This document shows, piece after piece, positions 1 through 64,000 of a DNA stretch of 64,000 bases. The notes below the pieces were generated by a model. It searched no databases. It worked only from the letters and a program-made list of their open reading frames with translations, and had not been told where the DNA came from. Source of the DNA: Protaetiibacter sp. SSC-01 (GTDB lineage Bacteria > Actinomycetota > Actinomycetes > Actinomycetales > Microbacteriaceae); NCBI RefSeq assembly GCF_014483895.1, contig NZ_CP059987.1, positions 1,488,001 to 1,552,000 on the forward strand, read 5' to 3'. Position numbers and translations under genes: made by a program. How positions within the stretch are numbered: position 1 is the first letter of the stretch; every line of letters begins with the position of its first letter.

Positions 1-798
1 GCGTGGCCCGTCAAGTACCCCGCGCATCCGGGGGCCTACCGCGACACGCAGCCGATCCCCCCGCTCGAGCCGCGCCTGGGCCGCGTGCCCGTCATCGACT
101 TCAGTCGGCCGCTCGGGCTGCAGCTCGCGGCCCCGCCGAGCGCTCCTCCGCCGCCCGCGGCCCTCGACGCGGCTCCCCCCAACCCGAGCGAGGCGTATCC
201 GGGGCTCGTGCCGACATCCGAGCCTCCCGTCGTCGTGGAGCCCGTCGTCGAGCCCGCGCCGGAACCCGTACCTGAGCCCGAGCCGATCGTCGAGCCCGTC
301 GCGGACGAGCCGGTCGTCGAGGCGGCACCCGCCGAGATCCCCGAGGAGCCGGAGCCCGAGCGCACGGGCGGCAGGCCGGCCGTGCTCCGCATCGCCGCGG
401 CGATCGTCACCGATCCCGACGGACGCACCCTCCTCGTGCGCAAGACAGGCACGACGAGCTTCATGCAGCCGGGCGGCAAGATCGAGGAGGGCGAGAGCGC
501 GATCGAGACGCTCACGCGCGAGCTCGCCGAGGAGATCGGCGTCGAGCTCGACGTGTCGACCGCCGAGTACCTGGGGCTCTTCCGCGCCGTCGCGGCCAAC
601 GAGGAGAACACCGTCGTGCTCGCCGCCGTCTTCGCGATGGCGGTCGAGGGCGAGATCGCCGCATCGGGCGAGATCGAGGAGCTGCTGTGGGTCGACGACC
701 CCGACCTCGACCTCGACGGCGTCGAGGTGGCGCCCCTCACCGTCGACGAGCTGCTGCCGCTGTGGGAGCGTCGCCGCGCTCAGGCCTTCGGCTTCTGA
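1..798 (+). CDS. Nudix hydrolase with long acidic, proline-rich N-terminus (5' end outside window)
   Basis: The C-terminal ~140 residues are a Nudix domain, a fold that usually hydrolyses nucleoside diphosphates linked to another moiety. The Nudix box is complete and exact: G-x5-E-x7-RE-L-x-EE-x-G-V, beginning GGKIEEGESA, so the Mg2+-binding glutamates are present. The substrate cannot be read from sequence. Ahead of the domain lies ~100 residues of low-complexity Pro/Glu/Val repeats (for example VVEPVVEPAPEPVPEPEP), probably a flexible linker. The frame is open from base 1; a GTG at 85 could start it, but no ribosome site precedes that codon and the upstream reading looks protein-like, so I treat the gene as truncated by the window edge. 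It converges on rpmE2. Confidence 0.8.
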   Translation, partial: AWPVKYPAHPGAYRDTQPIPPLEPRLGRVPVIDFSRPLGLQLAAPPSAPPPPAALDAAPPNPSEAYPGLVPTSEPPVVVEPVVEPAPEPVPEPEPIVEPVADEPVVEAAPAEIPEEPEPERTGGRPAVLRIAAAIVTDPDGRTLLVRKTGTTSFMQPGGKIEEGESAIETLTRELAEEIGVELDVSTAEYLGLFRAVAANEENTVVLAAVFAMAVEGEIAASGEIEELLWVDDPDLDLDGVEVAPLTVDELLPLWERRRAQAFGF

Positions 799-815
799 GC
801 CCCGGCATCCGCTCC

Positions 816-853
816 CCGGGAATGCACTCGCCGGGAATGCACTCCCCGGGCAC
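816..853. repeat. 15-bp tandem repeat after the Nudix gene
   Basis: Two adjacent 15-bp units, CCGGGAATGCACTCG (816-830) and CCGGGAATGCACTCC (831-845), are followed by a third partial unit. They lie between the Nudix stop codon and the shared terminator. No function is evident. Confidence 0.7.
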
Positions 854-856
854 ACG

Positions 857-886
857 AAACGGCCCCGTCGCAGGACGGGGCCGTTT
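857..886. terminator. Bidirectional intrinsic terminator between Nudix gene and rpmE2
   Basis: A perfect 13-bp stem AAACGGCCCCGTC / GACGGGGCCGTTT closes on the loop GCAG. It has A-rich and T-rich ends on opposite sides, so it can terminate both convergent transcripts. Confidence 0.85.
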
Positions 887-906
887 CTGGCAGGTGCTCC
901 TGCGGC

Positions 907-1155
907 TTACTTGCCGAAGTTCTTGTAGCGCGTGTTGAACTTCTCGACGCGGCCGGCGCTGTCGAGGATGCGCTGCTTGCCCGTGTAGAACGGGTGCGAG
1001 GCCGACGAGATCTCGACGTCCACGACCGGGTAGGTCTCGCCGTCCAGCTCGATGGTCTTGTCGCTCGTGAGGGTCGAGCGCGTGAGGAAGGTCTCGCCGC
1101 TCGCCAGGTCGCGGAAGACGATCGCCTGGTAGTCGGGGTGGATGTCGGTCTTCAT
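907..1155 (-). CDS. rpmE2: 50S ribosomal protein L31 type B
   Basis: An 82-residue L31 of the type-B class, starting [10 protein letters not shown] and ending in the basic tail NTRYKNFGK. It contains no cysteine, so it is the zinc-independent paralogue (C- form) rather than the zinc-binding L31 with CxxC motifs. In other bacteria the C- form is often induced under zinc starvation by Zur; I looked upstream and did not see a convincing Zur box. The start chosen is the ATG of the family N-terminus, not the upstream in-frame GTG at 1200; GAGGT lies a few bases ahead of it. The product joins the 50S central protuberance and bridges to 30S. Confidence 0.95.
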
Positions 1156-1216
1156 GAGGTACCTCAGTCGGAGATGGGTGAAAGGGGAAGTCGGCGGCAC
1201 GATGGGCCGACTGTCG

Positions 1217-1222
1217 AGTCTA
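1217..1222 (-). promoter_or_regulatory. -10 box TAGACT for rpmE2
   Basis: TAGACT on the minus strand lies about 60 bases upstream of the rpmE2 ATG. No clear -35 was found. It resembles the -10 hexamer ahead of sufB in this window. Confidence 0.4.
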
Positions 1223-1233
1223 GCAGACGAGAG

Positions 1234-2025
1234 TCAGTCCCATTGAGCACGCGCCGCGAAGCGGCCGTCCTCGCTCGTCGAGACCACGAGGGGGAGCCCG
1301 AACGTCTCGGAGAGGCGCTCGCCCGTGATGACCTCGGCGATGGGACCGGCGGCGTGGATGCGCCCCTCGCGCAGCAGGAGCGCGTGGGTGAAACCGGCGG
1401 GGATCTCCTCGACGTGGTGGGTCACGATGACCATCGCGGGAGCGTCCGGCGTGGAGGCGTACTCCCCCAGCAGCCGCACGAGCTCCTCGCGCGCGCCGAG
1501 GTCGAGGCTCGCGGCGGGCTCGTCGAGCAGCAGGATCTCGGGGTCGGTCATGACGGCGCGACCGATCTGCACGCGCTTCTGCTCGCCGTCGGAGAGCGTT
1601 CCGAAGAGGCGGTCGCGCAGCCCGTCGAGACGCCACTCGCGCATGACGCGCTCGGCGCGGCGGGAGTCGACGTCCTCGTAGGCCTCGTTCCAGCGGCCCG
1701 TCACGGCATACGCTGCCGTGAGGACTGTGTCGTAGACGGTCTCGTCTCGCGGGATGCGGCGCGCCATGGCGGTCGAAGCGAGGCCGATGCGCGGACGCAG
1801 GTCGAACACGTCGACGCGACCGAGGCGCTCGCCCAGCACATGGGCCGCGCCCGAGCTCGGGTGGAGGTGGGCCGACGCGAGGCCGAGGATCGTCGACTTG
1901 CCCGCCCCGTTGGGTCCGAGGATGACCCAGCGCTCATCGGACTCGACGGTCCAGTTCAGCCGATCGAGGATCGTGTTCCCGTCGCGGACGTACGAGACGT
2001 CCTCGAGCTCCAGCACCCGCACCAT
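1234..2025 (-). CDS. Stand-alone ABC transporter ATP-binding protein
   Basis: A 263-residue ABC ATPase. Walker A is GPNGAGKST (near residues 38-46), the signature is LSDGEQKR, Walker B is ILLLDEP, and a switch histidine follows in VTHHVEE. No permease or binding protein lies alongside, so the partner and substrate are unknown; lone ATPases like this may energise a distant permease or act in the cytosol. It begins 12 bases after the glgA stop on the same strand and is probably co-transcribed with glgA. There are no anomalies in length or motifs. Confidence 0.85.
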   Translation of the reverse strand: MVRVLELEDVSYVRDGNTILDRLNWTVESDERWVILGPNGAGKSTILGLASAHLHPSSGAAHVLGERLGRVDVFDLRPRIGLASTAMARRIPRDETVYDTVLTAAYAVTGRWNEAYEDVDSRRAERVMREWRLDGLRDRLFGTLSDGEQKRVQIGRAVMTDPEILLLDEPAASLDLGAREELVRLLGEYASTPDAPAMVIVTHHVEEIPAGFTHALLLREGRIHAAGPIAEVITGERLSETFGLPLVVSTSEDGRFAARAQWD

Positions 2026-2037
2026 GATGAACCCAGC

Positions 2038-3255
2038 CTAGTCGTCCGCCGAGGCGTCCGTGCCCTCCTCGGGGGGCAGGAGGCTCTCGTAGACCGCACG
2101 CGTGCGCTCGGCGATGCTCGCCCAGCTGAACTCGGCCTCGGCGCGGAGCCGACCCGCCTCGCCCATGAGCCGCGCGGTCGCGGTGTCGGCGAGCACCTCG
2201 CTCAGCACGGATGCGAGATCGGCGATGAAGCGCTCGGGGTCGACGGGTGTGCCCGTGCCATCCGTCGCCTGCTCGATCGGCACGAGGCGGCCCGTGAGCC
2301 CGTCGGCGACGACCTCGGGGATGCCGCCCGTCGCGGTGCCGACGACGGGGAGCCCGCACGCCATCGCCTCGAGGTTGACGATCCCGAGGGGCTCGTAGAC
2401 CGAGGGGCACACGAAGACGGTGCCGGAGGTGAGCACGGCCGCGAGCTCGTGCTGCGGCAGCATCTCCTCGATCCAGACGACGCCCTCGCGCTCCTCCTGG
2501 AGCACGCGCACGCCAGCCTGCACCTCGGCCATGATCTCGGGCGTGTCGGGCGCACCCGCGCACAGCACGAGCTGCACGTCGGGCTCGAGCCGGCGCGCCG
2601 CCTCGAGCAGGTACGGAAGGCCCTTCTGGCGCGTGATGCGGCCCACGAACACGACGCTGCGGCGCTCGGGGTCGATGCCGTAGCGCTCGAGCACGGATGC
2701 GTCGTCGGTCGGCTTCCAGCGCTCGAGGTCGATGCCGTTGTGCACGACGTGCACGCGCTCGGGGTCGATCGCGGGGTAGCAGCGCAGGATGTCGGCGCGC
2801 ATGCCCGCGCTCACGGCGATCACGGCATCCGCCGCCTCGAACGCCGTGCGCTCGATCTCGCTCGACACGCGGTAGCCGCCGCCGAGCTGCTCGGCCTTCC
2901 ACGGCCGGAGCGGCTCCAGCGAGTGGGCCGTGACGACGTGCGGGATGCCGTGCAGGAGCTTCGCGAGGTGGCCGGCGGCGTTCGCGTACCACGTGTGCGA
3001 GTGCACGATGTGGGCGCCCGCGACGTCCTCCGCCATCTGCAGGTCGACGCCGAGCGTCGCGAGGGCCGGGTTGGCATTGGTGAGCTGCGGCGGCACGAGG
3101 TAGGCGTAGGTGTGCGGCTCGTCGCGCGGGAGGCCGAAGCAGCGCACGACGACGTCGACGTCGCGACGCAACGCCGCGACCAGCCCGGCGACGTGGACGC
3201 CTGCTCCCCCGTAGACCTCGGGCGGATACTCACGGCTCAGAACATCGACTCGCAT
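2038..3255 (-). CDS. glgA: Glycogen synthase, GT4 family
   Basis: About 405 residues of a GT-B glycosyltransferase of the actinobacterial GlgA type (GT4). It starts [21 protein letters not shown] with the GGAGVH nucleotide-sugar loop. The C-terminal half carries VGRITRQKG and the E-x7-E motif region ([15 protein letters not shown]). Family members add glucose from ADP-glucose to an alpha-1,4-glucan, or make maltose-1-phosphate. I placed the start at the internal ATG matching the family N-terminus rather than the ATG at 3312, which would overlap divergent glgC. A TAGCGT box lies 8 bases upstream, suggesting a leaderless mRNA. The divergent neighbour glgC makes the substrate. Confidence 0.92.
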
Positions 3256-3302
3256 GCCTGTCGACGCTAGTACACCCAGGAACGCTGGCCTACTGTTGTG
3301 CC
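3256..3302. promoter_or_regulatory. Divergent glgA/glgC promoter region
   Basis: Forty-seven bases separate the two start codons. On the plus strand TACTGT (3291-3296) lies 6 bases before the glgC ATG; on the minus strand TACTAGCGT lies about 8 bases before the glgA ATG. Both fit -10 boxes of leaderless transcripts, giving back-to-back control of glycogen synthesis. Confidence 0.55.
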
Positions 3303-4544
3303 ATGGCAGCACCGCCCAAGGTCTTCGGCATCGTTCTCGCGGGTGGGGAGGGCAAGCGGCTCATGCCGCTGACCGCCGACCGCGCCAAGCCCGCCGTCCC
3401 GTTCGCGGGCGGCTATCGCCTCATCGACTTCGCGCTGTCGAACCTCATCAACTCGGGACTGCGGCAGATCGTCGTGCTCACGCAGTACAAGTCGCACTCG
3501 CTCGACAGGCACGTCTCGCAGACCTGGCGGCTCTCGGGGATGCTGGGCGCCTACGTCGCATCCGTTCCCGCGCAGCAGCGGCTCGGCAAGCGCTGGTTCG
3601 CCGGCTCGGCCGACGCGATCCTGCAGAGCCTCAACCTCATCCGCGACGAGAAGCCCGACATCGTCGTCGTCGTCGGCGCCGACCATGTGTACCGCATGGA
3701 CTTCAGCCAGATGATCCAGGCGCACATCGAGGCGGGCGCGGGCGTCACGGTCGCGGCCATCCGCCAGCCGATCTCGCTCGCCGATCAGTTCGGCGTCATC
3801 GAGCTCGACGAGAAGGACCCGACGCGCATCAAGGCGTTCCGCGAGAAGCCGAAGGATGCCGTGGGCCTCGCCGACTCTCCTGGCGAGATCCTTGCCTCGA
3901 TGGGCAACTACGTCTTCGACGCCGACGTGCTCATCGACGCCGTGCAGCGCGACGGCGCGCGCGCCGACTCGAACCACGACATGGGCGGCGACATCGTGCC
4001 CGACTTCGTCAATCGCGGCGACGCCGCTGTCTACGACCTCAACCAGAACCAGGTGCCGGGCTCGACGGATCGCGACCGCTTCTACTGGCGCGACGTCGGC
4101 ACGATCGACTCGTTCTTCGAGGCCCACCAGGACCTCATCGCGGCGCTCCCCGTGTTCAACCTCTACAACCAGGCGTGGCCGATCTACAGCCAGCAGCTCA
4201 ACTCGCCGCCCGCGAAGTTCGTGCGCGACGGCAAGAACACGGTCGGCACGGCGATCGACTCGATCGTGTCGCTCGGCTGCGTCGTGTCGGGTGGGCACCT
4301 CGAGCGCTCCGTGCTGGGGCCCTGGGTGACCGTCGCGTCCGGTGCGCGCGTGACCGATTCGGTCGTGTTCGAGCGGGTGCAGATCGGGGAGAACGCCACG
4401 GTGCAGCGCGCTATCCTCGACAAGGACGTCGTCGTCGCGCCCGGGGCCACCGTCGGGGTCGACCACGACGCCGACCGCACCCGCGGCTACACGGTGACCG
4501 AGTCGGGCATCACGGTGGTCGGCAAGGGCGTCCGCGTCGACTGA
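3303..4544 (+). CDS. glgC: Glucose-1-phosphate adenylyltransferase (ADP-glucose pyrophosphorylase)
   Basis: A 413-residue GlgC that makes ADP-glucose from ATP and glucose-1-phosphate, the committed step of bacterial glycogen synthesis. The N-terminal nucleotidyltransferase domain carries [13 protein letters not shown] and the glucose-site stretch [16 protein letters not shown]. The C-terminal third is a left-handed beta-helix with hexapeptide-like repeats ([20 protein letters not shown]). Length is normal for the family. It is transcribed divergently from glgA and followed 46 bases later by serB on the same strand. No Shine-Dalgarno is visible; a TACTGT box 6 bases upstream points to a leaderless transcript. 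Confidence 0.97.
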
Positions 4545-4590
4545 CGCCGACCCGCGCCCGCCCGCTTCCTCGAAGGACCTCCCCCGGATC

Positions 4591-5229
4591 ATGGCCCGCT
4601 TCCTCGTCGTGCTCGATGTCGACTCCACCCTCATCGAAGACGAGGTGATCGAGCTCCTCGCGGATGCCGCGGGCTCGCTCGAGGACGTCGCACGGATCAC
4701 CTTCCGCGCCATGAACGGCGAGCTCGACTTCGCGGAGAGCCTGCGCGAGCGCGTCGCGACGCTCGCGGGGCTCCCGGCATCCGTGTTCGCCGAGGTGGGC
4801 GCTCGCGTGACCGTGACGCGCGGCGTGCCCGAGATGATCGCGGGCGTGCACGCCGCGGGCGGGAAGGTCGCCGTCGTGTCGGGCGGGTTCCACGAGATCA
4901 TCGACCCGCTCGCCGAGCGTCTAGGGCTCGACCACTGGCGCGCCAACCGGCTCGAGGTCGAGGACGGCGTGCTGACGGGTCGCGTGCTCGACCCGATCAT
5001 CGACGCCGCGGCGAAGGCCGAGGCGCTTCAGGAGTGGGCGGATGCCGCGGGCATCCCCGTGGCGCAGACGCTCGCGGTGGGCGACGGCGCGAACGACCTG
5101 CCGATGATGGCGCTCGCGGGACTCTCGGTCGGCTTCGACGCCAAGGCGCCCGTGCGCGATGTCGCCGACGTGCTGCTCGACGAGCGCGACCTGTCGATGC
5201 TGCTGCCCCTCATGGGCATCGGGCGCTAG
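4591..5229 (+). CDS. serB: Phosphoserine phosphatase
   Basis: A 212-residue HAD-superfamily phosphatase, the last step of serine synthesis (O-phosphoserine to serine). Motif I is DVDST with nucleophile D9 and acid/base D11; motif II lies in VVSGGF; motif III/IV is GDGANDLPMM starting near residue 164. There is no N-terminal ACT regulatory domain, so it is the short SerB form. It sits 46 bases after glgC and converges on fabG with a 25-base gap. A related HAD specificity is possible, but the SerB motif set fits well. Confidence 0.9.
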   Translation: MARFLVVLDVDSTLIEDEVIELLADAAGSLEDVARITFRAMNGELDFAESLRERVATLAGLPASVFAEVGARVTVTRGVPEMIAGVHAAGGKVAVVSGGFHEIIDPLAERLGLDHWRANRLEVEDGVLTGRVLDPIIDAAAKAEALQEWADAAGIPVAQTLAVGDGANDLPMMALAGLSVGFDAKAPVRDVADVLLDERDLSMLLPLMGIGR

Positions 5230-5254
5230 GCCCGGCGAACGGGTGCGTCGGGCG

Positions 5255-5962
5255 TCAGTGCCCCATGCCGAGGCCGCCGTCGACCGGGATCACGGCGCCC
5301 GAGATGTATCCCGCGTCGTCCGACGCGAGCCACGTGATGACGCGCGCGACCTCGGTCGGCGACGCGAAGCGGCCCGCGGGGATCTGCGAGAGGTACGCCT
5401 TCTGCTGCTCCTCCGGCAGCTCCGCCGTCATGTCGGTCTCAATGAAGCCGGGCGCCACGACGTTCGCCGTGATGCCGCGCGATCCGAGCTCCCGCGTGAG
5501 CGAGCGGGCGATGCCGACGAGACCCGACTTGGACGCGGCGTAGTTGATCTGGCCGGCGCTGCCCAGCAGGCCCACGACGCTCGAGACGAGCACGACGCGC
5601 CCGAAGCGCGCCTTGAGCATGCCCTTCGAGGCGCGCTTGACGACGCGGAAGGCGCCGGAGAGGTTCGTGTCGATGACGTCGGTGAAGTCCTCCTCCGTCA
5701 TGCGCAGCAGGAGCGTGTCGCGCGTGATGCCGGCGTTCGCGACGACGACCTCCACGGGCCCGAGCTTCTCCTCGACCTCACTGAACGCGGCGTCGACGGA
5801 TGCCGCGTCGGTCACGTCGGCGCGCACCGTGAGCGAGCCCTCGGGGCCCTCGCCCGAGCGGGCGGTGACGGCCACACGGTGGCCCTGCGCGAGGAACTCG
5901 GCGGCGATGGCGTAGCCGATGCCGCGGTTGCCGCCGGTGACGAGGACGGTGCGAGAGGTCAT
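5255..5962 (-). CDS. fabG: 3-oxoacyl-ACP reductase FabG (SDR family)
   Basis: A 235-residue short-chain dehydrogenase. The NADP(H) site is TGGNRGIG (residues 9-16), NAG lies at 76-78, catalytic Ser is in VLVSSVVG, and Y141-x3-K145 is in YAASK. The C-terminal NVVAPGFIETDMT stretch is typical of FabG and of mycobacterial MabA. The probable reaction is reduction of 3-oxoacyl-ACP in fatty-acid elongation; isolated SDRs can have other substrates, so specificity is inferred from overall similarity. It is divergent from the DUF3099 gene. A TAGGCT box lies 8 bases ahead of the ATG. Confidence 0.85.
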   Translation of the reverse strand: MTSRTVLVTGGNRGIGYAIAAEFLAQGHRVAVTARSGEGPEGSLTVRADVTDAASVDAAFSEVEEKLGPVEVVVANAGITRDTLLLRMTEEDFTDVIDTNLSGAFRVVKRASKGMLKARFGRVVLVSSVVGLLGSAGQINYAASKSGLVGIARSLTRELGSRGITANVVAPGFIETDMTAELPEEQQKAYLSQIPAGRFASPTEVARVITWLASDDAGYISGAVIPVDGGLGMGH

Positions 5963-5970
5963 GGTTCAGG

Positions 5971-5996
5971 AGCCTACCGGCGTCGCGACGTAGGCT
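5971..5996. promoter_or_regulatory. Back-to-back -10 boxes for fabG (-) and the DUF3099 gene (+)
   Basis: TAGGCT occurs on the minus strand at 5971-5976, 8 bases from the fabG ATG, and on the plus strand at 5991-5996, 6 bases before an ATC codon at 6003. Both spacings match leaderless transcription starts seen repeatedly in this window. Confidence 0.5.
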
Positions 5997-6002
5997 TGAA
6001 GC

Positions 6003-6284
6003 ATCGCCAGTCACAGCACGCACGTCGTCACGGAGCTCCCGCCCTCACCGGACGAGGAGCGCCGCTCGCGCATGCTCAAGTACTCCCTCGCGATGGGCAT
6101 CCGCGTCGTGTGCATCGTGTTGTGCATGGTGACCCCCGGCTGGTGGCTGCTGATCCCCGCGGCGGGCGCGGTCTTCCTGCCGTACTTCGCCGTCGTCATC
6201 GCGAATAACGTCGGATCGGGTGCGAGCAGCCGCGTGCGGAGGCCCGGAGCCCTCGTGCGACGCGACCCGGGAGACCGACCGTGA
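6003..6284 (+). CDS. DUF3099 membrane protein, probable AUC start
   Basis: A small protein of unknown function with two hydrophobic segments (MGIRVVCIVLCMVTPGWW and LLIPAAGAVFLPYFAVVIA), matching what I recall of DUF3099. The first canonical start in frame is ATG 6072, but that removes the family's N-terminal block. The frame reads upstream ASHSTHVVTELPPSPDEERR back to an ATC at 6003, immediately after an in-frame TGA (5997-5999). A -10 box TAGGCT lies exactly 6 bases before that ATC. I therefore favour initiation at AUC on a leaderless mRNA. A one-base error or frameshift is the alternative, since a TTG at 5996 in another frame reads MKHRQSQ. The stop overlaps the next GTG. Confidence 0.65.
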   Translation: MASHSTHVVTELPPSPDEERRSRMLKYSLAMGIRVVCIVLCMVTPGWWLLIPAAGAVFLPYFAVVIANNVGSGASSRVRRPGALVRRDPGDRP

Positions 6285-6529
6285 TCGGGCTGGGCATCGG
6301 CGGGGCGGGCGATCCCGGCATCCGCTGTTCCGCGGCCGGGTGCACGCGCGACGCGGAGTTCCGCGTGAACTGGCGCAATCCGCGCATCCACGGTGCCGAG
6401 CGGGTCAAGGTGTGGCTCGCGTGCCCCGAGCACCGGGACACGCTCTCCGAGTACCTCGCCTCGCGCGGCTTCCCCGTGCGCGTCACGGACGTCGACGTCG
6501 AGCTCGACCGGGTGCCGGATCCCGCATGA
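6281..6529 (+). CDS. Small conserved protein with Cys/His metal-site pattern, upstream of SURF1
   Basis: An 82-residue soluble protein I cannot name. It carries cysteines at CSAAGC and a later CPEH, a C-x4-C ... C-x2-H arrangement that could bind zinc or another metal. It begins with GTG overlapping the upstream stop (GTGA) and ends with a TGA overlapping the SURF1 ATG (ATGA), so it is translationally coupled in a three-gene operon DUF3099 / this gene / SURF1. The SURF1 link suggests, but does not prove, a role near cytochrome oxidase assembly. The coding frame is supported by strong GC bias in third codon positions. Confidence 0.7.
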   Translation: MIGLGIGGAGDPGIRCSAAGCTRDAEFRVNWRNPRIHGAERVKVWLACPEHRDTLSEYLASRGFPVRVTDVDVELDRVPDPA

Positions 6530-7362
6530 GCGATCAGGTGCGGCCGCCCGTGACGGGCTGGCGGAGATGGAGCGCGTACCTCGCGCTCACGGTCGTGTTC
6601 GCGGTCACGTGCGGACTGCTGTCGTGGTGGCAGTGGGCCCGACGCGCCGAGACGGCGGCCGAGAACCAGCGCATCGAGCGCAACTACGACGCCGAACCGC
6701 GCCCGATCGACGAGCTGCTCCCCCGTCTTGACGCGTGGGACGATGACGACGAGTGGACGCGCGTCGAGCTGCGCGGCGAGTACCTCGTCGACGAGCAGCT
6801 GCTCGTGCGGAACCGCGTGCTCGGCGGGCAGCCGGGCTTCGAGCAGCTCGTGCCGTTCCTGCTCGACGACGGGGTCGTCGTCGTGCTCGACCGGGGCTGG
6901 CTGCCGCTCGGCAACGGCGAGCACGCGCTCCCGGATGCCGTGCCCGCTCCGCCCGAGGGCGAGGTGACGGTCGTCGCCCGGCTCCGCGGGGCCGAACCGG
7001 AGCTGCCAGGACGCACGGCCCCCGAGGGACAGATCCCCTCGATCGACGTCGGCTCGATCGTCGACGAGCTCGGGATCGAGGGCTACACGGCGTCGTACGC
7101 GCTCGTCGCGAGCGAGGACCCGGCCGTCGAGCCGATGCCCGCGCAGCGCCCGCGCCCCGAGGAGGACGAGGGCCTGCACATCTCGTACGCCCTGCAGTGG
7201 ATCTCGTTCGGCGTGCTCGCCTTCGTCGGCCTCGTGTGGGCGTACCGTCGGGAGAAGCGGATCGCGGCCCTCCCCGAGGAGGAACGTGCCGCCGCGCGCG
7301 CCCCCAAGCGCCGCCACGACGACGCCGACGCCGAGGACGCCGTGCTCGACCGCCTCGGTTGA
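6526..7362 (+). CDS. SURF1 family cytochrome oxidase assembly protein
   Basis: A 278-residue SURF1 homologue. An N-terminal transmembrane helix (AYLALTVVFAVTCGLLSWWQ) is followed by an extracytoplasmic domain with LDRGWLP, then a C-terminal helix (ALQWISFGVLAFVGLVWAY) and a charged cytoplasmic tail. SURF1 proteins assist heme a insertion and assembly of cytochrome c oxidase; this fits the ctaA/ctaB heme A genes 10 kb away. The ATG at 6526 overlaps the previous stop as ATGA; longer upstream reading in this frame is spurious. The gene ends at a set of tandem repeats facing the ABC-F gene. Confidence 0.88.
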   Translation: MSDQVRPPVTGWRRWSAYLALTVVFAVTCGLLSWWQWARRAETAAENQRIERNYDAEPRPIDELLPRLDAWDDDDEWTRVELRGEYLVDEQLLVRNRVLGGQPGFEQLVPFLLDDGVVVVLDRGWLPLGNGEHALPDAVPAPPEGEVTVVARLRGAEPELPGRTAPEGQIPSIDVGSIVDELGIEGYTASYALVASEDPAVEPMPAQRPRPEEDEGLHISYALQWISFGVLAFVGLVWAYRREKRIAALPEEERAAARAPKRRHDDADAEDAVLDRLG

Positions 7363-7370
7363 TCAGCCGA

Positions 7371-7598
7371 CCCAGCGGAGCCGGGCCCTCGCGCGGGGCC
7401 GGCGGAGCGCGCGCCGCGTCGCGCCCCGCGCGCCGCCTATCGGCGCCGATCGCAGCGCCTAGCTAACCCAGCGGAGCCGGGCCCTCGCGCGGGGCCGGCG
7501 GAGCGCGCGCTGCCGATCATGGCAGCGCCTAACTGACCCAGCGGAGCCGGGCCCTCGCGCGGGGCCGGCGGAGCGTGCGCTGCGGATTATCGCAGCGC

Positions 7599-7606
<8 letters not shown>
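7371..7606. repeat. Three tandem copies of a hairpin-forming repeat between convergent genes
   Basis: Copies start with CCCAGCGGAG at 7371, 7467 and 7537 (spacings 96 and 70 bases). Each has a stem GCCGG-G-CCC / GGG-G-CCGGC. Copies 2 and 3 have a second perfect stem: GCGCTGCC/GGCAGCGC (7507-7528) and GCGCTGCG/CGCAGCGC (7577-7598), differing by compensating changes. The last hairpin abuts the ABC-F stop codon, and the bases around that stop (CAGCGCCTAGCTAAC) recur in copy 1. Terminator-like function is likely. Confidence 0.85.
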
Positions 7607-9197
<1,591 letters not shown>

Positions 9198-9307
9198 AGG
9201 GGTGTCCTTCGGGAGTCGGGGTGGTGTGGTGGGTCGCGGCCGATGGGCCAGCCTCCCAGTCTACGTCGTGCGTCCGATTGTCGGATGCGGGCGCCTCGTG
9301 GCCCGTG

Positions 9308-9901
9308 TCAGTCGACCCCGCGGGCGGTCAGGGCGTCGGCGACATCGTCGGCGTGCCGTAGCGCGAGCACGAGCACCGGCACGACGATGCGCGGCCCGAG
9401 TCTCGCGCCCCGGGCGCGCTCGGCATCCCGGACGCGTTCCGCGATCCCCGCGACGACCGGCAGCATCGCGATCGTGAGCGAGAGCGTGAGACCGATGCGA
9501 CGCGGGTCCACTCCGAGGCGGGCGAGCGGGCGCATGCCGCTCTCGAGCGCCGCGAGCAGGTCCTCGGTGCGGGTCGTAAGGGTCAGGAGCGCCGCGAGCA
9601 GCACGATCGACACGACGCGCACCGTGTTGACGAGCGCGTCCCACGGGGTGAGGAAGACGAGCTGCGTGAGGACCATGATCGCGACGATCCACTTCGCGAG
9701 CCACAGCTGCCGGGGAAGGGTCGCGGGCGGCAGGCCCGCGACGACGTAGAGCCCGATGACCACGGCGGCCGTCGCGACGAGCGACGGGAGCGTGTGCGGG
9801 AAGAGCGAGATGAGGAGAGCGAGCGCGAACAGGGTGAGCAGCTTCGCGCCCGCGGGAGCGCGGTGCAGGATGCTGCCCCCCGGAACGTAGAGCGCGATCA
9901 C
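9308..9901 (-). CDS. bioN: Energy-coupling factor transmembrane protein BioN (EcfT)
   Basis: A 197-residue EcfT-type membrane protein with about five hydrophobic segments, starting near LTLFALALLISLFPH. The cytoplasmic coupling helices contain ARG-type motifs (AERARGARLG and ALTARGVD), which contact the ECF ATPase. It is the scaffold of the biotin ECF transporter with BioM and BioY. It is the last gene of bioY-bioM-bioN and starts at GTG 9901, overlapping the bioM stop as GTGA. Confidence 0.9.
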   Translation of the reverse strand: MIALYVPGGSILHRAPAGAKLLTLFALALLISLFPHTLPSLVATAAVVIGLYVVAGLPPATLPRQLWLAKWIVAIMVLTQLVFLTPWDALVNTVRVVSIVLLAALLTLTTRTEDLLAALESGMRPLARLGVDPRRIGLTLSLTIAMLPVVAGIAERVRDAERARGARLGPRIVVPVLVLALRHADDVADALTARGVD

Positions 9902-10593
9902 GCGAACTCCTTGCGGTAGGCGCCCACGACCTCCGTCGGCTCCCCCACCTCGACGAGCCGGCCCCTGTCGAAACGCAGCGCGATGTCGCAGCGCTCCGCG
10001 AGCTCGAGGTCGTGGGTCACGACGACGAGCTGCGCGTCGAGGTCGTCGAGCAGGATGCGGCCGATCCGCCGGGCGTTGCCGAGATCGAGGAGCGTCGTGG
10101 GCTCGTCGGCCACGACGAGCCGTGGCTCGCGCACGAGCACGGATGCGAGGGCGAGCAGCTGCTTCTGGCCGCCCGAGAGGCTGAAGACGGGTGTCTCCGC
10201 GTGGTCGGCGAGGCCGTAGGCGTCGAGCACGATCGCGACCCGCTCGTCGATCTCGGCGCGCGTGAGCCCCGCGCCGCGCAGGGACAGCCGCACGTCCTCC
10301 GCGACGGTCGGCATGAGCAGCTGCGCGTCCGGGTTCGTGAAGACGAAGCCGACCGACGCGCGGGCGCGCTTGGGCTCGCGCGCGACATCGACGCCGTGCA
10401 CGCGGACGGTGCCCGACATCGGGCGCACGAGGCCGTTGAGTAGTCGTGCGAACGTCGACTTCCCCGAACCGTTGGCACCCACCACGGCGATCCGTCGGGC
10501 GTCGAGGCGCACGTCGACGTCTTCGAGGATGCGGCGGCCGTCGAGGTCGACGGTCACCGCCTCGAGCTCGATCGCGTGCGCGGCATCGCTCAT
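9898..10593 (-). CDS. bioM: Biotin ECF transporter ATPase BioM
   Basis: A 231-residue ECF-type ATPase. Walker A is VGANGSGKST, the Q-loop region is NPDAQLLMPTV, the signature is LSGGQKQ, and Walker B is LVVADEPTTLLD, followed by the switch His in VTHDLE. It powers biotin uptake with BioN and the substrate-binding membrane protein BioY. The start is ATG 10593, overlapping the bioY stop (ATGA); the longer upstream reading belongs to another frame's shadow. Its regulation is presumably that of bioY, by BioQ. Confidence 0.92.
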   Translation of the reverse strand: MSDAAHAIELEAVTVDLDGRRILEDVDVRLDARRIAVVGANGSGKSTFARLLNGLVRPMSGTVRVHGVDVAREPKRARASVGFVFTNPDAQLLMPTVAEDVRLSLRGAGLTRAEIDERVAIVLDAYGLADHAETPVFSLSGGQKQLLALASVLVREPRLVVADEPTTLLDLGNARRIGRILLDDLDAQLVVVTHDLELAERCDIALRFDRGRLVEVGEPTEVVGAYRKEFA

Positions 10594-11222
10594 CGGGCGG
10601 GTGCGCCCTCGGGGGCCCGCCGCGCTTCTGCTGTGCGCTCCCGACGGCGGCCGAAGACGGGCGGGTACGCGCGCCAGAGCGCCATCGTGATGATCGTCGC
10701 GAGCACGACCTTGATGAGGTCGCCCGGGATGAACGCGAGGCTCGTAAGGGCGGTGGCGCCGAGCGGCAGTCCCGTGACGGCGGCCTGCACGGGGATGCCG
10801 AGCGCGTAGACGACGAGGATGCCGCCCACGACGGCGCCGACGGCGACGCGCCACGCGGCGAGACGGCCCCGCCCGGAGTGGGCGATGAGGCCCGTGACGA
10901 ATGCGCCGGGGATCCAGCCGACGAGGTAGCCGGCCGTGACGCCCACGAAGACGGCTGCGCCGCCGTGGCCGCCCGCGAGCAGCGGCAGCCCGACGAGCAC
11001 GAGCAGCTCGAAGACGAGCACCGCCGCGGCGCCGCGCCAGGCCCCGAGCACGGTGCCCGCGAGGATCACCCCGAGGGTCTGCGCCGTGATCGGCACGAGC
11101 CCGGGCACGGGGATCGGCGCGATGAGCCCGAGGGCCGCGATGAGAGCGGCGAAGACGGCGATGCGCGCGATGTCGCGCGTGTCGAAGCGGCGCGTGTCGA
11201 AGCGGCGGGGTGCGTCGGTCAT
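10590..11222 (-). CDS. bioY: Biotin transporter S-component BioY
   Basis: A 210-residue hydrophobic protein, the biotin-binding S-component. It has about six transmembrane helices and the BioY-like stretches IPVPGLVPITAQTLGV and GGHGGAAVFVGVTAGYLVGW near the middle. ATG 11222 is preceded by GAGGA at suitable distance. The N-terminus carries an imperfect short duplication (RRFDTRRFDTRD). Its promoter is divergent from bioQ, and two 13-bp BioQ-type palindromes lie in the gap, so biotin or biotin status probably controls uptake through BioQ. Confidence 0.93.
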   Translation of the reverse strand: MTDAPRRFDTRRFDTRDIARIAVFAALIAALGLIAPIPVPGLVPITAQTLGVILAGTVLGAWRGAAAVLVFELLVLVGLPLLAGGHGGAAVFVGVTAGYLVGWIPGAFVTGLIAHSGRGRLAAWRVAVGAVVGGILVVYALGIPVQAAVTGLPLGATALTSLAFIPGDLIKVVLATIITMALWRAYPPVFGRRRERTAEARRAPEGAPAR

Positions 11223-11243
11223 GGTGGTCCTCGCGGTCGGTGG

Positions 11244-11278
11244 TGAACGCTGTTCAGGTGAACGGCGTTCAGTATAGT
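11244..11278. promoter_or_regulatory. Double BioQ operator with overlapping divergent -10 boxes
   Basis: Two perfect 13-bp palindromes TGAAC-N3-GTTCA occur at 11244-11256 (spacer GCT) and 11259-11271 (spacer GGC), with centres 15 bp apart. TATAGT at 11273-11278 is a plus-strand -10 for bioQ, 7 bases before its ATG; the same bases read TATACT (11276-11271) on the minus strand for bioY. Binding would cover the bioQ -35/spacer region and the start of the bioY transcript. Confidence 0.8.
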
Positions 11279-11285
11279 GAGGGCC

Positions 11286-11882
11286 ATGGCCGACGCAACG
11301 CACGCACGTCACGATCGCGACTCCGTCGTCGCTGCGGCGCTCGGCATCCTCGACGAATGGGGGCTCCCCGAGCTCACGATGCGCCGCCTGGCCGGCGTCC
11401 TCGCCGTGCAGGCCAGTGCGCTCTACCACCACTTCGAGAACAAGCAGAGCCTCCTCGCGGCCGTATCCGACCGCATCCAGGACGCCATGCGGCCGGCGCC
11501 CTCCCCCGAGGTGGGCTGGTACGAGGCGACTCTCGTGGAGGCCGTCAACGTGCGCGACAGCCTCTTGGCCTACCGCGACGGTGCCGAGGTCGTGCTGAGC
11601 ACGCGAGCGCTCGGCCTCGGGACGGATGCCGCGCACGCCCGCCTGACGGCGGCGCTCGCGCGCGGGCACGACCCCGAGACAGCCGGCCTCGTCGCGACGG
11701 CGCTTCTGCACCTCATCCTGGGCGACGCCTCGCACGCCCAGCAGCGACTTCAGGCCGACAGCCTGGGAGCGGTGGCGCCGGGAGTCGACGACGCGAGCGA
11801 CCCGGGGCTCGTGTTCCGGCTGGGCGTCGAGCTGCTCCTGAGCGGACTCGAGCTCGCCGTGCAGAGCGCCCGCCGCGAGTGA
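11286..11882 (+). CDS. bioQ: TetR-family regulator, probable biotin repressor BioQ
   Basis: A 198-residue TetR-type repressor. The N-terminal helix-turn-helix spans LTMRRLAGVLAVQASALYHHFENKQ (split here only for description), with the family's ALYHHF recognition end. The C-terminal ligand domain is variable. The assignment as BioQ rests on context: divergent from bioY, with two TGAAC-N3-GTTCA palindromes between them like the actinobacterial BioQ site. The start is ATG 11286 rather than GTG 11277; a TATAGT box sits 7 bases upstream of the ATG, giving a leaderless autoregulated mRNA. Confidence 0.82.
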   Translation: MADATHARHDRDSVVAAALGILDEWGLPELTMRRLAGVLAVQASALYHHFENKQSLLAAVSDRIQDAMRPAPSPEVGWYEATLVEAVNVRDSLLAYRDGAEVVLSTRALGLGTDAAHARLTAALARGHDPETAGLVATALLHLILGDASHAQQRLQADSLGAVAPGVDDASDPGLVFRLGVELLLSGLELAVQSARRE

Positions 11883-11890
11883 TCAGCGGG

Positions 11891-11980
11891 CTGGTTTCGA
11901 CACCCGGCCTGCGGCCGCTACTCAACCAGCAACAGAACCCCGCTGGTTGAGTAGCCCGCGAAGCGGGCGTGTCGAACCAG
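11891..11980. repeat. Inverted pair of CTGGTTGAGTAGC palindromic elements (pair 1)
   Basis: Two ~38-bp elements face each other: 11891-11929 in reverse orientation (CTGGTTTCGACAC ... CTACTCAACCAG) and 11943-11980 forward (CTGGTTGAGTAGC ... GTGTCGAACCAG). Each has a central GC-rich hairpin such as CCCGC-gaa-GCGGG. The pair fills the gap between convergent bioQ and sufT, so it may act as a two-way terminator. Confidence 0.85.
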
Positions 11981-11992
11981 CCCGGCGCAAGA

Positions 11993-12322
11993 CTAGATCG
12001 AGAACCCGATCGCGCGCATCATGTCGCGCCCGTCGTCCGTGATGCGCTCGGGGCCCCACGGCGGCATCCACACCCAGTTGATGCGGAACCGCTCGACGAT
12101 GCCGTCGAGCGACTGTGCGACCTGCTCCTCGATGACGTCGGTGAGCGGGCAGCCGGCCGAGGTGAGCGTCATCGAGATGATGAGCGCGTCGTTCTCGTCA
12201 TCCCAGGCGAGGTCGTAGACGAGGCCGAGGTCGACGATGTTCACCCCGAGCTCGGGGTCGATGACGTCCTTCAGCCCCTCCTCGACCTGGTCGAAGAGCG
12301 CGGGTTCGAGCGATGTGGGCAT
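11993..12322 (-). CDS. sufT: SufT-like iron-sulfur assembly factor (DUF59/MIP18 family)
   Basis: A 109-residue DUF59 protein. It has the family's DPELGVNIVDLGLVYD start (DPE at 22-24) and the conserved Cys in TSAGCPLTD (C58). SufT proteins help in maturation of Fe-S proteins together with SUF. It lies last in the sufB-sufD-Rieske-sufC-sufT array, 27 bases after sufC. A TAGCCT box 6 bases before its ATG suggests it also has its own leaderless promoter. Confidence 0.9.
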   Translation of the reverse strand: MPTSLEPALFDQVEEGLKDVIDPELGVNIVDLGLVYDLAWDDENDALIISMTLTSAGCPLTDVIEEQVAQSLDGIVERFRINWVWMPPWGPERITDDGRDMMRAIGFSI

Positions 12323-12328
12323 GGTTCC

Positions 12329-12334
12329 AGGCTA
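12329..12334 (-). promoter_or_regulatory. -10 box TAGCCT for leaderless sufT transcript
   Basis: TAGCCT on the minus strand is 6 bases before the sufT ATG, inside the sufC-sufT gap. Confidence 0.45.
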
Positions 12335-12349
12335 CGCGGGTCGGGGCGG

Positions 12350-13108
12350 TTACGCCTGGGCGACGAGGTAGCGGTCGTAGCCCTCGTCCTCGAGACGCTC
12401 GGCGAGCTCGGGCCCACCCTCCTCGGCGACCTTGCCGTCGACGAAGACGTGCACGAAGTCCGGCTTGATGTAGCGGAGGATGCGCGTGTAGTGGGTGATG
12501 AGCAGCACCCCGAGACCGGTCTCCTCGTGGGCGCGGTTGACGCCCTCGGAGACGATCTTGAGGGCGTCGACGTCGAGACCCGAGTCGGTCTCGTCGAGCA
12601 CCGCGAACTTCGGCTTGAGCAGCTCGAGCTGCAGGATCTCGTGGCGCTTCTTCTCGCCGCCCGAGAAGCCCTCGTTGACGTTGCGGGCCGCGAACGACGG
12701 GTCCATGCGCAGCTTGCCCATGGCGTCCTTGACGGTCGCGCCCCAGTGGCGGATCGAGGGCTCCTCGCCGTCGATCGCCGTCTTGGCGGTGCGCAGGAAG
12801 TTGGTGACCGTCACGCCCGGGATCTCGACGGGGTACTGCATCGCGAGGAAGAGGCCCGCGCGGGCGCGCTCGTCGACGCTCATCTCGAGCACGTCCTGGC
12901 CGTCGAAGGTGATCGAACCGCCCTCGACGTTGTAGCGCGGGTGGCCGGCGATCGTGTACGCGAGGGTCGACTTGCCCGAGCCGTTGGGGCCCATGACGGC
13001 GTGGATCTCGCCCTCGTTGATGGTGAGGTCGACGCCCTTGAGGATGTGCTTGGTGCCCTGGTCGGTCTCGATCGAGACCTTGAGGTCGCGGATTTCGAGG
13101 GTGCTCAT
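12350..13108 (-). CDS. sufC: Fe-S cluster assembly ATPase SufC
   Basis: A 252-residue ABC-type ATPase of the SUF scaffold. It shows Walker A MGPNGSGKST, the family-specific GMFLAFQYP-like stretch (here GLFLAMQYPVEIPG), signature FSGGEKKR and Walker B FAVLDETDSGLD. SufC drives conformational change of the SufBCD complex during cluster assembly. The start ATG 13108 begins MSTLEIRDL, 13 bases after the Rieske-type gene. Length matches the family. Confidence 0.96.
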   Translation of the reverse strand: MSTLEIRDLKVSIETDQGTKHILKGVDLTINEGEIHAVMGPNGSGKSTLAYTIAGHPRYNVEGGSITFDGQDVLEMSVDERARAGLFLAMQYPVEIPGVTVTNFLRTAKTAIDGEEPSIRHWGATVKDAMGKLRMDPSFAARNVNEGFSGGEKKRHEILQLELLKPKFAVLDETDSGLDVDALKIVSEGVNRAHEETGLGVLLITHYTRILRYIKPDFVHVFVDGKVAEEGGPELAERLEDEGYDRYLVAQA

Positions 13109-13121
13109 GTCTGCTGCCTTC

Positions 13122-13448
13122 CTAGACCGCGAGCCGCACGGCCGGGTCGATGTACACGTCGCCGTCGATGATCTCGACCGCGAAGACGGGGACCGGCTCA
13201 TAGGCCGGGAGGTTGAGGGGCTTGCCGGTGGTGAGGGAGAACTTCGAGCCGTGCGCCCAGCACTCGAGCCCGTCATCCTCCACGAAGCCCTCCGAGAGGG
13301 AGATGTCGCCGTGGGTGCAGGTGTCGCCGATCGCGTGCACCTCGCCCGCGGAGTCGCGCACGACGGCGATCGCGACGCCGTCGAGCTCGACACGACGCGC
13401 CGACGAGACGCTCAGCTCGTCGACCGCGCACACCTTCTGAGCGGTCAT
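13122..13448 (-). CDS. Rieske-type [2Fe-2S] ferredoxin in the SUF operon
   Basis: A 108-residue Rieske protein. The two cluster motifs are C44-T-H46 (DTCTHGDIS) and C63-W-A-H66 (ECWAHGSKF), matching non-heme iron oxygenase ferredoxin subunits. No oxygenase lies nearby; the gene is embedded between sufD and sufC, as I recall for other Microbacteriaceae. It may be an electron donor in cluster assembly or repair, or an early client; this is inference from position. Its ATG overlaps the sufD stop (ATGA). Confidence 0.9.
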   Translation of the reverse strand: MTAQKVCAVDELSVSSARRVELDGVAIAVVRDSAGEVHAIGDTCTHGDISLSEGFVEDDGLECWAHGSKFSLTTGKPLNLPAYEPVPVFAVEIIDGDVYIDPAVRLAV

Positions 13449-14614
13449 CGGGCCGCCGCCAGCTCGGCCTCGAGCGCGGCGTGCAGCCGGGCCTCGAGCA
13501 CCGGCTCGCCGATCTTCTGCACGACCTCGCTCAGGAAGCCGAGCACGACGAGACGACGCGCCTCGTCCTCGGGGATGCCGCGCGCCTGCAGGTAGAACAG
13601 CTGCTCGTCGTCGAAGCGCCCGGTCGCGGACGCGTGGCCGGCGCCCTCGATGTCGCCCGTCTCGATCTCGAGATTCGGGATCGAGTCGGCGCGCGTGCCG
13701 TCGGAGAGCACGAGGTTGCGGTTCTGCTCGTAGGTGTCCGTGCCGGTCGCCTCGCGGCCGATGAGCACGTCGCCGATCCACACGGTGTGCGCGCCCTCGC
13801 CGTTGAGCGCGCCCTTGTAGGTCACGCGGCTGCGCGTGTGGGGCGCGTCGTGGTGCACGTAGACCTGCTGCTCGAGGTGCTGACCGGCGTCGGCGAAATA
13901 GACGCCGTAGAGCTCGGCCTCGGCACCCTCCTCGGCGAGGTGCGCCGAAGGGTTCACGCGCACGACGTCACCGCCGAGCGACACGACGATGTGCGTGAGG
14001 GTCGCGCCGTGCCCGATGCGGGCGAACTGGCTCGCGAGGTGCAGGGCGGTGTCGTCCCACTGCTGCACGGAGACGACGGTGACGTTCGCGTCGTCCTCGA
14101 GCACGATCTCGAGGTTCTCGGTGAGCTTCGCGTCGCCCTGGCTGTCGAGCACGACGAGGCCCGTCGAGCCCTTCGCCGCCGAGACGACCGTGTGGGCGGC
14201 GCGCGCCGTGTCGCCGAGGCCCGTGCGCTTGAGCGAGATGGTCTCCGCCTCGCCTTCGACGCGGATGTGGAGCGCCTTCTCGAAGCTCGTCCACGCGTTG
14301 GCGGCGGCGCGGTCCTCCGGGGTGCCCGCGGAGCCCACGGGTGCGTGGCTGCGGTCGATCCACTCGACGGTCGTGCCTGCGGCCTCCGGGTAGAGCACCG
14401 CGTACGGACTGCCGTCGAGCTCGCCGTCGATGAGCTCGCGGAGCTTGGCGACCGGGGTGTACTTCCAGTTCGCCTCGCGCCCCGTGACCTCGGGGAAGTC
14501 GGCGTGCGCGGTCGAGGCGAAGCGTTCCGAACGGGTCTGCACGGGCACAGTGGCCCCTGCTCCGTGCGAGTGCTCCGTCAGGCCGTGCTGTTCAGTCTGA
14601 ACGGGGGTCGACAC
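13445..14614 (-). CDS. sufD: Fe-S cluster assembly protein SufD
   Basis: A 389-residue SufB/SufD-family beta-helix protein, paralogous to sufB next to it. It contains the family's C-terminal block with DIEGAGHASATGRFDDEQLFYLQARGI. SufD pairs with SufB in the SufBC2D scaffold and is needed for iron acquisition. It starts at GTG 14614 directly after the sufB TAA with no gap and overlaps the Rieske gene by ATGA, so translation is tightly coupled. Confidence 0.94.
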   Translation of the reverse strand: MSTPVQTEQHGLTEHSHGAGATVPVQTRSERFASTAHADFPEVTGREANWKYTPVAKLRELIDGELDGSPYAVLYPEAAGTTVEWIDRSHAPVGSAGTPEDRAAANAWTSFEKALHIRVEGEAETISLKRTGLGDTARAAHTVVSAAKGSTGLVVLDSQGDAKLTENLEIVLEDDANVTVVSVQQWDDTALHLASQFARIGHGATLTHIVVSLGGDVVRVNPSAHLAEEGAEAELYGVYFADAGQHLEQQVYVHHDAPHTRSRVTYKGALNGEGAHTVWIGDVLIGREATGTDTYEQNRNLVLSDGTRADSIPNLEIETGDIEGAGHASATGRFDDEQLFYLQARGIPEDEARRLVVLGFLSEVVQKIGEPVLEARLHAALEAELAAAR

Positions 14615-16033
14615 TTAGCCCACGGATCCTTCCATGCTCATCTCGATGAGCTTGTTGAGTTCGAGCGCGTACTCCATCGGCAGCTCGCGCGCGATCGGCT
14701 CGATGAAGCCGCGCACGATCATCGCCATCGCCTCGTCCTCGGGCATGCCGCGGGACTGCAGGTAGAAGAGCTGCTCCTCGGACACGCGCGAGACGGTCGC
14801 CTCGTGGCCGAGCTGCACGTCGTCGACGCGGATGTCGATGGCCGGGTAGGTGTCCGAGCGCGAGATCGTGTCGACGAGCAGCGCGTCGCAGCGCACGGTG
14901 TTCGCCGAGTGGTGGGCGTTCGCCTCCACGCGCACCTCGCCGCGGTAGCCCGCGCGGCCGCCGCCGCGGGCGATCGACTTCGACACGATCGAGCTCGTCG
15001 TGTACGGCGCCATGTGGATCATCTTCGCGCCGGCGTCCTGGTGCTGGCCGGGGCCCGCGAAGGCGACCGAGAGGGTCTCCCCCTTGGCATGCTCGCCCAC
15101 GAGGAAGATCGAGGGGTACTTCATCGTCACCTTGGAGCCGATGTTGCCGTCGATCCACTCCATCGTCGCCCCCTCCTCGGCGCGGGCGCGCTTCGTGACG
15201 AGGTTGTAGACGTTGTTCGACCAGTTCTGGATCGTCGTGTAGCGCACGCGGGCGTTCTTCTTCACGATGATCTCGACGACGGCCGAGTGCAGCGAGTCGG
15301 ACTTGTAGATCGGGGCCGTGCAGCCCTCGATGTAGTGCACGTACGAGCCCTCGTCGGCGATGATGAGCGTGCGCTCGAACTGGCCCATGTTCTCGGTGTT
15401 GATGCGGAAGTAGGCCTGCAGCGGGATCTCGACGTGCACGCCCTTCGGCACATAGACGAACGAGCCGCCCGACCACACGGCCGTGTTGAGCGCGGCGAAC
15501 TTGTTGTCGCCCGAGGGGATGACGGTGCCGAAGTACTCCTCGAAGATCTCCGGGTGCTCCTTGAGCGCCGTGTCGGTGTCGAGGAAGATCACGCCCTGGG
15601 CCTCGAGGTCCTCGCGGATCTGGTGGTAGACGACCTCGGACTCGTACTGAGCGGCGACTCCCGCCACGAGACGCTGGCGCTCCGCCTCCGGGATGCCGAG
15701 CTTCTCGTAGGTGTTCTTGATGTCCTCCGGGAGCTCCTCCCAGCTTGTCGCCTGCTTCTCGGTCGACCGGACGAAGTACTTGATGTTGTCGAAGTCGATG
15801 CCCGTGAGGTCGGCACCCCACGTGGGCATGGGCTTCATCTCGAAGAGCTTGAGGGCCTTGAGACGGGTCTTGAGCATCCACTCCGGCTCGTTCTTGAGAC
15901 GCGAGATGTCGGTGACGACCTCCTCGGAGAGCCCGCGGCGCGCGGAGGCGCCTGCGACATCCGAGTCGGCCCAGCCGAACTCGTACTGCCCGAGGCTTGC
16001 GAGCTCAGGACGATCGATGAGCACGTCTGACAT
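14615..16033 (-). CDS. sufB: Fe-S cluster assembly scaffold SufB
   Basis: A 472-residue SufB, the site where the nascent cluster is built. It contains conserved [24 protein letters not shown] (with the conserved Cys) and the C-terminal [23 protein letters not shown] 16033 ([11 protein letters not shown]) is chosen; the ORF continues upstream only as shadow. It is the first gene of the operon sufB-sufD-Rieske-sufC-sufT. The repressor sufR, desulfurase sufS and sufU are not in this window on either side, so sulfur delivery must come from elsewhere. Confidence 0.96.
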
Positions 16034-16140
16034 GGGGCTGAACCTCTCTTCCGCCGAAGCGAACCATTCCGCTCGTGTCGGCATTCCGGGTCGGACCGCG
16101 CGACCCGCGTGGCGCATCCGCGGCCCCATCGACGCGGTGC

Positions 16141-16172
16141 TCGCGAATTCGCGATCCAACCTCTCGAGTCTA
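16141..16172 (-). promoter_or_regulatory. Candidate sufB promoter with 14-bp palindrome
   Basis: On the minus strand TAGACT (16167-16172) is a plausible -10. About 13 bases downstream is the perfect palindrome TCGCGAATTCGCGA (16141-16154), which would sit around +6 to +19 of the transcript, roughly 110 bases before the sufB ATG. It may be an operator. No -35 is clear. Confidence 0.4.
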
Positions 16173-16186
16173 CAGGGTGGACCCGC

Positions 16187-17161
16187 TCAGAGGCTGGCCG
16201 TCGCGCTCGCCTCGGGGCGCGCGTCGACGAGGTGATGCTCGCGCACGGCCCACAGTCGCGGGTCGGTGTCGAGGAGCACGCGCAGCGCCCCGACCCACAC
16301 GAGTGCTGCGAAGACGACATGCGCGACGACGAGCAGCTCGGGGAGGCCGAGGAGCGACTGCACGACGCCGAGCCCCATCTGGGCGAGCAGCACGAGCAGG
16401 AAGACGCCGACGCGGCCGAGGGCGAGGCGACCGCCGTCCTCGCTGCGCAGCCGGAAGGCGAGTGCGGCCGCGAGGGCGAGCACGATGACGGCGAGGAAGC
16501 CGTGCAGGATCGTGACCGAGGTCCAGTCGAAGCCCATGCGCGGCACGTCGCTCGAGTCGCCCGCGTGGGGCCCGGAGCCCGTCACGAGGGTGCCCGCGAG
16601 CACGAGCCCTGCCGTGGCCGCCACGAGCGCCCAGGCGATGCCGCGCGAGAGGGGGCCGGGCCGCGGTCCGTCTCCCCCGGTCCAGCGGGCGCGATGCCAC
16701 GTGAACGTCGCGCATGCCAGAAGGCTCATCGCGAGAACGAAGTGCGTCGCGACCATCCACGGGTTGAGCTCGAACCACACCGTGAAACCGCCCGCCACCG
16801 CGTTCGCGACGACGAGCCAGAACATCGACCACGCGAGACGTGTGAGCGTGCGGTCGCGCGGCTTCTGCAGGCGTGCCGCGATGATCGCCCATCCGACGGC
16901 GACGATGAGCAGGCCCGTCACGAGACGGTTGCCGAACTCGATGGCGCCGTGGATGCCGAGCTCCGGCGTCGCGATGAGCGAGTCCTCGGTGCATGTGGGC
17001 CACGTCGGGCATCCGAGGCCCGAGCCGGTCACGCGCACGGTCGCACCGCCGAGCACGATGAGCACTGCAGTCACGAGGGCCGTCGTGGTGCCCCAGCGGA
17101 GAGCGCGCGCGCCGAGCGTCCAGCGGGATGCCGCCCAGCCGAGCGGGGTACGCCAGGTCAC
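16187..17161 (-). CDS. ctaA: Heme A synthase (COX15/CtaA)
   Basis: A 324-residue polytopic membrane protein with about eight helices and four conserved heme-ligand histidines, for example in [32 protein letters not shown] and [10 protein letters not shown]. CtaA oxidises the C8 methyl of heme O to heme A for cytochrome aa3. The extracytoplasmic cysteine pair CPTWPTC after TGSGLG is typical of Gram-positive forms. GTG 17161 overlaps the ctaB stop (GTGA). Confidence 0.93.
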
Positions 17162-18144
17162 GGCAGCAGGGCGGGGAACGGGATGAACACGAGCGGGTCG
17201 ACGCCGACCGCGATGAAGACGAGCGTGAGGTACGTGATGCTCGCGTGGAACACGCGCATGGGCTTGACCTCGCCCGGCCGGATCGCCGCGGCATAGAGGC
17301 GGTGCGACTCGATGAGGAACCACGCGCCCGACAGGGCGGCGAGCACGGTGTAGAGCACGCCCATCGGCGCGAGGGGGATGAGCAGGAGCGAGCACGCGAC
17401 GGTCGCCCACGCATAGAGCACGACCTGGAGCCCTACGGCGGTGCGCCCGCGCACGACGGCGAGCATCGGCACCTCGGCGGCCGCGTAGTCGTCCTTGTAG
17501 CGCATGGAGAGCGGCCAGTAGTGCGGCGGCGTCCAGAGGAAGACGATGCCGAACAGGATGACGGGGGCCCAGTCGAGCGAGCCCGTCACGGCGGCCCAGC
17601 CGATGAGCACGGGCATGCAGCCGGCGATGCCGCCCCAGACGATGTTCTGCGGCGTGCGGCGCTTCAGGATGAGCGTGTAGATGAGCACGTAGAACGCGAT
17701 CGCGACGGCCGAGAGCACCGCGGCTAGCCACGTCGTGAAGATCCACAGCACGGCGATCGAGACGACGCCGGTGACCCACGAGAACACGAGCGCCTCGCGC
17801 GGCGAGAGCTCCCCCGTCACGAGCGGCCGCTTCTGCGTGCGCTTCATGAGGCGGTCGATGTCGCGGTCGATGTAGCAGTTGAACGCGTTCGCGCTGCCCG
17901 CGGAAAGCGATCCGCCGATGAGCGTCGCGACGAGCAGCCCGAGGAATTCGAGGTCGAGGTGGCCCTGCGCGGCGAGCACCATGACGGGCGCCGTCGTGAC
18001 GAGCAGCAGCTCGATCACGCGCGGCTTCGTGAGCGCGACGTAGGCGAGGGCTTTGCGACGGAAGCCGATGCGGCCGAGCGACGGGACGGCGTCCGGGGTG
18101 TCGGGCGATGCCGGCGCGGGCGCGCTCTGGGCGGACTGCTGCAT
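17158..18144 (-). CDS. ctaB: Protoheme IX farnesyltransferase (heme O synthase, COX10)
   Basis: A 328-residue UbiA-family prenyltransferase. The first Asp-rich motif is [20 protein letters not shown] and the second region is [13 protein letters not shown]. It attaches farnesyl to heme B to make heme O, the substrate of ctaA just downstream. It has about nine membrane segments after a Ser/Ala/Pro-rich N-terminus. ATG 18144 is preceded by GAGGAGCC. It is transcribed divergently from tkt across a 275-base gap. Confidence 0.95.
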
Positions 18145-18419
18145 GGCTCCTCGGATCGGATCGGCTGCCCCTCAGTCTACGGGAGCGCGAGTGGCCCCCG
18201 GGCACCCGCACCGGGCCCTTCGACCCTTGACGTCGTCATCCGACGGCGGAATGGGCTTCTCGCTATGCTGGCCTTGCTCGCCGACCGCGTGCGCCTCCCC
18301 CACCTCCGACCCCCGGACGATGTGCGGCGCGTGCGGTGCGCCGTCGAAGTCCGATTCGGTGAGCGGACACCACCCCGGGGCGCGTGAAAGCTGCCCCGCC
18401 TGCGAAAGGTCGACATTCA
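18145..18419. other. Intergenic region between ctaB and tkt
   Basis: The 275-base gap holds the divergent promoters. TATGCT at 18264-18269 on the plus strand could be a -10 for tkt, but TTGACG at 18227-18232 is too distant to be its -35. A ribosome site GAAAGG (18404-18409) precedes the tkt GTG. I see no RNA gene or strong hairpin. Confidence 0.4.
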
Positions 18420-20519
18420 GTGGCAGCACTCTCCTGGGACGAGCTCGACAAGAAGGCGGTCGACACGGCGCGCATCCTCGCCGCGGACGCCGTGGAGAAG
18501 GTCGGCAACGGCCACCCGGGAACGGCGATGAGCCTCGCGCCCGCCGCCTACCTCCTCTTCCAGAAGGTCATGCGTCATGACCCGTCCGACACGCACTGGG
18601 TCGGGCGTGACCGCTTCATCCTCTCCGCGGGCCACAGCTCGCTGACCCAGTACGTCCAGCTCTACCTGGGCGGCTTCGGACTCGAGCTCGACGACCTCAA
18701 GTCGCTCCGCACCTGGGGCTCGAAGACCCCCGGTCACCCCGAGTACGGCCACACGGACGGCGTCGAGATCACGACGGGCCCGCTCGGCCAGGGCATCTCC
18801 TCCGCCGTGGGCTTCGCCTACGCGCAGCGCTTCGAGCGCGGTCTCTTCGACCCCGAGGCGGCCGACGGCGCGAGCCCGTTCGACCACTTCACCTACGTCA
18901 TCGCGGGCGACGGCGACCTGCAGGAGGGCGTGAGCGCCGAGGCATCCTCGCTCGCCGGCCACCAGCAGCTCGGCAACCTCATCGCGATCTACGACTCGAA
19001 CCAGATCTCGATCGAGGACGACACCAACATCGCCTTCACCGAGGATGTGGCCAAGCGCTACGAGGCGTACGGCTGGCAGGTGCAGACCGTCGACTGGAAG
19101 AAGACGGGCGAGTACGTCGAGGACGTGCAGGCCCTCTACGACGCGATCCTCGCGGCGCAGGGCGAGCGCGACAAGCCGAGCCTCATCATCCTCAAGACGA
19201 TCATCGGATGGCCGAGCCCCAAGAAGCAGAACACCGGCAAGATCCACGGATCGGCGCTCGGCGCCGAGGAGCTCGCCGCGGTCAAGCAGGTGCTCGGCTT
19301 CGACCCGGCCGAGACGTTCGTCGTCGCGGACGAGGTCATCACGCACACGCGCGCGCTCGTCGAGCGCGGCCAGGAGGCGCACGCCGAGTGGCAGAAGGCC
19401 TTCGACGCCTGGGCTGCCGCGAACCCCGAGAAGAAGGCGCTCTTCGACCGCATCGAGTCCGGCGCGCTGCCCGAGGGCATCGAGGACGCGCTCCCCGTGT
19501 TTGAGGCGGGCAAGGACCTCTCGACGCGCGCTGCGAGCGGCAAGGTGCTGGGCGCGCTAGGCGCCGTCATCCCGGAGCTGTGGGGCGGATCCGCCGACCT
19601 CGCCGAGTCGAACCTCACGACGATCGAGGGCGCCAAGTCGTTCGTGCCGCCGCAGTGGTCGACGCACGAGTGGTCGGGCGACCAGTACGGCCGCGTGCTG
19701 CACTTCGGCATCCGCGAGCACGCCATGGGCGCGATCCTCAACGGCATCGTGCTGCACGGCAACACGCGCGCCTTCGGCGGCACGTTCCTCATCTTCAGCG
19801 ACTACATGCGCCCGGCGGTGCGTCTCGCGGCCCTCATGAAGGTGCCGTCGATCTTCGTCTGGACGCATGACTCCGTCGCGCTGGGCGAGGACGGCCCCAC
19901 GCACCAGCCGATCGAGCAGCTCACGGCCCTCCGCGCCATCCCGGGCCTCGACATCGTCCGCCCCGCGGACGCCAACGAGGTCGCATGGGCGTGGAAGACG
20001 ATCCTCGAGCGCCGCAACGGTCCGGCGGGCATCGCGCTCAGCCGGCAGAACCTCCCCGTGTTCGCGCGCGGCGAGGGCGCGGCCGAGGGCGACACCCTCG
20101 CCTCGGCGCAGAACGTCTCGCGTGGCGCGTACGTGCTCGCCGAGGCTCCCGGCGGCACGCCCGACGTCATCCTGCTCGCGACGGGCTCCGAGGTGCAGTT
20201 CGCCCTCGAGGCGCGTGAGCAGCTGAAGGCCGAGGGTGTCAACGCGCGAGTCGTGTCGGTGCCGAGCCAGGAGTGGTTCGCCGAGCAGGACGCCGCGTAT
20301 CGCGAGTCGGTGCTGCCGTCGTCGGTCACCGCGCGCGTGTCGGTCGAGGCCGGCCTCTCGCTCACGTGGGCGCCGTTCCTCGGCGCGCACGGCCGCGCCG
20401 TGTCGATCGAGCACTTCGGCGCGTCGGCCGACTACAAGACCCTCTACCGCGAGTTCGGCATCACGACGGAGCACGTCGTCGCGGCCGCCAAGGACTCCCT
20501 CGCCGCGGCGAGCAACTGA
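18420..20519 (+). CDS. tkt: Transketolase
   Basis: A 699-residue thiamine-diphosphate enzyme interconverting pentose, hexose, triose and tetrose phosphates. It shows the N-terminal GNGHPGTAMSLAP, the ThDP-binding GDGDLQEGVSAEAS ... N stretch, and the C-terminal pyrimidine-domain block DSVALGEDGPTHQP. GTG 18420 is preferred over ATG 18384 because GAAAGG sits about 10 bases ahead and the protein then starts like the family. It is the first gene of tkt-tal-pgi-zwf-opcA-pgl. Confidence 0.97.
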   Translation: MAALSWDELDKKAVDTARILAADAVEKVGNGHPGTAMSLAPAAYLLFQKVMRHDPSDTHWVGRDRFILSAGHSSLTQYVQLYLGGFGLELDDLKSLRTWGSKTPGHPEYGHTDGVEITTGPLGQGISSAVGFAYAQRFERGLFDPEAADGASPFDHFTYVIAGDGDLQEGVSAEASSLAGHQQLGNLIAIYDSNQISIEDDTNIAFTEDVAKRYEAYGWQVQTVDWKKTGEYVEDVQALYDAILAAQGERDKPSLIILKTIIGWPSPKKQNTGKIHGSALGAEELAAVKQVLGFDPAETFVVADEVITHTRALVERGQEAHAEWQKAFDAWAAANPEKKALFDRIESGALPEGIEDALPVFEAGKDLSTRAASGKVLGALGAVIPELWGGSADLAESNLTTIEGAKSFVPPQWSTHEWSGDQYGRVLHFGIREHAMGAILNGIVLHGNTRAFGGTFLIFSDYMRPAVRLAALMKVPSIFVWTHDSVALGEDGPTHQPIEQLTALRAIPGLDIVRPADANEVAWAWKTILERRNGPAGIALSRQNLPVFARGEGAAEGDTLASAQNVSRGAYVLAEAPGGTPDVILLATGSEVQFALEAREQLKAEGVNARVVSVPSQEWFAEQDAAYRESVLPSSVTARVSVEAGLSLTWAPFLGAHGRAVSIEHFGASADYKTLYREFGITTEHVVAAAKDSLAAASN

Positions 20520-20552
20520 CCCGAACCCCCTCCACGGAAGAAGATCCACATC

Positions 20553-21665
20553 ATGTCCGAGAACACCAAGACCGCCGAGCTGTCCGCACTCGGTGTGAGC
20601 ATCTGGCTCGACGACCTGTCGCGCGAGCGCATCGCCTCGGGAGGGCTCGAGAAGCTCATCGCCGAGCGCGACGTCGTCGGCGTCACCACCAACCCGACGA
20701 TCTTCGCCGCGGCCCTCGCCAAGGGCCAGGCCTACGACGAGCAGGTCGCGGGCCTCGCGAAGTCGGGCGCGAGCGTCACCGACGCCGTCTTCGAGATCAC
20801 GACGGATGACGTGGCCACTGCGTCCGACATCTTCCGCCCGGTGTACGACGCCACGAACGGCGTCGACGGCCGCGTCTCGATCGAGGTCGAGCCGGGCCTC
20901 GCGCACGACGCCACCGGCACGATCGCGCAGGCCGAGCAGCTGTGGGCCAAGGTCGACCGCCCGAACGCGATGATCAAGATCCCCGCGACCATCGAGGGCC
21001 TCGAGGCGATCACCGAGACGATCGCGAAGGGCATCAGCGTCAACGTGACCCTCATCTTCAGTCTCGAGCGCCACCGGGCCGTCATCGAGGCTTACCTCGC
21101 GGGTCTGGAGAAGGCCCAGGCCGCCGGCCACGACCTCTCGACGATCCACTCGGTCGCCTCGTTCTTCGTGTCGCGCGTCGACACCGAGATCGACAAGCGC
21201 CTCGAGGCGATCGGAACGGATGAGGCGGTCGCCCTCAAGAGCAAGGCGGGCGTCGCGAACGCCCAGCTCGCCTACCAGCTCTTCGAGGAGGAGTTCGCGA
21301 CCGACCGCGCGAAGGCGCTCCTCGCCGCCGGTGCGAACCTGCAGCGGCCGCTGTGGGCGTCGACGGGCGTCAAGGACCCGGCCCTCCCCGACACGCTCTA
21401 CGTCACCGAGCTCGCGGTGTCGGGCGTCGTCAACACGATGCCCGAGAAGACCCTCGAGGCGACCTTCGATCACGCTCCCCTGCACGGCGATGCCGTGACG
21501 GGCTCCTACGCCGCGGCCCGCAAGGTGCTCGACGACCTCGCGGCCGTCGGCGTCGACTACGACGACGTCACCGAGACCCTCGAGCGCGAGGGCGTGGAGA
21601 AGTTCATCGTGTCGTGGAACGAGCTGCTCGACACGGTCACGGCGGCGCTGGAGGCAGCGAAGTGA
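20553..21665 (+). CDS. tal: Transaldolase
   Basis: A 370-residue transaldolase of the long actinobacterial type, transferring dihydroxyacetone between sugar phosphates through a Schiff base. The catalytic lysine is K142 in [12 protein letters not shown]; the N-terminal TTNPTIF and the [15 protein letters not shown] strands fit the family. It lies 33 bases after tkt; its stop overlaps the pgi GTG as GTGA. Confidence 0.97.
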
Positions 21666-23260
21666 CCGTCACGGTCGCCGTGACGGGTGCGGCGGCCGAG
21701 GCCGTCGCACGGCACGTCCCCCAGCTCGTGGCGGACGGCGTGGCCGGTCGCATCACGACGCAGGACGAGACCCTGTGGGGTGCCGCGGCCGAAGACGAGG
21801 CGTCGAAGCGCCTCGGCTGGACGGAGGCCGTCGCGGTCTCAGAGGGCCTCGTCGACGACATCCTGGCCCTGCGCGACGAGCTGCGAGGGAAGGGCGTGAA
21901 CCACATTGTGCTCGGCGGCATGGGCGGCTCCTCGCTCGCGCCCGAGGTCATCGCGAACACCTACGGTGTCGCCCTCACGGTGCTCGACTCGACCGACCCC
22001 GCCCAGGTGCGCGCGGCCCTCGAGGACCGCCTCGCCTCGACGGCCGTCGTCATCTCGTCGAAGTCGGGCTCGACCGTCGAGACCGACAGCCAGAAGCGCG
22101 TCTACGAGAAGGCCTTCCGCGACGCGGGGATCGACCCGACCGAGCGCATCGTCGTCGTGACCGACCCGGGCTCGCCGCTCGACCAGTCGGCGCGCGCCGA
22201 CGGCTACCGCGTCTTCAACGCCGACCCCACCGTGGGCGGACGCTACTCGGCCCTCACGGCCTTCGGCCTCGTGCCGACAGGCCTCGCGGGCGTCGACATC
22301 GCCGAGCTGCTCGACGAGGCCCAGGCCGTGACGCTCGAGCTCGCCCTCGACGACGAGCGCAACCCGGGCCTCGTGCTCGGCGCCGCGATCGCAGGCACCT
22401 CGCCGCTGCGCGACAAGCTCGGGATCGTCTCGGACGGCACCCACATCGTCGGCTTCGGCGACTGGGTCGAGCAGCTCATCGCCGAGTCGACCGGCAAGGA
22501 CGGCACCGGTGTGCTCCCCGTCGTGCTCGACGTCGACTCCTACGAGGTCACGGCGGGTCTCCCCGACGTCCAGATCGTGCGGCTCGTCGCCAACGAGCGA
22601 GAGACGCGCGAGGTCCGCGCGGGCGAGATCGAGGTGTCGGGCTCGCTCGGCGGCCAGCTCCTCGTGTGGGAGTACGCGACCGCGGTCGCGGGGCGCCTCC
22701 TGGGCATCAACCCGTTCGACCAGCCCGACGTCGAGTCGGCGAAGATCGCCGCGCGCGGTCTCCTCGACGCACGCCCGGAGCCCGTCCCCGCGCTCTTCAC
22801 GAGCGAGGGCGTCGAGGTGCGCACGGCCGGCGGACTCGAGGTCGCCGACGAGACCCTCGACGGCGCCATCGACGCGCTCCTCGCGGCTCTCCCCGAGAAC
22901 GGCTACGTCTCGGTGCAGGCCTACCTCGACCGCCCCGCCTTCCCGGGCCTCCCCGCCATCCGCGAGGCGCTCGCGCGCCGCTCGGGTAGGCCGGTGACCT
23001 TCGGATGGGGCCCTCGGTTCCTGCATTCGACCGGCCAGTTCCACAAGGGCGGGCCCGCGATCGGCGTGTTCCTGCAGATCGTCGGCGCCGGTGGCGAGGA
23101 CCTCGAGATCCCCGAGCGTCCGTTCACCTTCGGCCAGCTCATCCAGGCGCAGGCCGCGGGCGACGCGAGCGTGCTCGCCGACCACGGCCGCCCTGTGCTG
23201 ACGCTCACGCTCCCGGACGTCGTCGACGGTGTCGCGACGCTCCGCGAGCGGATCGGCTGA
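21662..23260 (+). CDS. pgi: Glucose-6-phosphate isomerase
   Basis: A 532-residue phosphoglucose isomerase linking glycolysis with the pentose phosphate operon. It has the SIS-type phosphate-binding block [13 protein letters not shown] and a [14 protein letters not shown] active-site stretch typical of the divergent actinobacterial Pgi. GTG 21662 overlaps the tal stop. In this lineage pgi sits inside the tkt operon, so hexose entry and the PPP are co-expressed. A late K/H-containing stretch ([10 protein letters not shown]) matches the C-terminal active site. Confidence 0.92.
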
Positions 23261-23263
23261 GCG

Positions 23264-24805
23264 ATGCCGGCGGAGATCTCGCGGAATCACAACCCGCTCC
23301 GGATCCCGACGGATCGGCGGCTCAACCGCATCGCGGGCCCGTCGAGCCTCATCATCTTCGGTGTGACGGGCGACCTGTCGCGCAAGAAGCTGATGCCGGC
23401 GGTCTACGACCTCGCCAACCGCGGACTGCTCCCGCCGGGCTTCGGCCTCGTCGGCTTCGCGCGCCGCGACTGGGCCGACCAGGACTTCGAGAAGGTCGTG
23501 CACGACGCGGTCAAGCAGTACGCGCGTACGCCCTTCGACGAGGACGTGTGGCGCCAGCTCAAGCAGGGCATCCGGTTCGTGCAGGGCGAGTTCGACGACG
23601 ACAGCGCGTTCGACCGGCTCAAGCAGACGCTCTCCGACCTCGACGAGACGCGCGGCACGAACGGCAACCACGCCTTCTACCTGTCGATCCCGCCCAAGTC
23701 GTTCCCCGTCGTCACCGAGCAGCTGCGTCGCTCGGGCCTCGCCGAGCAGGTGCCCGGTCAATGGCGTCGCGTCGTCATCGAGAAGCCGTTCGGGCACGAC
23801 CTGCAGTCGGCCCGTGAGCTCAACGACGTCGTCGAGTCGGTGTTCCCCGCCGACAGCGTGTTCCGCATCGACCACTACCTCGGCAAGGAGACCGTCCAGA
23901 ACATCCTGGCGCTCCGCTTCGCCAACCAGCTCTACGAGCCGATCTGGAACGCCAACTACGTCGACCACGTGCAGATCACGATGGCCGAGGACATCGGCGT
24001 CGGCGGCCGCGCGGGCTACTACGACGGCATCGGCGCGGCGCGCGACGTCATCCAGAACCACCTCCTGCAGTTGCTCGCGCTCACGGCCATGGAAGAGCCG
24101 GTGTCGTTCGACGCCGCCGACCTCCGTGCCGAGAAGGAGAAGGTGCTCTCGGCCGTGCACCTGCCGAAGGACCTCGGCACCGCGACGGCCCGCGGCCAGT
24201 ACGCGGGCGGATGGCAGGGCGGCGAAAAGGTGCTCGGGTTCCTCGACGAGGACGGCATGAACCCCCAGTCGGTCACCGAGACCTACGCGGCGCTCAAGCT
24301 CGAGATCAACACGCGCCGCTGGGCGGGGGTGCCGTTCTACCTGCGCGCCGGCAAGCGCCTTGGACGCCGCGTCACCGAGATCGCGGTCGTGTTCAAGCGC
24401 GCACCGCAGTACCTGTTCGCCGAGTCGCAGACCTCGGCGCTGGGCTCCAACGCGCTCGTCATCCGTGTCCAGCCCGACGAGGGCGTCACCATCCGCTTCG
24501 GCTCCAAGGTGCCGGGTGCGGGGATGCAGGTGCGCGACGTCACGATGGACTTCGGGTACGGCCACGCCTTCACGGAGGCGAGCCCCGAGGCCTACGAGCG
24601 GCTCATCCTCGACGTGCTGCTCGGCGACCCGCCGCTCTTCCCGCGCCACGAGGAGGTCGAGCTCAGCTGGAAGATCCTCGACCCCGTGGAGCAGTACTGG
24701 GAGTCGCTCGGCGGCCCCCTCGAGCAGTACAAGCCCGGCACGTGGGGTCCCGCGTCCGCCGACGAGCTGCTCGCGCGCGACGGCCGCACCTGGCGTCGTC
24801 CATGA
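23264..24805 (+). CDS. zwf: Glucose-6-phosphate 1-dehydrogenase
   Basis: A 513-residue G6PDH, the NADPH-producing first step of the oxidative PPP. The dinucleotide-binding motif is GVTGDLSRKK (residues 33-42), and the active-site peptide is RIDHYLGKE with its catalytic His and Lys. Next to it are opcA, the assembly/activation factor, and pgl for the following step. It begins 3 bases after the pgi stop. Its stop codon borders a short hairpin before opcA. Confidence 0.97.
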   Translation: MPAEISRNHNPLRIPTDRRLNRIAGPSSLIIFGVTGDLSRKKLMPAVYDLANRGLLPPGFGLVGFARRDWADQDFEKVVHDAVKQYARTPFDEDVWRQLKQGIRFVQGEFDDDSAFDRLKQTLSDLDETRGTNGNHAFYLSIPPKSFPVVTEQLRRSGLAEQVPGQWRRVVIEKPFGHDLQSARELNDVVESVFPADSVFRIDHYLGKETVQNILALRFANQLYEPIWNANYVDHVQITMAEDIGVGGRAGYYDGIGAARDVIQNHLLQLLALTAMEEPVSFDAADLRAEKEKVLSAVHLPKDLGTATARGQYAGGWQGGEKVLGFLDEDGMNPQSVTETYAALKLEINTRRWAGVPFYLRAGKRLGRRVTEIAVVFKRAPQYLFAESQTSALGSNALVIRVQPDEGVTIRFGSKVPGAGMQVRDVTMDFGYGHAFTEASPEAYERLILDVLLGDPPLFPRHEEVELSWKILDPVEQYWESLGGPLEQYKPGTWGPASADELLARDGRTWRRP

Positions 24806-24831
24806 TGCGGAAGGCCTCGGACCTCCGCATC
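24804..24831 (+). other. Stem-loop between zwf and opcA
   Basis: GATGCGG-a-AGG (24804-24814) pairs with CCTCCGCATC (24822-24831) around a short loop, with one bulged A. It begins within the zwf stop codon and ends 26 bases before the opcA ATG. No U-run follows, so it may be an mRNA processing or stability element rather than a terminator. Confidence 0.5.
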
Positions 24832-24857
24832 GAGATGCGGCACATCAGGAGAGAACC

Positions 24858-25820
24858 ATGATCGTCGACCTTCCCGACACCACCACGAGCGCCATCTCCA
24901 AGGCCCTCGTGAAGATCCGCGAGGAGGGCGGCGCGGTCGCCCTCGGCCGCGTGCTGACCCTCGTCATCGCGACGACCCTCGGCGACGAGGAGGAGGCCAT
25001 CGAGGCCGCCAACGACGCCTCGCGCGAGCACCCGATGCGCGTCATCGTGCTCTCCCGCCGCGCCGAGCCCGCCGACGACGAGGAGGCCCGCATCGACGGG
25101 CAGATCCGCGTGGGCGGCGACGCGGGCGCGAGCGAGGTCGTCGTGCTGCGCGCCTACGGCGCCGCCGCATCCGACGAGGAGGGGCTCGTCATGAGCCTCC
25201 TGCTGCCGGATGCGCCCGTGGTCGTGTGGTGGCCGCGGCAGGCGCCCGAGGTGCCGAGCGCATCCGCTCTCGGTCGCATCGCACAGCGCCGTATCACGGA
25301 TGCCGCGGAGCACCCGCGCCCCGTCGAGGCTCTCGCGACGCTCGGCCGGACCTACCGCCCCGGCGACACCGACTTCGCCTGGACGCGGCTCACCCTGTGG
25401 CGCGCCCAGCTCGCGGCGGTGCTCGACCAGCCGCCGTACGAGCCCGTCGAGCGGATCGCCGTGAGCGGCTCGTCCGACTCCCCGTCGACCGAGCTCCTCG
25501 CCGCCTGGCTGCGCCTGCAGCTCGACGCACCCGTCGACCTCGAGACGACGGATGTGCGCGGCTCGACCGGCATCCACGGCGTGACGCTCACGCGCGCGTC
25601 GGGCGACGTCCGACTCGAGCGCGAGCAGCCCGGCATCGCGACGCTCGCGCAGCCGAACCAGCCGTCCCACGACATCTCGCTCCCCCGCCGCAGCCTGCGC
25701 GACTGCCTCGCCGAGGAATTGCGTAGGCTCGACCCCGACGACCTCTTCGGCGAGGTCGTGCAGAAGGGGCTCGCGCTCATCGAGGCGCCCGCCACGGGAG
25801 CCGGGTCCGGAGGGAAGTGA
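24858..25820 (+). CDS. opcA: Glucose-6-phosphate dehydrogenase assembly protein OpcA
   Basis: A 320-residue OpcA-family protein that assembles or activates G6PDH in actinobacteria and cyanobacteria. It begins MIVDLPDTTTSAISKALVKIREEGG and carries the conserved SLLLPDAPVVVWWP segment. ATG 24858 is preceded by AGGAGAG. It is placed directly after zwf, as is usual, and overlaps pgl by GTGA. Confidence 0.94.
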   Translation: MIVDLPDTTTSAISKALVKIREEGGAVALGRVLTLVIATTLGDEEEAIEAANDASREHPMRVIVLSRRAEPADDEEARIDGQIRVGGDAGASEVVVLRAYGAAASDEEGLVMSLLLPDAPVVVWWPRQAPEVPSASALGRIAQRRITDAAEHPRPVEALATLGRTYRPGDTDFAWTRLTLWRAQLAAVLDQPPYEPVERIAVSGSSDSPSTELLAAWLRLQLDAPVDLETTDVRGSTGIHGVTLTRASGDVRLEREQPGIATLAQPNQPSHDISLPRRSLRDCLAEELRRLDPDDLFGEVVQKGLALIEAPATGAGSGGK

Positions 25821-26623
25821 CCGTGAGCGAACGACGTGTGCGCGTCTACGACGGCAAGGCGAGTCTGGCGACTGCGGTCGCGGCCCGCTTCGTGAAGCGG
25901 ATGCGCGAGATCCTCGACGAGAAGCCCGAGGCGCACGTCGTGCTCACGGGTGGCACGATGGGCGAGGCCGTCCTCGCGGCCGTCGCCGGCGCGAAGGGCT
26001 CCGACAAGGTCGACTGGTCGCGCGTCACCTTCTGGTGGGGCGATGAGCGCTACCTCCCGAAGGGCGACCCGGAGCGCAACGAGACGCAGTCGCGCCGCGC
26101 TCTCCTCGACGCCCTCGACCTCCGCCCCGAGCAGATCAAGGCCTTCCCCGCACTCGGCGAGCACGCCACGATCGAGGAGGCAGCCGAGGCGTACGCTGCA
26201 GAGCTCGCGGCCGCGGCGCCGGACGGCGCCGACCACCCGGTCTTCGACCTCACGTTCCTCGGCGTCGGACCCGACGGGCACGTCGCATCCCTCTTCCCCG
26301 ACCACGAGGCCGTGCGCGACCGCGCGAACGTCGTGCTGCCGGAGACGAACTCACCGAAGCCCCCGCCCGAGCGCCTCACGCTCACGCTGCCCGTCATCAA
26401 CTCCTCGGAGCGCGTGTGGCTCGTTATGGCAGGCTCCGACAAGGCGGGCGCTCTGGGCCTCGCACTCGCCGATGCGAACCCCGCCGACGTTCCCGTCGCG
26501 GGCGTGCGCGGCAGACTCCGCACGGTGTTCTTCGTCGACGTGGACGCCGCGGCCGAGGTGCCCGAGAACCTGCTTACGCGCGAGCGCTTCTGGACCGCGG
26601 CGCACGAGGTCCCGCAGGCCTGA
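25817..26623 (+). CDS. pgl: 6-phosphogluconolactonase
   Basis: A 268-residue Pgl (NagB/RpiA fold), hydrolysing 6-phosphogluconolactone after zwf. Diagnostic blocks are VVLTGGTMG, VTFWWGDERYLP and LTFLGVGPDGHVASLFP. GTG 25817 overlaps the opcA stop; a second GTG at 25823 is an equally possible start. It is the last gene of the operon; 6-phosphogluconate dehydrogenase (gnd) is not here. Confidence 0.95.
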   Translation: MTVSERRVRVYDGKASLATAVAARFVKRMREILDEKPEAHVVLTGGTMGEAVLAAVAGAKGSDKVDWSRVTFWWGDERYLPKGDPERNETQSRRALLDALDLRPEQIKAFPALGEHATIEEAAEAYAAELAAAAPDGADHPVFDLTFLGVGPDGHVASLFPDHEAVRDRANVVLPETNSPKPPPERLTLTLPVINSSERVWLVMAGSDKAGALGLALADANPADVPVAGVRGRLRTVFFVDVDAAAEVPENLLTRERFWTAAHEVPQA

Positions 26624-26688
26624 GCGCCGCGCCCGCGCAGCGTCGAAGCCCGCGGGAGCGATCGCTCAGACGGGCTGACCGGGATGCG

Positions 26689-27057
26689 TCAGGAGGCGGG
26701 AGCGGCGGTACCGCGACGCTCGCGCAGCTGACGGAGCGCGTCCTCGAGGATCTGCTCCGCCTCCTGCTCCGTGCGGCGCTCCTTCACATACGCGAGGTGC
26801 GTCTTGTAGGGCTCCGTCTTCTGGAGCGCGGGAGGGTTGTCCTTGTCGCGACCCGCCGGCAGACCCGTCGAGGGGCTGTCGATGATGTCGGGGATCTCCT
26901 CCTCGGGGAGGTTCGCCGCGAAGTAGCGGACCGTCTCGTTGCCGAGCGCGTCCCAGTACGAGACCGCGACGCGGTCGGCGTGATAGCCGCGATCCTGCTC
27001 GCCCATGGGGCCGGATCCGACGCGGGAACCGCGGATGGCGCTGCCGCCCGATGCCAT
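26689..27057 (-). CDS. rbpA: RNA polymerase-binding protein RbpA
   Basis: A 122-residue RbpA, an actinobacterial factor that binds the principal sigma factor and stabilises open promoter complexes. It has a glycine-rich N-terminus (MASGGSAIRGSRVG), a beta core with VSYWDALGNETVRYF, and a basic C-terminal helix (KTHLAYVKERRTEQEAEQI). It has no cysteine, so it does not bind zinc through the core. ATG 27057 follows GGAGAGAG. It converges on pgl with a 65-base gap. Confidence 0.92.
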   Translation of the reverse strand: MASGGSAIRGSRVGSGPMGEQDRGYHADRVAVSYWDALGNETVRYFAANLPEEEIPDIIDSPSTGLPAGRDKDNPPALQKTEPYKTHLAYVKERRTEQEAEQILEDALRQLRERRGTAAPAS

Positions 27058-27092
27058 AGCTCTCTCCTCGGGTGTGGTGGTCGCGGCGCGGC

Positions 27093-27356
27093 TTAGACGC
27101 CGACGCCGAACTTGGTGAGAAGGCCCAGCACGACGATGGAGAAGAACCACGTGATGCCGAGCGCGACCGTGATGCGGTTGAGGTTGCGCTCCGCGACGCC
27201 GGAGGCGCCCAGGTTGCTCGTCACACCGCCGCCGAACATGTCGGACAGGCCGCCACCGCGTCCCTTGTGCAGCAGGATCAGCAGCGTCAGCAGGAGGCTG
27301 GTGATGCCGAGCAGGATCTGGAAGGCGACCTGCACGATCGACCAGAGAACGTCCAT
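27093..27356 (-). CDS. secG: Preprotein translocase subunit SecG
   Basis: An 87-residue protein with two membrane helices joined by the SecG loop KGRGGGLSDMFGGG. It is an accessory subunit of the SecYEG channel. It follows tpiA on the same strand, the usual gap-pgk-tpi-secG order. ATG 27356 is chosen because it starts the first helix. A TATACT box about 60 bases upstream suggests it can also be transcribed alone. Confidence 0.95.
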   Translation of the reverse strand: MDVLWSIVQVAFQILLGITSLLLTLLILLHKGRGGGLSDMFGGGVTSNLGASGVAERNLNRITVALGITWFFSIVVLGLLTKFGVGV

Positions 27357-27389
27357 GACGAGTGTCTTCCTGACTTTCGGGCTTGCGGG

Positions 27390-27416
27390 TCGGCCGAAGG
27401 GCCGAGGTTCAGTATA
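27390..27416 (-). promoter_or_regulatory. secG promoter element and small hairpin
   Basis: TATACT on the minus strand (27411-27416) is a good -10 for secG. Downstream of it in the leader is a 6-bp stem TCGGCC/GGCCGA (27390-27405, loop GAAG). Confidence 0.4.
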
Positions 27417-27430
27417 AGCGAGGGGCCGGT

Positions 27431-28225
27431 TCAGAGCGTGCCGACGTGGCTCTTGAAGCGCACGATGCTCGCGAACTCCTCGAGCTGGAGGCTCGCGCCG
27501 CCCACGAGGGCGCCGTCGACATCCGGCTCCTTGAGGAAGCCCGCGATGTTCGCGGCCTTCACCGAGCCGCCGTACAGGATGCGCGTGGCCGCGGCGGCCT
27601 CGTCGCCCTGCACCTCGGCGAGCACGGTACGCAGAGCCTCGCACACCTGCTGCGCCTGGGCGCTCGTGGCCGCCTGGCCGGAGCCGATCGCCCAGACGGG
27701 CTCGTAGGCGACGACGATCTCCTTGCCCGCGACGGCGCCTTCGAGCGCGGCGCGCAGCTGCGCGACGGGTACGGCGCTCGGGCCGTGCTGCTCGAGGTCC
27801 TCGGCGGTCTCCCCCACGCAGATGACGGGCACGATGCCGTGACGGTGGGCCGCGGCGACCTTCGCCGCCACGATCTCGTCGGACTCGGCGTGGTACTGGC
27901 GACGCTCCGAGTGCCCGATGATGACGTACGCGGCGTCGAGCGAGGCGAGGAAGGCGCCCGAGACCTCACCCGTGTAGGCGCCCGAGTCGTGCTGCGACAG
28001 GTCCTGCGCGCCAAACTTGAGCTCGAGCTTGTCGCCCTCGATGAGCGTCTGCACGGAGCGCAGGTCGGTGAACGGCGGGAAGACGGCGACCTCGACGTCG
28101 GAGAAGTCGTGGTTCTTGTCCTTGAGCGTCCACGCGAGCTTCTGCACGAAGGCGATCGCCTGCAGGTGGTCGAGGTTCATCTTCCAGTTGCCGGCGATGA
28201 ACGGTGTGCGGGTGGCGTTCGCCAT
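27431..28225 (-). CDS. tpiA: Triosephosphate isomerase
   Basis: A 264-residue TIM barrel interconverting dihydroxyacetone phosphate and glyceraldehyde-3-phosphate. Active-site Lys lies in AGNWKMN, His in IIGHSERR, and Glu in VAYEPVWAIG; the phosphate loop GGSVKAAN is intact. ATG 28225 overlaps the pgk stop (TGATG) and has GGGAGA just upstream, so it is preferred over ATG 28237. Confidence 0.97.
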   Translation of the reverse strand: MANATRTPFIAGNWKMNLDHLQAIAFVQKLAWTLKDKNHDFSDVEVAVFPPFTDLRSVQTLIEGDKLELKFGAQDLSQHDSGAYTGEVSGAFLASLDAAYVIIGHSERRQYHAESDEIVAAKVAAAHRHGIVPVICVGETAEDLEQHGPSAVPVAQLRAALEGAVAGKEIVVAYEPVWAIGSGQAATSAQAQQVCEALRTVLAEVQGDEAAAATRILYGGSVKAANIAGFLKEPDVDGALVGGASLQLEEFASIVRFKSHVGTL

Positions 28226-29442
28226 CAGTTCTCCCATCCGAGGACCTCGAGGCCCGGAAGCTTCTTGCCCTCGAGGAACTCGAGGCTGGCCCCGCCGCCC
28301 GTCGAGACGTGCCCGAACTGGTCGTCGGCGAAGCCGAGCTGGCGGATCGCGGCGGCGGAGTCGCCGCCGCCCACGACGCCGAGACCCTCCACGTGGGTGA
28401 GCGCCTCGGCGACGGCGCGCGTGCCCGCGGCGAAGGCCGGGAACTCGAAGACGCCCATGGGGCCGTTCCAGAACACGGTCTTCGAGCTGCGCACGCGCTC
28501 CGCGAAGGCCGTCGCCGTGTCGGGCCCGATGTCGAGCCCGATGCCGGACGCGCCGAAGGCGGTGTCCTCGATGCCGTCGGCGGGGGCCACGACATGCTCG
28601 GCGTCGGCCGAGAAGCCGGAGGCGACCACGACATCCGTCGGCAGCACGAGCTCGACGCCGCGCTCGGCCGCCTCGGAGAGGTAGCCGCGGACGGTGTCGA
28701 GCTGGTCCTCCTCGAGAAGGCTCGAGGCCACCTTGTGGCCCTGGGCCGCGAGGAAGGTGAAGAGCATGCCGCCGCCGATGAGCAGCGCGTCGACGCGGGG
28801 CAGCAGGTGCCCGATGACGCCGAGCTTGTCGGAGACCTTGGAGCCGCCCAACACGACCGTGTACGGCCGCTCGGGGGTCTCGGTGAGCTTGTCGAGCACC
28901 TCGAGCTCCGCGGCGATCAGCAGGCCCGCCGCGCTCGGGAGCGCCTTCACGAGCTCGTAGACGCTCGCCTGCTTGCGGTGCACGACGCCGAACCCGTCGG
29001 ACACCACGACGTCGCCGAGGGCCGCGAGCTCCGCAGCGAAGGCCTCGCGCTCGGCGGCGTCCTTCGACGCCTCACCCGCGTTGAAGCGCAGGTTCTCGAG
29101 CAGCACGACGCCGGGGGTCGGGGTCGCCGCGATGACGCCGGCGGCCGACTCCCCCACCGTCTCCGGCGAGAACGCGACATCGACGCCGAGCAGCTCGCCC
29201 AGGCGCACCGCGACGGGTGCGAGCGAGTACTTCGGGTCGGGTGCGCCCTCCGGACGACCGAGGTGGCTCATCACGACGACCTTCGCGCCCTTCTCGAGGA
29301 GAAGGCGGATGGTCGGGACGGATGCGCGCACGCGCCCGTCGTCGGTGATGACACCGTCCTTGAGGGGAACGTTGAGGTCGCAGCGCAGGAGCACGACCTT
29401 GCCGGACAGCCCTCCCAGGCTGTCGATCGTCCGGAGGGCCAT
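28225..29442 (-). CDS. pgk: Phosphoglycerate kinase
   Basis: A 405-residue PGK making ATP from 1,3-bisphosphoglycerate. The N-domain shows LRCDLNVPL and SHLGRPEG; the C-domain has the GGSKVSDK nucleotide region and the closing GGGDSAAAI hinge motif. It lies 3 bases after gapA and overlaps tpiA, so the three glycolytic genes form one operon. Confidence 0.97.
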   Translation of the reverse strand: MALRTIDSLGGLSGKVVLLRCDLNVPLKDGVITDDGRVRASVPTIRLLLEKGAKVVVMSHLGRPEGAPDPKYSLAPVAVRLGELLGVDVAFSPETVGESAAGVIAATPTPGVVLLENLRFNAGEASKDAAEREAFAAELAALGDVVVSDGFGVVHRKQASVYELVKALPSAAGLLIAAELEVLDKLTETPERPYTVVLGGSKVSDKLGVIGHLLPRVDALLIGGGMLFTFLAAQGHKVASSLLEEDQLDTVRGYLSEAAERGVELVLPTDVVVASGFSADAEHVVAPADGIEDTAFGASGIGLDIGPDTATAFAERVRSSKTVFWNGPMGVFEFPAFAAGTRAVAEALTHVEGLGVVGGGDSAAAIRQLGFADDQFGHVSTGGGASLEFLEGKKLPGLEVLGWEN

Positions 29443-29445
29443 CGC

Positions 29446-30549
<1,104 letters not shown>

Positions 30550-31176
30550 CTACGACAGTAGCAGCAGCCCCGCGCCGCCCGAGCGGGCCGCCTCGAAGCG
30601 GGCACCCGCATCCGCCCAGTTGGCGATGTTCCAGAACGCCTTCACGTAGTCGGCCTTGACGTTGACGTAGTCGAGGTAGAACGCGTGCTCCCACATGTCG
30701 AGCTGCAGGATGGGCGTGATGCCGAGCGGGGTGTTGTTCTGCTGGTCGTAGAGCTGGTGCACGAGCAGACGCGAGCCCACCGGGTCCCACGCGAGCACGG
30801 CCCAGCCGGAGCCCTGGAGGCTGTTCGCGGCGGCGCTGAAGTGGCCGACGAACTTGTCGAACGAGCCGAAGAACTCGTCGATCGCAGCCGCGAGCTCGCC
30901 CACGGGCTTGTCGCCGCCGTCCGGCGAGAGATTGTTCCAGAAGATCGAGTGGTTGACGTGGCCGCCGAGGTGGAAGGCGAGGTCCTTCTCGAGCTTCGGC
31001 ACGTTCGTGAAGTCGCCCGACTCGCGCGCCTCCTCGAGCTTCTCGAGGGCGGTGTTCGCGCCCGCGACGTAGGCCGCGTGGTGCTTGTCGTGGTGCAGCT
31101 CCATGATGCGGGCGCTGATGCTCGGCTCGAGCGCCGCGTAGTCGTAGGGCAGATCCGGGAGGCTGTAGACGGCCAT
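30550..31176 (-). CDS. sodA: Superoxide dismutase, Fe/Mn type
   Basis: A 208-residue Fe/Mn SOD that dismutates superoxide. Metal ligands are recognisable: the His in [12 protein letters not shown], a second in NHSIFW, and Asp/His in [12 protein letters not shown]. The Asp-x-Trp-Glu-His signature is complete. The metal (Mn or Fe) cannot be decided by reading. ATG 31176 follows AAGGAG. It stands alone between whiA and gapA with its own terminator. Confidence 0.95.
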
Positions 31177-31217
31177 GGTTCTCCTTCTTCCTTCTTGAGG
31201 TCCAGCGGCCCAGGGCT

Positions 31218-32192
31218 CTAGTCGTCGAGCTCGGGAGGCAGGTTGGCGTCGGTGCCGGGCACCCCGAGGTCGACGGCGCGCTTGTCGGCCATCGCGAGGA
31301 GTCGGCGGATGCGGCCGGCGACCGCATCCTTCGTCATGGGCGGGTCGGCGAAGTGGCCGAGCTCGTCGAGACTCGCGTCGCGGTGGCCGAGGCGCAGCTC
31401 GCCCGCGTACCGCAGGTGGTCGGGCACCTCGTCGCCGAGGATCTCGAGAGCGCGCTCGACGCGTGCGCATGCCGCGACGGCCGCCTGGGCGGAGCGGCGG
31501 AGGTTCGCGTCGTCGAAGTTCACGAGGCGGTTGGCGGTGGCGCGCACCTCGCGGCGCTGGCGCATCTCCTCCCATGCAGCGACGGTCGCGGCGGCGCCCA
31601 TGAGGCGCAGCATCGCGGCGATCGCCTCGCCCTCGCGCACGACGACGCGGTGCACGCCGCGCACCTCACGCGCCTTTGCCGGGATGCGAAGGCGGCCGGC
31701 CGCGCCGACGAGCGCCATGGCGGCCTCGTTGCCGGGGCACACGACCTCCAGCGCCGCCGAACGGCCGGGGTCGGTGAGGCTGCCGCGGGCCAGGAAGGCG
31801 CCGCGCCAGATCGCCGCGAGATCCTCGCGGTTGCCCGTCGTGAGGCGGTTCGGGAGGCCGCGGATGGGGCGGCGGCGGGCGTCGAGCAGTCCCGTCTGAC
31901 GCGCGAGGGTCTCGCCGCCCTCGACGACACGCACGACGTAGGTCGCGCCCTTGCCGGCGCCTGAGCTGATGACCTTGCCCTCGGAGCGGACGCCGTAGAG
32001 CTCGGCGAGGTCGCGGCGCACGCGCTGCGCGACCTTCTGCGAGTCGAGCTCCGACTCGACGGCGATGCGTCCCGAGATGATGTGCAGGCCCCCCGAGAAG
32101 CGCAGGAGCGCCGCGAGCTCGGCCGCCCGCACGCTCGTCTTGCTCACCTCGACGGCGACGAGCTCGTCCTTCACGTCCGCCGTCAATGCCAC
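31218..32192 (-). CDS. whiA: DNA-binding protein WhiA
   Basis: A 324-residue WhiA, a regulator of cell division and sporulation-type genes in Gram-positives. It has the N-terminal LAGLIDADG-like fold and a C-terminal helix-turn-helix ([21 protein letters not shown] region). It lies downstream of uvrC-rapZ, the conserved uvrC-rapZ-whiA order. It starts at GTG 32192. Confidence 0.95.
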
Positions 32193-32243
32193 CCGCTCAT
32201 CCTCGTCTCTCGTCGTCGTCTCGATGCCATGTCACTCACGCTG

Positions 32244-33116
32244 TCACTCGCGTCCCAGGTCGCGATGCCGCACGGTGACGGAGACCCCGGGAATCGCGCG
32301 GAGGCGGCGCGCCACCTCCTCGGTGGCCGCCACGGAGCGGTGCTTTCCGCCCGTGCATCCCATGGCGATCGTAGCGTGGCGCTTGTTCTCCCGCCTGTAC
32401 CCGTCGGCCACCGCGGTGAGCGCGGCGACGAAGTGCTCGATGAACTCGGGCGCGTCGGGCTGGCTCAGCACGTAGTCGCGCACGGGCTCGTCGAGGCCCG
32501 TCTGCGGCGCGAGCTCGGGAACCCAGTAGGGGTTCGGCAGGAAGCGCATGTCGGCCACCATGTCGGCGTCGGGCGGAAGTCCGTACTTGAAGCCGAAGCT
32601 CATGACCGTGAGCTTGAGCGAGGGCGCGGACTCCTCGCGGAAGAGCTCCGCGACCCGGTTCGCGAGCTGGTGGATGTTGAAGTCGGTCGTGTCGATGACG
32701 AGGTCGCTCTGCTCGCGCAGGCCCGCCATGCGGGAGCGCTCGGCGAGGATGCCGTCGAGCAGCGTGCCGTCCCCCTGCAGCGGATGCGGACGCCGCACCT
32801 GCTCGAAGCGGCGGACGAGCGCCGAATCCGTCGCGTCGAGGAACACGAGGCGGGCGTCGCTCGACTCGCGCAGCTCGGCGATGGTCTGCTGCGCATCCGC
32901 GAAGAGCCGGCCGCCGCGTACGTCGATGACCGCGGCGATCTTGGGGATCGCCTCCCCCGTGTGCGCGCCGAGGTCGACGAGCGGGCGCAGCATCTGCGGC
33001 GGGAGGTTGTCGACGACGTACCAGCCGAGGTCTTCGAGGGCGTTGGCGACGGTCGAGCGGCCCGCGCCGGACATGCCCGTGACGATGAGCATCTCGCGTT
33101 CGTTCGCGTCGCTCAT
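32244..33116 (-). CDS. rapZ: RNase adapter RapZ / nucleotide-binding protein
   Basis: A 290-residue RapZ-family protein. The N-terminal P-loop is GMSGAGRST (residues 14-22) and the C-terminal domain has [10 protein letters not shown] and the basic HRD end. In E. coli RapZ directs RNase E to a small RNA; in Gram-positives it is linked with cell-wall and carbon control, role here unproven. ATG 33116 overlaps the uvrC stop. Confidence 0.93.
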
Positions 33117-35035
33117 GCCTCGTCTTCCTGCTCCTCGGGCTGGTCGGCGGCATCCGCCTGACCTGCACCCAGCCTAGTCGCGATGGACTGGGCGAGCTGC
33201 GGCCCGATACCCCGCACCTCGGCGATCTCGTCGAGGCTCGCGGCCCGCAGACGGCGGACCGAGCCGAAGTGCCGCAGGAGCTCCTTCGAGCGGGCCGGGC
33301 CGAGGCCGGGGATCTCCGAGAGCACGGTGCCGATGTCGGCGCGCCGCTTCTGACGCTGGAAGGTGATCGCGAAGCGGTGGGCCTCGTCGCGGATGCGCTG
33401 GAGCAGGAAGAGCGCCTCACTGCCGCGCGGCAGGATGACGGGGAACTCGTCGTCGGGCAGCCACACCTCTTCGAGGCGCTTCGCGAGCCCCACGAGGGGG
33501 ATGTCGTCGATGCCGAGCTCCTCGAGCACCGCGGCCGCCGCCTGAACCTGCGGCTGTCCGCCGTCGACGATGATGAGCCCGGGGCGGTAGGCGAAGCGCC
33601 GCTTCTGGCGCACGCCCTCCTCCGCGGGCGGGGCGTCGTCCTCGTCGAGGCGCGAGAGGCGGCGCCGCAGCACCTGCGCCATCGACTCGGTGTCGTCGAC
33701 GGTGTCGTGCACGGCGAACTTGCGATAATCGCTCTTCTTCGGCAGCCCGTCCTCGAAGACGACCATCGATGCGACGACGTTCGTGCCGCCGAGGTGCGAC
33801 ACGTCGTAGCACTCCATCCGCAGCGGTGCCTCGGCGAGGCCGAGCGCCTCCTGCAGCTCCGTGAGGGCCTGCGTACGCGCCACGTAGTCGGCCGTGCGAC
33901 GTGTCTTGTAGAGCGCGAGGGCCTGCTTCGCGTTGAGGGTCGCCGTCTGCAGCACGGCGGCCTTGTCTCCGCGCTGAGCCGTCTTGAGCGTCACGGCGCC
34001 GCGCTCACGACGGCCGGCGAGCCAGAGCTCGAGCGCCCCGGCATCGTCCGGGATCACGGGCACGACGATCTCGCGCGGAGGCACGTCGGTCTCGTACGCC
34101 GTCTCGAGCACCGACTCGACGAGGTCGCCCGAGCTGATGTCGAGCTCCTTGTCGACGACCCAGCTGCGCACTCCGCGGATGCGCCCGCCGCGCACCGTGA
34201 ACTGCTGCACGGCGGCTGCGAGCTCGTCCTCCTCGATGCCGAACACGTCGAGGTCGGTGCCGTCGGGCAGCACGACCGCGCTCTTCTCGAGCACGTTCTC
34301 GAGCGCCTGGATGCGGTCGCGGATGCGCGCCGCGCGCTCGTACTCGAAGGCGTCGGCGGCATCCTTCATCTCGCGCTGCAGGATGCCGATGACGCGTCGG
34401 TCATGGCTCGCCATGAACGCGACGAACTGGTCGACGATCTCGCGGTGCTCCTCGATCGTGACCTTCTGCGAGCATGGCCCGCCGCAGCGTCCGATCTGGC
34501 CGGGGAAGCAGGGGCGTCCGGTCTGCATCGCGCGCTTGTAGCTCGAGTCGGAGCACGTGCGGATCGGGAACGCCTTGATCATCAGGTCGATGGTCTCGCG
34601 CACGGCCCACACCTTCGGGTACGGCCCGAAGTAACGCGCGCCCGGGATGCGGTGGTTGCGCGTGACCATGACGCGCGGTGCCTCGTCGCCGAGCGTCACG
34701 GCCATGTAGGGGTAGCTCTTGTCGTCGCGGAACTTGACGTTGTACGGCGGCGCGAACTCCTTGATCCAGGTGTACTCGAGCTGAAGGGCCTCGAAGTCGC
34801 TCGAGACGACCGTCCACTCGACCTTGGATGCCGAGAGCACCATATGACGCGTGCGCTCATGCAGGCTGCGGAGCGGCTGGAAGTAGTTCGACAGCCGCTG
34901 CCGCAGGTTGACGGCCTTGCCGACGTAGAGGATGCGTCCGGAGGAATCCGAGAAGCGGTAGACGCCCGGGGCGGTCGGGATCTCCCCCGCCTTCGGACGC
35001 CAGGGCAGCACGTCCGCGCGGGGCGCCGCCGCCAC
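33113..35035 (-). CDS. uvrC: Excinuclease ABC subunit UvrC
   Basis: A 640-residue UvrC, the nuclease of nucleotide excision repair that cuts both sides of a lesion. It has an N-terminal GIY-YIG domain ([18 protein letters not shown]), a UVR motif for UvrB binding ([18 protein letters not shown]), an RNase H-like domain ([20 protein letters not shown]), and C-terminal helix-hairpin-helices ([18 protein letters not shown]). It starts at GTG 35035, one base after the uvrA stop. Confidence 0.97.
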
Positions 35036-35036
35036 C

Positions 35037-37940
<2,904 letters not shown>

Positions 37941-37947
37941 TGCATCG

Positions 37948-37953
37948 ATTCTA
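37948..37953 (-). promoter_or_regulatory. -10 box TAGAAT for leaderless uvrA
   Basis: TAGAAT on the minus strand lies exactly 7 bases before the uvrA ATG; no Shine-Dalgarno is present. Confidence 0.6.
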
Positions 37954-38000
37954 CCGGGGGCCTCTGACATCCCGCCGGGAGCGGCCGCGACGGCCCGGGC

Positions 38001-38032
38001 TTGACCCTGCCCCATGGGGCAGGCTCTACAGT
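38001..38032 (+). promoter_or_regulatory. MerR-type promoter with palindromic operator in a 20-bp spacer
   Basis: A -35 TTGACC (38001-38006) and a -10 TACAGT (38027-38032) are 20 bp apart. The spacer contains the perfect 16-bp palindrome CTGCCCCATGGGGCAG (38007-38022). An overlong spacer with a centred dyad is the hallmark of MerR-family promoters, which the regulator twists into an active form. AGGAGG follows at 38039-38044, 5 bases before the merR ATG. Confidence 0.85.
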
Positions 38033-38049
38033 CGCCCCAGGAGGTCGAC

Positions 38050-38430
38050 ATGAGGATCGGAGAGCTCGCGGATCGCGCGGGGGTGTCGCTCAAGGCGCTG
38101 CGCTACTACGAGGGCCTGGGGCTGCTCGAGGCGGAGCGGCTGCCGAACGGCTACCGGGATTACGACGAGACGGATGTGCGGCTCGTCGAGGAGATCCGTC
38201 AGCTCACGGCCCTCGGCATCCGCGTCGAGGACACGCGGCCCTTCGTCGAGTGCCTCGTCGCGGGACACGACAACGGCGACGACTGCCTCGCATCCGTCGA
38301 GGCGTACCGGGATGCGATCGCGACCCTCGACGCGCAGGCGCGCGAGCTCGCCGTGCGCCGCGTACGACTCGCCGAACTGCTCGCGCGCGCCGAGGAGCGG
38401 GCCGGATGCGGATGCGAGGTGGGCGCGTGA
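38050..38430 (+). CDS. MerR-family regulator with four cysteines
   Basis: A 126-residue MerR regulator. The N-terminal winged helix ([20 protein letters not shown], then the [10 protein letters not shown] wing) binds DNA; a coiled coil follows. Cysteines are C68 and C79 ([14 protein letters not shown]) and C120-x-C122 at the tail (CGC). They could sense redox state or a metal; the pairing with a thioredoxin gene makes redox more likely. The protein probably controls its own promoter, whose operator lies between -35 and -10, and the coupled thioredoxin (GTGA overlap). Confidence 0.88.
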
Positions 38431-38750
38431 GCCTGCGGAACGTCGGCGAGGCCGACTTCGACGAGGTCGTGCTGGCCTCCCCGCGGCCCGTGGTCGTCGA
38501 CTTCTGGGCCGAGTGGTGCCCGCCGTGCCGCGCCATGAACCCCGTGCTCGAGGCGATCGCCGCCGACCACGCCGACCGCATCGACATCGTGAAGGTCGAC
38601 GTCGACGCGAACCCCGAGCTCGCCGTGCGCTACAACGCGCTCGCGCTCCCCGTCATGCTCGTGTTCGAGGGCGGTGAGCAGGTGCGGCGCGTGCTCGGCG
38701 CGAAGCCGCGTCACGCCCTCGAGGCCGATCTGGCGGCCTACCTGGCGTGA
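38427..38750 (+). CDS. Thioredoxin with WCPPC active site
   Basis: A 107-residue thioredoxin fold. The active site W30-C31-P-P-C34 differs from the usual WCGPC; a second proline changes redox potential in other proteins. The cis-proline is in ALPVMLVFEGG. It starts at GTG 38427 overlapping the merR stop, so the two are co-translated; an in-frame ATG at 38406 inside merR is less likely. It converges on uvrB. It may be a stress-induced thioredoxin rather than the housekeeping one. Confidence 0.88.
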   Translation: MSLRNVGEADFDEVVLASPRPVVVDFWAEWCPPCRAMNPVLEAIAADHADRIDIVKVDVDANPELAVRYNALALPVMLVFEGGEQVRRVLGAKPRHALEADLAAYLA

Positions 38751-38780
38751 GCCGGGCGGGTCGCCGGCCGTCGCATCCGC

Positions 38781-40859
38781 TCAGCGGACATGGCCGACCG
38801 ACTCCATCTGCCGCAGCTCCTTCTTGAGCTCCGACAGCTCGTCGCGCAGTCGAGCCGCGAGCTCGAACTTGAGCTCACCCGCCGCCTGGAGCATCTGCTC
38901 GTTGAGGTCGGCGATGAGCGTCTCGAGCTCGGCCGCACCGGATGCGCCCACGCCCTCGCGGCGCAGGTTCGGTGTGGGCGAGCGGCGCTTCGAGCCGTCC
39001 TGGCCGCGGCGACCGGCGAGGAGCTTCGCCGTGTCTGCCTCCTCGCGCGCGAGCACGTCGGTGATGTCGGCGATGCGCTTGCGGAGCGGCTGCGGATCGA
39101 TGCCGTGCTCGACGTTGTAGGCGATCTGCTTCTCGCGGCGGCGGTTCGTCTCGTCGATCGCGAACTTCATCGAGTCGGTGAGCTGATCGGCGTACATGTG
39201 CACCTCGCCCGAGACGTTGCGGGCCGCGCGGCCGATCGTCTGGATGAGCGACGTCGAGCTGCGCAGGAAGCCCTCCTTGTCGGCGTCGAGGATCGCCACG
39301 AGCGACACCTCGGGCAGGTCGAGGCCCTCGCGCAGCAGGTTGATGCCGACGAGCACGTCGTAGACGCCCGCGCGCAGCTCGGTGAGCAGCTCGACGCGGC
39401 GGAGCGTGTCGACATCCGAGTGGAGGTAGCGCACGCGCACGCCCGCCTCGGTGAAGTAGTCGGTGAGCTCCTCCGCCATCTTCTTCGTGAGCGTCGTGAC
39501 GAGCACACGCTCGTCGCGCTCGGTGCGCACGCGGATCTCGTCGAGCAGGTCGTCGATCTGCCCCTTCGAGGGCTTGACGACGATCTGCGGGTCGACGAGG
39601 CCCGTCGGGCGGATGATCTGCTCGACGACTCCGTCGCCCATCGAGAGCTCGTAGCGGCCGGGCGTGGCGGAGAGGTAGACCTTCTGACCGACGCGATCGA
39701 GGAACTCCTCCCAGCGCAGCGGCCGGTTGTCGAGCGCGCTCGGAAGGCGGAAGCCGTGCTCGACGAGCGTGCGCTTGCGGCTCGCGTCGCCCTCGTACAT
39801 CGCCCCGATCTGGGGCACCGTGACGTGCGACTCGTCGATGACGACGAGGAAGTCGTCGGGGAAGTAGTCGAGCAGGGTGTTCGGCGGCTCCCCCGGCCTG
39901 CGGCCGTCGATGTGCCGCGAGTAGTTCTCGATGCCGTTGCAGAAGCCGATCTGCTCCATCATCTCGAGGTCGAAGCCCGTGCGCATGCGGAGGCGCTGCG
40001 CCTCGAGCAGCTTGCCCTGCTTCTCGAGCTCGGCGAGGCGCTCGGCGAGCTCCTCCTTGATCGTGCGGATGGCGCGGTGCATCGACTCGGGGCTCGCGGC
40101 GTAGTGCGTGGCCGGGAAGATCGAGACGGCCTCCATTTTCTTCATGACCTCGCCCGTGAGCGGGTGAAGGGCGTAGAGCGCCTCGATCTCGTCGCCGAAC
40201 ATCTCGATGCGCACGGCGAGCTCCTCGTAGACGGGGATGATCTCGATCGTGTCGCCGCGCACGCGGAATTTGCCGCGCGAGAAGTCGACGTCGTTGCGCT
40301 CGTACTGCATGTTGATGAACGAGCGGACGAGTTTGTCGCGCGAGATGCGGTCGCCCACCTGGAGCGCGACCATCGCGCCCAGATACTCCTCCGCGGCGCC
40401 GAGGCCGTAGATGCACGAGACCGTCGAGACGACGACGACGTCGCGGCGGCTCAGGAGCGAGTTGGTCGTGGAGTGGCGCAGACGCTCGACCTCGGCGTTG
40501 ATCGAGGAGTCCTTCTCGATGAAGGTGTCGGTCTGCGGGACGTACGCCTCGGGCTGGTAGTAGTCGTAGTAGCTGACGAAGTACTCGACGGCGTTGTTCG
40601 GCATGAGCTCGCGGAACTCGTTCGCGAGCTGGGCCGCGAGCGTCTTGTTGTGCGCGAGCACGAGCGTCGGGCGCTGCACCTGCTCGATGAGCCACGCCGT
40701 CGTCGCCGACTTGCCCGTGCCGGTGGCGCCGAGCAGCACGATGTCGCTCTCACCGGCCTGCACACGATGTGCGAGCTCGGCGATCGCGGCGGGCTGGTCG
40801 CCGCTCGGCTGGTACTCGGAGACCACCTCGAACGGACGCACGGAACGCGTCGGCTGCAT
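38781..40859 (-). CDS. uvrB: Excinuclease ABC subunit UvrB
   Basis: A 692-residue UvrB helicase-like subunit. Walker A is [12 protein letters not shown], the damage-probing beta-hairpin lies in [18 protein letters not shown], the DEAD-like box is DESHVT, and helicase motif VI is [11 protein letters not shown]-terminal UVR domain ([20 protein letters not shown]) binds UvrC. It begins 9 bases after the coaE stop without a Shine-Dalgarno; TAGGCT 6 bases upstream overlaps the coaE stop codon, suggesting a leaderless internal promoter. Confidence 0.97.
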
Positions 40860-40865
40860 GAGACC

Positions 40866-40871
40866 AGCCTA
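40866..40871 (-). promoter_or_regulatory. -10 box TAGGCT for uvrB, overlapping the coaE stop
   Basis: TAGGCT on the minus strand begins with the TAG stop of coaE and lies 6 bases before the uvrB ATG. Confidence 0.5.
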
Positions 40872-41486
40872 GGCACGGCCCCTGACAGTGCGCAGGGTCG
40901 CCCACACCTCGTCGACCTGGGCGAGCGTCTGCTCGAGGCTGTCGTTCGCATCCACGACGATGTCGGCAATCGCGAGGCGGGCGGACTCGGGAGCCTGGGC
41001 GGCGACGCGGCGCCGCGCCTCGGTCTCGTCGAGACCGCGCAGCTCGACGAGGCGCCGCACACGCGTCTGCTCGTCGGCGCTCACCGCGATGACGTGCTCG
41101 AATTCCTCGGCACGGCCCTCGCCCCGCTCGTTCACGAGGAGAGGGACGTCGTAGACGACCACGGCATCCGGATCGGCCGCCAGCGCCTCGGCGAAGAGGG
41201 CACGCGAGCGCTCCCCCACCGCCGGATGCGTGATGGCGTTGAGCTTCGCGCGTGCGGCCTCGTCGCCGAAGATGATCGCGCCGAGCGCCGCGCGGTCGAG
41301 GGAGCCGTCGGCCGCGATCACGTTCGGGCCGAACTCCCGCGCGATGGCCGCGAGCCCCGGGGTGCCGGGCTCGACGACCTCGCGCGCGATGACATCCGCA
41401 TCGACGACGACGGCCCCGAGCTCCGCGAGGCGTCGTGCGACCGTCGACTTGCCGGAGGCGATGCCTCCCGTGAGCGCCACGAGCAT
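40869..41486 (-). CDS. coaE: Dephospho-CoA kinase
   Basis: A 205-residue P-loop kinase for the last step of coenzyme A synthesis. Walker A is [11 protein letters not shown] at the N-terminus; [13 protein letters not shown] and the lid-region arginines follow, as in CoaE. ATG 41486 (MLVALTGG) is the family start; upstream in-frame ATGs would add unrelated residues. GGAG lies 4 bases ahead. It is followed by uvrB, a common actinobacterial order (rpsA, coaE, uvrB are near neighbours). Confidence 0.95.
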
Positions 41487-41538
41487 GTCTCCATCGTGGC
41501 AGGTGGGTGATGCCCAACGCTGCAGCACCTGCCTTCCC

Positions 41539-41578
41539 GCGGCAGCTATGACTGCAGCGCTCGGGCAAGGGCTGCCGC
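41539..41578. repeat. Inverted repeat between coaE and the DUF4126 gene
   Basis: GCGGCAGC (41539-41546) and GCTGCCGC (41571-41578) are perfect 8-bp inverted arms separated by 24 bases, within the divergent promoter gap. It could be an operator or chance in GC-rich DNA. Confidence 0.3.
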
Positions 41579-41598
41579 GTTTGAGCACACCCCACCCG

Positions 41599-41604
41599 TA
41601 GCAT
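41599..41604 (+). promoter_or_regulatory. -10 box TAGCAT for leaderless DUF4126 transcript
   Basis: TAGCAT lies 6 bases before the ATG at 41611. Confidence 0.5.
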
Positions 41605-41610
41605 GGCGGC

Positions 41611-42210
41611 ATGCTGGAGCTGCTGACCGGAGCGGGGCTCGCGGCCGCCGCGGGGCTCAACGCCTACATCCCCCTGCTCGTCATGGGGCTCGCGGCGCGA
41701 TTCGACTGGATCGTCCTCCCGGGCGGCTGGACGTGGCTCTCCAACGAGTGGGTGCTCGTCATCATCGGCGTGCTGCTCGTCGTCGAGATCGTCGCCGACA
41801 AGGTGCCCGCGGTCGACAGCGTCAACGACTGGATCCAGACCGTCGTGCGCCCGGCATCCGGCGGCATCGTCTTCGCAGGCGGCATCGGCACCGAGACCGT
41901 CGCCGTCGAGGATCCCGAGAGCTTCTTCACCTCCGGCGCATGGATCCCGATCGCCATCGGCATCGGCCTCGCGCTGCTCGTGCACCTCGGGAAGATGCTC
42001 GTGCGCCCCGTCGCGAACCTCGCAACGGCCGGTGTCGCGGCCCCCGTGCTGAGCACGGCCGAGGACGGCCTGAGCCTCGGCATGGTGCTGCTCGCCCTCG
42101 TCGCGCCGGTGCTCGTGCTCATCGGCCTCGTGCTCATGGTCGTGGGCTTCTTCCTGCTGCGCCGCAGCATCCGCCGCCGCCGTCGCGAGCGCGAGACCGC
42201 TGCCGCCTGA
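41611..42210 (+). CDS. DUF4126 membrane protein
   Basis: A 199-residue integral membrane protein of unknown function, which I recognise as DUF4126. It has about five hydrophobic segments, an N-terminal block ELLTGAGLAAAAGLNAYIPLL, a middle motif VNDWIQTVVRPASGG, and a positively charged tail (RRSIRRRRRERE) on the cytoplasmic side. No neighbours hint at its role; it sits between coaE and rpsA. Predicted leaderless from TAGCAT. Confidence 0.85.
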   Translation: MLELLTGAGLAAAAGLNAYIPLLVMGLAARFDWIVLPGGWTWLSNEWVLVIIGVLLVVEIVADKVPAVDSVNDWIQTVVRPASGGIVFAGGIGTETVAVEDPESFFTSGAWIPIAIGIGLALLVHLGKMLVRPVANLATAGVAAPVLSTAEDGLSLGMVLLALVAPVLVLIGLVLMVVGFFLLRRSIRRRRRERETAAA

Positions 42211-42227
42211 GGCCCGGGGCCCAGACG

Positions 42228-42263
42228 CCGGATGGCCGGCCCCCGAGGGGACCGGCCATCCGG
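42228..42263. terminator. Bidirectional terminator between DUF4126 gene and rpsA
   Basis: A perfect 12-bp stem CCGGATGGCCGG / CCGGCCATCCGG extends inward through CCC/GGG after one C-A mismatch. It lies between convergent genes. Confidence 0.85.
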
Positions 42264-42278
42264 TGAGAGCGGGTCAGC

Positions 42279-43739
42279 TCAGTTGTTGCTGCTGAGCTTC
42301 TCGCGAAGAGCCGCGAGCGACTCGTCGTCAGCGAGCGTGCCGCCGATCGAGCCCTCGGACGAGAACGAGTTGCCCGACGGGCGCGCCTCGAGCTCGGCCT
42401 CGGCCTCCTCGGCCGCGACGATCTGCTTCTTGTGGGCCTCCCAGCGAGCCTGGGCAGCCGCGTACTCGGCCTCCCACGCGTCGCGCTGGGCCTCGAAGCC
42501 CTCGAGCCACTCGCCCGAGGTCGGGTCGAAGCCCTCGGGGTACTTGTAGTTGCCCTGCTCGTCGTACTCCGTGACCATGCCGTAGAGCGCGGCGAGGCCC
42601 GAGTCGAACTCGTTGCTGTGCGGGTCGATGCCCTCGTTCGCCTGCTTGAGCGAGAGGGAGATGCGACGACGCTCGAGGTCGATGTCGATGACCTTGACGA
42701 ACACCTCGTCGCCGACCGACACGACCTGCTCGGCGAGCTCGACGTGCTTGCCCGACAGCTCCGAGATGTGCACGAGGCCCTCGATGCCGTCCGCGACGCG
42801 CACGAAGGCACCGAACGGAACGAGCTTGGTGACCTTGCCCGGCGCGATCTGGCCGATCGCGTGGGTGCGAGCGAAGACCTGCCACGGGTCCTCCTGGGTC
42901 GCCTTGAGCGAGAGCGACACGCGCTCGCGGTCGAGGTCGACCTCGAGGATCTCGACGGTGACCTCCTGGCCCACCTCGACGACCTCGGACGCGTGCTCGA
43001 TGTGCTTCCACGAGAGCTCCGAGACGTGCACGAGGCCGTCCACGCCGCCGAGGTCGACGAACGCGCCGAAGTTGACGATCGAGGACACGACGCCCTTGCG
43101 CACCTGGCCCTTCTGGAGGTTGTTGAGGAAGGTCGAGCGCGACTCCGACTGGGTCTGCTCGAGCAGCGCACGGCGGCTGAGGACGACGTTGTTGCGGTTC
43201 TTGTCGAGCTCGAGGATCTTCGCCTCGATCTCCTGGCCGAGGTACGGCGTGAGGTCGCGGACGCGGCGCAGCTCGATGAGCGAGGCCGGGAGGAAGCCGC
43301 GGAGGCCGATGTCGACGATGAGACCACCCTTGACGACCTCGATGACCTGGCCGGTCACGACGCCGTCGGACTCCTTGATCTTCTCGACGTCGCCCCAGGC
43401 GCGCTCGTACTGGGCGCGCTTCTTGGACAGGATGAGGCGACCCTCCTTGTCCTCCTTCTGGAGGACGAGAGCCTCGACGCTGTCGCCGACCGAGACGACC
43501 TCGGTCGGGTCCACGTCGTGCTTGATGGAGAGCTCGCGCGAGGGGATGACACCCTCGGTCTTGTAGCCGACGTCGAGGAGGACCTCGTCGCGGTCGATCT
43601 TGACGACGGTGCCTTCGATGAGGTCTCCGTCGTTGAAGAACTTGAGGGTCAGTTCGACCGCGGCCAGGAAGTCTTCAGCAGATCCGATGTCGTTGATGGC
43701 GACCTGCTTGGTAGCCGAGGCGGTCGTTGCGGTAGTCAT
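42279..43739 (-). CDS. rpsA: 30S ribosomal protein S1
   Basis: A 486-residue S1 with four S1/OB RNA-binding domains (starting at [50 protein letters not shown], and [18 protein letters not shown]). A C-terminal acidic/low-complexity tail follows, as in actinobacteria. S1 binds mRNA on the 30S subunit. ATG 43739 ([12 protein letters not shown]) is the family start; upstream ATGs in frame are leader sequence. The leader is at least ~100 bases. Confidence 0.97.
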
Positions 43740-43845
43740 GTAGTGGGTGCTCCGGAGGATGGACATGTCGGGGCCCGAGAAGCGATGTTGCTCTGGATGC
43801 TCCGCGGGCACGCGGATAGGGACGTCACGAAAGTGACTCTCCAGA
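43740..43845 (-). promoter_or_regulatory. rpsA leader region
   Basis: The 106 bases upstream of rpsA contain no gene. They include a small hairpin GTCAC-gaaa-GTGAC and no unequivocal -35/-10 pair. S1 is autoregulated through its leader in other bacteria; whether that holds here cannot be read. Confidence 0.35.
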
Positions 43846-44829
43846 CTACCGCACTCCCCCGCGTTCTGCGACGATCCGCCGGATCGCGTCTCCCACCGAC
43901 GCGTGTCGGAACGCGTAGCCGGCGTCGAGCAGCCGCTCGGGCGCGACCCAGCGGCTCTTGAGCAGCAGCTCGGTCTCGGTGCGGATGAGCCACGCGCCCA
44001 CCTCGAGGACGGGACGCGGCGCGGGCAGCCCGATCGGCATCCGGACGGCGCGGCGGATCGCGCGCATGAGCTCGACGTTGGTGACCGCTTCGGGTGCCGA
44101 GAGGTTGACGACCCCCGCGAGCTCGGCGCGGGTCTCGATGAGGTCGAGCGCTCCCGCGACGTCGTCGAGGTGGATCCAGCTGAAGCGCTGGGCGCCCCAC
44201 CGGGCGCGGAATTCGTGCTGCGTGCCGGACTCCCGCCGCGCGCGGGTCGCGAACCACGGCGTGTCCCACTGCGGGCCGCCGAGCCCGAAGCGCGCGAGGC
44301 GCAGCAGCGGCACGAGCGCGCTGCCGTCGCCGAGCACGATCGCCGTACGGATGGCGGTGCGGCGTGTCTGCGGAGTCTCCGCGGCGAAGAACGCCTCCTC
44401 CCACGCCTGGGCCACCGAGACCGAGAAGCCCTCGCCCAGCTCTCCGGTCGCCTCCGTCTGCGGGCGGTCCTCGGCGTGCCGGTAGATGGTCGCGGTGGAC
44501 GAGTTGATCCACACGGGCGGCGGCGTCGCGCTCATCGCGACCGCATAACCCAGCTCCGCCGTCGTCTCGACGCGCGAGCGCAGGATCTCCGCCCGGTTCT
44601 CCGGGCCGTAGCGGCAGTTGACGCTCTTCCCGGCGAGGTTCACGAGCAGGGCGCTGCCGTCGAGCACGCGACGGATGCCGTCGGTGTCGCCCCAGCGCGC
44701 ATCCGCCGCGCCTCGGCCGATCGTGCGCACCTCGCGGCCCGCGGCGCGCCAGCGATCGACGAGGAACGAGCCCATGAAGCCGGATGCGCCCGCGACGACG
44801 ACGGGACCGCCCGGCGGCGCGGTGCTCAC
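43846..44829 (-). CDS. TIGR01777-type NAD-dependent epimerase family protein
   Basis: A 327-residue SDR-fold protein of the TIGR01777/YfcH type. The nucleotide motif is [13 protein letters not shown] near the N-terminus, with [12 protein letters not shown] and [10 protein letters not shown] following and a DUF1731-like C-terminal domain ([22 protein letters not shown]). The reaction is unknown; the family is poorly characterised. GTG 44829 overlaps the DUF4166 stop (GTGA). It is the last gene of DUF885-DUF4166-TIGR01777; in some genomes the last two are fused. Confidence 0.88.
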
Positions 44830-45455
44830 TCGAAGCCCCGGTGCGCGTCCTCGACGCGGTACGCGAAGGCGCCGGCGAACTCGTAGAGACGGCCGACGAG
44901 AGGGAGGTCGAGGGTGAGCGAGACGTGCTGGCGACCGTCGGCGAGCGTGCGCTCGTGCACCGTGATGCGCGGCGACCAGGCGGCGGGGAGCGAGAAGCGC
45001 AGCCCCAGCATCCGGACGCCCACGCGACGCGACACGATGCGCAGGCCGCCCTCCTCGGGCTCCACGTGCAGCTCGGCCACGACGCGCTCGCCTGCGCCGA
45101 GCCGCTCACGGAGCCCGCGACGTGTCCAGAGGATGCGGTCGGTCATCGTGCGGTCGCCTCCCGCGAAGCGGAAGCGTCGCACCGAGACGAGGCCGTGCGG
45201 CGTCGGCACGTTCACGATCGTGAACGGCACGTTCGTCTCCCACACGGGCCACGCGATGTTCCACCGGCCGAGCAGAGCGAGCACCGGCCACAGCACGCGG
45301 CGCGGCGAGCCGACGACCGTGAAGACGCCCTCGCCGATGCCGTGAGCGCCGAACGGCACGCCGCCGAAGTACGCCCGCAGCGCCGGCGACAGCTCCTCCA
45401 CGCGGTCCCCGAGGGCTGCCGCCCAGGGTGCGCCCGCGTGGCGCTGCCGCGTCAC
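44826..45455 (-). CDS. DUF4166 domain protein
   Basis: A 209-residue protein which I recognise as DUF4166. It starts VTRQRHAGAPWAAALGDRVEELSPALRAYFGG (read in parts) and has a beta-rich core with ETNVPFTIVNVPTPHGLVSV and RRFRFAGGDRTMTDR. The function is unknown; the domain is often C-terminal to an SDR domain like the one encoded next. It overlaps both neighbours by GTGA, so the three genes are translationally coupled. Confidence 0.82.
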   Translation of the reverse strand: MTRQRHAGAPWAAALGDRVEELSPALRAYFGGVPFGAHGIGEGVFTVVGSPRRVLWPVLALLGRWNIAWPVWETNVPFTIVNVPTPHGLVSVRRFRFAGGDRTMTDRILWTRRGLRERLGAGERVVAELHVEPEEGGLRIVSRRVGVRMLGLRFSLPAAWSPRITVHERTLADGRQHVSLTLDLPLVGRLYEFAGAFAYRVEDAHRGFE

Positions 45456-47146
45456 GATGCGAGGGCGCGACGGAGGGTGTCGAGTCCGACGCCGCCCAGG
45501 TCGAGGGCGTTCTTGTGGAAATCGCGGAACGAGAACGCGGCGCCCTCGCGTCGCTGCGCCTCGTCGCGGATCTGCTCCCAGATGCGCTGACCCACCTTGT
45601 ACGACGGCGCCTGGCCCGGCCAGCCGAGATAGCGGTTGACCTCGAAACGCACGAACGCGTCGTCCATGTTGACGTTGCGGCGCATGAACTCGAGCGCGAA
45701 GTCCGCGTCCCACACGCCGTCGGTCGGCAGGCCGTCGAGACCCTTCACGCGCGGCTTCGGCTTGCCGAGGTGCACGCCGATGTCGAGCACGACGCGGGCC
45801 GCGCGCATCCGCTGCCCGTCGAGCATGCCGAGGCGGTCGGCCGGGTCGTCGAGGTAGCCGAGCTCCTCCATGAGGCGTTCGGCGTAGAGGGCCCAGCCTT
45901 CGGCGTGGCCGCTCGTTCCGGCGAGCTGCCGACGCCAGGTGTTGAGCTGGGCGCGGTTGTAGACGGCCTGGCCGATCTGCAGGTGGTGCCCCGGCACGCC
46001 CTCGTGGAAGACGGTCGTCTTCTCGCGCCAGGTGTCGAACTCGGTGACGCCCTCGGGCACGCTCCACCACATCCGTCCCGGTCGCGAGAAGTCGTCGGAC
46101 GGCCCGGTGTAGTAGATGCCGCCCTCCTGCGTCGGCGCGATCATGCACTCGAGCGCGCGCACGGGCTCGGGGATGTCGAAGTGGCTGCGGCCGAGCTCGT
46201 CCACGACGCGATCGCTCAGCTCCTGCATCCACGCCTTGAGTGCGTCGGTGCCGTGGAGCTTGCGGCTCGGGTCGGCCTCGAGGTGGGCCACGGCCTCCTC
46301 GACGGTCGCGCCGGGCAGCACCTCGTGCGCGACGCGCGTCTGCTCCTCGATCATGCGCTCGAGCTCGGCGATGCCCCACTCGTACGTCTCGTCGAGGTCG
46401 ATCTCGGCGCCGAGGAAGTAGCGCGAGCGCAGCACATAGTGCTCGCGGCCGACGCCGTCCTGATCGGAGGCGGCGGGCAGCAGCTCGCGCTCGAGGAAGT
46501 CGCCGAGCTCGCGGTAGGCGGCCGCGGCGACCTCCGCGTTCGTTGCGAGATCGGAGCGGAGGCTCCCGGGCAGCTCGCCCGACTCGGGGGCGGCACCGCC
46601 CGCGAAGTCCGCGAAGAAGCCGTCGGGCCGGCCGTTGCGGCGCGCCTGCTCGGCGACCTCGCGCACCTGACGCTTGGCGGGGACGACGCCCTCGGCGATG
46701 CCGGCGCGCAACGTTTCGATGTAGCCCGACACAGCCCCCGGCAGATTGCCGAGCCGCTGGGCGATCGTCGCCCAGTCGTCGACGGATGCCGTGGGCATGA
46801 GATCGAAGGTGTCGCGGATCTCCTGCGCGGGCGAGGCGATGACGTTGAGGTCGCGGAGGTGCAGCTTCGCCTCGTGCGCCGCAAGCGAGAGCTTCGACTC
46901 GCCCAGCAGGTCGGCCTTCGTGACCTCGTCGACCGCGTCGACGGGCTCGGCGGCCTCGAGGCGGCGCACCATGTCGCGCGTCGCGTCGGCGAGACGGTCG
47001 TGGCCCGCGGGCGTGAGGTCGGCGTACTCCCCCGTTCGACCGGGCGCGCCGATGTAGATCGCGACGTCGGGCACGAGGTCGATGAGGGTCGTGACCCACT
47101 CCTCGGCGATGGCGTCGATGGGCGTGGTGGGGCGCTCGGTCGTCAT
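45452..47146 (-). CDS. DUF885 family metallopeptidase-like protein
   Basis: A 564-residue DUF885 protein, a family related to zinc peptidases/esterases. The metal motif is in TTVFHEGVPGHHLQIGQA (H-E-x3-PGHH), with a downstream Glu in GHAEGWALYAERLM, and the DFALEFMRRNVNMDDAF C-terminal block. No signal peptide is visible, so it is probably cytoplasmic. ATG 47146 is preferred over GTG 47155; TAGGGT lies 7 bases upstream, suggesting a leaderless start. Substrate unknown. Confidence 0.87.
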   Translation of the reverse strand: MTTERPTTPIDAIAEEWVTTLIDLVPDVAIYIGAPGRTGEYADLTPAGHDRLADATRDMVRRLEAAEPVDAVDEVTKADLLGESKLSLAAHEAKLHLRDLNVIASPAQEIRDTFDLMPTASVDDWATIAQRLGNLPGAVSGYIETLRAGIAEGVVPAKRQVREVAEQARRNGRPDGFFADFAGGAAPESGELPGSLRSDLATNAEVAAAAYRELGDFLERELLPAASDQDGVGREHYVLRSRYFLGAEIDLDETYEWGIAELERMIEEQTRVAHEVLPGATVEEAVAHLEADPSRKLHGTDALKAWMQELSDRVVDELGRSHFDIPEPVRALECMIAPTQEGGIYYTGPSDDFSRPGRMWWSVPEGVTEFDTWREKTTVFHEGVPGHHLQIGQAVYNRAQLNTWRRQLAGTSGHAEGWALYAERLMEELGYLDDPADRLGMLDGQRMRAARVVLDIGVHLGKPKPRVKGLDGLPTDGVWDADFALEFMRRNVNMDDAFVRFEVNRYLGWPGQAPSYKVGQRIWEQIRDEAQRREGAAFSFRDFHKNALDLGGVGLDTLRRALAS

Positions 47147-47153
47147 GCGTTCC

Positions 47154-47159
47154 ACCCTA
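47154..47159 (-). promoter_or_regulatory. -10 box TAGGGT for the DUF885 operon
   Basis: TAGGGT on the minus strand is 7 bases before the DUF885 ATG; no Shine-Dalgarno. Confidence 0.45.
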
Positions 47160-47210
47160 CGGGCGAGCGCCGACCGCGGTCAGGATCTGGGTCCTGTCGC
47201 GCGCGCGGCT

Positions 47211-47236
47211 GGCCGCTACTCCTGGCCGCTACTCCT
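47211..47236. repeat. 13-bp tandem duplication at the ptsH 3' end
   Basis: GGCCGCTACTCCT occurs twice in direct succession (47211-47223 and 47224-47236). The second copy contains the ptsH stop codon. The word resembles the core of the CTGGTTGAGTAGC elements. Confidence 0.65.
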
Positions 47237-47489
47237 GGTCGAGATCGCGTTCGAGCATCGCGACGAGCTCGTCGAGCGTCGCGGTGTCGTCGCTCGCGAG
47301 GGTGACCCGCTCGCCGTGGTCGATGCCGAGCGACAACACGCCCAGGATGCTCGCCGCGTTCACCGTGCGACCGGATGCCGCGGTGAGCGTGACGGGGGCG
47401 GGTGCCTTCGCGGCGGCCTGCGAGAAGAGCGCCGCGGGGCGCGCGTGCAGGCCGACGCTCGAGGCGACGACGACTGTCCGTTCCGGCAT
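47229..47489 (-). CDS. ptsH: HPr phosphocarrier protein
   Basis: An 86-residue HPr, the His-phosphorylated carrier of the sugar phosphotransferase system. Active His15 is in VGLHARPA; Ser47 in NAASILGVLS is at the regulatory kinase position. Enzyme I and sugar permeases are not in the window. It follows polA on the same strand with a 54-base gap. ATG 47489 has GGGAGAG upstream. The stop codon lies in a 13-bp duplicated stretch. Confidence 0.93.
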   Translation of the reverse strand: MPERTVVVASSVGLHARPAALFSQAAAKAPAPVTLTAASGRTVNAASILGVLSLGIDHGERVTLASDDTATLDELVAMLERDLDQE

Positions 47490-47543
47490 CAGCTCTCCCT
47501 CTCGGCTCCATCGCCCGCGCGGCGGTTCGCGGATGCGTTCCGT

Positions 47544-50210
47544 CTAGTGTGCTGCAGCGTCCCAGTTCGGGCCAGTCCCCACCTGGACCTCGAGCGGCAC
47601 CGAGAGCTCTGCGGCGCCCGCCATGCCCGTCGTGACGATGGCCCGCATCCGCTCGAGCTCGCCCGGTGCGACCTCGAACACGAGCTCGTCGTGCACCTGC
47701 AGGAGCATGCGCGAGTCGAGCTGCTGGGCGCGGATCTCGGCGTCGATCGCGAGCATGGCGCGCTTGATGATGTCGGCCGCGGAACCCTGGATGGGCGAGT
47801 TGAGCGCCTGACGCTCGGCGTTCTCGCGCAGCACCCGGTTCGTCGAGCTGAGGTCGGAGAACGGCCGGCGACGGCCGAAGATCGTGGTCGTGTAGCCGTC
47901 GATACGCGCCTGCTCGACGACGCCGCGCAGGTAGTCGCGTACGGCTCCGAAGCGCGCGAAGTAGTCGGCCATGAGCTCCTTGGCCTCGGACACCTCGATG
48001 CGCAGCTGCTTGCTGAGGCCGAAGGCCGAGAGGCCGTAGGCGAGGCCGTACGACATCGCCTTGACCTTGGTGCGCATGACGGGCGTGACGTCCGCGGGGG
48101 CGACGCCGAAGATGCGCGCGCCGACGAAGCGGTGCAGGTCCTCGCCGGAGCGGAAGGCCTCGATGAGTCCGGCGTCCTCGGAGAGGTGCGCCATGATCCG
48201 CATCTCGATCTGCGAGTAGTCGGCCGTGAGCAGCGTCTCGAAGCCCTCGCCCGCGAGGAACGCCGAGCGCACCTCGCGCCCGACCTCGGTCTTGATGGGG
48301 ATGTTCTGCAGGTTCGGGTCGTTCGACGAGATGCGGCCCGTGGCCGATCCGGTCTGCTCGTACGTCGTGTGGATGCGATTGTCGGCGCCGACCGCGGTCT
48401 GGAGCGTCTCGACGATCTGGCGGATCTTCGTGGCGTCGCGGTGCTGCAGCAGGAGCGCCAGGAACGGATGCGGGTGCTGCTCCTGCAGGTCGGCCAGCGC
48501 CTGCGCGTCGGTCGAGTAGCCGGTCTTGTTGGAGCGCGTCTTCGGCATGCCGAGCTGGTCGAATAGCACTTCCTGCAGCTGCTTGGGCGAGCCGAGGTTG
48601 ACCTCGCGACCGATCTCGGCGTAGGCGCGCTGCGCGATGTCGGCGGCCTGCGCACCGAGGCGCGAGTTGAGCTCGCCGAGCACGTCGGCCGACACCGTGA
48701 CACCCTGCAGCTCCATGCGCGCGAGCACGGGAACGAGCGGCACCTCGATGTCGCGTTCGACCGAGAGCGAGCCGGCGTCGAGGCGGGCGTCGAGCTCTGC
48801 CTGCAGGCGAACGAGGAACCAGGCCTCGGTGGCGGGGCTCAGCGCCTCCGTCTCGGGCACGAGCTGGCTCGGGTCGGGCTCGGGGAGCGTCTCGCCGAGG
48901 TAGTAGTACACGAGGCCGCCGAGGCTGTCTGCCTTGGTCGACGGGCGGAGCAGCCAAGCGGCGAGGGCCGTGTCGCCCGCGACCCCGCCGAGCTCCAGAC
49001 CGGCCGCGTGGAGGGTCTTGAGCTGGCGCTTGGCGTCGTGCAGGTACTTGGGGGCGTCGGATGCGAGCCACTTCTCGAGCGCGACGTAGTCGGGGCGGCC
49101 GGGCGCCCACGGCACCCACGCCGTCTCGGTCAGGCTCGCGATGCCGAAACCCTCGACCTGGCCGTTGAGCGTCGCGATGCGAAGGCCGAGCGGCCCGGCG
49201 CCGCCCTGCGACTGCGTCTCGAGCCACTTCGCGAGCTCTTCGTCGATCATCGTGCGCACGACGGGTGCGACGACCGCGTGCGGCGCGTCGGCATCCGGCT
49301 CGACGATCCCCGCATCCGCGGCTGCGCCCTCGATCTTGAAGACGCGGTCGAGGAGCGTGCGGAACTGCAGGCGGTCGAACACGGCGCGCACGGCCGTCGG
49401 GTCGATGGGCTGACGCTCGAGGTCGGCGGGGCCGAGCGGCAGCTCGACGTCGCGCACGAGGCGGTTGAGCTTGCGGTTGCGCACGACGCGGTCCTGCTGG
49501 TCGCGCAGGTTCTGGCCCACGACGCCCTTGATCTCGTCGGCGTGCGCGAGCAGCTGCTCGACGGTGCCGTACTGCTGGATCCACTTGACGGCGGTCTTCT
49601 CGCCGACCTTGTCGACGCCGGGCAGGTTGTCGCTCGTCTCCCCGACGAGGGCGGCGATCTCGGGGTACTGCTCGGGACGGATGCCGTAGCGCTCGATCAC
49701 CGCGTCGGTGTCGTAGGTCTTGAGCTCCGAGACGCCCCGCACGTTCGGGTAGAGAAGCGTGATGTCGTCGTCGACGAGCTGGATCGTGTCGCGGTCGCCC
49801 GACACCACGAGCACTCGGTAGCCCTGCTCCTTGCCGCGCGTCGCGAGCGTGGCGAGGATGTCATCCGCCTCGAAGTCCTCCTTCGAGAGCGTGCGGATGT
49901 TCATCGCCTTGAGCGCCTCCTCGAGGAGCGGCACCTGGCCGACGAACTCGGGCGGTGTCTCGCCGCGCGTGCCCTTGTACTCCGCGTACTCGCGCGTGCG
50001 GAACGAGTAGCGCGAGATGTCGAACGCGACCGCGAGGTGCGTGGGCTTCTGGGCCTGCAGCAGGTTGAGCAGCATCGAGATGAACCCGTGGATGGCGTTG
50101 GTGTGCTGACCGTCGCGCGTCACGAAGCTGTCGACCGGGAGCGCGTAGAACGCCCGGAACGCCAGCGAATGGCCGTCGATGAGCAGGAGCGTAGGCTTTT
50201 CTTCCGGCAC
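47544..50210 (-). CDS. polA: DNA polymerase I
   Basis: An 888-residue Pol I. The N-terminal 5' nuclease domain has LLIDGHSLAFRAFYAL and the DRDTIQL acidic site; the polymerase domain has motif A LLTADYSQIEMR, finger motif RTKVKAMSYGLAYGLS and motif C LQVHDELVFEV. The central 3'-5' exonuclease fold lacks its metal ligands (GLRIATLNG where D-x-E is expected), so proofreading is presumably absent. GTG 50210 is preceded by TAGGCT at 6 bases; predicted leaderless. Confidence 0.96.
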   Translation of the reverse strand: MPEEKPTLLLIDGHSLAFRAFYALPVDSFVTRDGQHTNAIHGFISMLLNLLQAQKPTHLAVAFDISRYSFRTREYAEYKGTRGETPPEFVGQVPLLEEALKAMNIRTLSKEDFEADDILATLATRGKEQGYRVLVVSGDRDTIQLVDDDITLLYPNVRGVSELKTYDTDAVIERYGIRPEQYPEIAALVGETSDNLPGVDKVGEKTAVKWIQQYGTVEQLLAHADEIKGVVGQNLRDQQDRVVRNRKLNRLVRDVELPLGPADLERQPIDPTAVRAVFDRLQFRTLLDRVFKIEGAAADAGIVEPDADAPHAVVAPVVRTMIDEELAKWLETQSQGGAGPLGLRIATLNGQVEGFGIASLTETAWVPWAPGRPDYVALEKWLASDAPKYLHDAKRQLKTLHAAGLELGGVAGDTALAAWLLRPSTKADSLGGLVYYYLGETLPEPDPSQLVPETEALSPATEAWFLVRLQAELDARLDAGSLSVERDIEVPLVPVLARMELQGVTVSADVLGELNSRLGAQAADIAQRAYAEIGREVNLGSPKQLQEVLFDQLGMPKTRSNKTGYSTDAQALADLQEQHPHPFLALLLQHRDATKIRQIVETLQTAVGADNRIHTTYEQTGSATGRISSNDPNLQNIPIKTEVGREVRSAFLAGEGFETLLTADYSQIEMRIMAHLSEDAGLIEAFRSGEDLHRFVGARIFGVAPADVTPVMRTKVKAMSYGLAYGLSAFGLSKQLRIEVSEAKELMADYFARFGAVRDYLRGVVEQARIDGYTTTIFGRRRPFSDLSSTNRVLRENAERQALNSPIQGSAADIIKRAMLAIDAEIRAQQLDSRMLLQVHDELVFEVAPGELERMRAIVTTGMAGAAELSVPLEVQVGTGPNWDAAAH

Positions 50211-50216
50211 GGGGCC

Positions 50217-50222
50217 AGCCTA
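50217..50222 (-). promoter_or_regulatory. -10 box TAGGCT for leaderless polA
   Basis: TAGGCT on the minus strand is 6 bases before the polA GTG. Confidence 0.5.
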
Positions 50223-50267
50223 TCCGGAGGGCCCGACACCCCACCGACCCGAACCGATGGAGCGCTC

Positions 50268-50693
50268 ATGGTCATCCTCCCGCCCGACCTCGACCCCGAG
50301 CTCGTCGCCCGCATCGGCGACTCCGGCGGCGGGGAGCTCGCCCGCAAGATGGGCATCGAGTTCCTCGAGCTCTCGGCGTCGCACTCGCTGGCGCGGATGC
50401 CGGTCGACGGCAACCGTCAGGTGGTCGGTCTCCTGCACGGCGGCGCGCACGTCGTGCTCGGTGAGTCGCTCGGCTCCATCTCGTCTGCGATTCACGCGGG
50501 CCCCGGCCGCTATGCCGTCGGCATCGAGATCAACGCGACCCACAGCCGCTCGATCACGGAGGGCTGGGTGACCGGCACGTGCACGGCGCTCGTGCTCGGA
50601 CGCACGCTCTGCACGCACGAGATCGTCATGACCGACGAGGAGGGTCGTCGGCTGTCGACGGTGCGGATGACGAACTACCTCAAGGACCGGTGA
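50268..50693 (+). CDS. Hotdog-fold thioesterase-like protein (PaaI type)
   Basis: A 141-residue hotdog-fold protein. The helix start VVGLLHGGAHVVLGESLGS has the HGG motif of PaaI/YdiI-type acyl-CoA thioesterases, followed by GIEINATHSRSI. Length fits the family. Substrate unknown; menaquinone-pathway DHNA-CoA thioesterases look similar. ATG 50268 follows GGAGCG. It is divergent from polA. Its last 11 codons including the stop are tandemly duplicated just downstream. Confidence 0.87.
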   Translation: MVILPPDLDPELVARIGDSGGGELARKMGIEFLELSASHSLARMPVDGNRQVVGLLHGGAHVVLGESLGSISSAIHAGPGRYAVGIEINATHSRSITEGWVTGTCTALVLGRTLCTHEIVMTDEEGRRLSTVRMTNYLKDR

Positions 50694-50734
50694 GCGCCGC
50701 GGATGACGAATTACCTCAAGGACCGCTGAGCGCC
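50663..50734. repeat. 36-bp tandem duplication of a gene 3' end
   Basis: Two copies, 50663-50698 and 50699-50734, differ at two positions (C/T and G/C). Each contains the codons for MTNYLKDR and the TGA stop; the second copy is untranslated under the annotated gene. A third partial unit (GCGGAT) follows. Confidence 0.9.
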
Positions 50735-50753
50735 GCGGATCGCCGCCCTACCG

Positions 50754-50857
50754 CTGGTTGAGTAGCCGCGAAGCGGCGTATCGAAACCCGACGGACGCCT
50801 GACGCCCACCGAGATCTCGACACGCGTCGCGCTGTCGCGCGGCGCTACTCGATCTGA
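50754..50857. repeat. Inverted pair of CTGGTTGAGTAGC palindromic elements (pair 2)
   Basis: A forward element at 50754-50790 (CTGGTTGAGTAGCCGCG ... TATCGAAACCC) faces a degenerate reverse element at 50813-50857 (CTCGACACGCGTCGCG ... GCTACTCGAT). They lie between the convergent thioesterase-like and ANTAR genes. Confidence 0.75.
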
Positions 50858-50900
50858 GCGCTCCGGGCTCAGGCCGCGCGCGGCCGTGAGCCCTGCGCGC

Positions 50901-51506
50901 TCACTTCTTCGGCGCGAGCTGGTCGATGATCGCCTGCGCGACGTCGTGCATGGTGAGGCGGCGGTCCATCGACGCCTTCTGGATCCAGCGGAACGCCTCC
51001 GGCTCGCTGAGCCCCATCTTCTCGTTGAGCAGGCCCTTCGCGCGGTCGACGAGCTTGCGGGTCTCGAAGCGCTCGACCATGTCGGCGACCTCGGCCTCGA
51101 GCGTCACGATCTGCTGGTAGCGGCTGAGCGCGATCTCGATCGCCGGCAGCAGGTCGTTCGGGGTGAACGGCTTGACGACATAGGCGAGGGCGCCGGCCTC
51201 CGACGCGCGCTCCACGAGCTCCTTCTGGCTGAACGCGGTCAGCAGCACGACAGGCGCGATGTGGTTCTTGGTGAGGCGCTCGGCAGCCGAGATGCCGTCG
51301 AGCTGCGGCATCTTCACGTCCATGACGACGAGGTCGGGCCGAAGCTCCGTGGCGAGGGCCACGGCGGTCTCGCCGTCACCGGCCTCCCCCACGACGTCGA
51401 ATCCGTTGTCGCGCAGGATCTCCACGATGTCGAGCCGGATGAGGGACTCATCCTCGGCGACGACGACACGGCGGGGGGCCTGGGGGGTTGCGTCGGTCTC
51501 ACTCAC
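50901..51506 (-). CDS. ANTAR-domain response regulator
   Basis: A 201-residue response regulator of the PdtaR type. The N-terminal receiver has acidic pocket EDES, phospho-acceptor Asp in VVMDVKMPQLDG, Thr/Ser in LLTAFSQ and Lys in VVKPFTP. The C-terminal ANTAR domain (ETRKLVDRAKGLLNEKMGLSEPEAFRWIQKAS, read in parts) binds RNA and antiterminates transcription. The matching sensor kinase is not adjacent. GTG 51506 is preceded by TAGGAT at 6 bases; predicted leaderless. Confidence 0.92.
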   Translation of the reverse strand: MSETDATPQAPRRVVVAEDESLIRLDIVEILRDNGFDVVGEAGDGETAVALATELRPDLVVMDVKMPQLDGISAAERLTKNHIAPVVLLTAFSQKELVERASEAGALAYVVKPFTPNDLLPAIEIALSRYQQIVTLEAEVADMVERFETRKLVDRAKGLLNEKMGLSEPEAFRWIQKASMDRRLTMHDVAQAIIDQLAPKK

Positions 51507-51512
51507 CCTTGA

Positions 51513-51518
51513 ATCCTA
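51513..51518 (-). promoter_or_regulatory. -10 box TAGGAT for the ANTAR regulator
   Basis: TAGGAT on the minus strand is 6 bases before the GTG start. Confidence 0.5.
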
Positions 51519-51568
51519 CGGTAACGTCGGGATGCCGCGAGGTCCGGATGCGGGCGTCGCACGCACCG

Positions 51569-51651
51569 GCCGGTGTGGCGGAATGGCAGACGCGACCGAC
51601 TCAAAATCGGTTGTCCGTGAGGACGTGTGGGTTCGACCCCCACCACCGGCA
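51569..51651 (+). tRNA. tRNA-Leu (CAA)
   Basis: An 83-base class II tRNA. Acceptor arms GCCGGTG and CACCGGC pair fully, discriminator A. The anticodon loop CTCAAAA gives anticodon CAA (Leu, codon UUG). The T arm has GGTTCGACC-type bases, and there is a long variable arm. No CCA is encoded. Confidence 0.96.
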
Positions 51652-51683
51652 CCGTCGTCCGGCGTGTCAGGCAGAGTGGACGC

Positions 51684-52193
51684 ATGCGGCTCGTCCTCCT
51701 CTCCGACACCCACCTCCCCGTGCGCGCCAAACGGCTGCCCGACCAGCTGTGGGCAGCGATCGAGGCAGCCGACGTCGTGTTCCACGCGGGCGACTGGGTC
51801 GGGCTGGAGCTGCTCGACGAGCTCGAGGCGCGATCGCGTCGGCTCATCGCGTGCTGGGGCAACAACGACGGGAACGAGCTGCGGGCGCGCCTGCCGGAGG
51901 TCGCCCGCGTGACGCTCGACGACGTCCGCTTCGCCGTCGTGCACGAGACGGGTCAGGCGGCGGGTCGCGAGCGGCGCATGGACGCCGAGTACCCGGACGT
52001 CGACGTGCTCGTGTTCGGGCACAGCCACATCCCGTGGCACACGACCACGCCCCGCGGTATGCGGTTGCTGAACCCGGGATCGCCCACGGATCGGCGGCGG
52101 CAGCCGCACGGCACGTACATGACGGCCTCGATCGCATCCGGGGCGCTCCGAGACCTCGAGCTGCATGCGGTGCCACCTCGCGTCGGCTCCTAG
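51684..52193 (+). CDS. YfcE/MJ0936-type metallophosphoesterase
   Basis: A 169-residue calcineurin-like phosphoesterase. Metal-site motifs are LLSDTHLP (D-x-H), HAGDWVG (GD), WGNNDGNE (GNND), HE in VVHETGQ, and FGHSHIP (GHSH). Family members act as phosphodiesterases on small substrates such as cyclic dinucleotides or bis-pNPP in vitro; the natural substrate is unknown. ATG 51684 lies 33 bases after the tRNA; the gene is compact and ends with the LNPGS-containing family tail. Confidence 0.9.
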   Translation: MRLVLLSDTHLPVRAKRLPDQLWAAIEAADVVFHAGDWVGLELLDELEARSRRLIACWGNNDGNELRARLPEVARVTLDDVRFAVVHETGQAAGRERRMDAEYPDVDVLVFGHSHIPWHTTTPRGMRLLNPGSPTDRRRQPHGTYMTASIASGALRDLELHAVPPRVGS

Positions 52194-52257
52194 AGCCACG
52201 ACGCCTTTCGTCCTCTCCCGTCACCTCGCCGCTCCACCCGCGACCGGCTGTTGCTCG

Positions 52258-52358
52258 CTGGTTGAGTAGCACCGCAGGCGCGTGTCGAAACCAGCCCCGT
52301 GGTGACGCGGTGCGTCGGGGTGGTTTCGACACGCCCGCTCGCGCGGGCTACTCAACCA
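52258..52358. repeat. Inverted pair of CTGGTTGAGTAGC palindromic elements (pair 3)
   Basis: A forward copy at 52258-52294 (CTGGTTGAGTAGC ... GTGTCGAAACCAG) faces a reverse copy at 52321-52358 (TGGTTTCGACACG ... GCTACTCAACCA). They separate the phosphoesterase gene from the broken genes beyond. Confidence 0.85.
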
Positions 52359-52389
52359 CCGGGGCGGGGCCGTGCCGCGACGGGCTCCG

Positions 52390-52665
52390 TCACCGACGGG
52401 GCGAGCGCACCACCCCGCGCACAGCCACGCCGGCGAGCACTCCCAGGAACACCCAGGGGCCCGCGACGAGCAGAGGATCGAGCCACGCGTGCTTCACATC
52501 CGCGCGGTTGCGGCCTAAGCGCGAGCTCAGGCCGCCGCGACGACCCTCGGTCAGCACCCCGGTCTGCGTCACGGGATTGTCGGGATGCTTCGTCGCGAGC
52601 GAGCGCACGTGACTGCCGAACGCATCCACCCGATCGCCCGCGACGAGCAGCAGCCAGTGCGCGGC
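52390..52665 (-). pseudogene. 3' fragment of an unrecognised membrane-anchored protein
   Basis: A frame of 91 codons ends at TGA 52390 and reads coding-like (strong G/C third positions): LLLVAGDRVDAFGSHVRS, then DVKHAWLDPLLVAGPWVFLG with a C-terminal hydrophobic helix and a basic tail (RGVVRSPRR). It has no start of its own and abuts the end of the catalase remnant in another frame. I do not recognise the family. It may be the tail of a gene whose front was lost. Confidence 0.5.
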
Positions 52666-53102
52666 CCTCGGAAGCCGCCGCGCCGTCGGAGAAGTTGATG
52701 TACTCGTAGTGCACGTCCTGGTTCTCCTTCGCCTGCGGGAAGTTGCTCGGCACGGGCAGATCCTCGACGCCCTCGGCACGCAGCTCGGCCGCGGCCGCGA
52801 TCCACTGGCTCTGGTGCATCGTGTCGCGCGCGATGAGGAAGCCGAGCAGGTCCCGCACGCCCCGCGTCGTCGGTCATGTGGTAAAGCCGCGCCGCCTGCA
52901 GGCGCCCCTGCATCTCGCCGTTCGCGTTCGCGGTGAAGTCGGCGAGCAGGTTGCCGCTCGCGGTGATGTACGAGCCGCTCCACGGGTTGCCGTTGCTGTC
53001 GACGGGGCGGGCGCCGGCGCCCGCGACGATCGCGTGCTGCACATTCATACCCCCGACGACCGCGGCTACGACCGGGTCGTCCCGCACGGCATCCTCGACT
53101 CC
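52661..53102 (-). pseudogene. Manganese catalase remnant, frameshifted and truncated
   Basis: The minus strand reads the middle of a Mn (di-manganese, ferritin-like) catalase: NVQHAIVAGAGARPVDSNGN, SGNLLADFTANANGEMQGRL, LYHMTDD, then after a frameshift GVRDLLGFLIARDTMHQSQW and PVPSNFPQAKENQDVHYEYI. The frame changes at a CCCC run (52860-52863), where one extra base breaks the reading. The N-terminal third (including first metal ligands) and the C-terminal end are missing; intact homologues have roughly 290 residues. The fragment is non-functional unless the shift is a sequencing error, and even then it is truncated. Confidence 0.75.
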
Positions 53103-53329
53103 TCGGTCTCCACCCGCCGGGAAGCCCCGCTCGGGGCCGGATGTCCTCACAACGCTAAGAACCATCGACAGGATGCGTGAGGGTGTTGATTCCGGATGCC
53201 GTGAGTGCTACCGCGCGCGCGATTCGCTCCCGAGGTGGCCCGCTTCCCCCGATGGAACCGTACGGCCCCCTCTCCGCTAGTCTCCGAGTGAGGCTGCTGT
53301 TTCGGATCCAGCCCTGTCGAGGGAGCAAC
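53103..53329. other. Intergenic region before the phytochrome gene
   Basis: No gene is recognised in these 227 bases. TAGTCT at 53278-53283 is a plausible -10 for the phytochrome gene, giving a leader of about 40 bases, with GGGAG (53321-53325) as ribosome site. Confidence 0.4.
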
Positions 53330-55261
53330 GTGGACCCATCTGAACTCGCAACCCACCCGGATGAACTGCGTCGGCTCGAGGAGTGCGCACGCGAGCCCAT
53401 CCGCACACCCGGCATGATCCAGGCGCACGGGACGCTGTTCGCGGTCGACCCCGAGAACGGCGAGATCGTCGTCGTGAGCGATGACGTCGCCGAGTGGCTC
53501 GGGCACGACATCGACGAGCTCGGGGTGCCGGAGCTCTCCCGCGCGGCGCGCAGAGCCGAGGCGCTCGACCCCGTCCGCCTCACTTGGCGCGGCGAGCCCG
53601 CCGACGCGATCGTGCACCGCGCCGGTGGGCTCAGCATCCTCGAAATCGAGCCGATGCCGTCGGGCGAGGAGTACGCGCGCGTGCCGGTCGTCACAGCCAT
53701 CCAGAAGCTCGCGAACGCGACATCTGTGGCGGAGCTGCGGGATATCGTGGTGGCCGAGCTGCGCCGGATCACAGGCTTCGACCGCGTCATGATGTACGAG
53801 TTCCAGCACGACGGTCACGGCATCGTCGTCGCAGAGGATCATCACCCCGAACTCGAGTCGTACCTCGGGCTGCACTTCCCGGCGTCGGACATCCCCACGC
53901 AGGCCCGCGCCCTCTACCTCTCGAAACTCGGGAGGGCGATCGCCGGCACCGAGGCGGCGCCGCGGCCGCTGCTCTCCACCCGCCTCGATCCCGCCTCGAT
54001 CGACCTCTCGGGCGCCGAGCTGCGCGCCGTGTCGCCGTACCACATCCAGTACATGCGGAACATGGGCCAGGCGTCCACCTTCTCGCTGTCGCTCGTCGAC
54101 CACGGTCGTCTTGTCGGCATGATCACGTGCGCCCATCGAACGGAGCGCCGCATCCCCGTGCTGCTGCGCCGTTCGCTCGAGGTGCTCGCGGGACAGCTCT
54201 CGCTCCAGGCGGCGTCGATGCGGGAGATCGAGCGTCTACGCCACACCGTCGAGATCAGCGAACGTCGTGCGGCGCTGCTGGCCCCCCTCTTCGCCTCCGA
54301 CGACGTCACGGCGGCGCTGTTCCAGGGTCGCGAGACGATCCTCGACCTCGTGCCCGCCGACGGCGTCGTCGCCCGAATCGGAACATCCTGGCGCGTCGCG
54401 GGGGTCGTGCCGCCGCTGGCCCCCATCGCCGGCATCGTCGAGCGGCTCGGCGACACGCCGATCGCGACCGACGCGCTCGAGCGCGACCGACCCGATATCG
54501 CGGCGCTCATGCCGGGGGTAGCGGGACTGCTCGCCGTCCCGCTCGCACAGAACGAGGGTGCGCTGCTGTTCTTCCGCGGCGAGGTGGCACAGAGCATCAC
54601 CTGGCTCGGCGATCCCGGTCCCGACAACCGTCCGAGCGGCCTCTCCCCGCGCGCGTCGTTCGCCCTGTGGAAGCAGCAGGTGCGCGGCCGCTCGGAGCCG
54701 TGGGGGGATGTCGCGGCCGAGGCGGTCGAGCTCGCCCACGACCTCGACCACGCCCTCAGCCGCCGGGCCGAGTCCCGGCTCGCGGAGCTCGCGATGCGCG
54801 ACGCCCTCACGGGCCTTCACAACCGTCGTTACCTCGTCGACCGTCTCGCGACGCGCGGTCCGGTCGGCCCCGACGGCAAGGCGCTGCTCTTCGTCGACCT
54901 CGACGACTTCAAGGGCGTCAACGACCGGTACGGCCACGAGACGGGAGACGCGGTCATCCTCGAGGTCGCACGGCGACTCCGGGCCAACTCGCGCGACCGC
55001 GACGACGTCGTGCGGCTCGGCGGCGACGAGTTCGTCGTGCTCATGGACGGCGTCACGGGCACCGATGTGCACGCGATCGCGGAGCGCCTCGTGGAGGCCG
55101 TCGCCGAGCCCATCGTCACCTCGTCGGGCGTCCTCCAGATCACCGCGTCGTGTGGCGTCGTCGTCGCCGAACCCGGAACACCGCGCACGGGCCTGCTCGA
55201 GGCTGCGGATGCGGCGATGTACCGCGCGAAGCGCGCGGGCCGCAACCGCATCGCGAGCTGA
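53330..55261 (+). CDS. Bacteriophytochrome with GGDEF diguanylate cyclase output
   Basis: A 643-residue red/far-red photoreceptor. The PAS domain has the bilin-attachment cysteine C19 in EECAREPIRTPG, aligned with BphP; the GAF domain has FPASDIPTQAR and the conserved His in SPYHIQYMRNMG; the PHY tongue has PRASF (SPRASFALWKQQ). The C-terminal GGDEF domain is catalytic (RLGGDEFVV) with an inhibitory I-site RDRD. It should bind biliverdin and make c-di-GMP depending on light. GTG 53330 has GGGAG 4 bases ahead. No heme oxygenase is adjacent. Confidence 0.94.
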   Translation: MDPSELATHPDELRRLEECAREPIRTPGMIQAHGTLFAVDPENGEIVVVSDDVAEWLGHDIDELGVPELSRAARRAEALDPVRLTWRGEPADAIVHRAGGLSILEIEPMPSGEEYARVPVVTAIQKLANATSVAELRDIVVAELRRITGFDRVMMYEFQHDGHGIVVAEDHHPELESYLGLHFPASDIPTQARALYLSKLGRAIAGTEAAPRPLLSTRLDPASIDLSGAELRAVSPYHIQYMRNMGQASTFSLSLVDHGRLVGMITCAHRTERRIPVLLRRSLEVLAGQLSLQAASMREIERLRHTVEISERRAALLAPLFASDDVTAALFQGRETILDLVPADGVVARIGTSWRVAGVVPPLAPIAGIVERLGDTPIATDALERDRPDIAALMPGVAGLLAVPLAQNEGALLFFRGEVAQSITWLGDPGPDNRPSGLSPRASFALWKQQVRGRSEPWGDVAAEAVELAHDLDHALSRRAESRLAELAMRDALTGLHNRRYLVDRLATRGPVGPDGKALLFVDLDDFKGVNDRYGHETGDAVILEVARRLRANSRDRDDVVRLGGDEFVVLMDGVTGTDVHAIAERLVEAVAEPIVTSSGVLQITASCGVVVAEPGTPRTGLLEAADAAMYRAKRAGRNRIAS

Positions 55262-55279
55262 GCGGTCGCCCGGCGGCCC

Positions 55280-55576
55280 CTAGGGCTGCGCTGCGGGCTC
55301 GGGCGTGATGCGCATGCCGTTCGCCGAGTTGGCCGAGTCGATGAGCTCTTCGAGCCACGCGCGGTTGATGTCAGTGACGACGGAGCCGAACTTGAAGCGC
55401 AGCGTCGCGGCGCTGCTGAGCCACACGCGCTCGCGTGAGCCGTCGGGCTGGTCGATCGTGAGCGCGAAGCTCTCGTTGCGACGCAGCTTGGCCAGGATGA
55501 CGTACTCGACGTGCGCGAGCGTGCGGTCGGGGAGCTCGAACGAGGCGGGCGGCGAGCCGTAATGCAGGTGTCCCAT
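55280..55576 (-). CDS. DUF7882 family small protein, paralogue A
   Basis: A 98-residue protein of a small family I recall from Microbacteriaceae as DUF7882, function unknown (some databases label members ATP-dependent DNA ligase, without motif support here). Shared features with the two paralogues below are MGxLxY, DRTLAHVEYVI, KLRRNESF, WLSS and SANSANGM. It is the most divergent copy. It converges on the phytochrome gene (18-base gap). TAGGAT lies 7 bases before the ATG, a leaderless arrangement. Confidence 0.8.
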   Translation of the reverse strand: MGHLHYGSPPASFELPDRTLAHVEYVILAKLRRNESFALTIDQPDGSRERVWLSSAATLRFKFGSVVTDINRAWLEELIDSANSANGMRITPEPAAQP

Positions 55577-55583
55577 CACGGCG

Positions 55584-55602
55584 ATCCTACGCGGGGTAGC
55601 CT
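55584..55602. promoter_or_regulatory. Divergent leaderless -10 boxes for DUF7882-A and the next gene
   Basis: TAGGAT (55584-55589, minus) lies 7 bases before the DUF7882-A ATG and TAGCCT (55597-55602, plus) lies 7 bases before GTG 55610. Only 33 bases separate the two coding regions. Confidence 0.55.
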
Positions 55603-55609
55603 GGTGAAC

Positions 55610-55879
55610 GTGACGATCGTTAACCGCCTCACCGTAGATGGCCGCGACTACTTCCTGCCGGAGCCCGTGACGGAGCTCAAGCAGCAGATCCTGGCGGCCA
55701 TCCAGGCCGGCGGCGGCTACGTGAACATCCCGCCGCTGCGCGGGGGCCCGGGCATCGACATCCTCTTCTCCCCCGGCATGCCCGTGACCTGGTCCCAGAT
55801 CGACGTCGGCGGGGTCGACGGCAATGTCGTGACGGATGAGGCGCCCCCTTCCGCCGTCGACGACGACTTCGGCCTCTAG
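55610..55879 (+). CDS. Small uncharacterised protein, divergent from DUF7882-A
   Basis: An 89-residue protein I cannot name. It reads VTIVNRLTVDGRDYFLPEPV, then a helical ELKQQILAAIQAGGGYVNIP and an acidic end (SAVDDDFGL). No signal peptide or membrane helix. GTG 55610 is preferred over GTG 55604 because a TAGCCT box is 7 bases upstream of it. Strong GC3 and a terminator after it support a real gene. It shares a divergent promoter gap with DUF7882-A, so they may be co-regulated. Confidence 0.7.
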   Translation: MTIVNRLTVDGRDYFLPEPVTELKQQILAAIQAGGGYVNIPPLRGGPGIDILFSPGMPVTWSQIDVGGVDGNVVTDEAPPSAVDDDFGL

Positions 55880-55886
55880 CACCGTC

Positions 55887-55903
55887 GGGGCGGCTTCCGC
55901 CCC
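55887..55903. terminator. Hairpin between convergent small gene and EAL gene
   Basis: GGGGCGG-ctt-CCGCCCC is a 7-bp perfect stem in the 45-base gap, with weak GTC/GAC outer pairing. Confidence 0.65.
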
Positions 55904-55924
55904 CTCGACGTACGACGGCCGAGC

Positions 55925-56710
55925 TCAGCTCACGACCGTCGCGAGCACCGGTTCGAGCGCGTCCGCGGGAAGCGGGGGCGAGAAGTAGAAGCCCTGCCCC
56001 CGGTCGCACCCCCACGAGAGCGCACGTGCCAGATCGACCTCGTTCTCGATGCCCTCCGCGACGATGTGCGCCCCGCGCTCGTGGGCGATCTCGCGCGCCT
56101 GGGCGACCAGCTCATCCACTCCCGCGCTGCGGTCCGCGAGGAGCGAGCGGTCGATCTTGAGCTCGGTGAACGGCACGTGCCGCAGGAGCTCGAGCGAGGT
56201 GTGGCCGGCACCGAAGTCGTCGATCGACACTCCGACACCGCCGTCGATGAGCTCCTGGAGCCAACGGGTCTCGTCGTCGGTCTCGCGCATCGCAGGCGAC
56301 TCGGTGATCTCTACCGTCACCGCGCCGCGGGGCAGGCCGAGCTCTTCGACGCGCCGCAGGATGCGGCGTGAGAACTCCGCGTCGAGCTCCGACGGGGAGA
56401 CGTTGAGCGCGACGCCCACGGCGACTCCGCGGCGGTGCCAGTCGGCGAGCTGGCGGCCGGACTCCTCGAGCATGACGCGCCCGATGTCGGCGATGAGGTG
56501 ATGCTGCTCGGCGAGGTGGATGAAGCGGTCCGGGAGCAGGAGGCCGTGGTCCGGATCGTTCCAACGGCACAGTGCCTCGAGCGCGACGACGCGTCCCGTC
56601 TTGAGGTCGTACTGGGGCTGGAAGTGCGCCGTGAGCTGCCCGGTCTCGAGCGCACGCCGAAGTCTGCCCGCGAGCTCGTCGTCTCGCTTCTCGCCGATTC
56701 CTTCGTGCAC
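55925..56710 (-). CDS. EAL-domain c-di-GMP phosphodiesterase
   Basis: A 261-residue stand-alone EAL protein that should hydrolyse c-di-GMP to pGpG. Catalytic motifs are intact: EAL in VALEALCRW, the Asn in LNVSPSE, EITES, DDFGAGHTSLELL, KIDRSLL and EGIE, then GQGFYFSPPL. GTG 56710 has GGAGGAGG 8 bases upstream and is favoured; ATG 56764 would add 18 residues and lies 5 bases after a TTATCT sequence, so a leaderless longer form is possible. No sensory domain is attached. It lies 0.7 kb from the phytochrome-GGDEF gene. Confidence 0.92.
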   Translation of the reverse strand: MHEGIGEKRDDELAGRLRRALETGQLTAHFQPQYDLKTGRVVALEALCRWNDPDHGLLLPDRFIHLAEQHHLIADIGRVMLEESGRQLADWHRRGVAVGVALNVSPSELDAEFSRRILRRVEELGLPRGAVTVEITESPAMRETDDETRWLQELIDGGVGVSIDDFGAGHTSLELLRHVPFTELKIDRSLLADRSAGVDELVAQAREIAHERGAHIVAEGIENEVDLARALSWGCDRGQGFYFSPPLPADALEPVLATVVS

Positions 56711-56837
56711 GGACCAAGCCTCCTCCACCTGGATTTCCGCAGCAAACCCGTGACAGGGGGCCATGAGCGAGATAACATGCCCCGCCCCCTCCGGGTCAAG
56801 GCCCGGCCCGGCGGACGGTCTAGCGGCGCCGCACCGG

Positions 56838-56843
56838 TAGTCT
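56838..56843 (+). promoter_or_regulatory. -10 box TAGTCT for leaderless DUF7882-B
   Basis: TAGTCT is exactly 7 bases before the ATG at 56851. Confidence 0.55.
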
Positions 56844-56850
56844 GCAAGGG

Positions 56851-57168
56851 ATGGGCACGCTCACCTACGACTCCAAGCTCCAGGTCTCGTTCGACGACCG
56901 TGTGCTCGCGCACCTGCAGGCCGTCATCTGGTCGAAGCTCCGCCGAGGCGAGCACTTCGCCTTCACCTGGACGGAGGCCTCCCGCGGCGCCTTCGGACGC
57001 ACGTCGATCTGGCTCTCGCCCGGCATCCCCGTGGCATTCGAGTACTTCGGGAGCCGCGCGCCGCGCCTCAACCCGGCGTGGATCCAGGTGCTCACGAAGT
57101 CGGCGAACTCCGCGGCCGGGCTCACGATCCTCCCCGAGCCCCCGGACCCCGGCGTACGCACCTCCTGA
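56851..57168 (+). CDS. DUF7882 family small protein, paralogue B
   Basis: A 105-residue member: MGTLTYDSKLQVSFDDRVLAHL, then KLRRGEHFAFTW, GRTSIWLSPG, FEYFGS and LNPAWIQVLTKSANSAAGL. It is more like paralogue C than A. Its TGA stop abuts the stop of paralogue C head to head (TGATCA at 57166-57171), leaving no intergenic base. Function unknown. It is divergent from the EAL gene. Confidence 0.8.
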   Translation: MGTLTYDSKLQVSFDDRVLAHLQAVIWSKLRRGEHFAFTWTEASRGAFGRTSIWLSPGIPVAFEYFGSRAPRLNPAWIQVLTKSANSAAGLTILPEPPDPGVRTS

Positions 57169-57483
57169 TCAGGTGGTGGCGTCCGCCTCTTCCACCTCGG
57201 GCAGCGGCACGAGACCGCCGGGCGAGTTGGCGGCCTTCGTCAACCGACGGATCCAGTCGGCGTTGAGCGGCACCTCGCGCTGGTCGAAGAACTCGAAGGT
57301 CAAGGGCGTGTCGGGGCCGATCCACAACGAGTTCCGCCCGCTCCCCTGAGCCGGCGTCTGCTCCCACGAGAACGAGAACGTCTCGCCGCGGCGGAGCTTC
57401 GCGAAGATCACGGCCCGCAGATGGGCGAGGAGCCGGTCGTCGAGCTCGAGTGTGCGGCTGGAGTTGTACGTCAGGATGCCCAC
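57169..57483 (-). CDS. DUF7882 family small protein, paralogue C
   Basis: A 104-residue member: VGILTYNSSRTLELDDRLLAHL, KLRRGETFSFSW, GRNSLWIGPD, LTFEFFDQ, LNADWIRRLTKAANSPGGL. It starts at GTG 57483; upstream GGGAG could be a ribosome site, and CATGCT 6 bases away is a weaker -10 than those of A and B. The gene meets paralogue B stop to stop. Three copies within 2.2 kb suggest local duplication followed by inversion. Confidence 0.8.
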   Translation of the reverse strand: MGILTYNSSRTLELDDRLLAHLRAVIFAKLRRGETFSFSWEQTPAQGSGRNSLWIGPDTPLTFEFFDQREVPLNADWIRRLTKAANSPGGLVPLPEVEEADATT

Positions 57484-57510
57484 GCTCCCAGCATGACACG
57501 TCTCGAACGG

Positions 57511-57545
57511 CGAACGGCGCCGCCCCGAGGGGACGGCGCCGTTCG
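57511..57545. terminator. Terminator after pyk
   Basis: A perfect 12-bp stem CGAACGGCGCCG / CGGCGCCGTTCG surrounds a CCCC-GAG-GGG core. It lies 12 bases beyond the pyk stop, upstream of paralogue C on the same strand. Confidence 0.85.
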
Positions 57546-57557
57546 AACGAGCGGGTG

Positions 57558-59015
57558 TCAGTCGGCGTGCTCGCCGGACTCCCACACGGGCACGACCTTG
57601 TTGATCGCGTCGCCCACGACGTGGACGCGCAGGTCGTTGGTCGAGCCGGGGATGCCGGGAGGGGATCCCGAGATCACGACGACCTTGTCGCCGATCGACG
57701 CGATCTTCTTCTCGATGAGGATCTCGTCGACCTGCTTGTACATCGCATCCGTGTGCTGCACGCGCTCGACCTTGAAGGACTCGATGCCCCACGTGAGGTT
57801 CATGCGACGACGGATGCCCTCGTCGGGCGTGAACGCCTTCATCGGGATGCGGAAGCGCAGACGCGACATGCGGCGCGCCGAGTCGCCCGACTCGGTGAAG
57901 ACGCACACGTACTTCGCGTCGACGAACTCCGCGACCTCGGCGGCGGCGAGGGTGATCGCACCGCCCTGCGTGCGCGGCTTGGTGCCGAGCGGCGCGATGC
58001 GCTCGAGGCCGTGCTCCTCGGTCGATTCGATGATGCGGGCCATCGTCTGGACGGTGATGACGGGATACTCGCCGACGCTCGTCTCGCCGGAGAGCATCAC
58101 GGCATCCGCTCCGTCGAGCACGGCGTTCGCGACGTCGGATGCCTCGGCGCGGGTCGGGACGGGCGAGTGGGTCATCGACTCGAGCATCTGCGTCGCGACG
58201 ATGACGGGCTTCGCCATGCGGCGGCAGAGCTCGACGGCGCGCTTCTGGACGACCGGCACCGCCTCGAGCGGCAGCTCGACCGCGAGGTCGCCGCGGGCGA
58301 CCATGATGCCGTCGAACGCGTCGATGATCTCGTCGAGCGCCTCGACGGCCTGCGGCTTCTCGATCTTGGCGATCACGGGGACCTTGCGGCCCTCCTCCGC
58401 CATGATCTCGTGCACGCGCGTGATGTCGGCGGCGTTGCGCACGAACGAGAGCGCGATGTAGTCGGCGCCGAGCTTGAGGCCCCAGCGCAAGTCGGCCTCG
58501 TCCTTCTCCGAGAGGGCGGGCACGTTGACCGCGACGCCCGGGAGGTTGATGCCCTTGTTGTTCGACACGGGGCCCGCGACGACGACCTCGGTGCGCACGC
58601 GCACACCGTCGGTGTCGAGCACGCGCACCTTGACCTTGCCGTCGTCGATGAGGAGGAAGTCGCCCGCCTTCACGTCCTGTGGGAGGCCCTTGAACGTCGT
58701 GCCGACGAGCTCCTTGGTGCCGACGACGTCCTCGGTCGTGATCGTGAAGATGTCGCCGACCGCGAGCTCGTGGGGTCCGTCGGCGAACTTGCCGAGGCGG
58801 ATCTTCGGGCCCTGCAGGTCGACGAGGACGGCCACGGGCTGACCCGCGTCCTCCGCGGCCCGACGCACGTTCGCGTAGACCTCCTCGTGCACCTCGTAGG
58901 TGCCGTGGCTGAGGTTCATCCGGGCGACGTTGACGCCCGCCTCGATGATGGCCCGCAGATTCTCATAGCTCGACGTGGCGGGTCCCAGCGTCGCGACGAT
59001 CTTGGCTCGTCTCAT
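57558..59015 (-). CDS. pyk: Pyruvate kinase
   Basis: A 485-residue pyruvate kinase making pyruvate and ATP from PEP. It starts MRRAKIVATLGPATSSYENL, has the RMNLSHGT and VLVDLQGPKIRLG sites, the catalytic Lys in IAKIEKPQAVEALDEI and the MVARGDLAVELP metal site. Length fits. ATG 59015 has GAAGGAAC upstream. It follows gltD by 58 bases on the same strand. Confidence 0.97.
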   Translation of the reverse strand: MRRAKIVATLGPATSSYENLRAIIEAGVNVARMNLSHGTYEVHEEVYANVRRAAEDAGQPVAVLVDLQGPKIRLGKFADGPHELAVGDIFTITTEDVVGTKELVGTTFKGLPQDVKAGDFLLIDDGKVKVRVLDTDGVRVRTEVVVAGPVSNNKGINLPGVAVNVPALSEKDEADLRWGLKLGADYIALSFVRNAADITRVHEIMAEEGRKVPVIAKIEKPQAVEALDEIIDAFDGIMVARGDLAVELPLEAVPVVQKRAVELCRRMAKPVIVATQMLESMTHSPVPTRAEASDVANAVLDGADAVMLSGETSVGEYPVITVQTMARIIESTEEHGLERIAPLGTKPRTQGGAITLAAAEVAEFVDAKYVCVFTESGDSARRMSRLRFRIPMKAFTPDEGIRRRMNLTWGIESFKVERVQHTDAMYKQVDEILIEKKIASIGDKVVVISGSPPGIPGSTNDLRVHVVGDAINKVVPVWESGEHAD

Positions 59016-59073
59016 TGTTCCTTCAGTGTGGTGTGGGGGTGTTGGTCGGGGGTGGCTTCGGCGCGAGCGGGGC

Positions 59074-60531
<1,458 letters not shown>

Positions 60532-60533
60532 GG

Positions 60534-63500
60534 TCAGCCCCCCGTCACTTCGAGGATGCGGTTCCAGACGACTTCGCCGTCCGGGTCGAGCCCCTCGTCG
60601 GCGGCCTGGCGCCGGGTCTCGATGACCGCCGCGTAGTCACGCGGCAGCACCTTCACGAACTTGGACATGGTCTCCTCGGTGTTCTCGAGCAGGCGCTTGG
60701 CGAGGGCGGAATCCGTCTCGGCGATGTGCTTCTCGAGGAGGTCGGTGACGATGGCGACGTCGGCCGACTCGAGCGGAAGGAGCTCGAGCTCGCCGCTCGC
60801 GAGCGAGTCGCGGTTGACGCGCTCGGGCCGCAGGTCGTAGACGTAGGCGGTGCCGCCGGACATGCCGGCACCGAGGTTGCGGCCCGTGCCGCCCAGGATG
60901 ACCGCGAGGCCGCCCGTCATGTACTCGAGCGCGTGGTCGCCCACGCCCTCGACGACGGCCGTGGCGCCCGAGTTGCGGACGAGGAACCGCTCACCCACGA
61001 CGCCGCGGATGAAGATCGATCCACGGGTCGCGCCGTAGCCGATGACGTTGCCCGCGATGACGTTGCGCTCGGCGGGGAACACGGCGCCGCGCGGCGGGCG
61101 CACGACGATCTGGCCGCCCGAGAGACCCTTGCCGACGTAGTCGTTCGAGTCGCCCTCGAGCCGCAGGGTGATCCCGTTCGGCATGAAGGCGCCGAGCGAC
61201 TGGCCGGCCGCGCCGCGCAGGGTCACCTGGATGGTGCCCTCCGGGAGGCCGTGCTCGCCGTGGCGCTTCGTGACCTCGTGGCCGAGCATTGTTCCCACGG
61301 CGCGCTCGGTGTTCTTGATGGGCAACTCGATCTCGACGGGCGTGCCGTGCTCGAGCGCGTCGGACGCGAGTCGGATGAGCTCCTGGTCGAAGTGCTCCTC
61401 GAGCTCGTGGTCCTGCGTACGGCGGTTTGCGCGCGGCTCGTCCTCGGGGAACTCGGGTCCGATGAGCACGGGTGTGAGGTCGAGGCCGTCGGCCTTCCAG
61501 TGGCGCACGGCGCGGTCGACGTCGAGGAGCTCGCTGCGACCGATCGCCTCGTCGAGGGAGCGGAAGCCGAGCTCCGCGAGGTACTCGCGCACCTCCTGCG
61601 CGAGGTACTCGAAGAACGTCTCGACGAACTCGGGCTTGCCCGTGAAGCGGGCGCGCAGCTCGGGGTTCTGGGTCGCGACGCCCACGGGGCACGTGTCGAG
61701 GTGGCAGACGCGCATGAGGATGCAGCCCGACACGACGAGCGGGGCCGTCGCGAAGCCGTACTCCTCGGCGCCCAGGAGCGCCGCGATGATGACGTCACGG
61801 CCGGTCTTCATCTGACCGTCGACCTGCACGACGACGCGGTCGCGCATGCCGTTGAGCATGAGGGTCTGCTGCGTCTCGGCGAGACCGATCTCCCACGGCG
61901 TGCCCGCGTGCTTGAGCGAGTTGACCGGGGATGCGCCCGTGCCGCCGTCGTGGCCGGAGACGAGCACGACATCCGCGAGGGCCTTCGTCACGCCCGCCGC
62001 GACGGCGCCGATGCCCGACTGGCTCACGAGCTTGACGTGCACGCGCGCCGAGGGGTTGGCGCGCTTGGCGTCGAAGATGAGCTGCTTGAGGTCTTCGATC
62101 GAGTAGATGTCGTGGTGCGGCGGCGGCGAGATGAGGCCCACGCCCGGGGTCCCGCCGCGCGTACGCGCGACCCACGGATACACCTTCTGCGGGGGCAGCT
62201 GTCCACCCTCGCCCGGCTTCGCGCCCTGCGCCATCTTGATCTGGATGTCGGTCGCGTGCGTCAGGTACATGCTCGTGACGCCGAAGCGACCCGAGGCGAT
62301 CTGCTTGATGCGGCTGCGACGCTCGGGGTCGAGCAGGCGCTCGACGTCCTCGCCGCCCTCACCGGTGTTGGAGCGCCCGCCGATGCGGTTCATGGCGATC
62401 GCGAGGGTCTCGTGCGCCTCCTGCGAGATGGAGCCGTAACTCATCGCACCCGTGTTGAAGCGCGCGATGATCGAGGAGATCGACTCGACCTCGTCGATCG
62501 GCACGGGCGGCCGCTCCCCCGTCTTGATGCGGAAGAGGCCGCGGAGCGTCATGAGGCGCTCGGCCTGCTCGTCGACCGACTTCGTGTACTCGCGGAAGAT
62601 GTCGAAGCGCCGGTTGCGCGTCGAGTGCTGCAGCTTGAACACGGTCTCGGGGCTGAAGAGGTGCGGCGGGCCCTCGCGGCGCCACTGGTACTCGCCGCCC
62701 GTCTCGAGCCGCTCGTGGGCCTTCTCGCCGGCGTTCTCGGGGTAGGCCGAGGTGTGGCGGGCGAGGTTCTCCTCCGCGATGACGTCGATGCCGACGCCGC
62801 CGAGAAGGGTCGTCGTGCCCGTGAAGTACTTGTCGACGAACTCCTGGCTGAGGCCGACCGCCTCGAACGCCTGGGCGCCCGCGTACGAGCCGATGACCGA
62901 GATGCCCATCTTGGACATGATCTTGAGCACGCCCTTGCCGAGCCCCTTGATGAGGTTCTTGACGGCCTTCTCGGGCGTGATGCCCTGGATCATGCCGGTC
63001 GCGACGAGCTGCTCGGCGGTCTCCATCGCGAGGTACGGGTTGATCGCCGAGGCGCCGTAGCCGAGCAGGAGCGCGGCGTGGTGCACCTCGCGGGCGTCGC
63101 CCGTCTCGACGATGAGCCCCACGCGCATCCGCGTCTCCTGGCGGATGAGGTGGTGGTGCACCGCGGACAGCATGAGAAGCGACGGGATGGGCGCGAGGTC
63201 CTTGTTGGAGTCGCGGTCGGAGAGCACGAGGAACTGGGCTCCCGCCTCGATCGCCGCGTCGGCCTCCGCGCACAGCTCCTCGAGACGGATCTCCATGGCG
63301 TCGCGCCCCGCGTCGAAGCGGTAAAGGCCTTTGAGCGTGTGCGTGAGGCGCTGTCCGCTCTCCTTGCCGAGGCGCAGGATCTTCGCGAGCTCGTCGTTGT
63401 CGATGACGGGGAAGTCGAGCACGATCTGGCGCGCGTGCTCGGGGGTCGCGTCGAGCAGGTTGCGCTCGGGGCCGAGCCCGAGCTTCATCGACGTGACGAC

Positions 63501-64000
63501 CTCCTCGCGGATGGAGTCGAGCGGCGGGTTGGTGACCTGCGCGAACGCCTGCGTGAAGTAGTCGAAGATGAGCCGCGGCCGGTCGGACAGCACCGCGATG
63601 GGCGTGTCGGACCCCATGGCGCCGAGCGGCTCGGCACCGTTCTGCGCCATCGGCGAGATGAGGATGCGCACCTCCTCCTCCGTGTACCCGAAGGTGCGCT
63701 GACGGCGCGTGACGGAGGCGGCGGTGTGGATGACGTGCTCGCGCGGCGGGAGCTCGGCGAGCTCGATGCGGTTCTCCTGCACCCACTGCGCATAGGGGTT
63801 CTCGGCCGCGAGGCTCGTCTTGATCTCGTCGTCCTCGATGATGCGACCCTCGACGGTGTCGATGAGGAACATCTTCCCGGGGCGCAGGCGGCCCTTGCGG
63901 ACGACGCGGTCGGCCGGGAAGTCGAGCACGCCGATCTCGCTCGCGAGCACGACGAGGCCGTCGTCGGTCACGAGGAAGCGGCCGGGGCGGAGACCGTTGC
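60534..64000 (-). CDS. gltB: Glutamate synthase large subunit (5' end beyond window)
   Basis: 1155 residues of GltB reach the window edge; the N-terminal amidotransferase (with its catalytic Cys1) is outside. Visible parts are the central domain ([20 protein letters not shown]), the FMN-binding synthase domain ([26 protein letters not shown]), the 3Fe-4S cysteines C-x5-C-x4-C in [15 protein letters not shown], and the C-terminal GxG beta-helix ([15 protein letters not shown]). The frame is open to base 64000. It is the first gene of gltBD. Confidence 0.97.

Follow-up and report, generated by a model that had tools for sequence, protein, structure and literature searches.

A recurrent Microbacteriaceae locus in which c-di-GMP enzymes adjoin two kinds of small protein

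What are small proteins of two kinds doing among the genes for making and breaking down c-di-GMP? This question is raised by 4.2 kb (positions 53330-57483) of the Protaetiibacter sp. SSC-01 window (the whole stretch of DNA that was analysed, 64,000 nucleotides), where Pfam places a PAS-GAF-PHY-GGDEF phytochrome, an EAL phosphodiesterase and three DUF7882 copies (A, B and C), next to an 89-residue protein called s89 here (Table 1). The sequence-only reading had listed the same genes, and the residues that it saw as common to the paralogues are present in all of A, B and C. It had also put two of the paralogues in tiny divergent gaps beside c-di-GMP genes; this is right for B, which is divergent from the EAL gene across 86 bp, and not for A, which is divergent from s89 (33-bp gap) and convergent with the phytochrome gene (18 bp). 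The stop codons of B and C abut, the two genes being convergent. The whole 2.96-Mb genome has six DUF7882, two GGDEF and two EAL matches, of which three, one and one, respectively, lie inside the 4.2 kb, a clustering that exceeds chance. No DUF7882 or s89 match was found in the 20 kb surrounding the second GGDEF/EAL pair of the genome (L054, near 2.615 Mb).

Table 1. Genes and likely promoter elements of the locus, in positions of the window
Feature	Position	Strand	Basis
PadC-type bacteriophytochrome, PAS_2-GAF-PHY-GGDEF, 643 aa, GTG start	53330..55261	+	Pfam
DUF7882 copy A, 98 aa	55280..55576	-	PF25355, 105 bits (curated cut-off 27)
Likely -10 of A, TAGGAT, 7 nt before ATG, leaderless	55584..55589	-	TANNNT spacing counts
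Likely -10 of s89, TAGCCT, 7 nt before GTG, leaderless	55597..55602	+	s89 spacing counts
s89, 89 aa, family without a name	55610..55879	+	No family above cut-off
Stand-alone EAL phosphodiesterase, 279 aa	55925..56764	-	PF00563, 218 bits
Likely -10 of B, TAGTCT, 7 nt before ATG, leaderless	56838..56843	+	TANNNT counts
DUF7882 copy B, 105 aa	56851..57168	+	PF25355, 124 bits (curated cut-off 27); AF2 model; tree
DUF7882 copy C, 104 aa, GTG start	57169..57483	-	PF25355, 120 bits (curated cut-off 27)

With regard to the enzymes, the GGDEF motif, RxxD, PRASF and CAREPI, whose functions we presume, can be read in the phytochrome, and the EAL protein of the window has the complete set of residues that we take to be catalytic. 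Overall, the GGDEF motif and RxxD are intact in 76 of 77 GGDEF domains (the remaining one is cut by a contig end), and 13 of the 16 EAL motif columns checked are invariant across all 81 aligned domains, which makes both enzymes look active, as judged from their residues. The window phytochrome shows 51% identity over 630 aa to its homologue in Microbacterium trichothecenolyticum, whose locus (L109) has the same cluster as the window. A PadC of that species is reported to have a cyclase activity raised by red light (PMC9587094). The window protein is like these phytochrome-activated diguanylate cyclases in its PAS-GAF-PHY-GGDEF architecture, as found by Pfam, and red-light control is reported for homologues (PMC9587094). 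The words DUF and neighbour are absent from the main text of that paper, so the small proteins seem undiscussed there.

The gene bound most closely to EAL is s89, which had previously been left unnamed. Searches of Pfam, NCBIfam and PHROGs place s89 in no family above cut-off, its best PDB relative by sequence has E 0.46, and hhalign found no relation to DUF7882 (probability 1-2%). The protein consists of a conserved core and an acidic tail whose final residue is hydrophobic. The core, as aligned among close relatives, is conserved at >=90% in 39 of 65 positions and has a Gly/Pro-rich loop, PPLRGGPG; the tail is found in 76 of 83 s89 proteins, versus 2 of 139 DUF7882, 5 of 81 EAL and 4 of 77 GGDEF proteins. 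At the best 80 of the 86 homologous loci, s89 has an EAL, a DUF7882 and a GGDEF gene within 5 kb in 78, 78 and 71 cases, and the spacing is tight, with EAL within 200 bp in 72 and DUF7882 within 500 bp in 73. Among 60 genomes of the family, 13 have a strong s89; all 13 have an EAL match, and none of the 34 EAL-less genomes has a strong s89. These genomes hold 14 strong s89 places, where EAL is within 6 kb in 13, DUF7882 in 12 and GGDEF in only 9. Moreover, of the 31 genomes in which a phytochrome matches (including G274, whose match scores below the curated cut-off), 23 have s89, versus 15 of 268 without such a match. Five other genomes from the genus of the window have neither phytochrome nor s89. 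The set is not invariable. Five s89 loci (L092, L096, L121, L150 and L153) have no GGDEF gene despite about 10 kb on each side, and one (L123) has neither EAL nor DUF7882. Distant s89-like genes, found with a profile building that favoured DUF7882-adjacent hits, adjoin DUF7882 at L160, L170, L189 and L192, regions that have no c-di-GMP genes.

The DUF7882 proteins were characterized by model and tree. The AF2 monomer model of B has a mean pLDDT of 91.9, and the best PDB relative of DUF7882 by sequence has E 0.65. K29 and R32 are invariant and R31 is near-invariant in the family, at the end of helix 1 as placed by the model of B. On the tree, A belongs to a supported group with the A-position copies of L072, L075, L076, L079, L090 and L132, and C groups with the same-position copies of L072, L075, L079 and L090; the label "near s89" changes 11 times, versus a mean of 50 when shuffled. 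A phage origin was rejected, as tblastn of B against 50,697 phage records matched nothing. Upstream, of the 138 DUF7882 genes in the window and loci L075-L154, 71 have TANNNT 6-8 nt ahead of their start, versus 5 of 52 in sampled DUF7882 regions, and 36 of 83 s89 genes have a likely -10 at a spacing of 6-7. No -35 motif was seen at these likely leaderless promoters.

The sequence-only reading had DUF7882 taking part in, or answering to, a red-light/c-di-GMP circuit. Its first half gains from a count of co-location: among the best 150 of 204 DUF7882 matches in the 60 family genomes (54 weaker copies are outside all counts), 19 have a GGDEF or EAL gene no farther than 5 kb away versus 0.87 expected, far above chance, with expected values from rounded genome sizes and statistics that ignore relatedness. 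The same count is 17 of 145 versus 0.83 without the own genome, the genes so placed come from 12 genomes of 12 genera, and the gene set recurs in other genera. On the other hand, the remaining 131 copies have no such gene at that distance, and among the 39 genomes that carry DUF7882, 13 are without a GGDEF match (G045 has 14 copies and neither a GGDEF nor an EAL match); DUF7882 is thus not specific to c-di-GMP, and a c-di-GMP-only family was rejected. Likewise, 33 of 40 sampled DUF7882 regions have no GGDEF or EAL gene within about 10 kb, and one of 33 control regions has one. These 40 regions are every fourth of the 150 rows from row 2 (38), minus two from the own genome and one whose region had already been sampled, plus five hand-picked; the controls were set 100 kb upstream in coordinates, hence seven of the 40 have none. 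Regions were annotated by home-built profiles, not Pfam, and alignments A3 and A4 exclude loci L075-L099. Around the other DUF7882 copies, 132 neighbour ORFs were taken by a GC3 rule, minus 16 over 520 aa and minus 14 of the resulting 116 (including all four of L177); no Pfam family has more than four members among these 102 proteins. Red light is not essential to the circuit, as s89 has a phytochrome gene within 5 kb at only 33 of the best 80 of 86 loci and other GGDEF proteins are found at the others. Nor is the system undescribed in all its parts, since DUF7882 entered Pfam (PF25355) as the family of putative CryoRhodopsin transducers (PMC12227055).

Those transducers resemble the window proteins in being small, soluble, of the same Pfam family and encoded next to a photoreceptor (PMC12227055). 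They differ in that the window partners are a phytochrome-cyclase and EAL, with three copies and s89 alongside, and in that the published pentamer, a PH-like ring (PMC12227055), is theirs; here there is a monomer model of B only. The own genome has no PF01036 rhodopsin match; 83 of 299 relatives have one. In a sample from 102 listed places, 10 of 20 low-scoring rhodopsins (PF01036 E 3e-31 to 3e-24), labelled CryoR-like by score, have a DUF7882 gene no more than 1 kb away, versus 0 of 20 high-scoring ones (E 3e-46 to 2e-37), the classes being set by PF01036 score, motifs aside. Two further rhodopsins, in G007 and G052, have DUF7882 next door and are outside this count. In addition, the RsbQ alpha/beta hydrolase and PAS sensing module couples to cyclases and other outputs (PMC3183031). 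It is missing from the window and has a likeness in relatives only, where an alpha/beta-hydrolase gene precedes a PAS-GGDEF gene, as in L100 (Abhydrolase); a hydrolase homologue is found at 38 of the best 80 of 86 loci. This likeness is one of gene adjacency, not of the nine RsbP-PAS class residues (PMC3183031).

The recurrence of a cyclase, EAL and two kinds of small protein side by side suggests that the small proteins probably have a share in reading c-di-GMP in these cells. We lean towards a Microbacteriaceae c-di-GMP module, in which a sensor-coupled diguanylate cyclase (in the window, the red-light PadC-type phytochrome) would make c-di-GMP, the stand-alone EAL enzyme would break it down, and s89 with dedicated DUF7882 paralogues may serve as local readout. 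DUF7882 may be an oligomeric protein-binding scaffold, by analogy with what is already proposed for the CryoRhodopsin relatives, and s89 would couple it to EAL or the c-di-GMP state, perhaps docking via its acidic tail with the hydrophobic end. The gene set and its recurrence, the intact catalytic motifs, the exchange of sensors, the co-occurrence of s89 with EAL and the monomer model of B are observations; physical interaction, scaffold role, signal direction and a downstream target are what we infer. PilZ proteins are small c-di-GMP readout proteins. Such a role could be filled by s89 and DUF7882; no PilZ (PF07238) match was found in A, B, C, s89 or the own genome.

The linkage of s89, DUF7882, EAL and GGDEF is well supported. 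It might be inherited gene order without functional meaning, as every copy lies within one bacterial family, for which reason our counts are not independent, and 19 Microbacterium loci have flanks in common. We consider this very improbable: the 61 full-length s89 loci fall into 27 flank groups and pyruvate kinase, a flank in the window, is found at one of 114 loci, on which grounds local synteny was rejected as the cause; moreover, the best 80 of 86 loci show 24 gene-order patterns (some due only to contig ends), and s89 co-occurs with phytochrome genome-wide. It is also rather unlikely that DUF7882 is simply a common multi-copy family with c-di-GMP loci as one of several unrelated settings, where s89 alone would matter for c-di-GMP. 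The many copies elsewhere and their mixed neighbours agree with this, whereas the about twenty-fold enrichment near GGDEF/EAL and the tree, on which s89-linked copies cluster, argue against it.

Other readings assign the small proteins a different task. Possibly s89 is a putative brake on EAL and DUF7882 relays further input to EAL, as from rhodopsins, which would fit the closeness of EAL to s89, the DUF7882 genes adjoining low-scoring rhodopsins and the exchange of sensors while EAL, s89 and DUF7882 remain; gene order varies widely, however, and we find this reading doubtful. The confinement of s89 to EAL-bearing genomes among the 60, its core with the PPLRGGPG loop (aligned among close relatives) and the Lys and Arg residues of DUF7882 point to s89 or c-di-GMP-linked DUF7882 as putative direct c-di-GMP binders in place of a PilZ receptor. 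In the same direction, PilZ, the sole receptor type searched, matches in one of 60 Microbacteriaceae genomes, and GGDEF in 33. Direct binding is still an unlikely candidate, as DUF7882 is found too in genomes without GGDEF or EAL. Only tentatively can it be proposed that s89 with dedicated DUF7882 may be a new kind of c-di-GMP receptor or adaptor replacing PilZ in Microbacteriaceae, with DUF7882 as a general scaffold for CryoRhodopsins, phytochrome-cyclases and PAS/GAF-cyclases, and we rate this as improbable.

Finally, in a family with such frequent GGDEF and such rare PilZ matches, a locus with a maker, a degrader and two small-protein families offers concrete candidates for c-di-GMP readout. 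DUF7882, so far a proposed rhodopsin transducer, gains a second context, which is testable with soluble proteins.

The genes of the cluster, which the sequence-only reading had placed correctly, are closely packed. The phytochrome gene and copy A of the DUF7882 (PF25355) genes converge across 18 bp, A and s89 (the unnamed 89-residue gene) diverge across 33 bp, s89 and the EAL gene converge across 45 bp, the EAL gene and copy B diverge across 86 bp, and the stop codons of B and C abut. DUF7882 matches number six in the genome, a single contig of 2,958,807 bp, and GGDEF and EAL matches two each. Adjoining the phytochrome gene, an apparently broken manganese-catalase gene occupies 52352-53165, with part of the profile in one frame and the remainder seemingly in another.

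Genes of the cluster and their family matches
Gene	Position	Strand	Family match
Phytochrome-GGDEF	53330-55261	+	Pfam PAS_2, GAF, PHY, GGDEF
DUF7882 copy A	55280-55576	-	Pfam DUF7882
s89, 89 residues	55610-55879	+	none found in Pfam, NCBIfam or PHROGs
EAL gene	55925-56764	-	Pfam EAL
DUF7882 copy B	56851-57168	+	Pfam DUF7882
DUF7882 copy C	57169-57483	-	Pfam DUF7882

With regard to s89, an alignment-based scan gave 86 loci, the best 80 of which were kept (74 assigned to Microbacteriaceae, 6 unassigned). Among these 80, 72 have an EAL gene at most 200 bp from s89 and 78 have one inside 5 kb; for DUF7882, 73 loci have a gene at most 500 bp away and 78 have one inside 5 kb. A GGDEF gene lies within 5 kb of s89 in 71 loci and a phytochrome gene in 33. 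Locus L122 lacks EAL and L102 lacks DUF7882, both ending soon past s89, and L123 has both flanks yet neither gene; nine loci lack GGDEF, five of them with about 10 kb on both sides. The 80 loci show 24 gene-order patterns. Flanking sequence sorts the loci over 19.5 kb (n=61) into 27 groups, the largest being 19 Microbacterium loci, and the pyruvate kinase gene of the window's flank was found in 1/114 loci, that of a close relative. In L125 (9293-10240) one DUF7882 gene stands between two diverged s89 copies, with a like doubling in L142.

Strong s89 matches (E below 1e-30) occur in 38/299 family genomes of 20 genera (63/299 counting weak matches), namely in 23 of the 31 genomes with a phytochrome match vs 15 of the 268 lacking one. 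In a sample of 60 Microbacteriaceae genomes, all 13 with strong s89 also have EAL, and none of the 34 EAL-less genomes has s89; within 6 kb of the 14 strong s89 places were found EAL at 13, DUF7882 at no fewer than 12 and GGDEF at 9. The cluster is patchy in distribution, because five genomes of the window's own genus have neither phytochrome nor s89. Phytochrome-region matches number 32, in 31/299 genomes; in the 31 regions over the cut-off (30 genomes), DUF7882 lies no more than 5 kb from the phytochrome domains in 12, and s89, EAL and DUF7882 occur together in 9, the window among them.

The proposal that DUF7882 genes co-locate with c-di-GMP genes holds for a minority of copies. DUF7882 is present in 39 of the 60 genomes (1 to 15 copies each). 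Among 150 listed places, a GGDEF or EAL match stands within 5 kb at 19, where gene numbers and genome sizes would predict 0.87 (17/145 vs 0.83 with our own genome removed); 12 genomes of 12 genera contribute the 19. In fetched sequence, such a gene lies within about 10 kb in 7/40 DUF7882 regions vs 1/33 controls. Thus, the co-location is real but confined to few of the copies. A GGDEF match is absent from 13 of the 39 DUF7882-bearing genomes, and genome G045 carries 14 copies without GGDEF or EAL match. In G045, distant s89-like genes adjoin DUF7882 genes (L189:9423-12526); in G009, a GGDEF gene split across two frames directly adjoins a DUF7882 gene (L165:9783-10709).

DUF7882 also occurs in other settings. 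Class-wide, 19 of 394 genomes have a match, every one Microbacteriaceae. CryoRhodopsin genes are reported to have an adjoining small gene in all genomes of that study, for whose products, predicted to be pentamers reminiscent of bacterial PH domains, PF25355 was deposited (PMC12227055); this was the only open-access work found on DUF7882/PF25355. In this analysis, DUF7882 lies within 1 kb of 10/20 low-scoring rhodopsins vs 0/20 high-scoring ones; our genome gave no rhodopsin match. Other copies have mixed neighbours. A DUF7882 match was found in 18 plasmid records, and in 9 of these the gene at the top-scoring place bears the annotation 'ATP-dependent DNA ligase', a name for which this analysis saw no support; a Microbacterium plasmid has two genes so annotated, one being the DUF7882 match (L229:3481-4357).

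The sensor is exchanged between s89 loci while the other parts are retained: the sensor GGDEF protein is a phytochrome at some loci and a different GGDEF protein at others. Five non-phytochrome GGDEF proteins (four from s89 loci) had GAF in 4 and PAS in 3 above cut-off. An alpha/beta hydrolase homologue of the type preceding the GGDEF gene occurs in 38 of the best 80 of 86 loci, resembling the RsbQ-PAS sensing module, which is reported with cyclase outputs (PMC3183031). A Ser/Thr protein kinase gene stands within the cluster in L143 (10284-11153, between s89 and phytochrome) and L152 (between s89 and EAL), and beside it, next to EAL, in L148. The GGDEF motif and RxxD are kept in 76/77 GGDEF domains. 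In 81 aligned EAL domains, including our genome's second copy, the columns identical throughout are E and L of EAL, the R that follows, and N, E, DD, K, D, E, E, Q and G; variation is confined to the A of EAL and to F and G in DDFG among the columns checked. The window's phytochrome shares 51% identity with its homologue at L109, a locus of M. trichothecenolyticum that has the same cluster. A PadC (phytochrome-activated diguanylate cyclase) of that species, assumed here to be the L109 product, is reported to be raised by red light, its group spanning 2.2 to 13 fold (PMC9587094).

The s89 core is conserved at 90% or more in 39/65 positions. Its tail is variable, and 76/83 tails have at least two acidic residues among the last eight and a hydrophobic final residue, as do 2/139 DUF7882, 5/81 EAL and 4/77 GGDEF proteins. 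Copy B is predicted (mean pLDDT 91.9, pTM 0.83) to form strands 2-6 and 10-14, helix 16-31, strands 36-42, 49-55 and 61-65, and helix 75-85; among 54 aligned sequences K29 and R32 never vary and R31 hardly does, all three lying where the first helix ends. The s89-linked members of a DUF7882 tree of 164 proteins, which was built on few columns and has many forks unresolved, need 11 label changes vs a shuffled mean of 50. TANNNT sits 6-8 nt upstream of the start codon in 36/83 s89 genes, and 71/138 DUF7882 genes of the s89 loci, vs 5/52 DUF7882 genes of the sampled regions. This position suggests that s89 and the DUF7882 genes of these loci are transcribed leaderless, which would account for the short divergent gap.

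Open-access searches for c-di-GMP with Microbacteriaceae returned titles on other topics, and a search with phytochrome returned none. The c-di-GMP readout appears to be missing, because PilZ, the receptor family searched for, has a match in 1/60 family genomes and none in our genome. The phytochrome/GGDEF and EAL enzymes would set the c-di-GMP level, and s89 and DUF7882 most likely read or gate it; candidate roles of s89 are c-di-GMP binding, a check on the EAL enzyme, or mere protein bridging.
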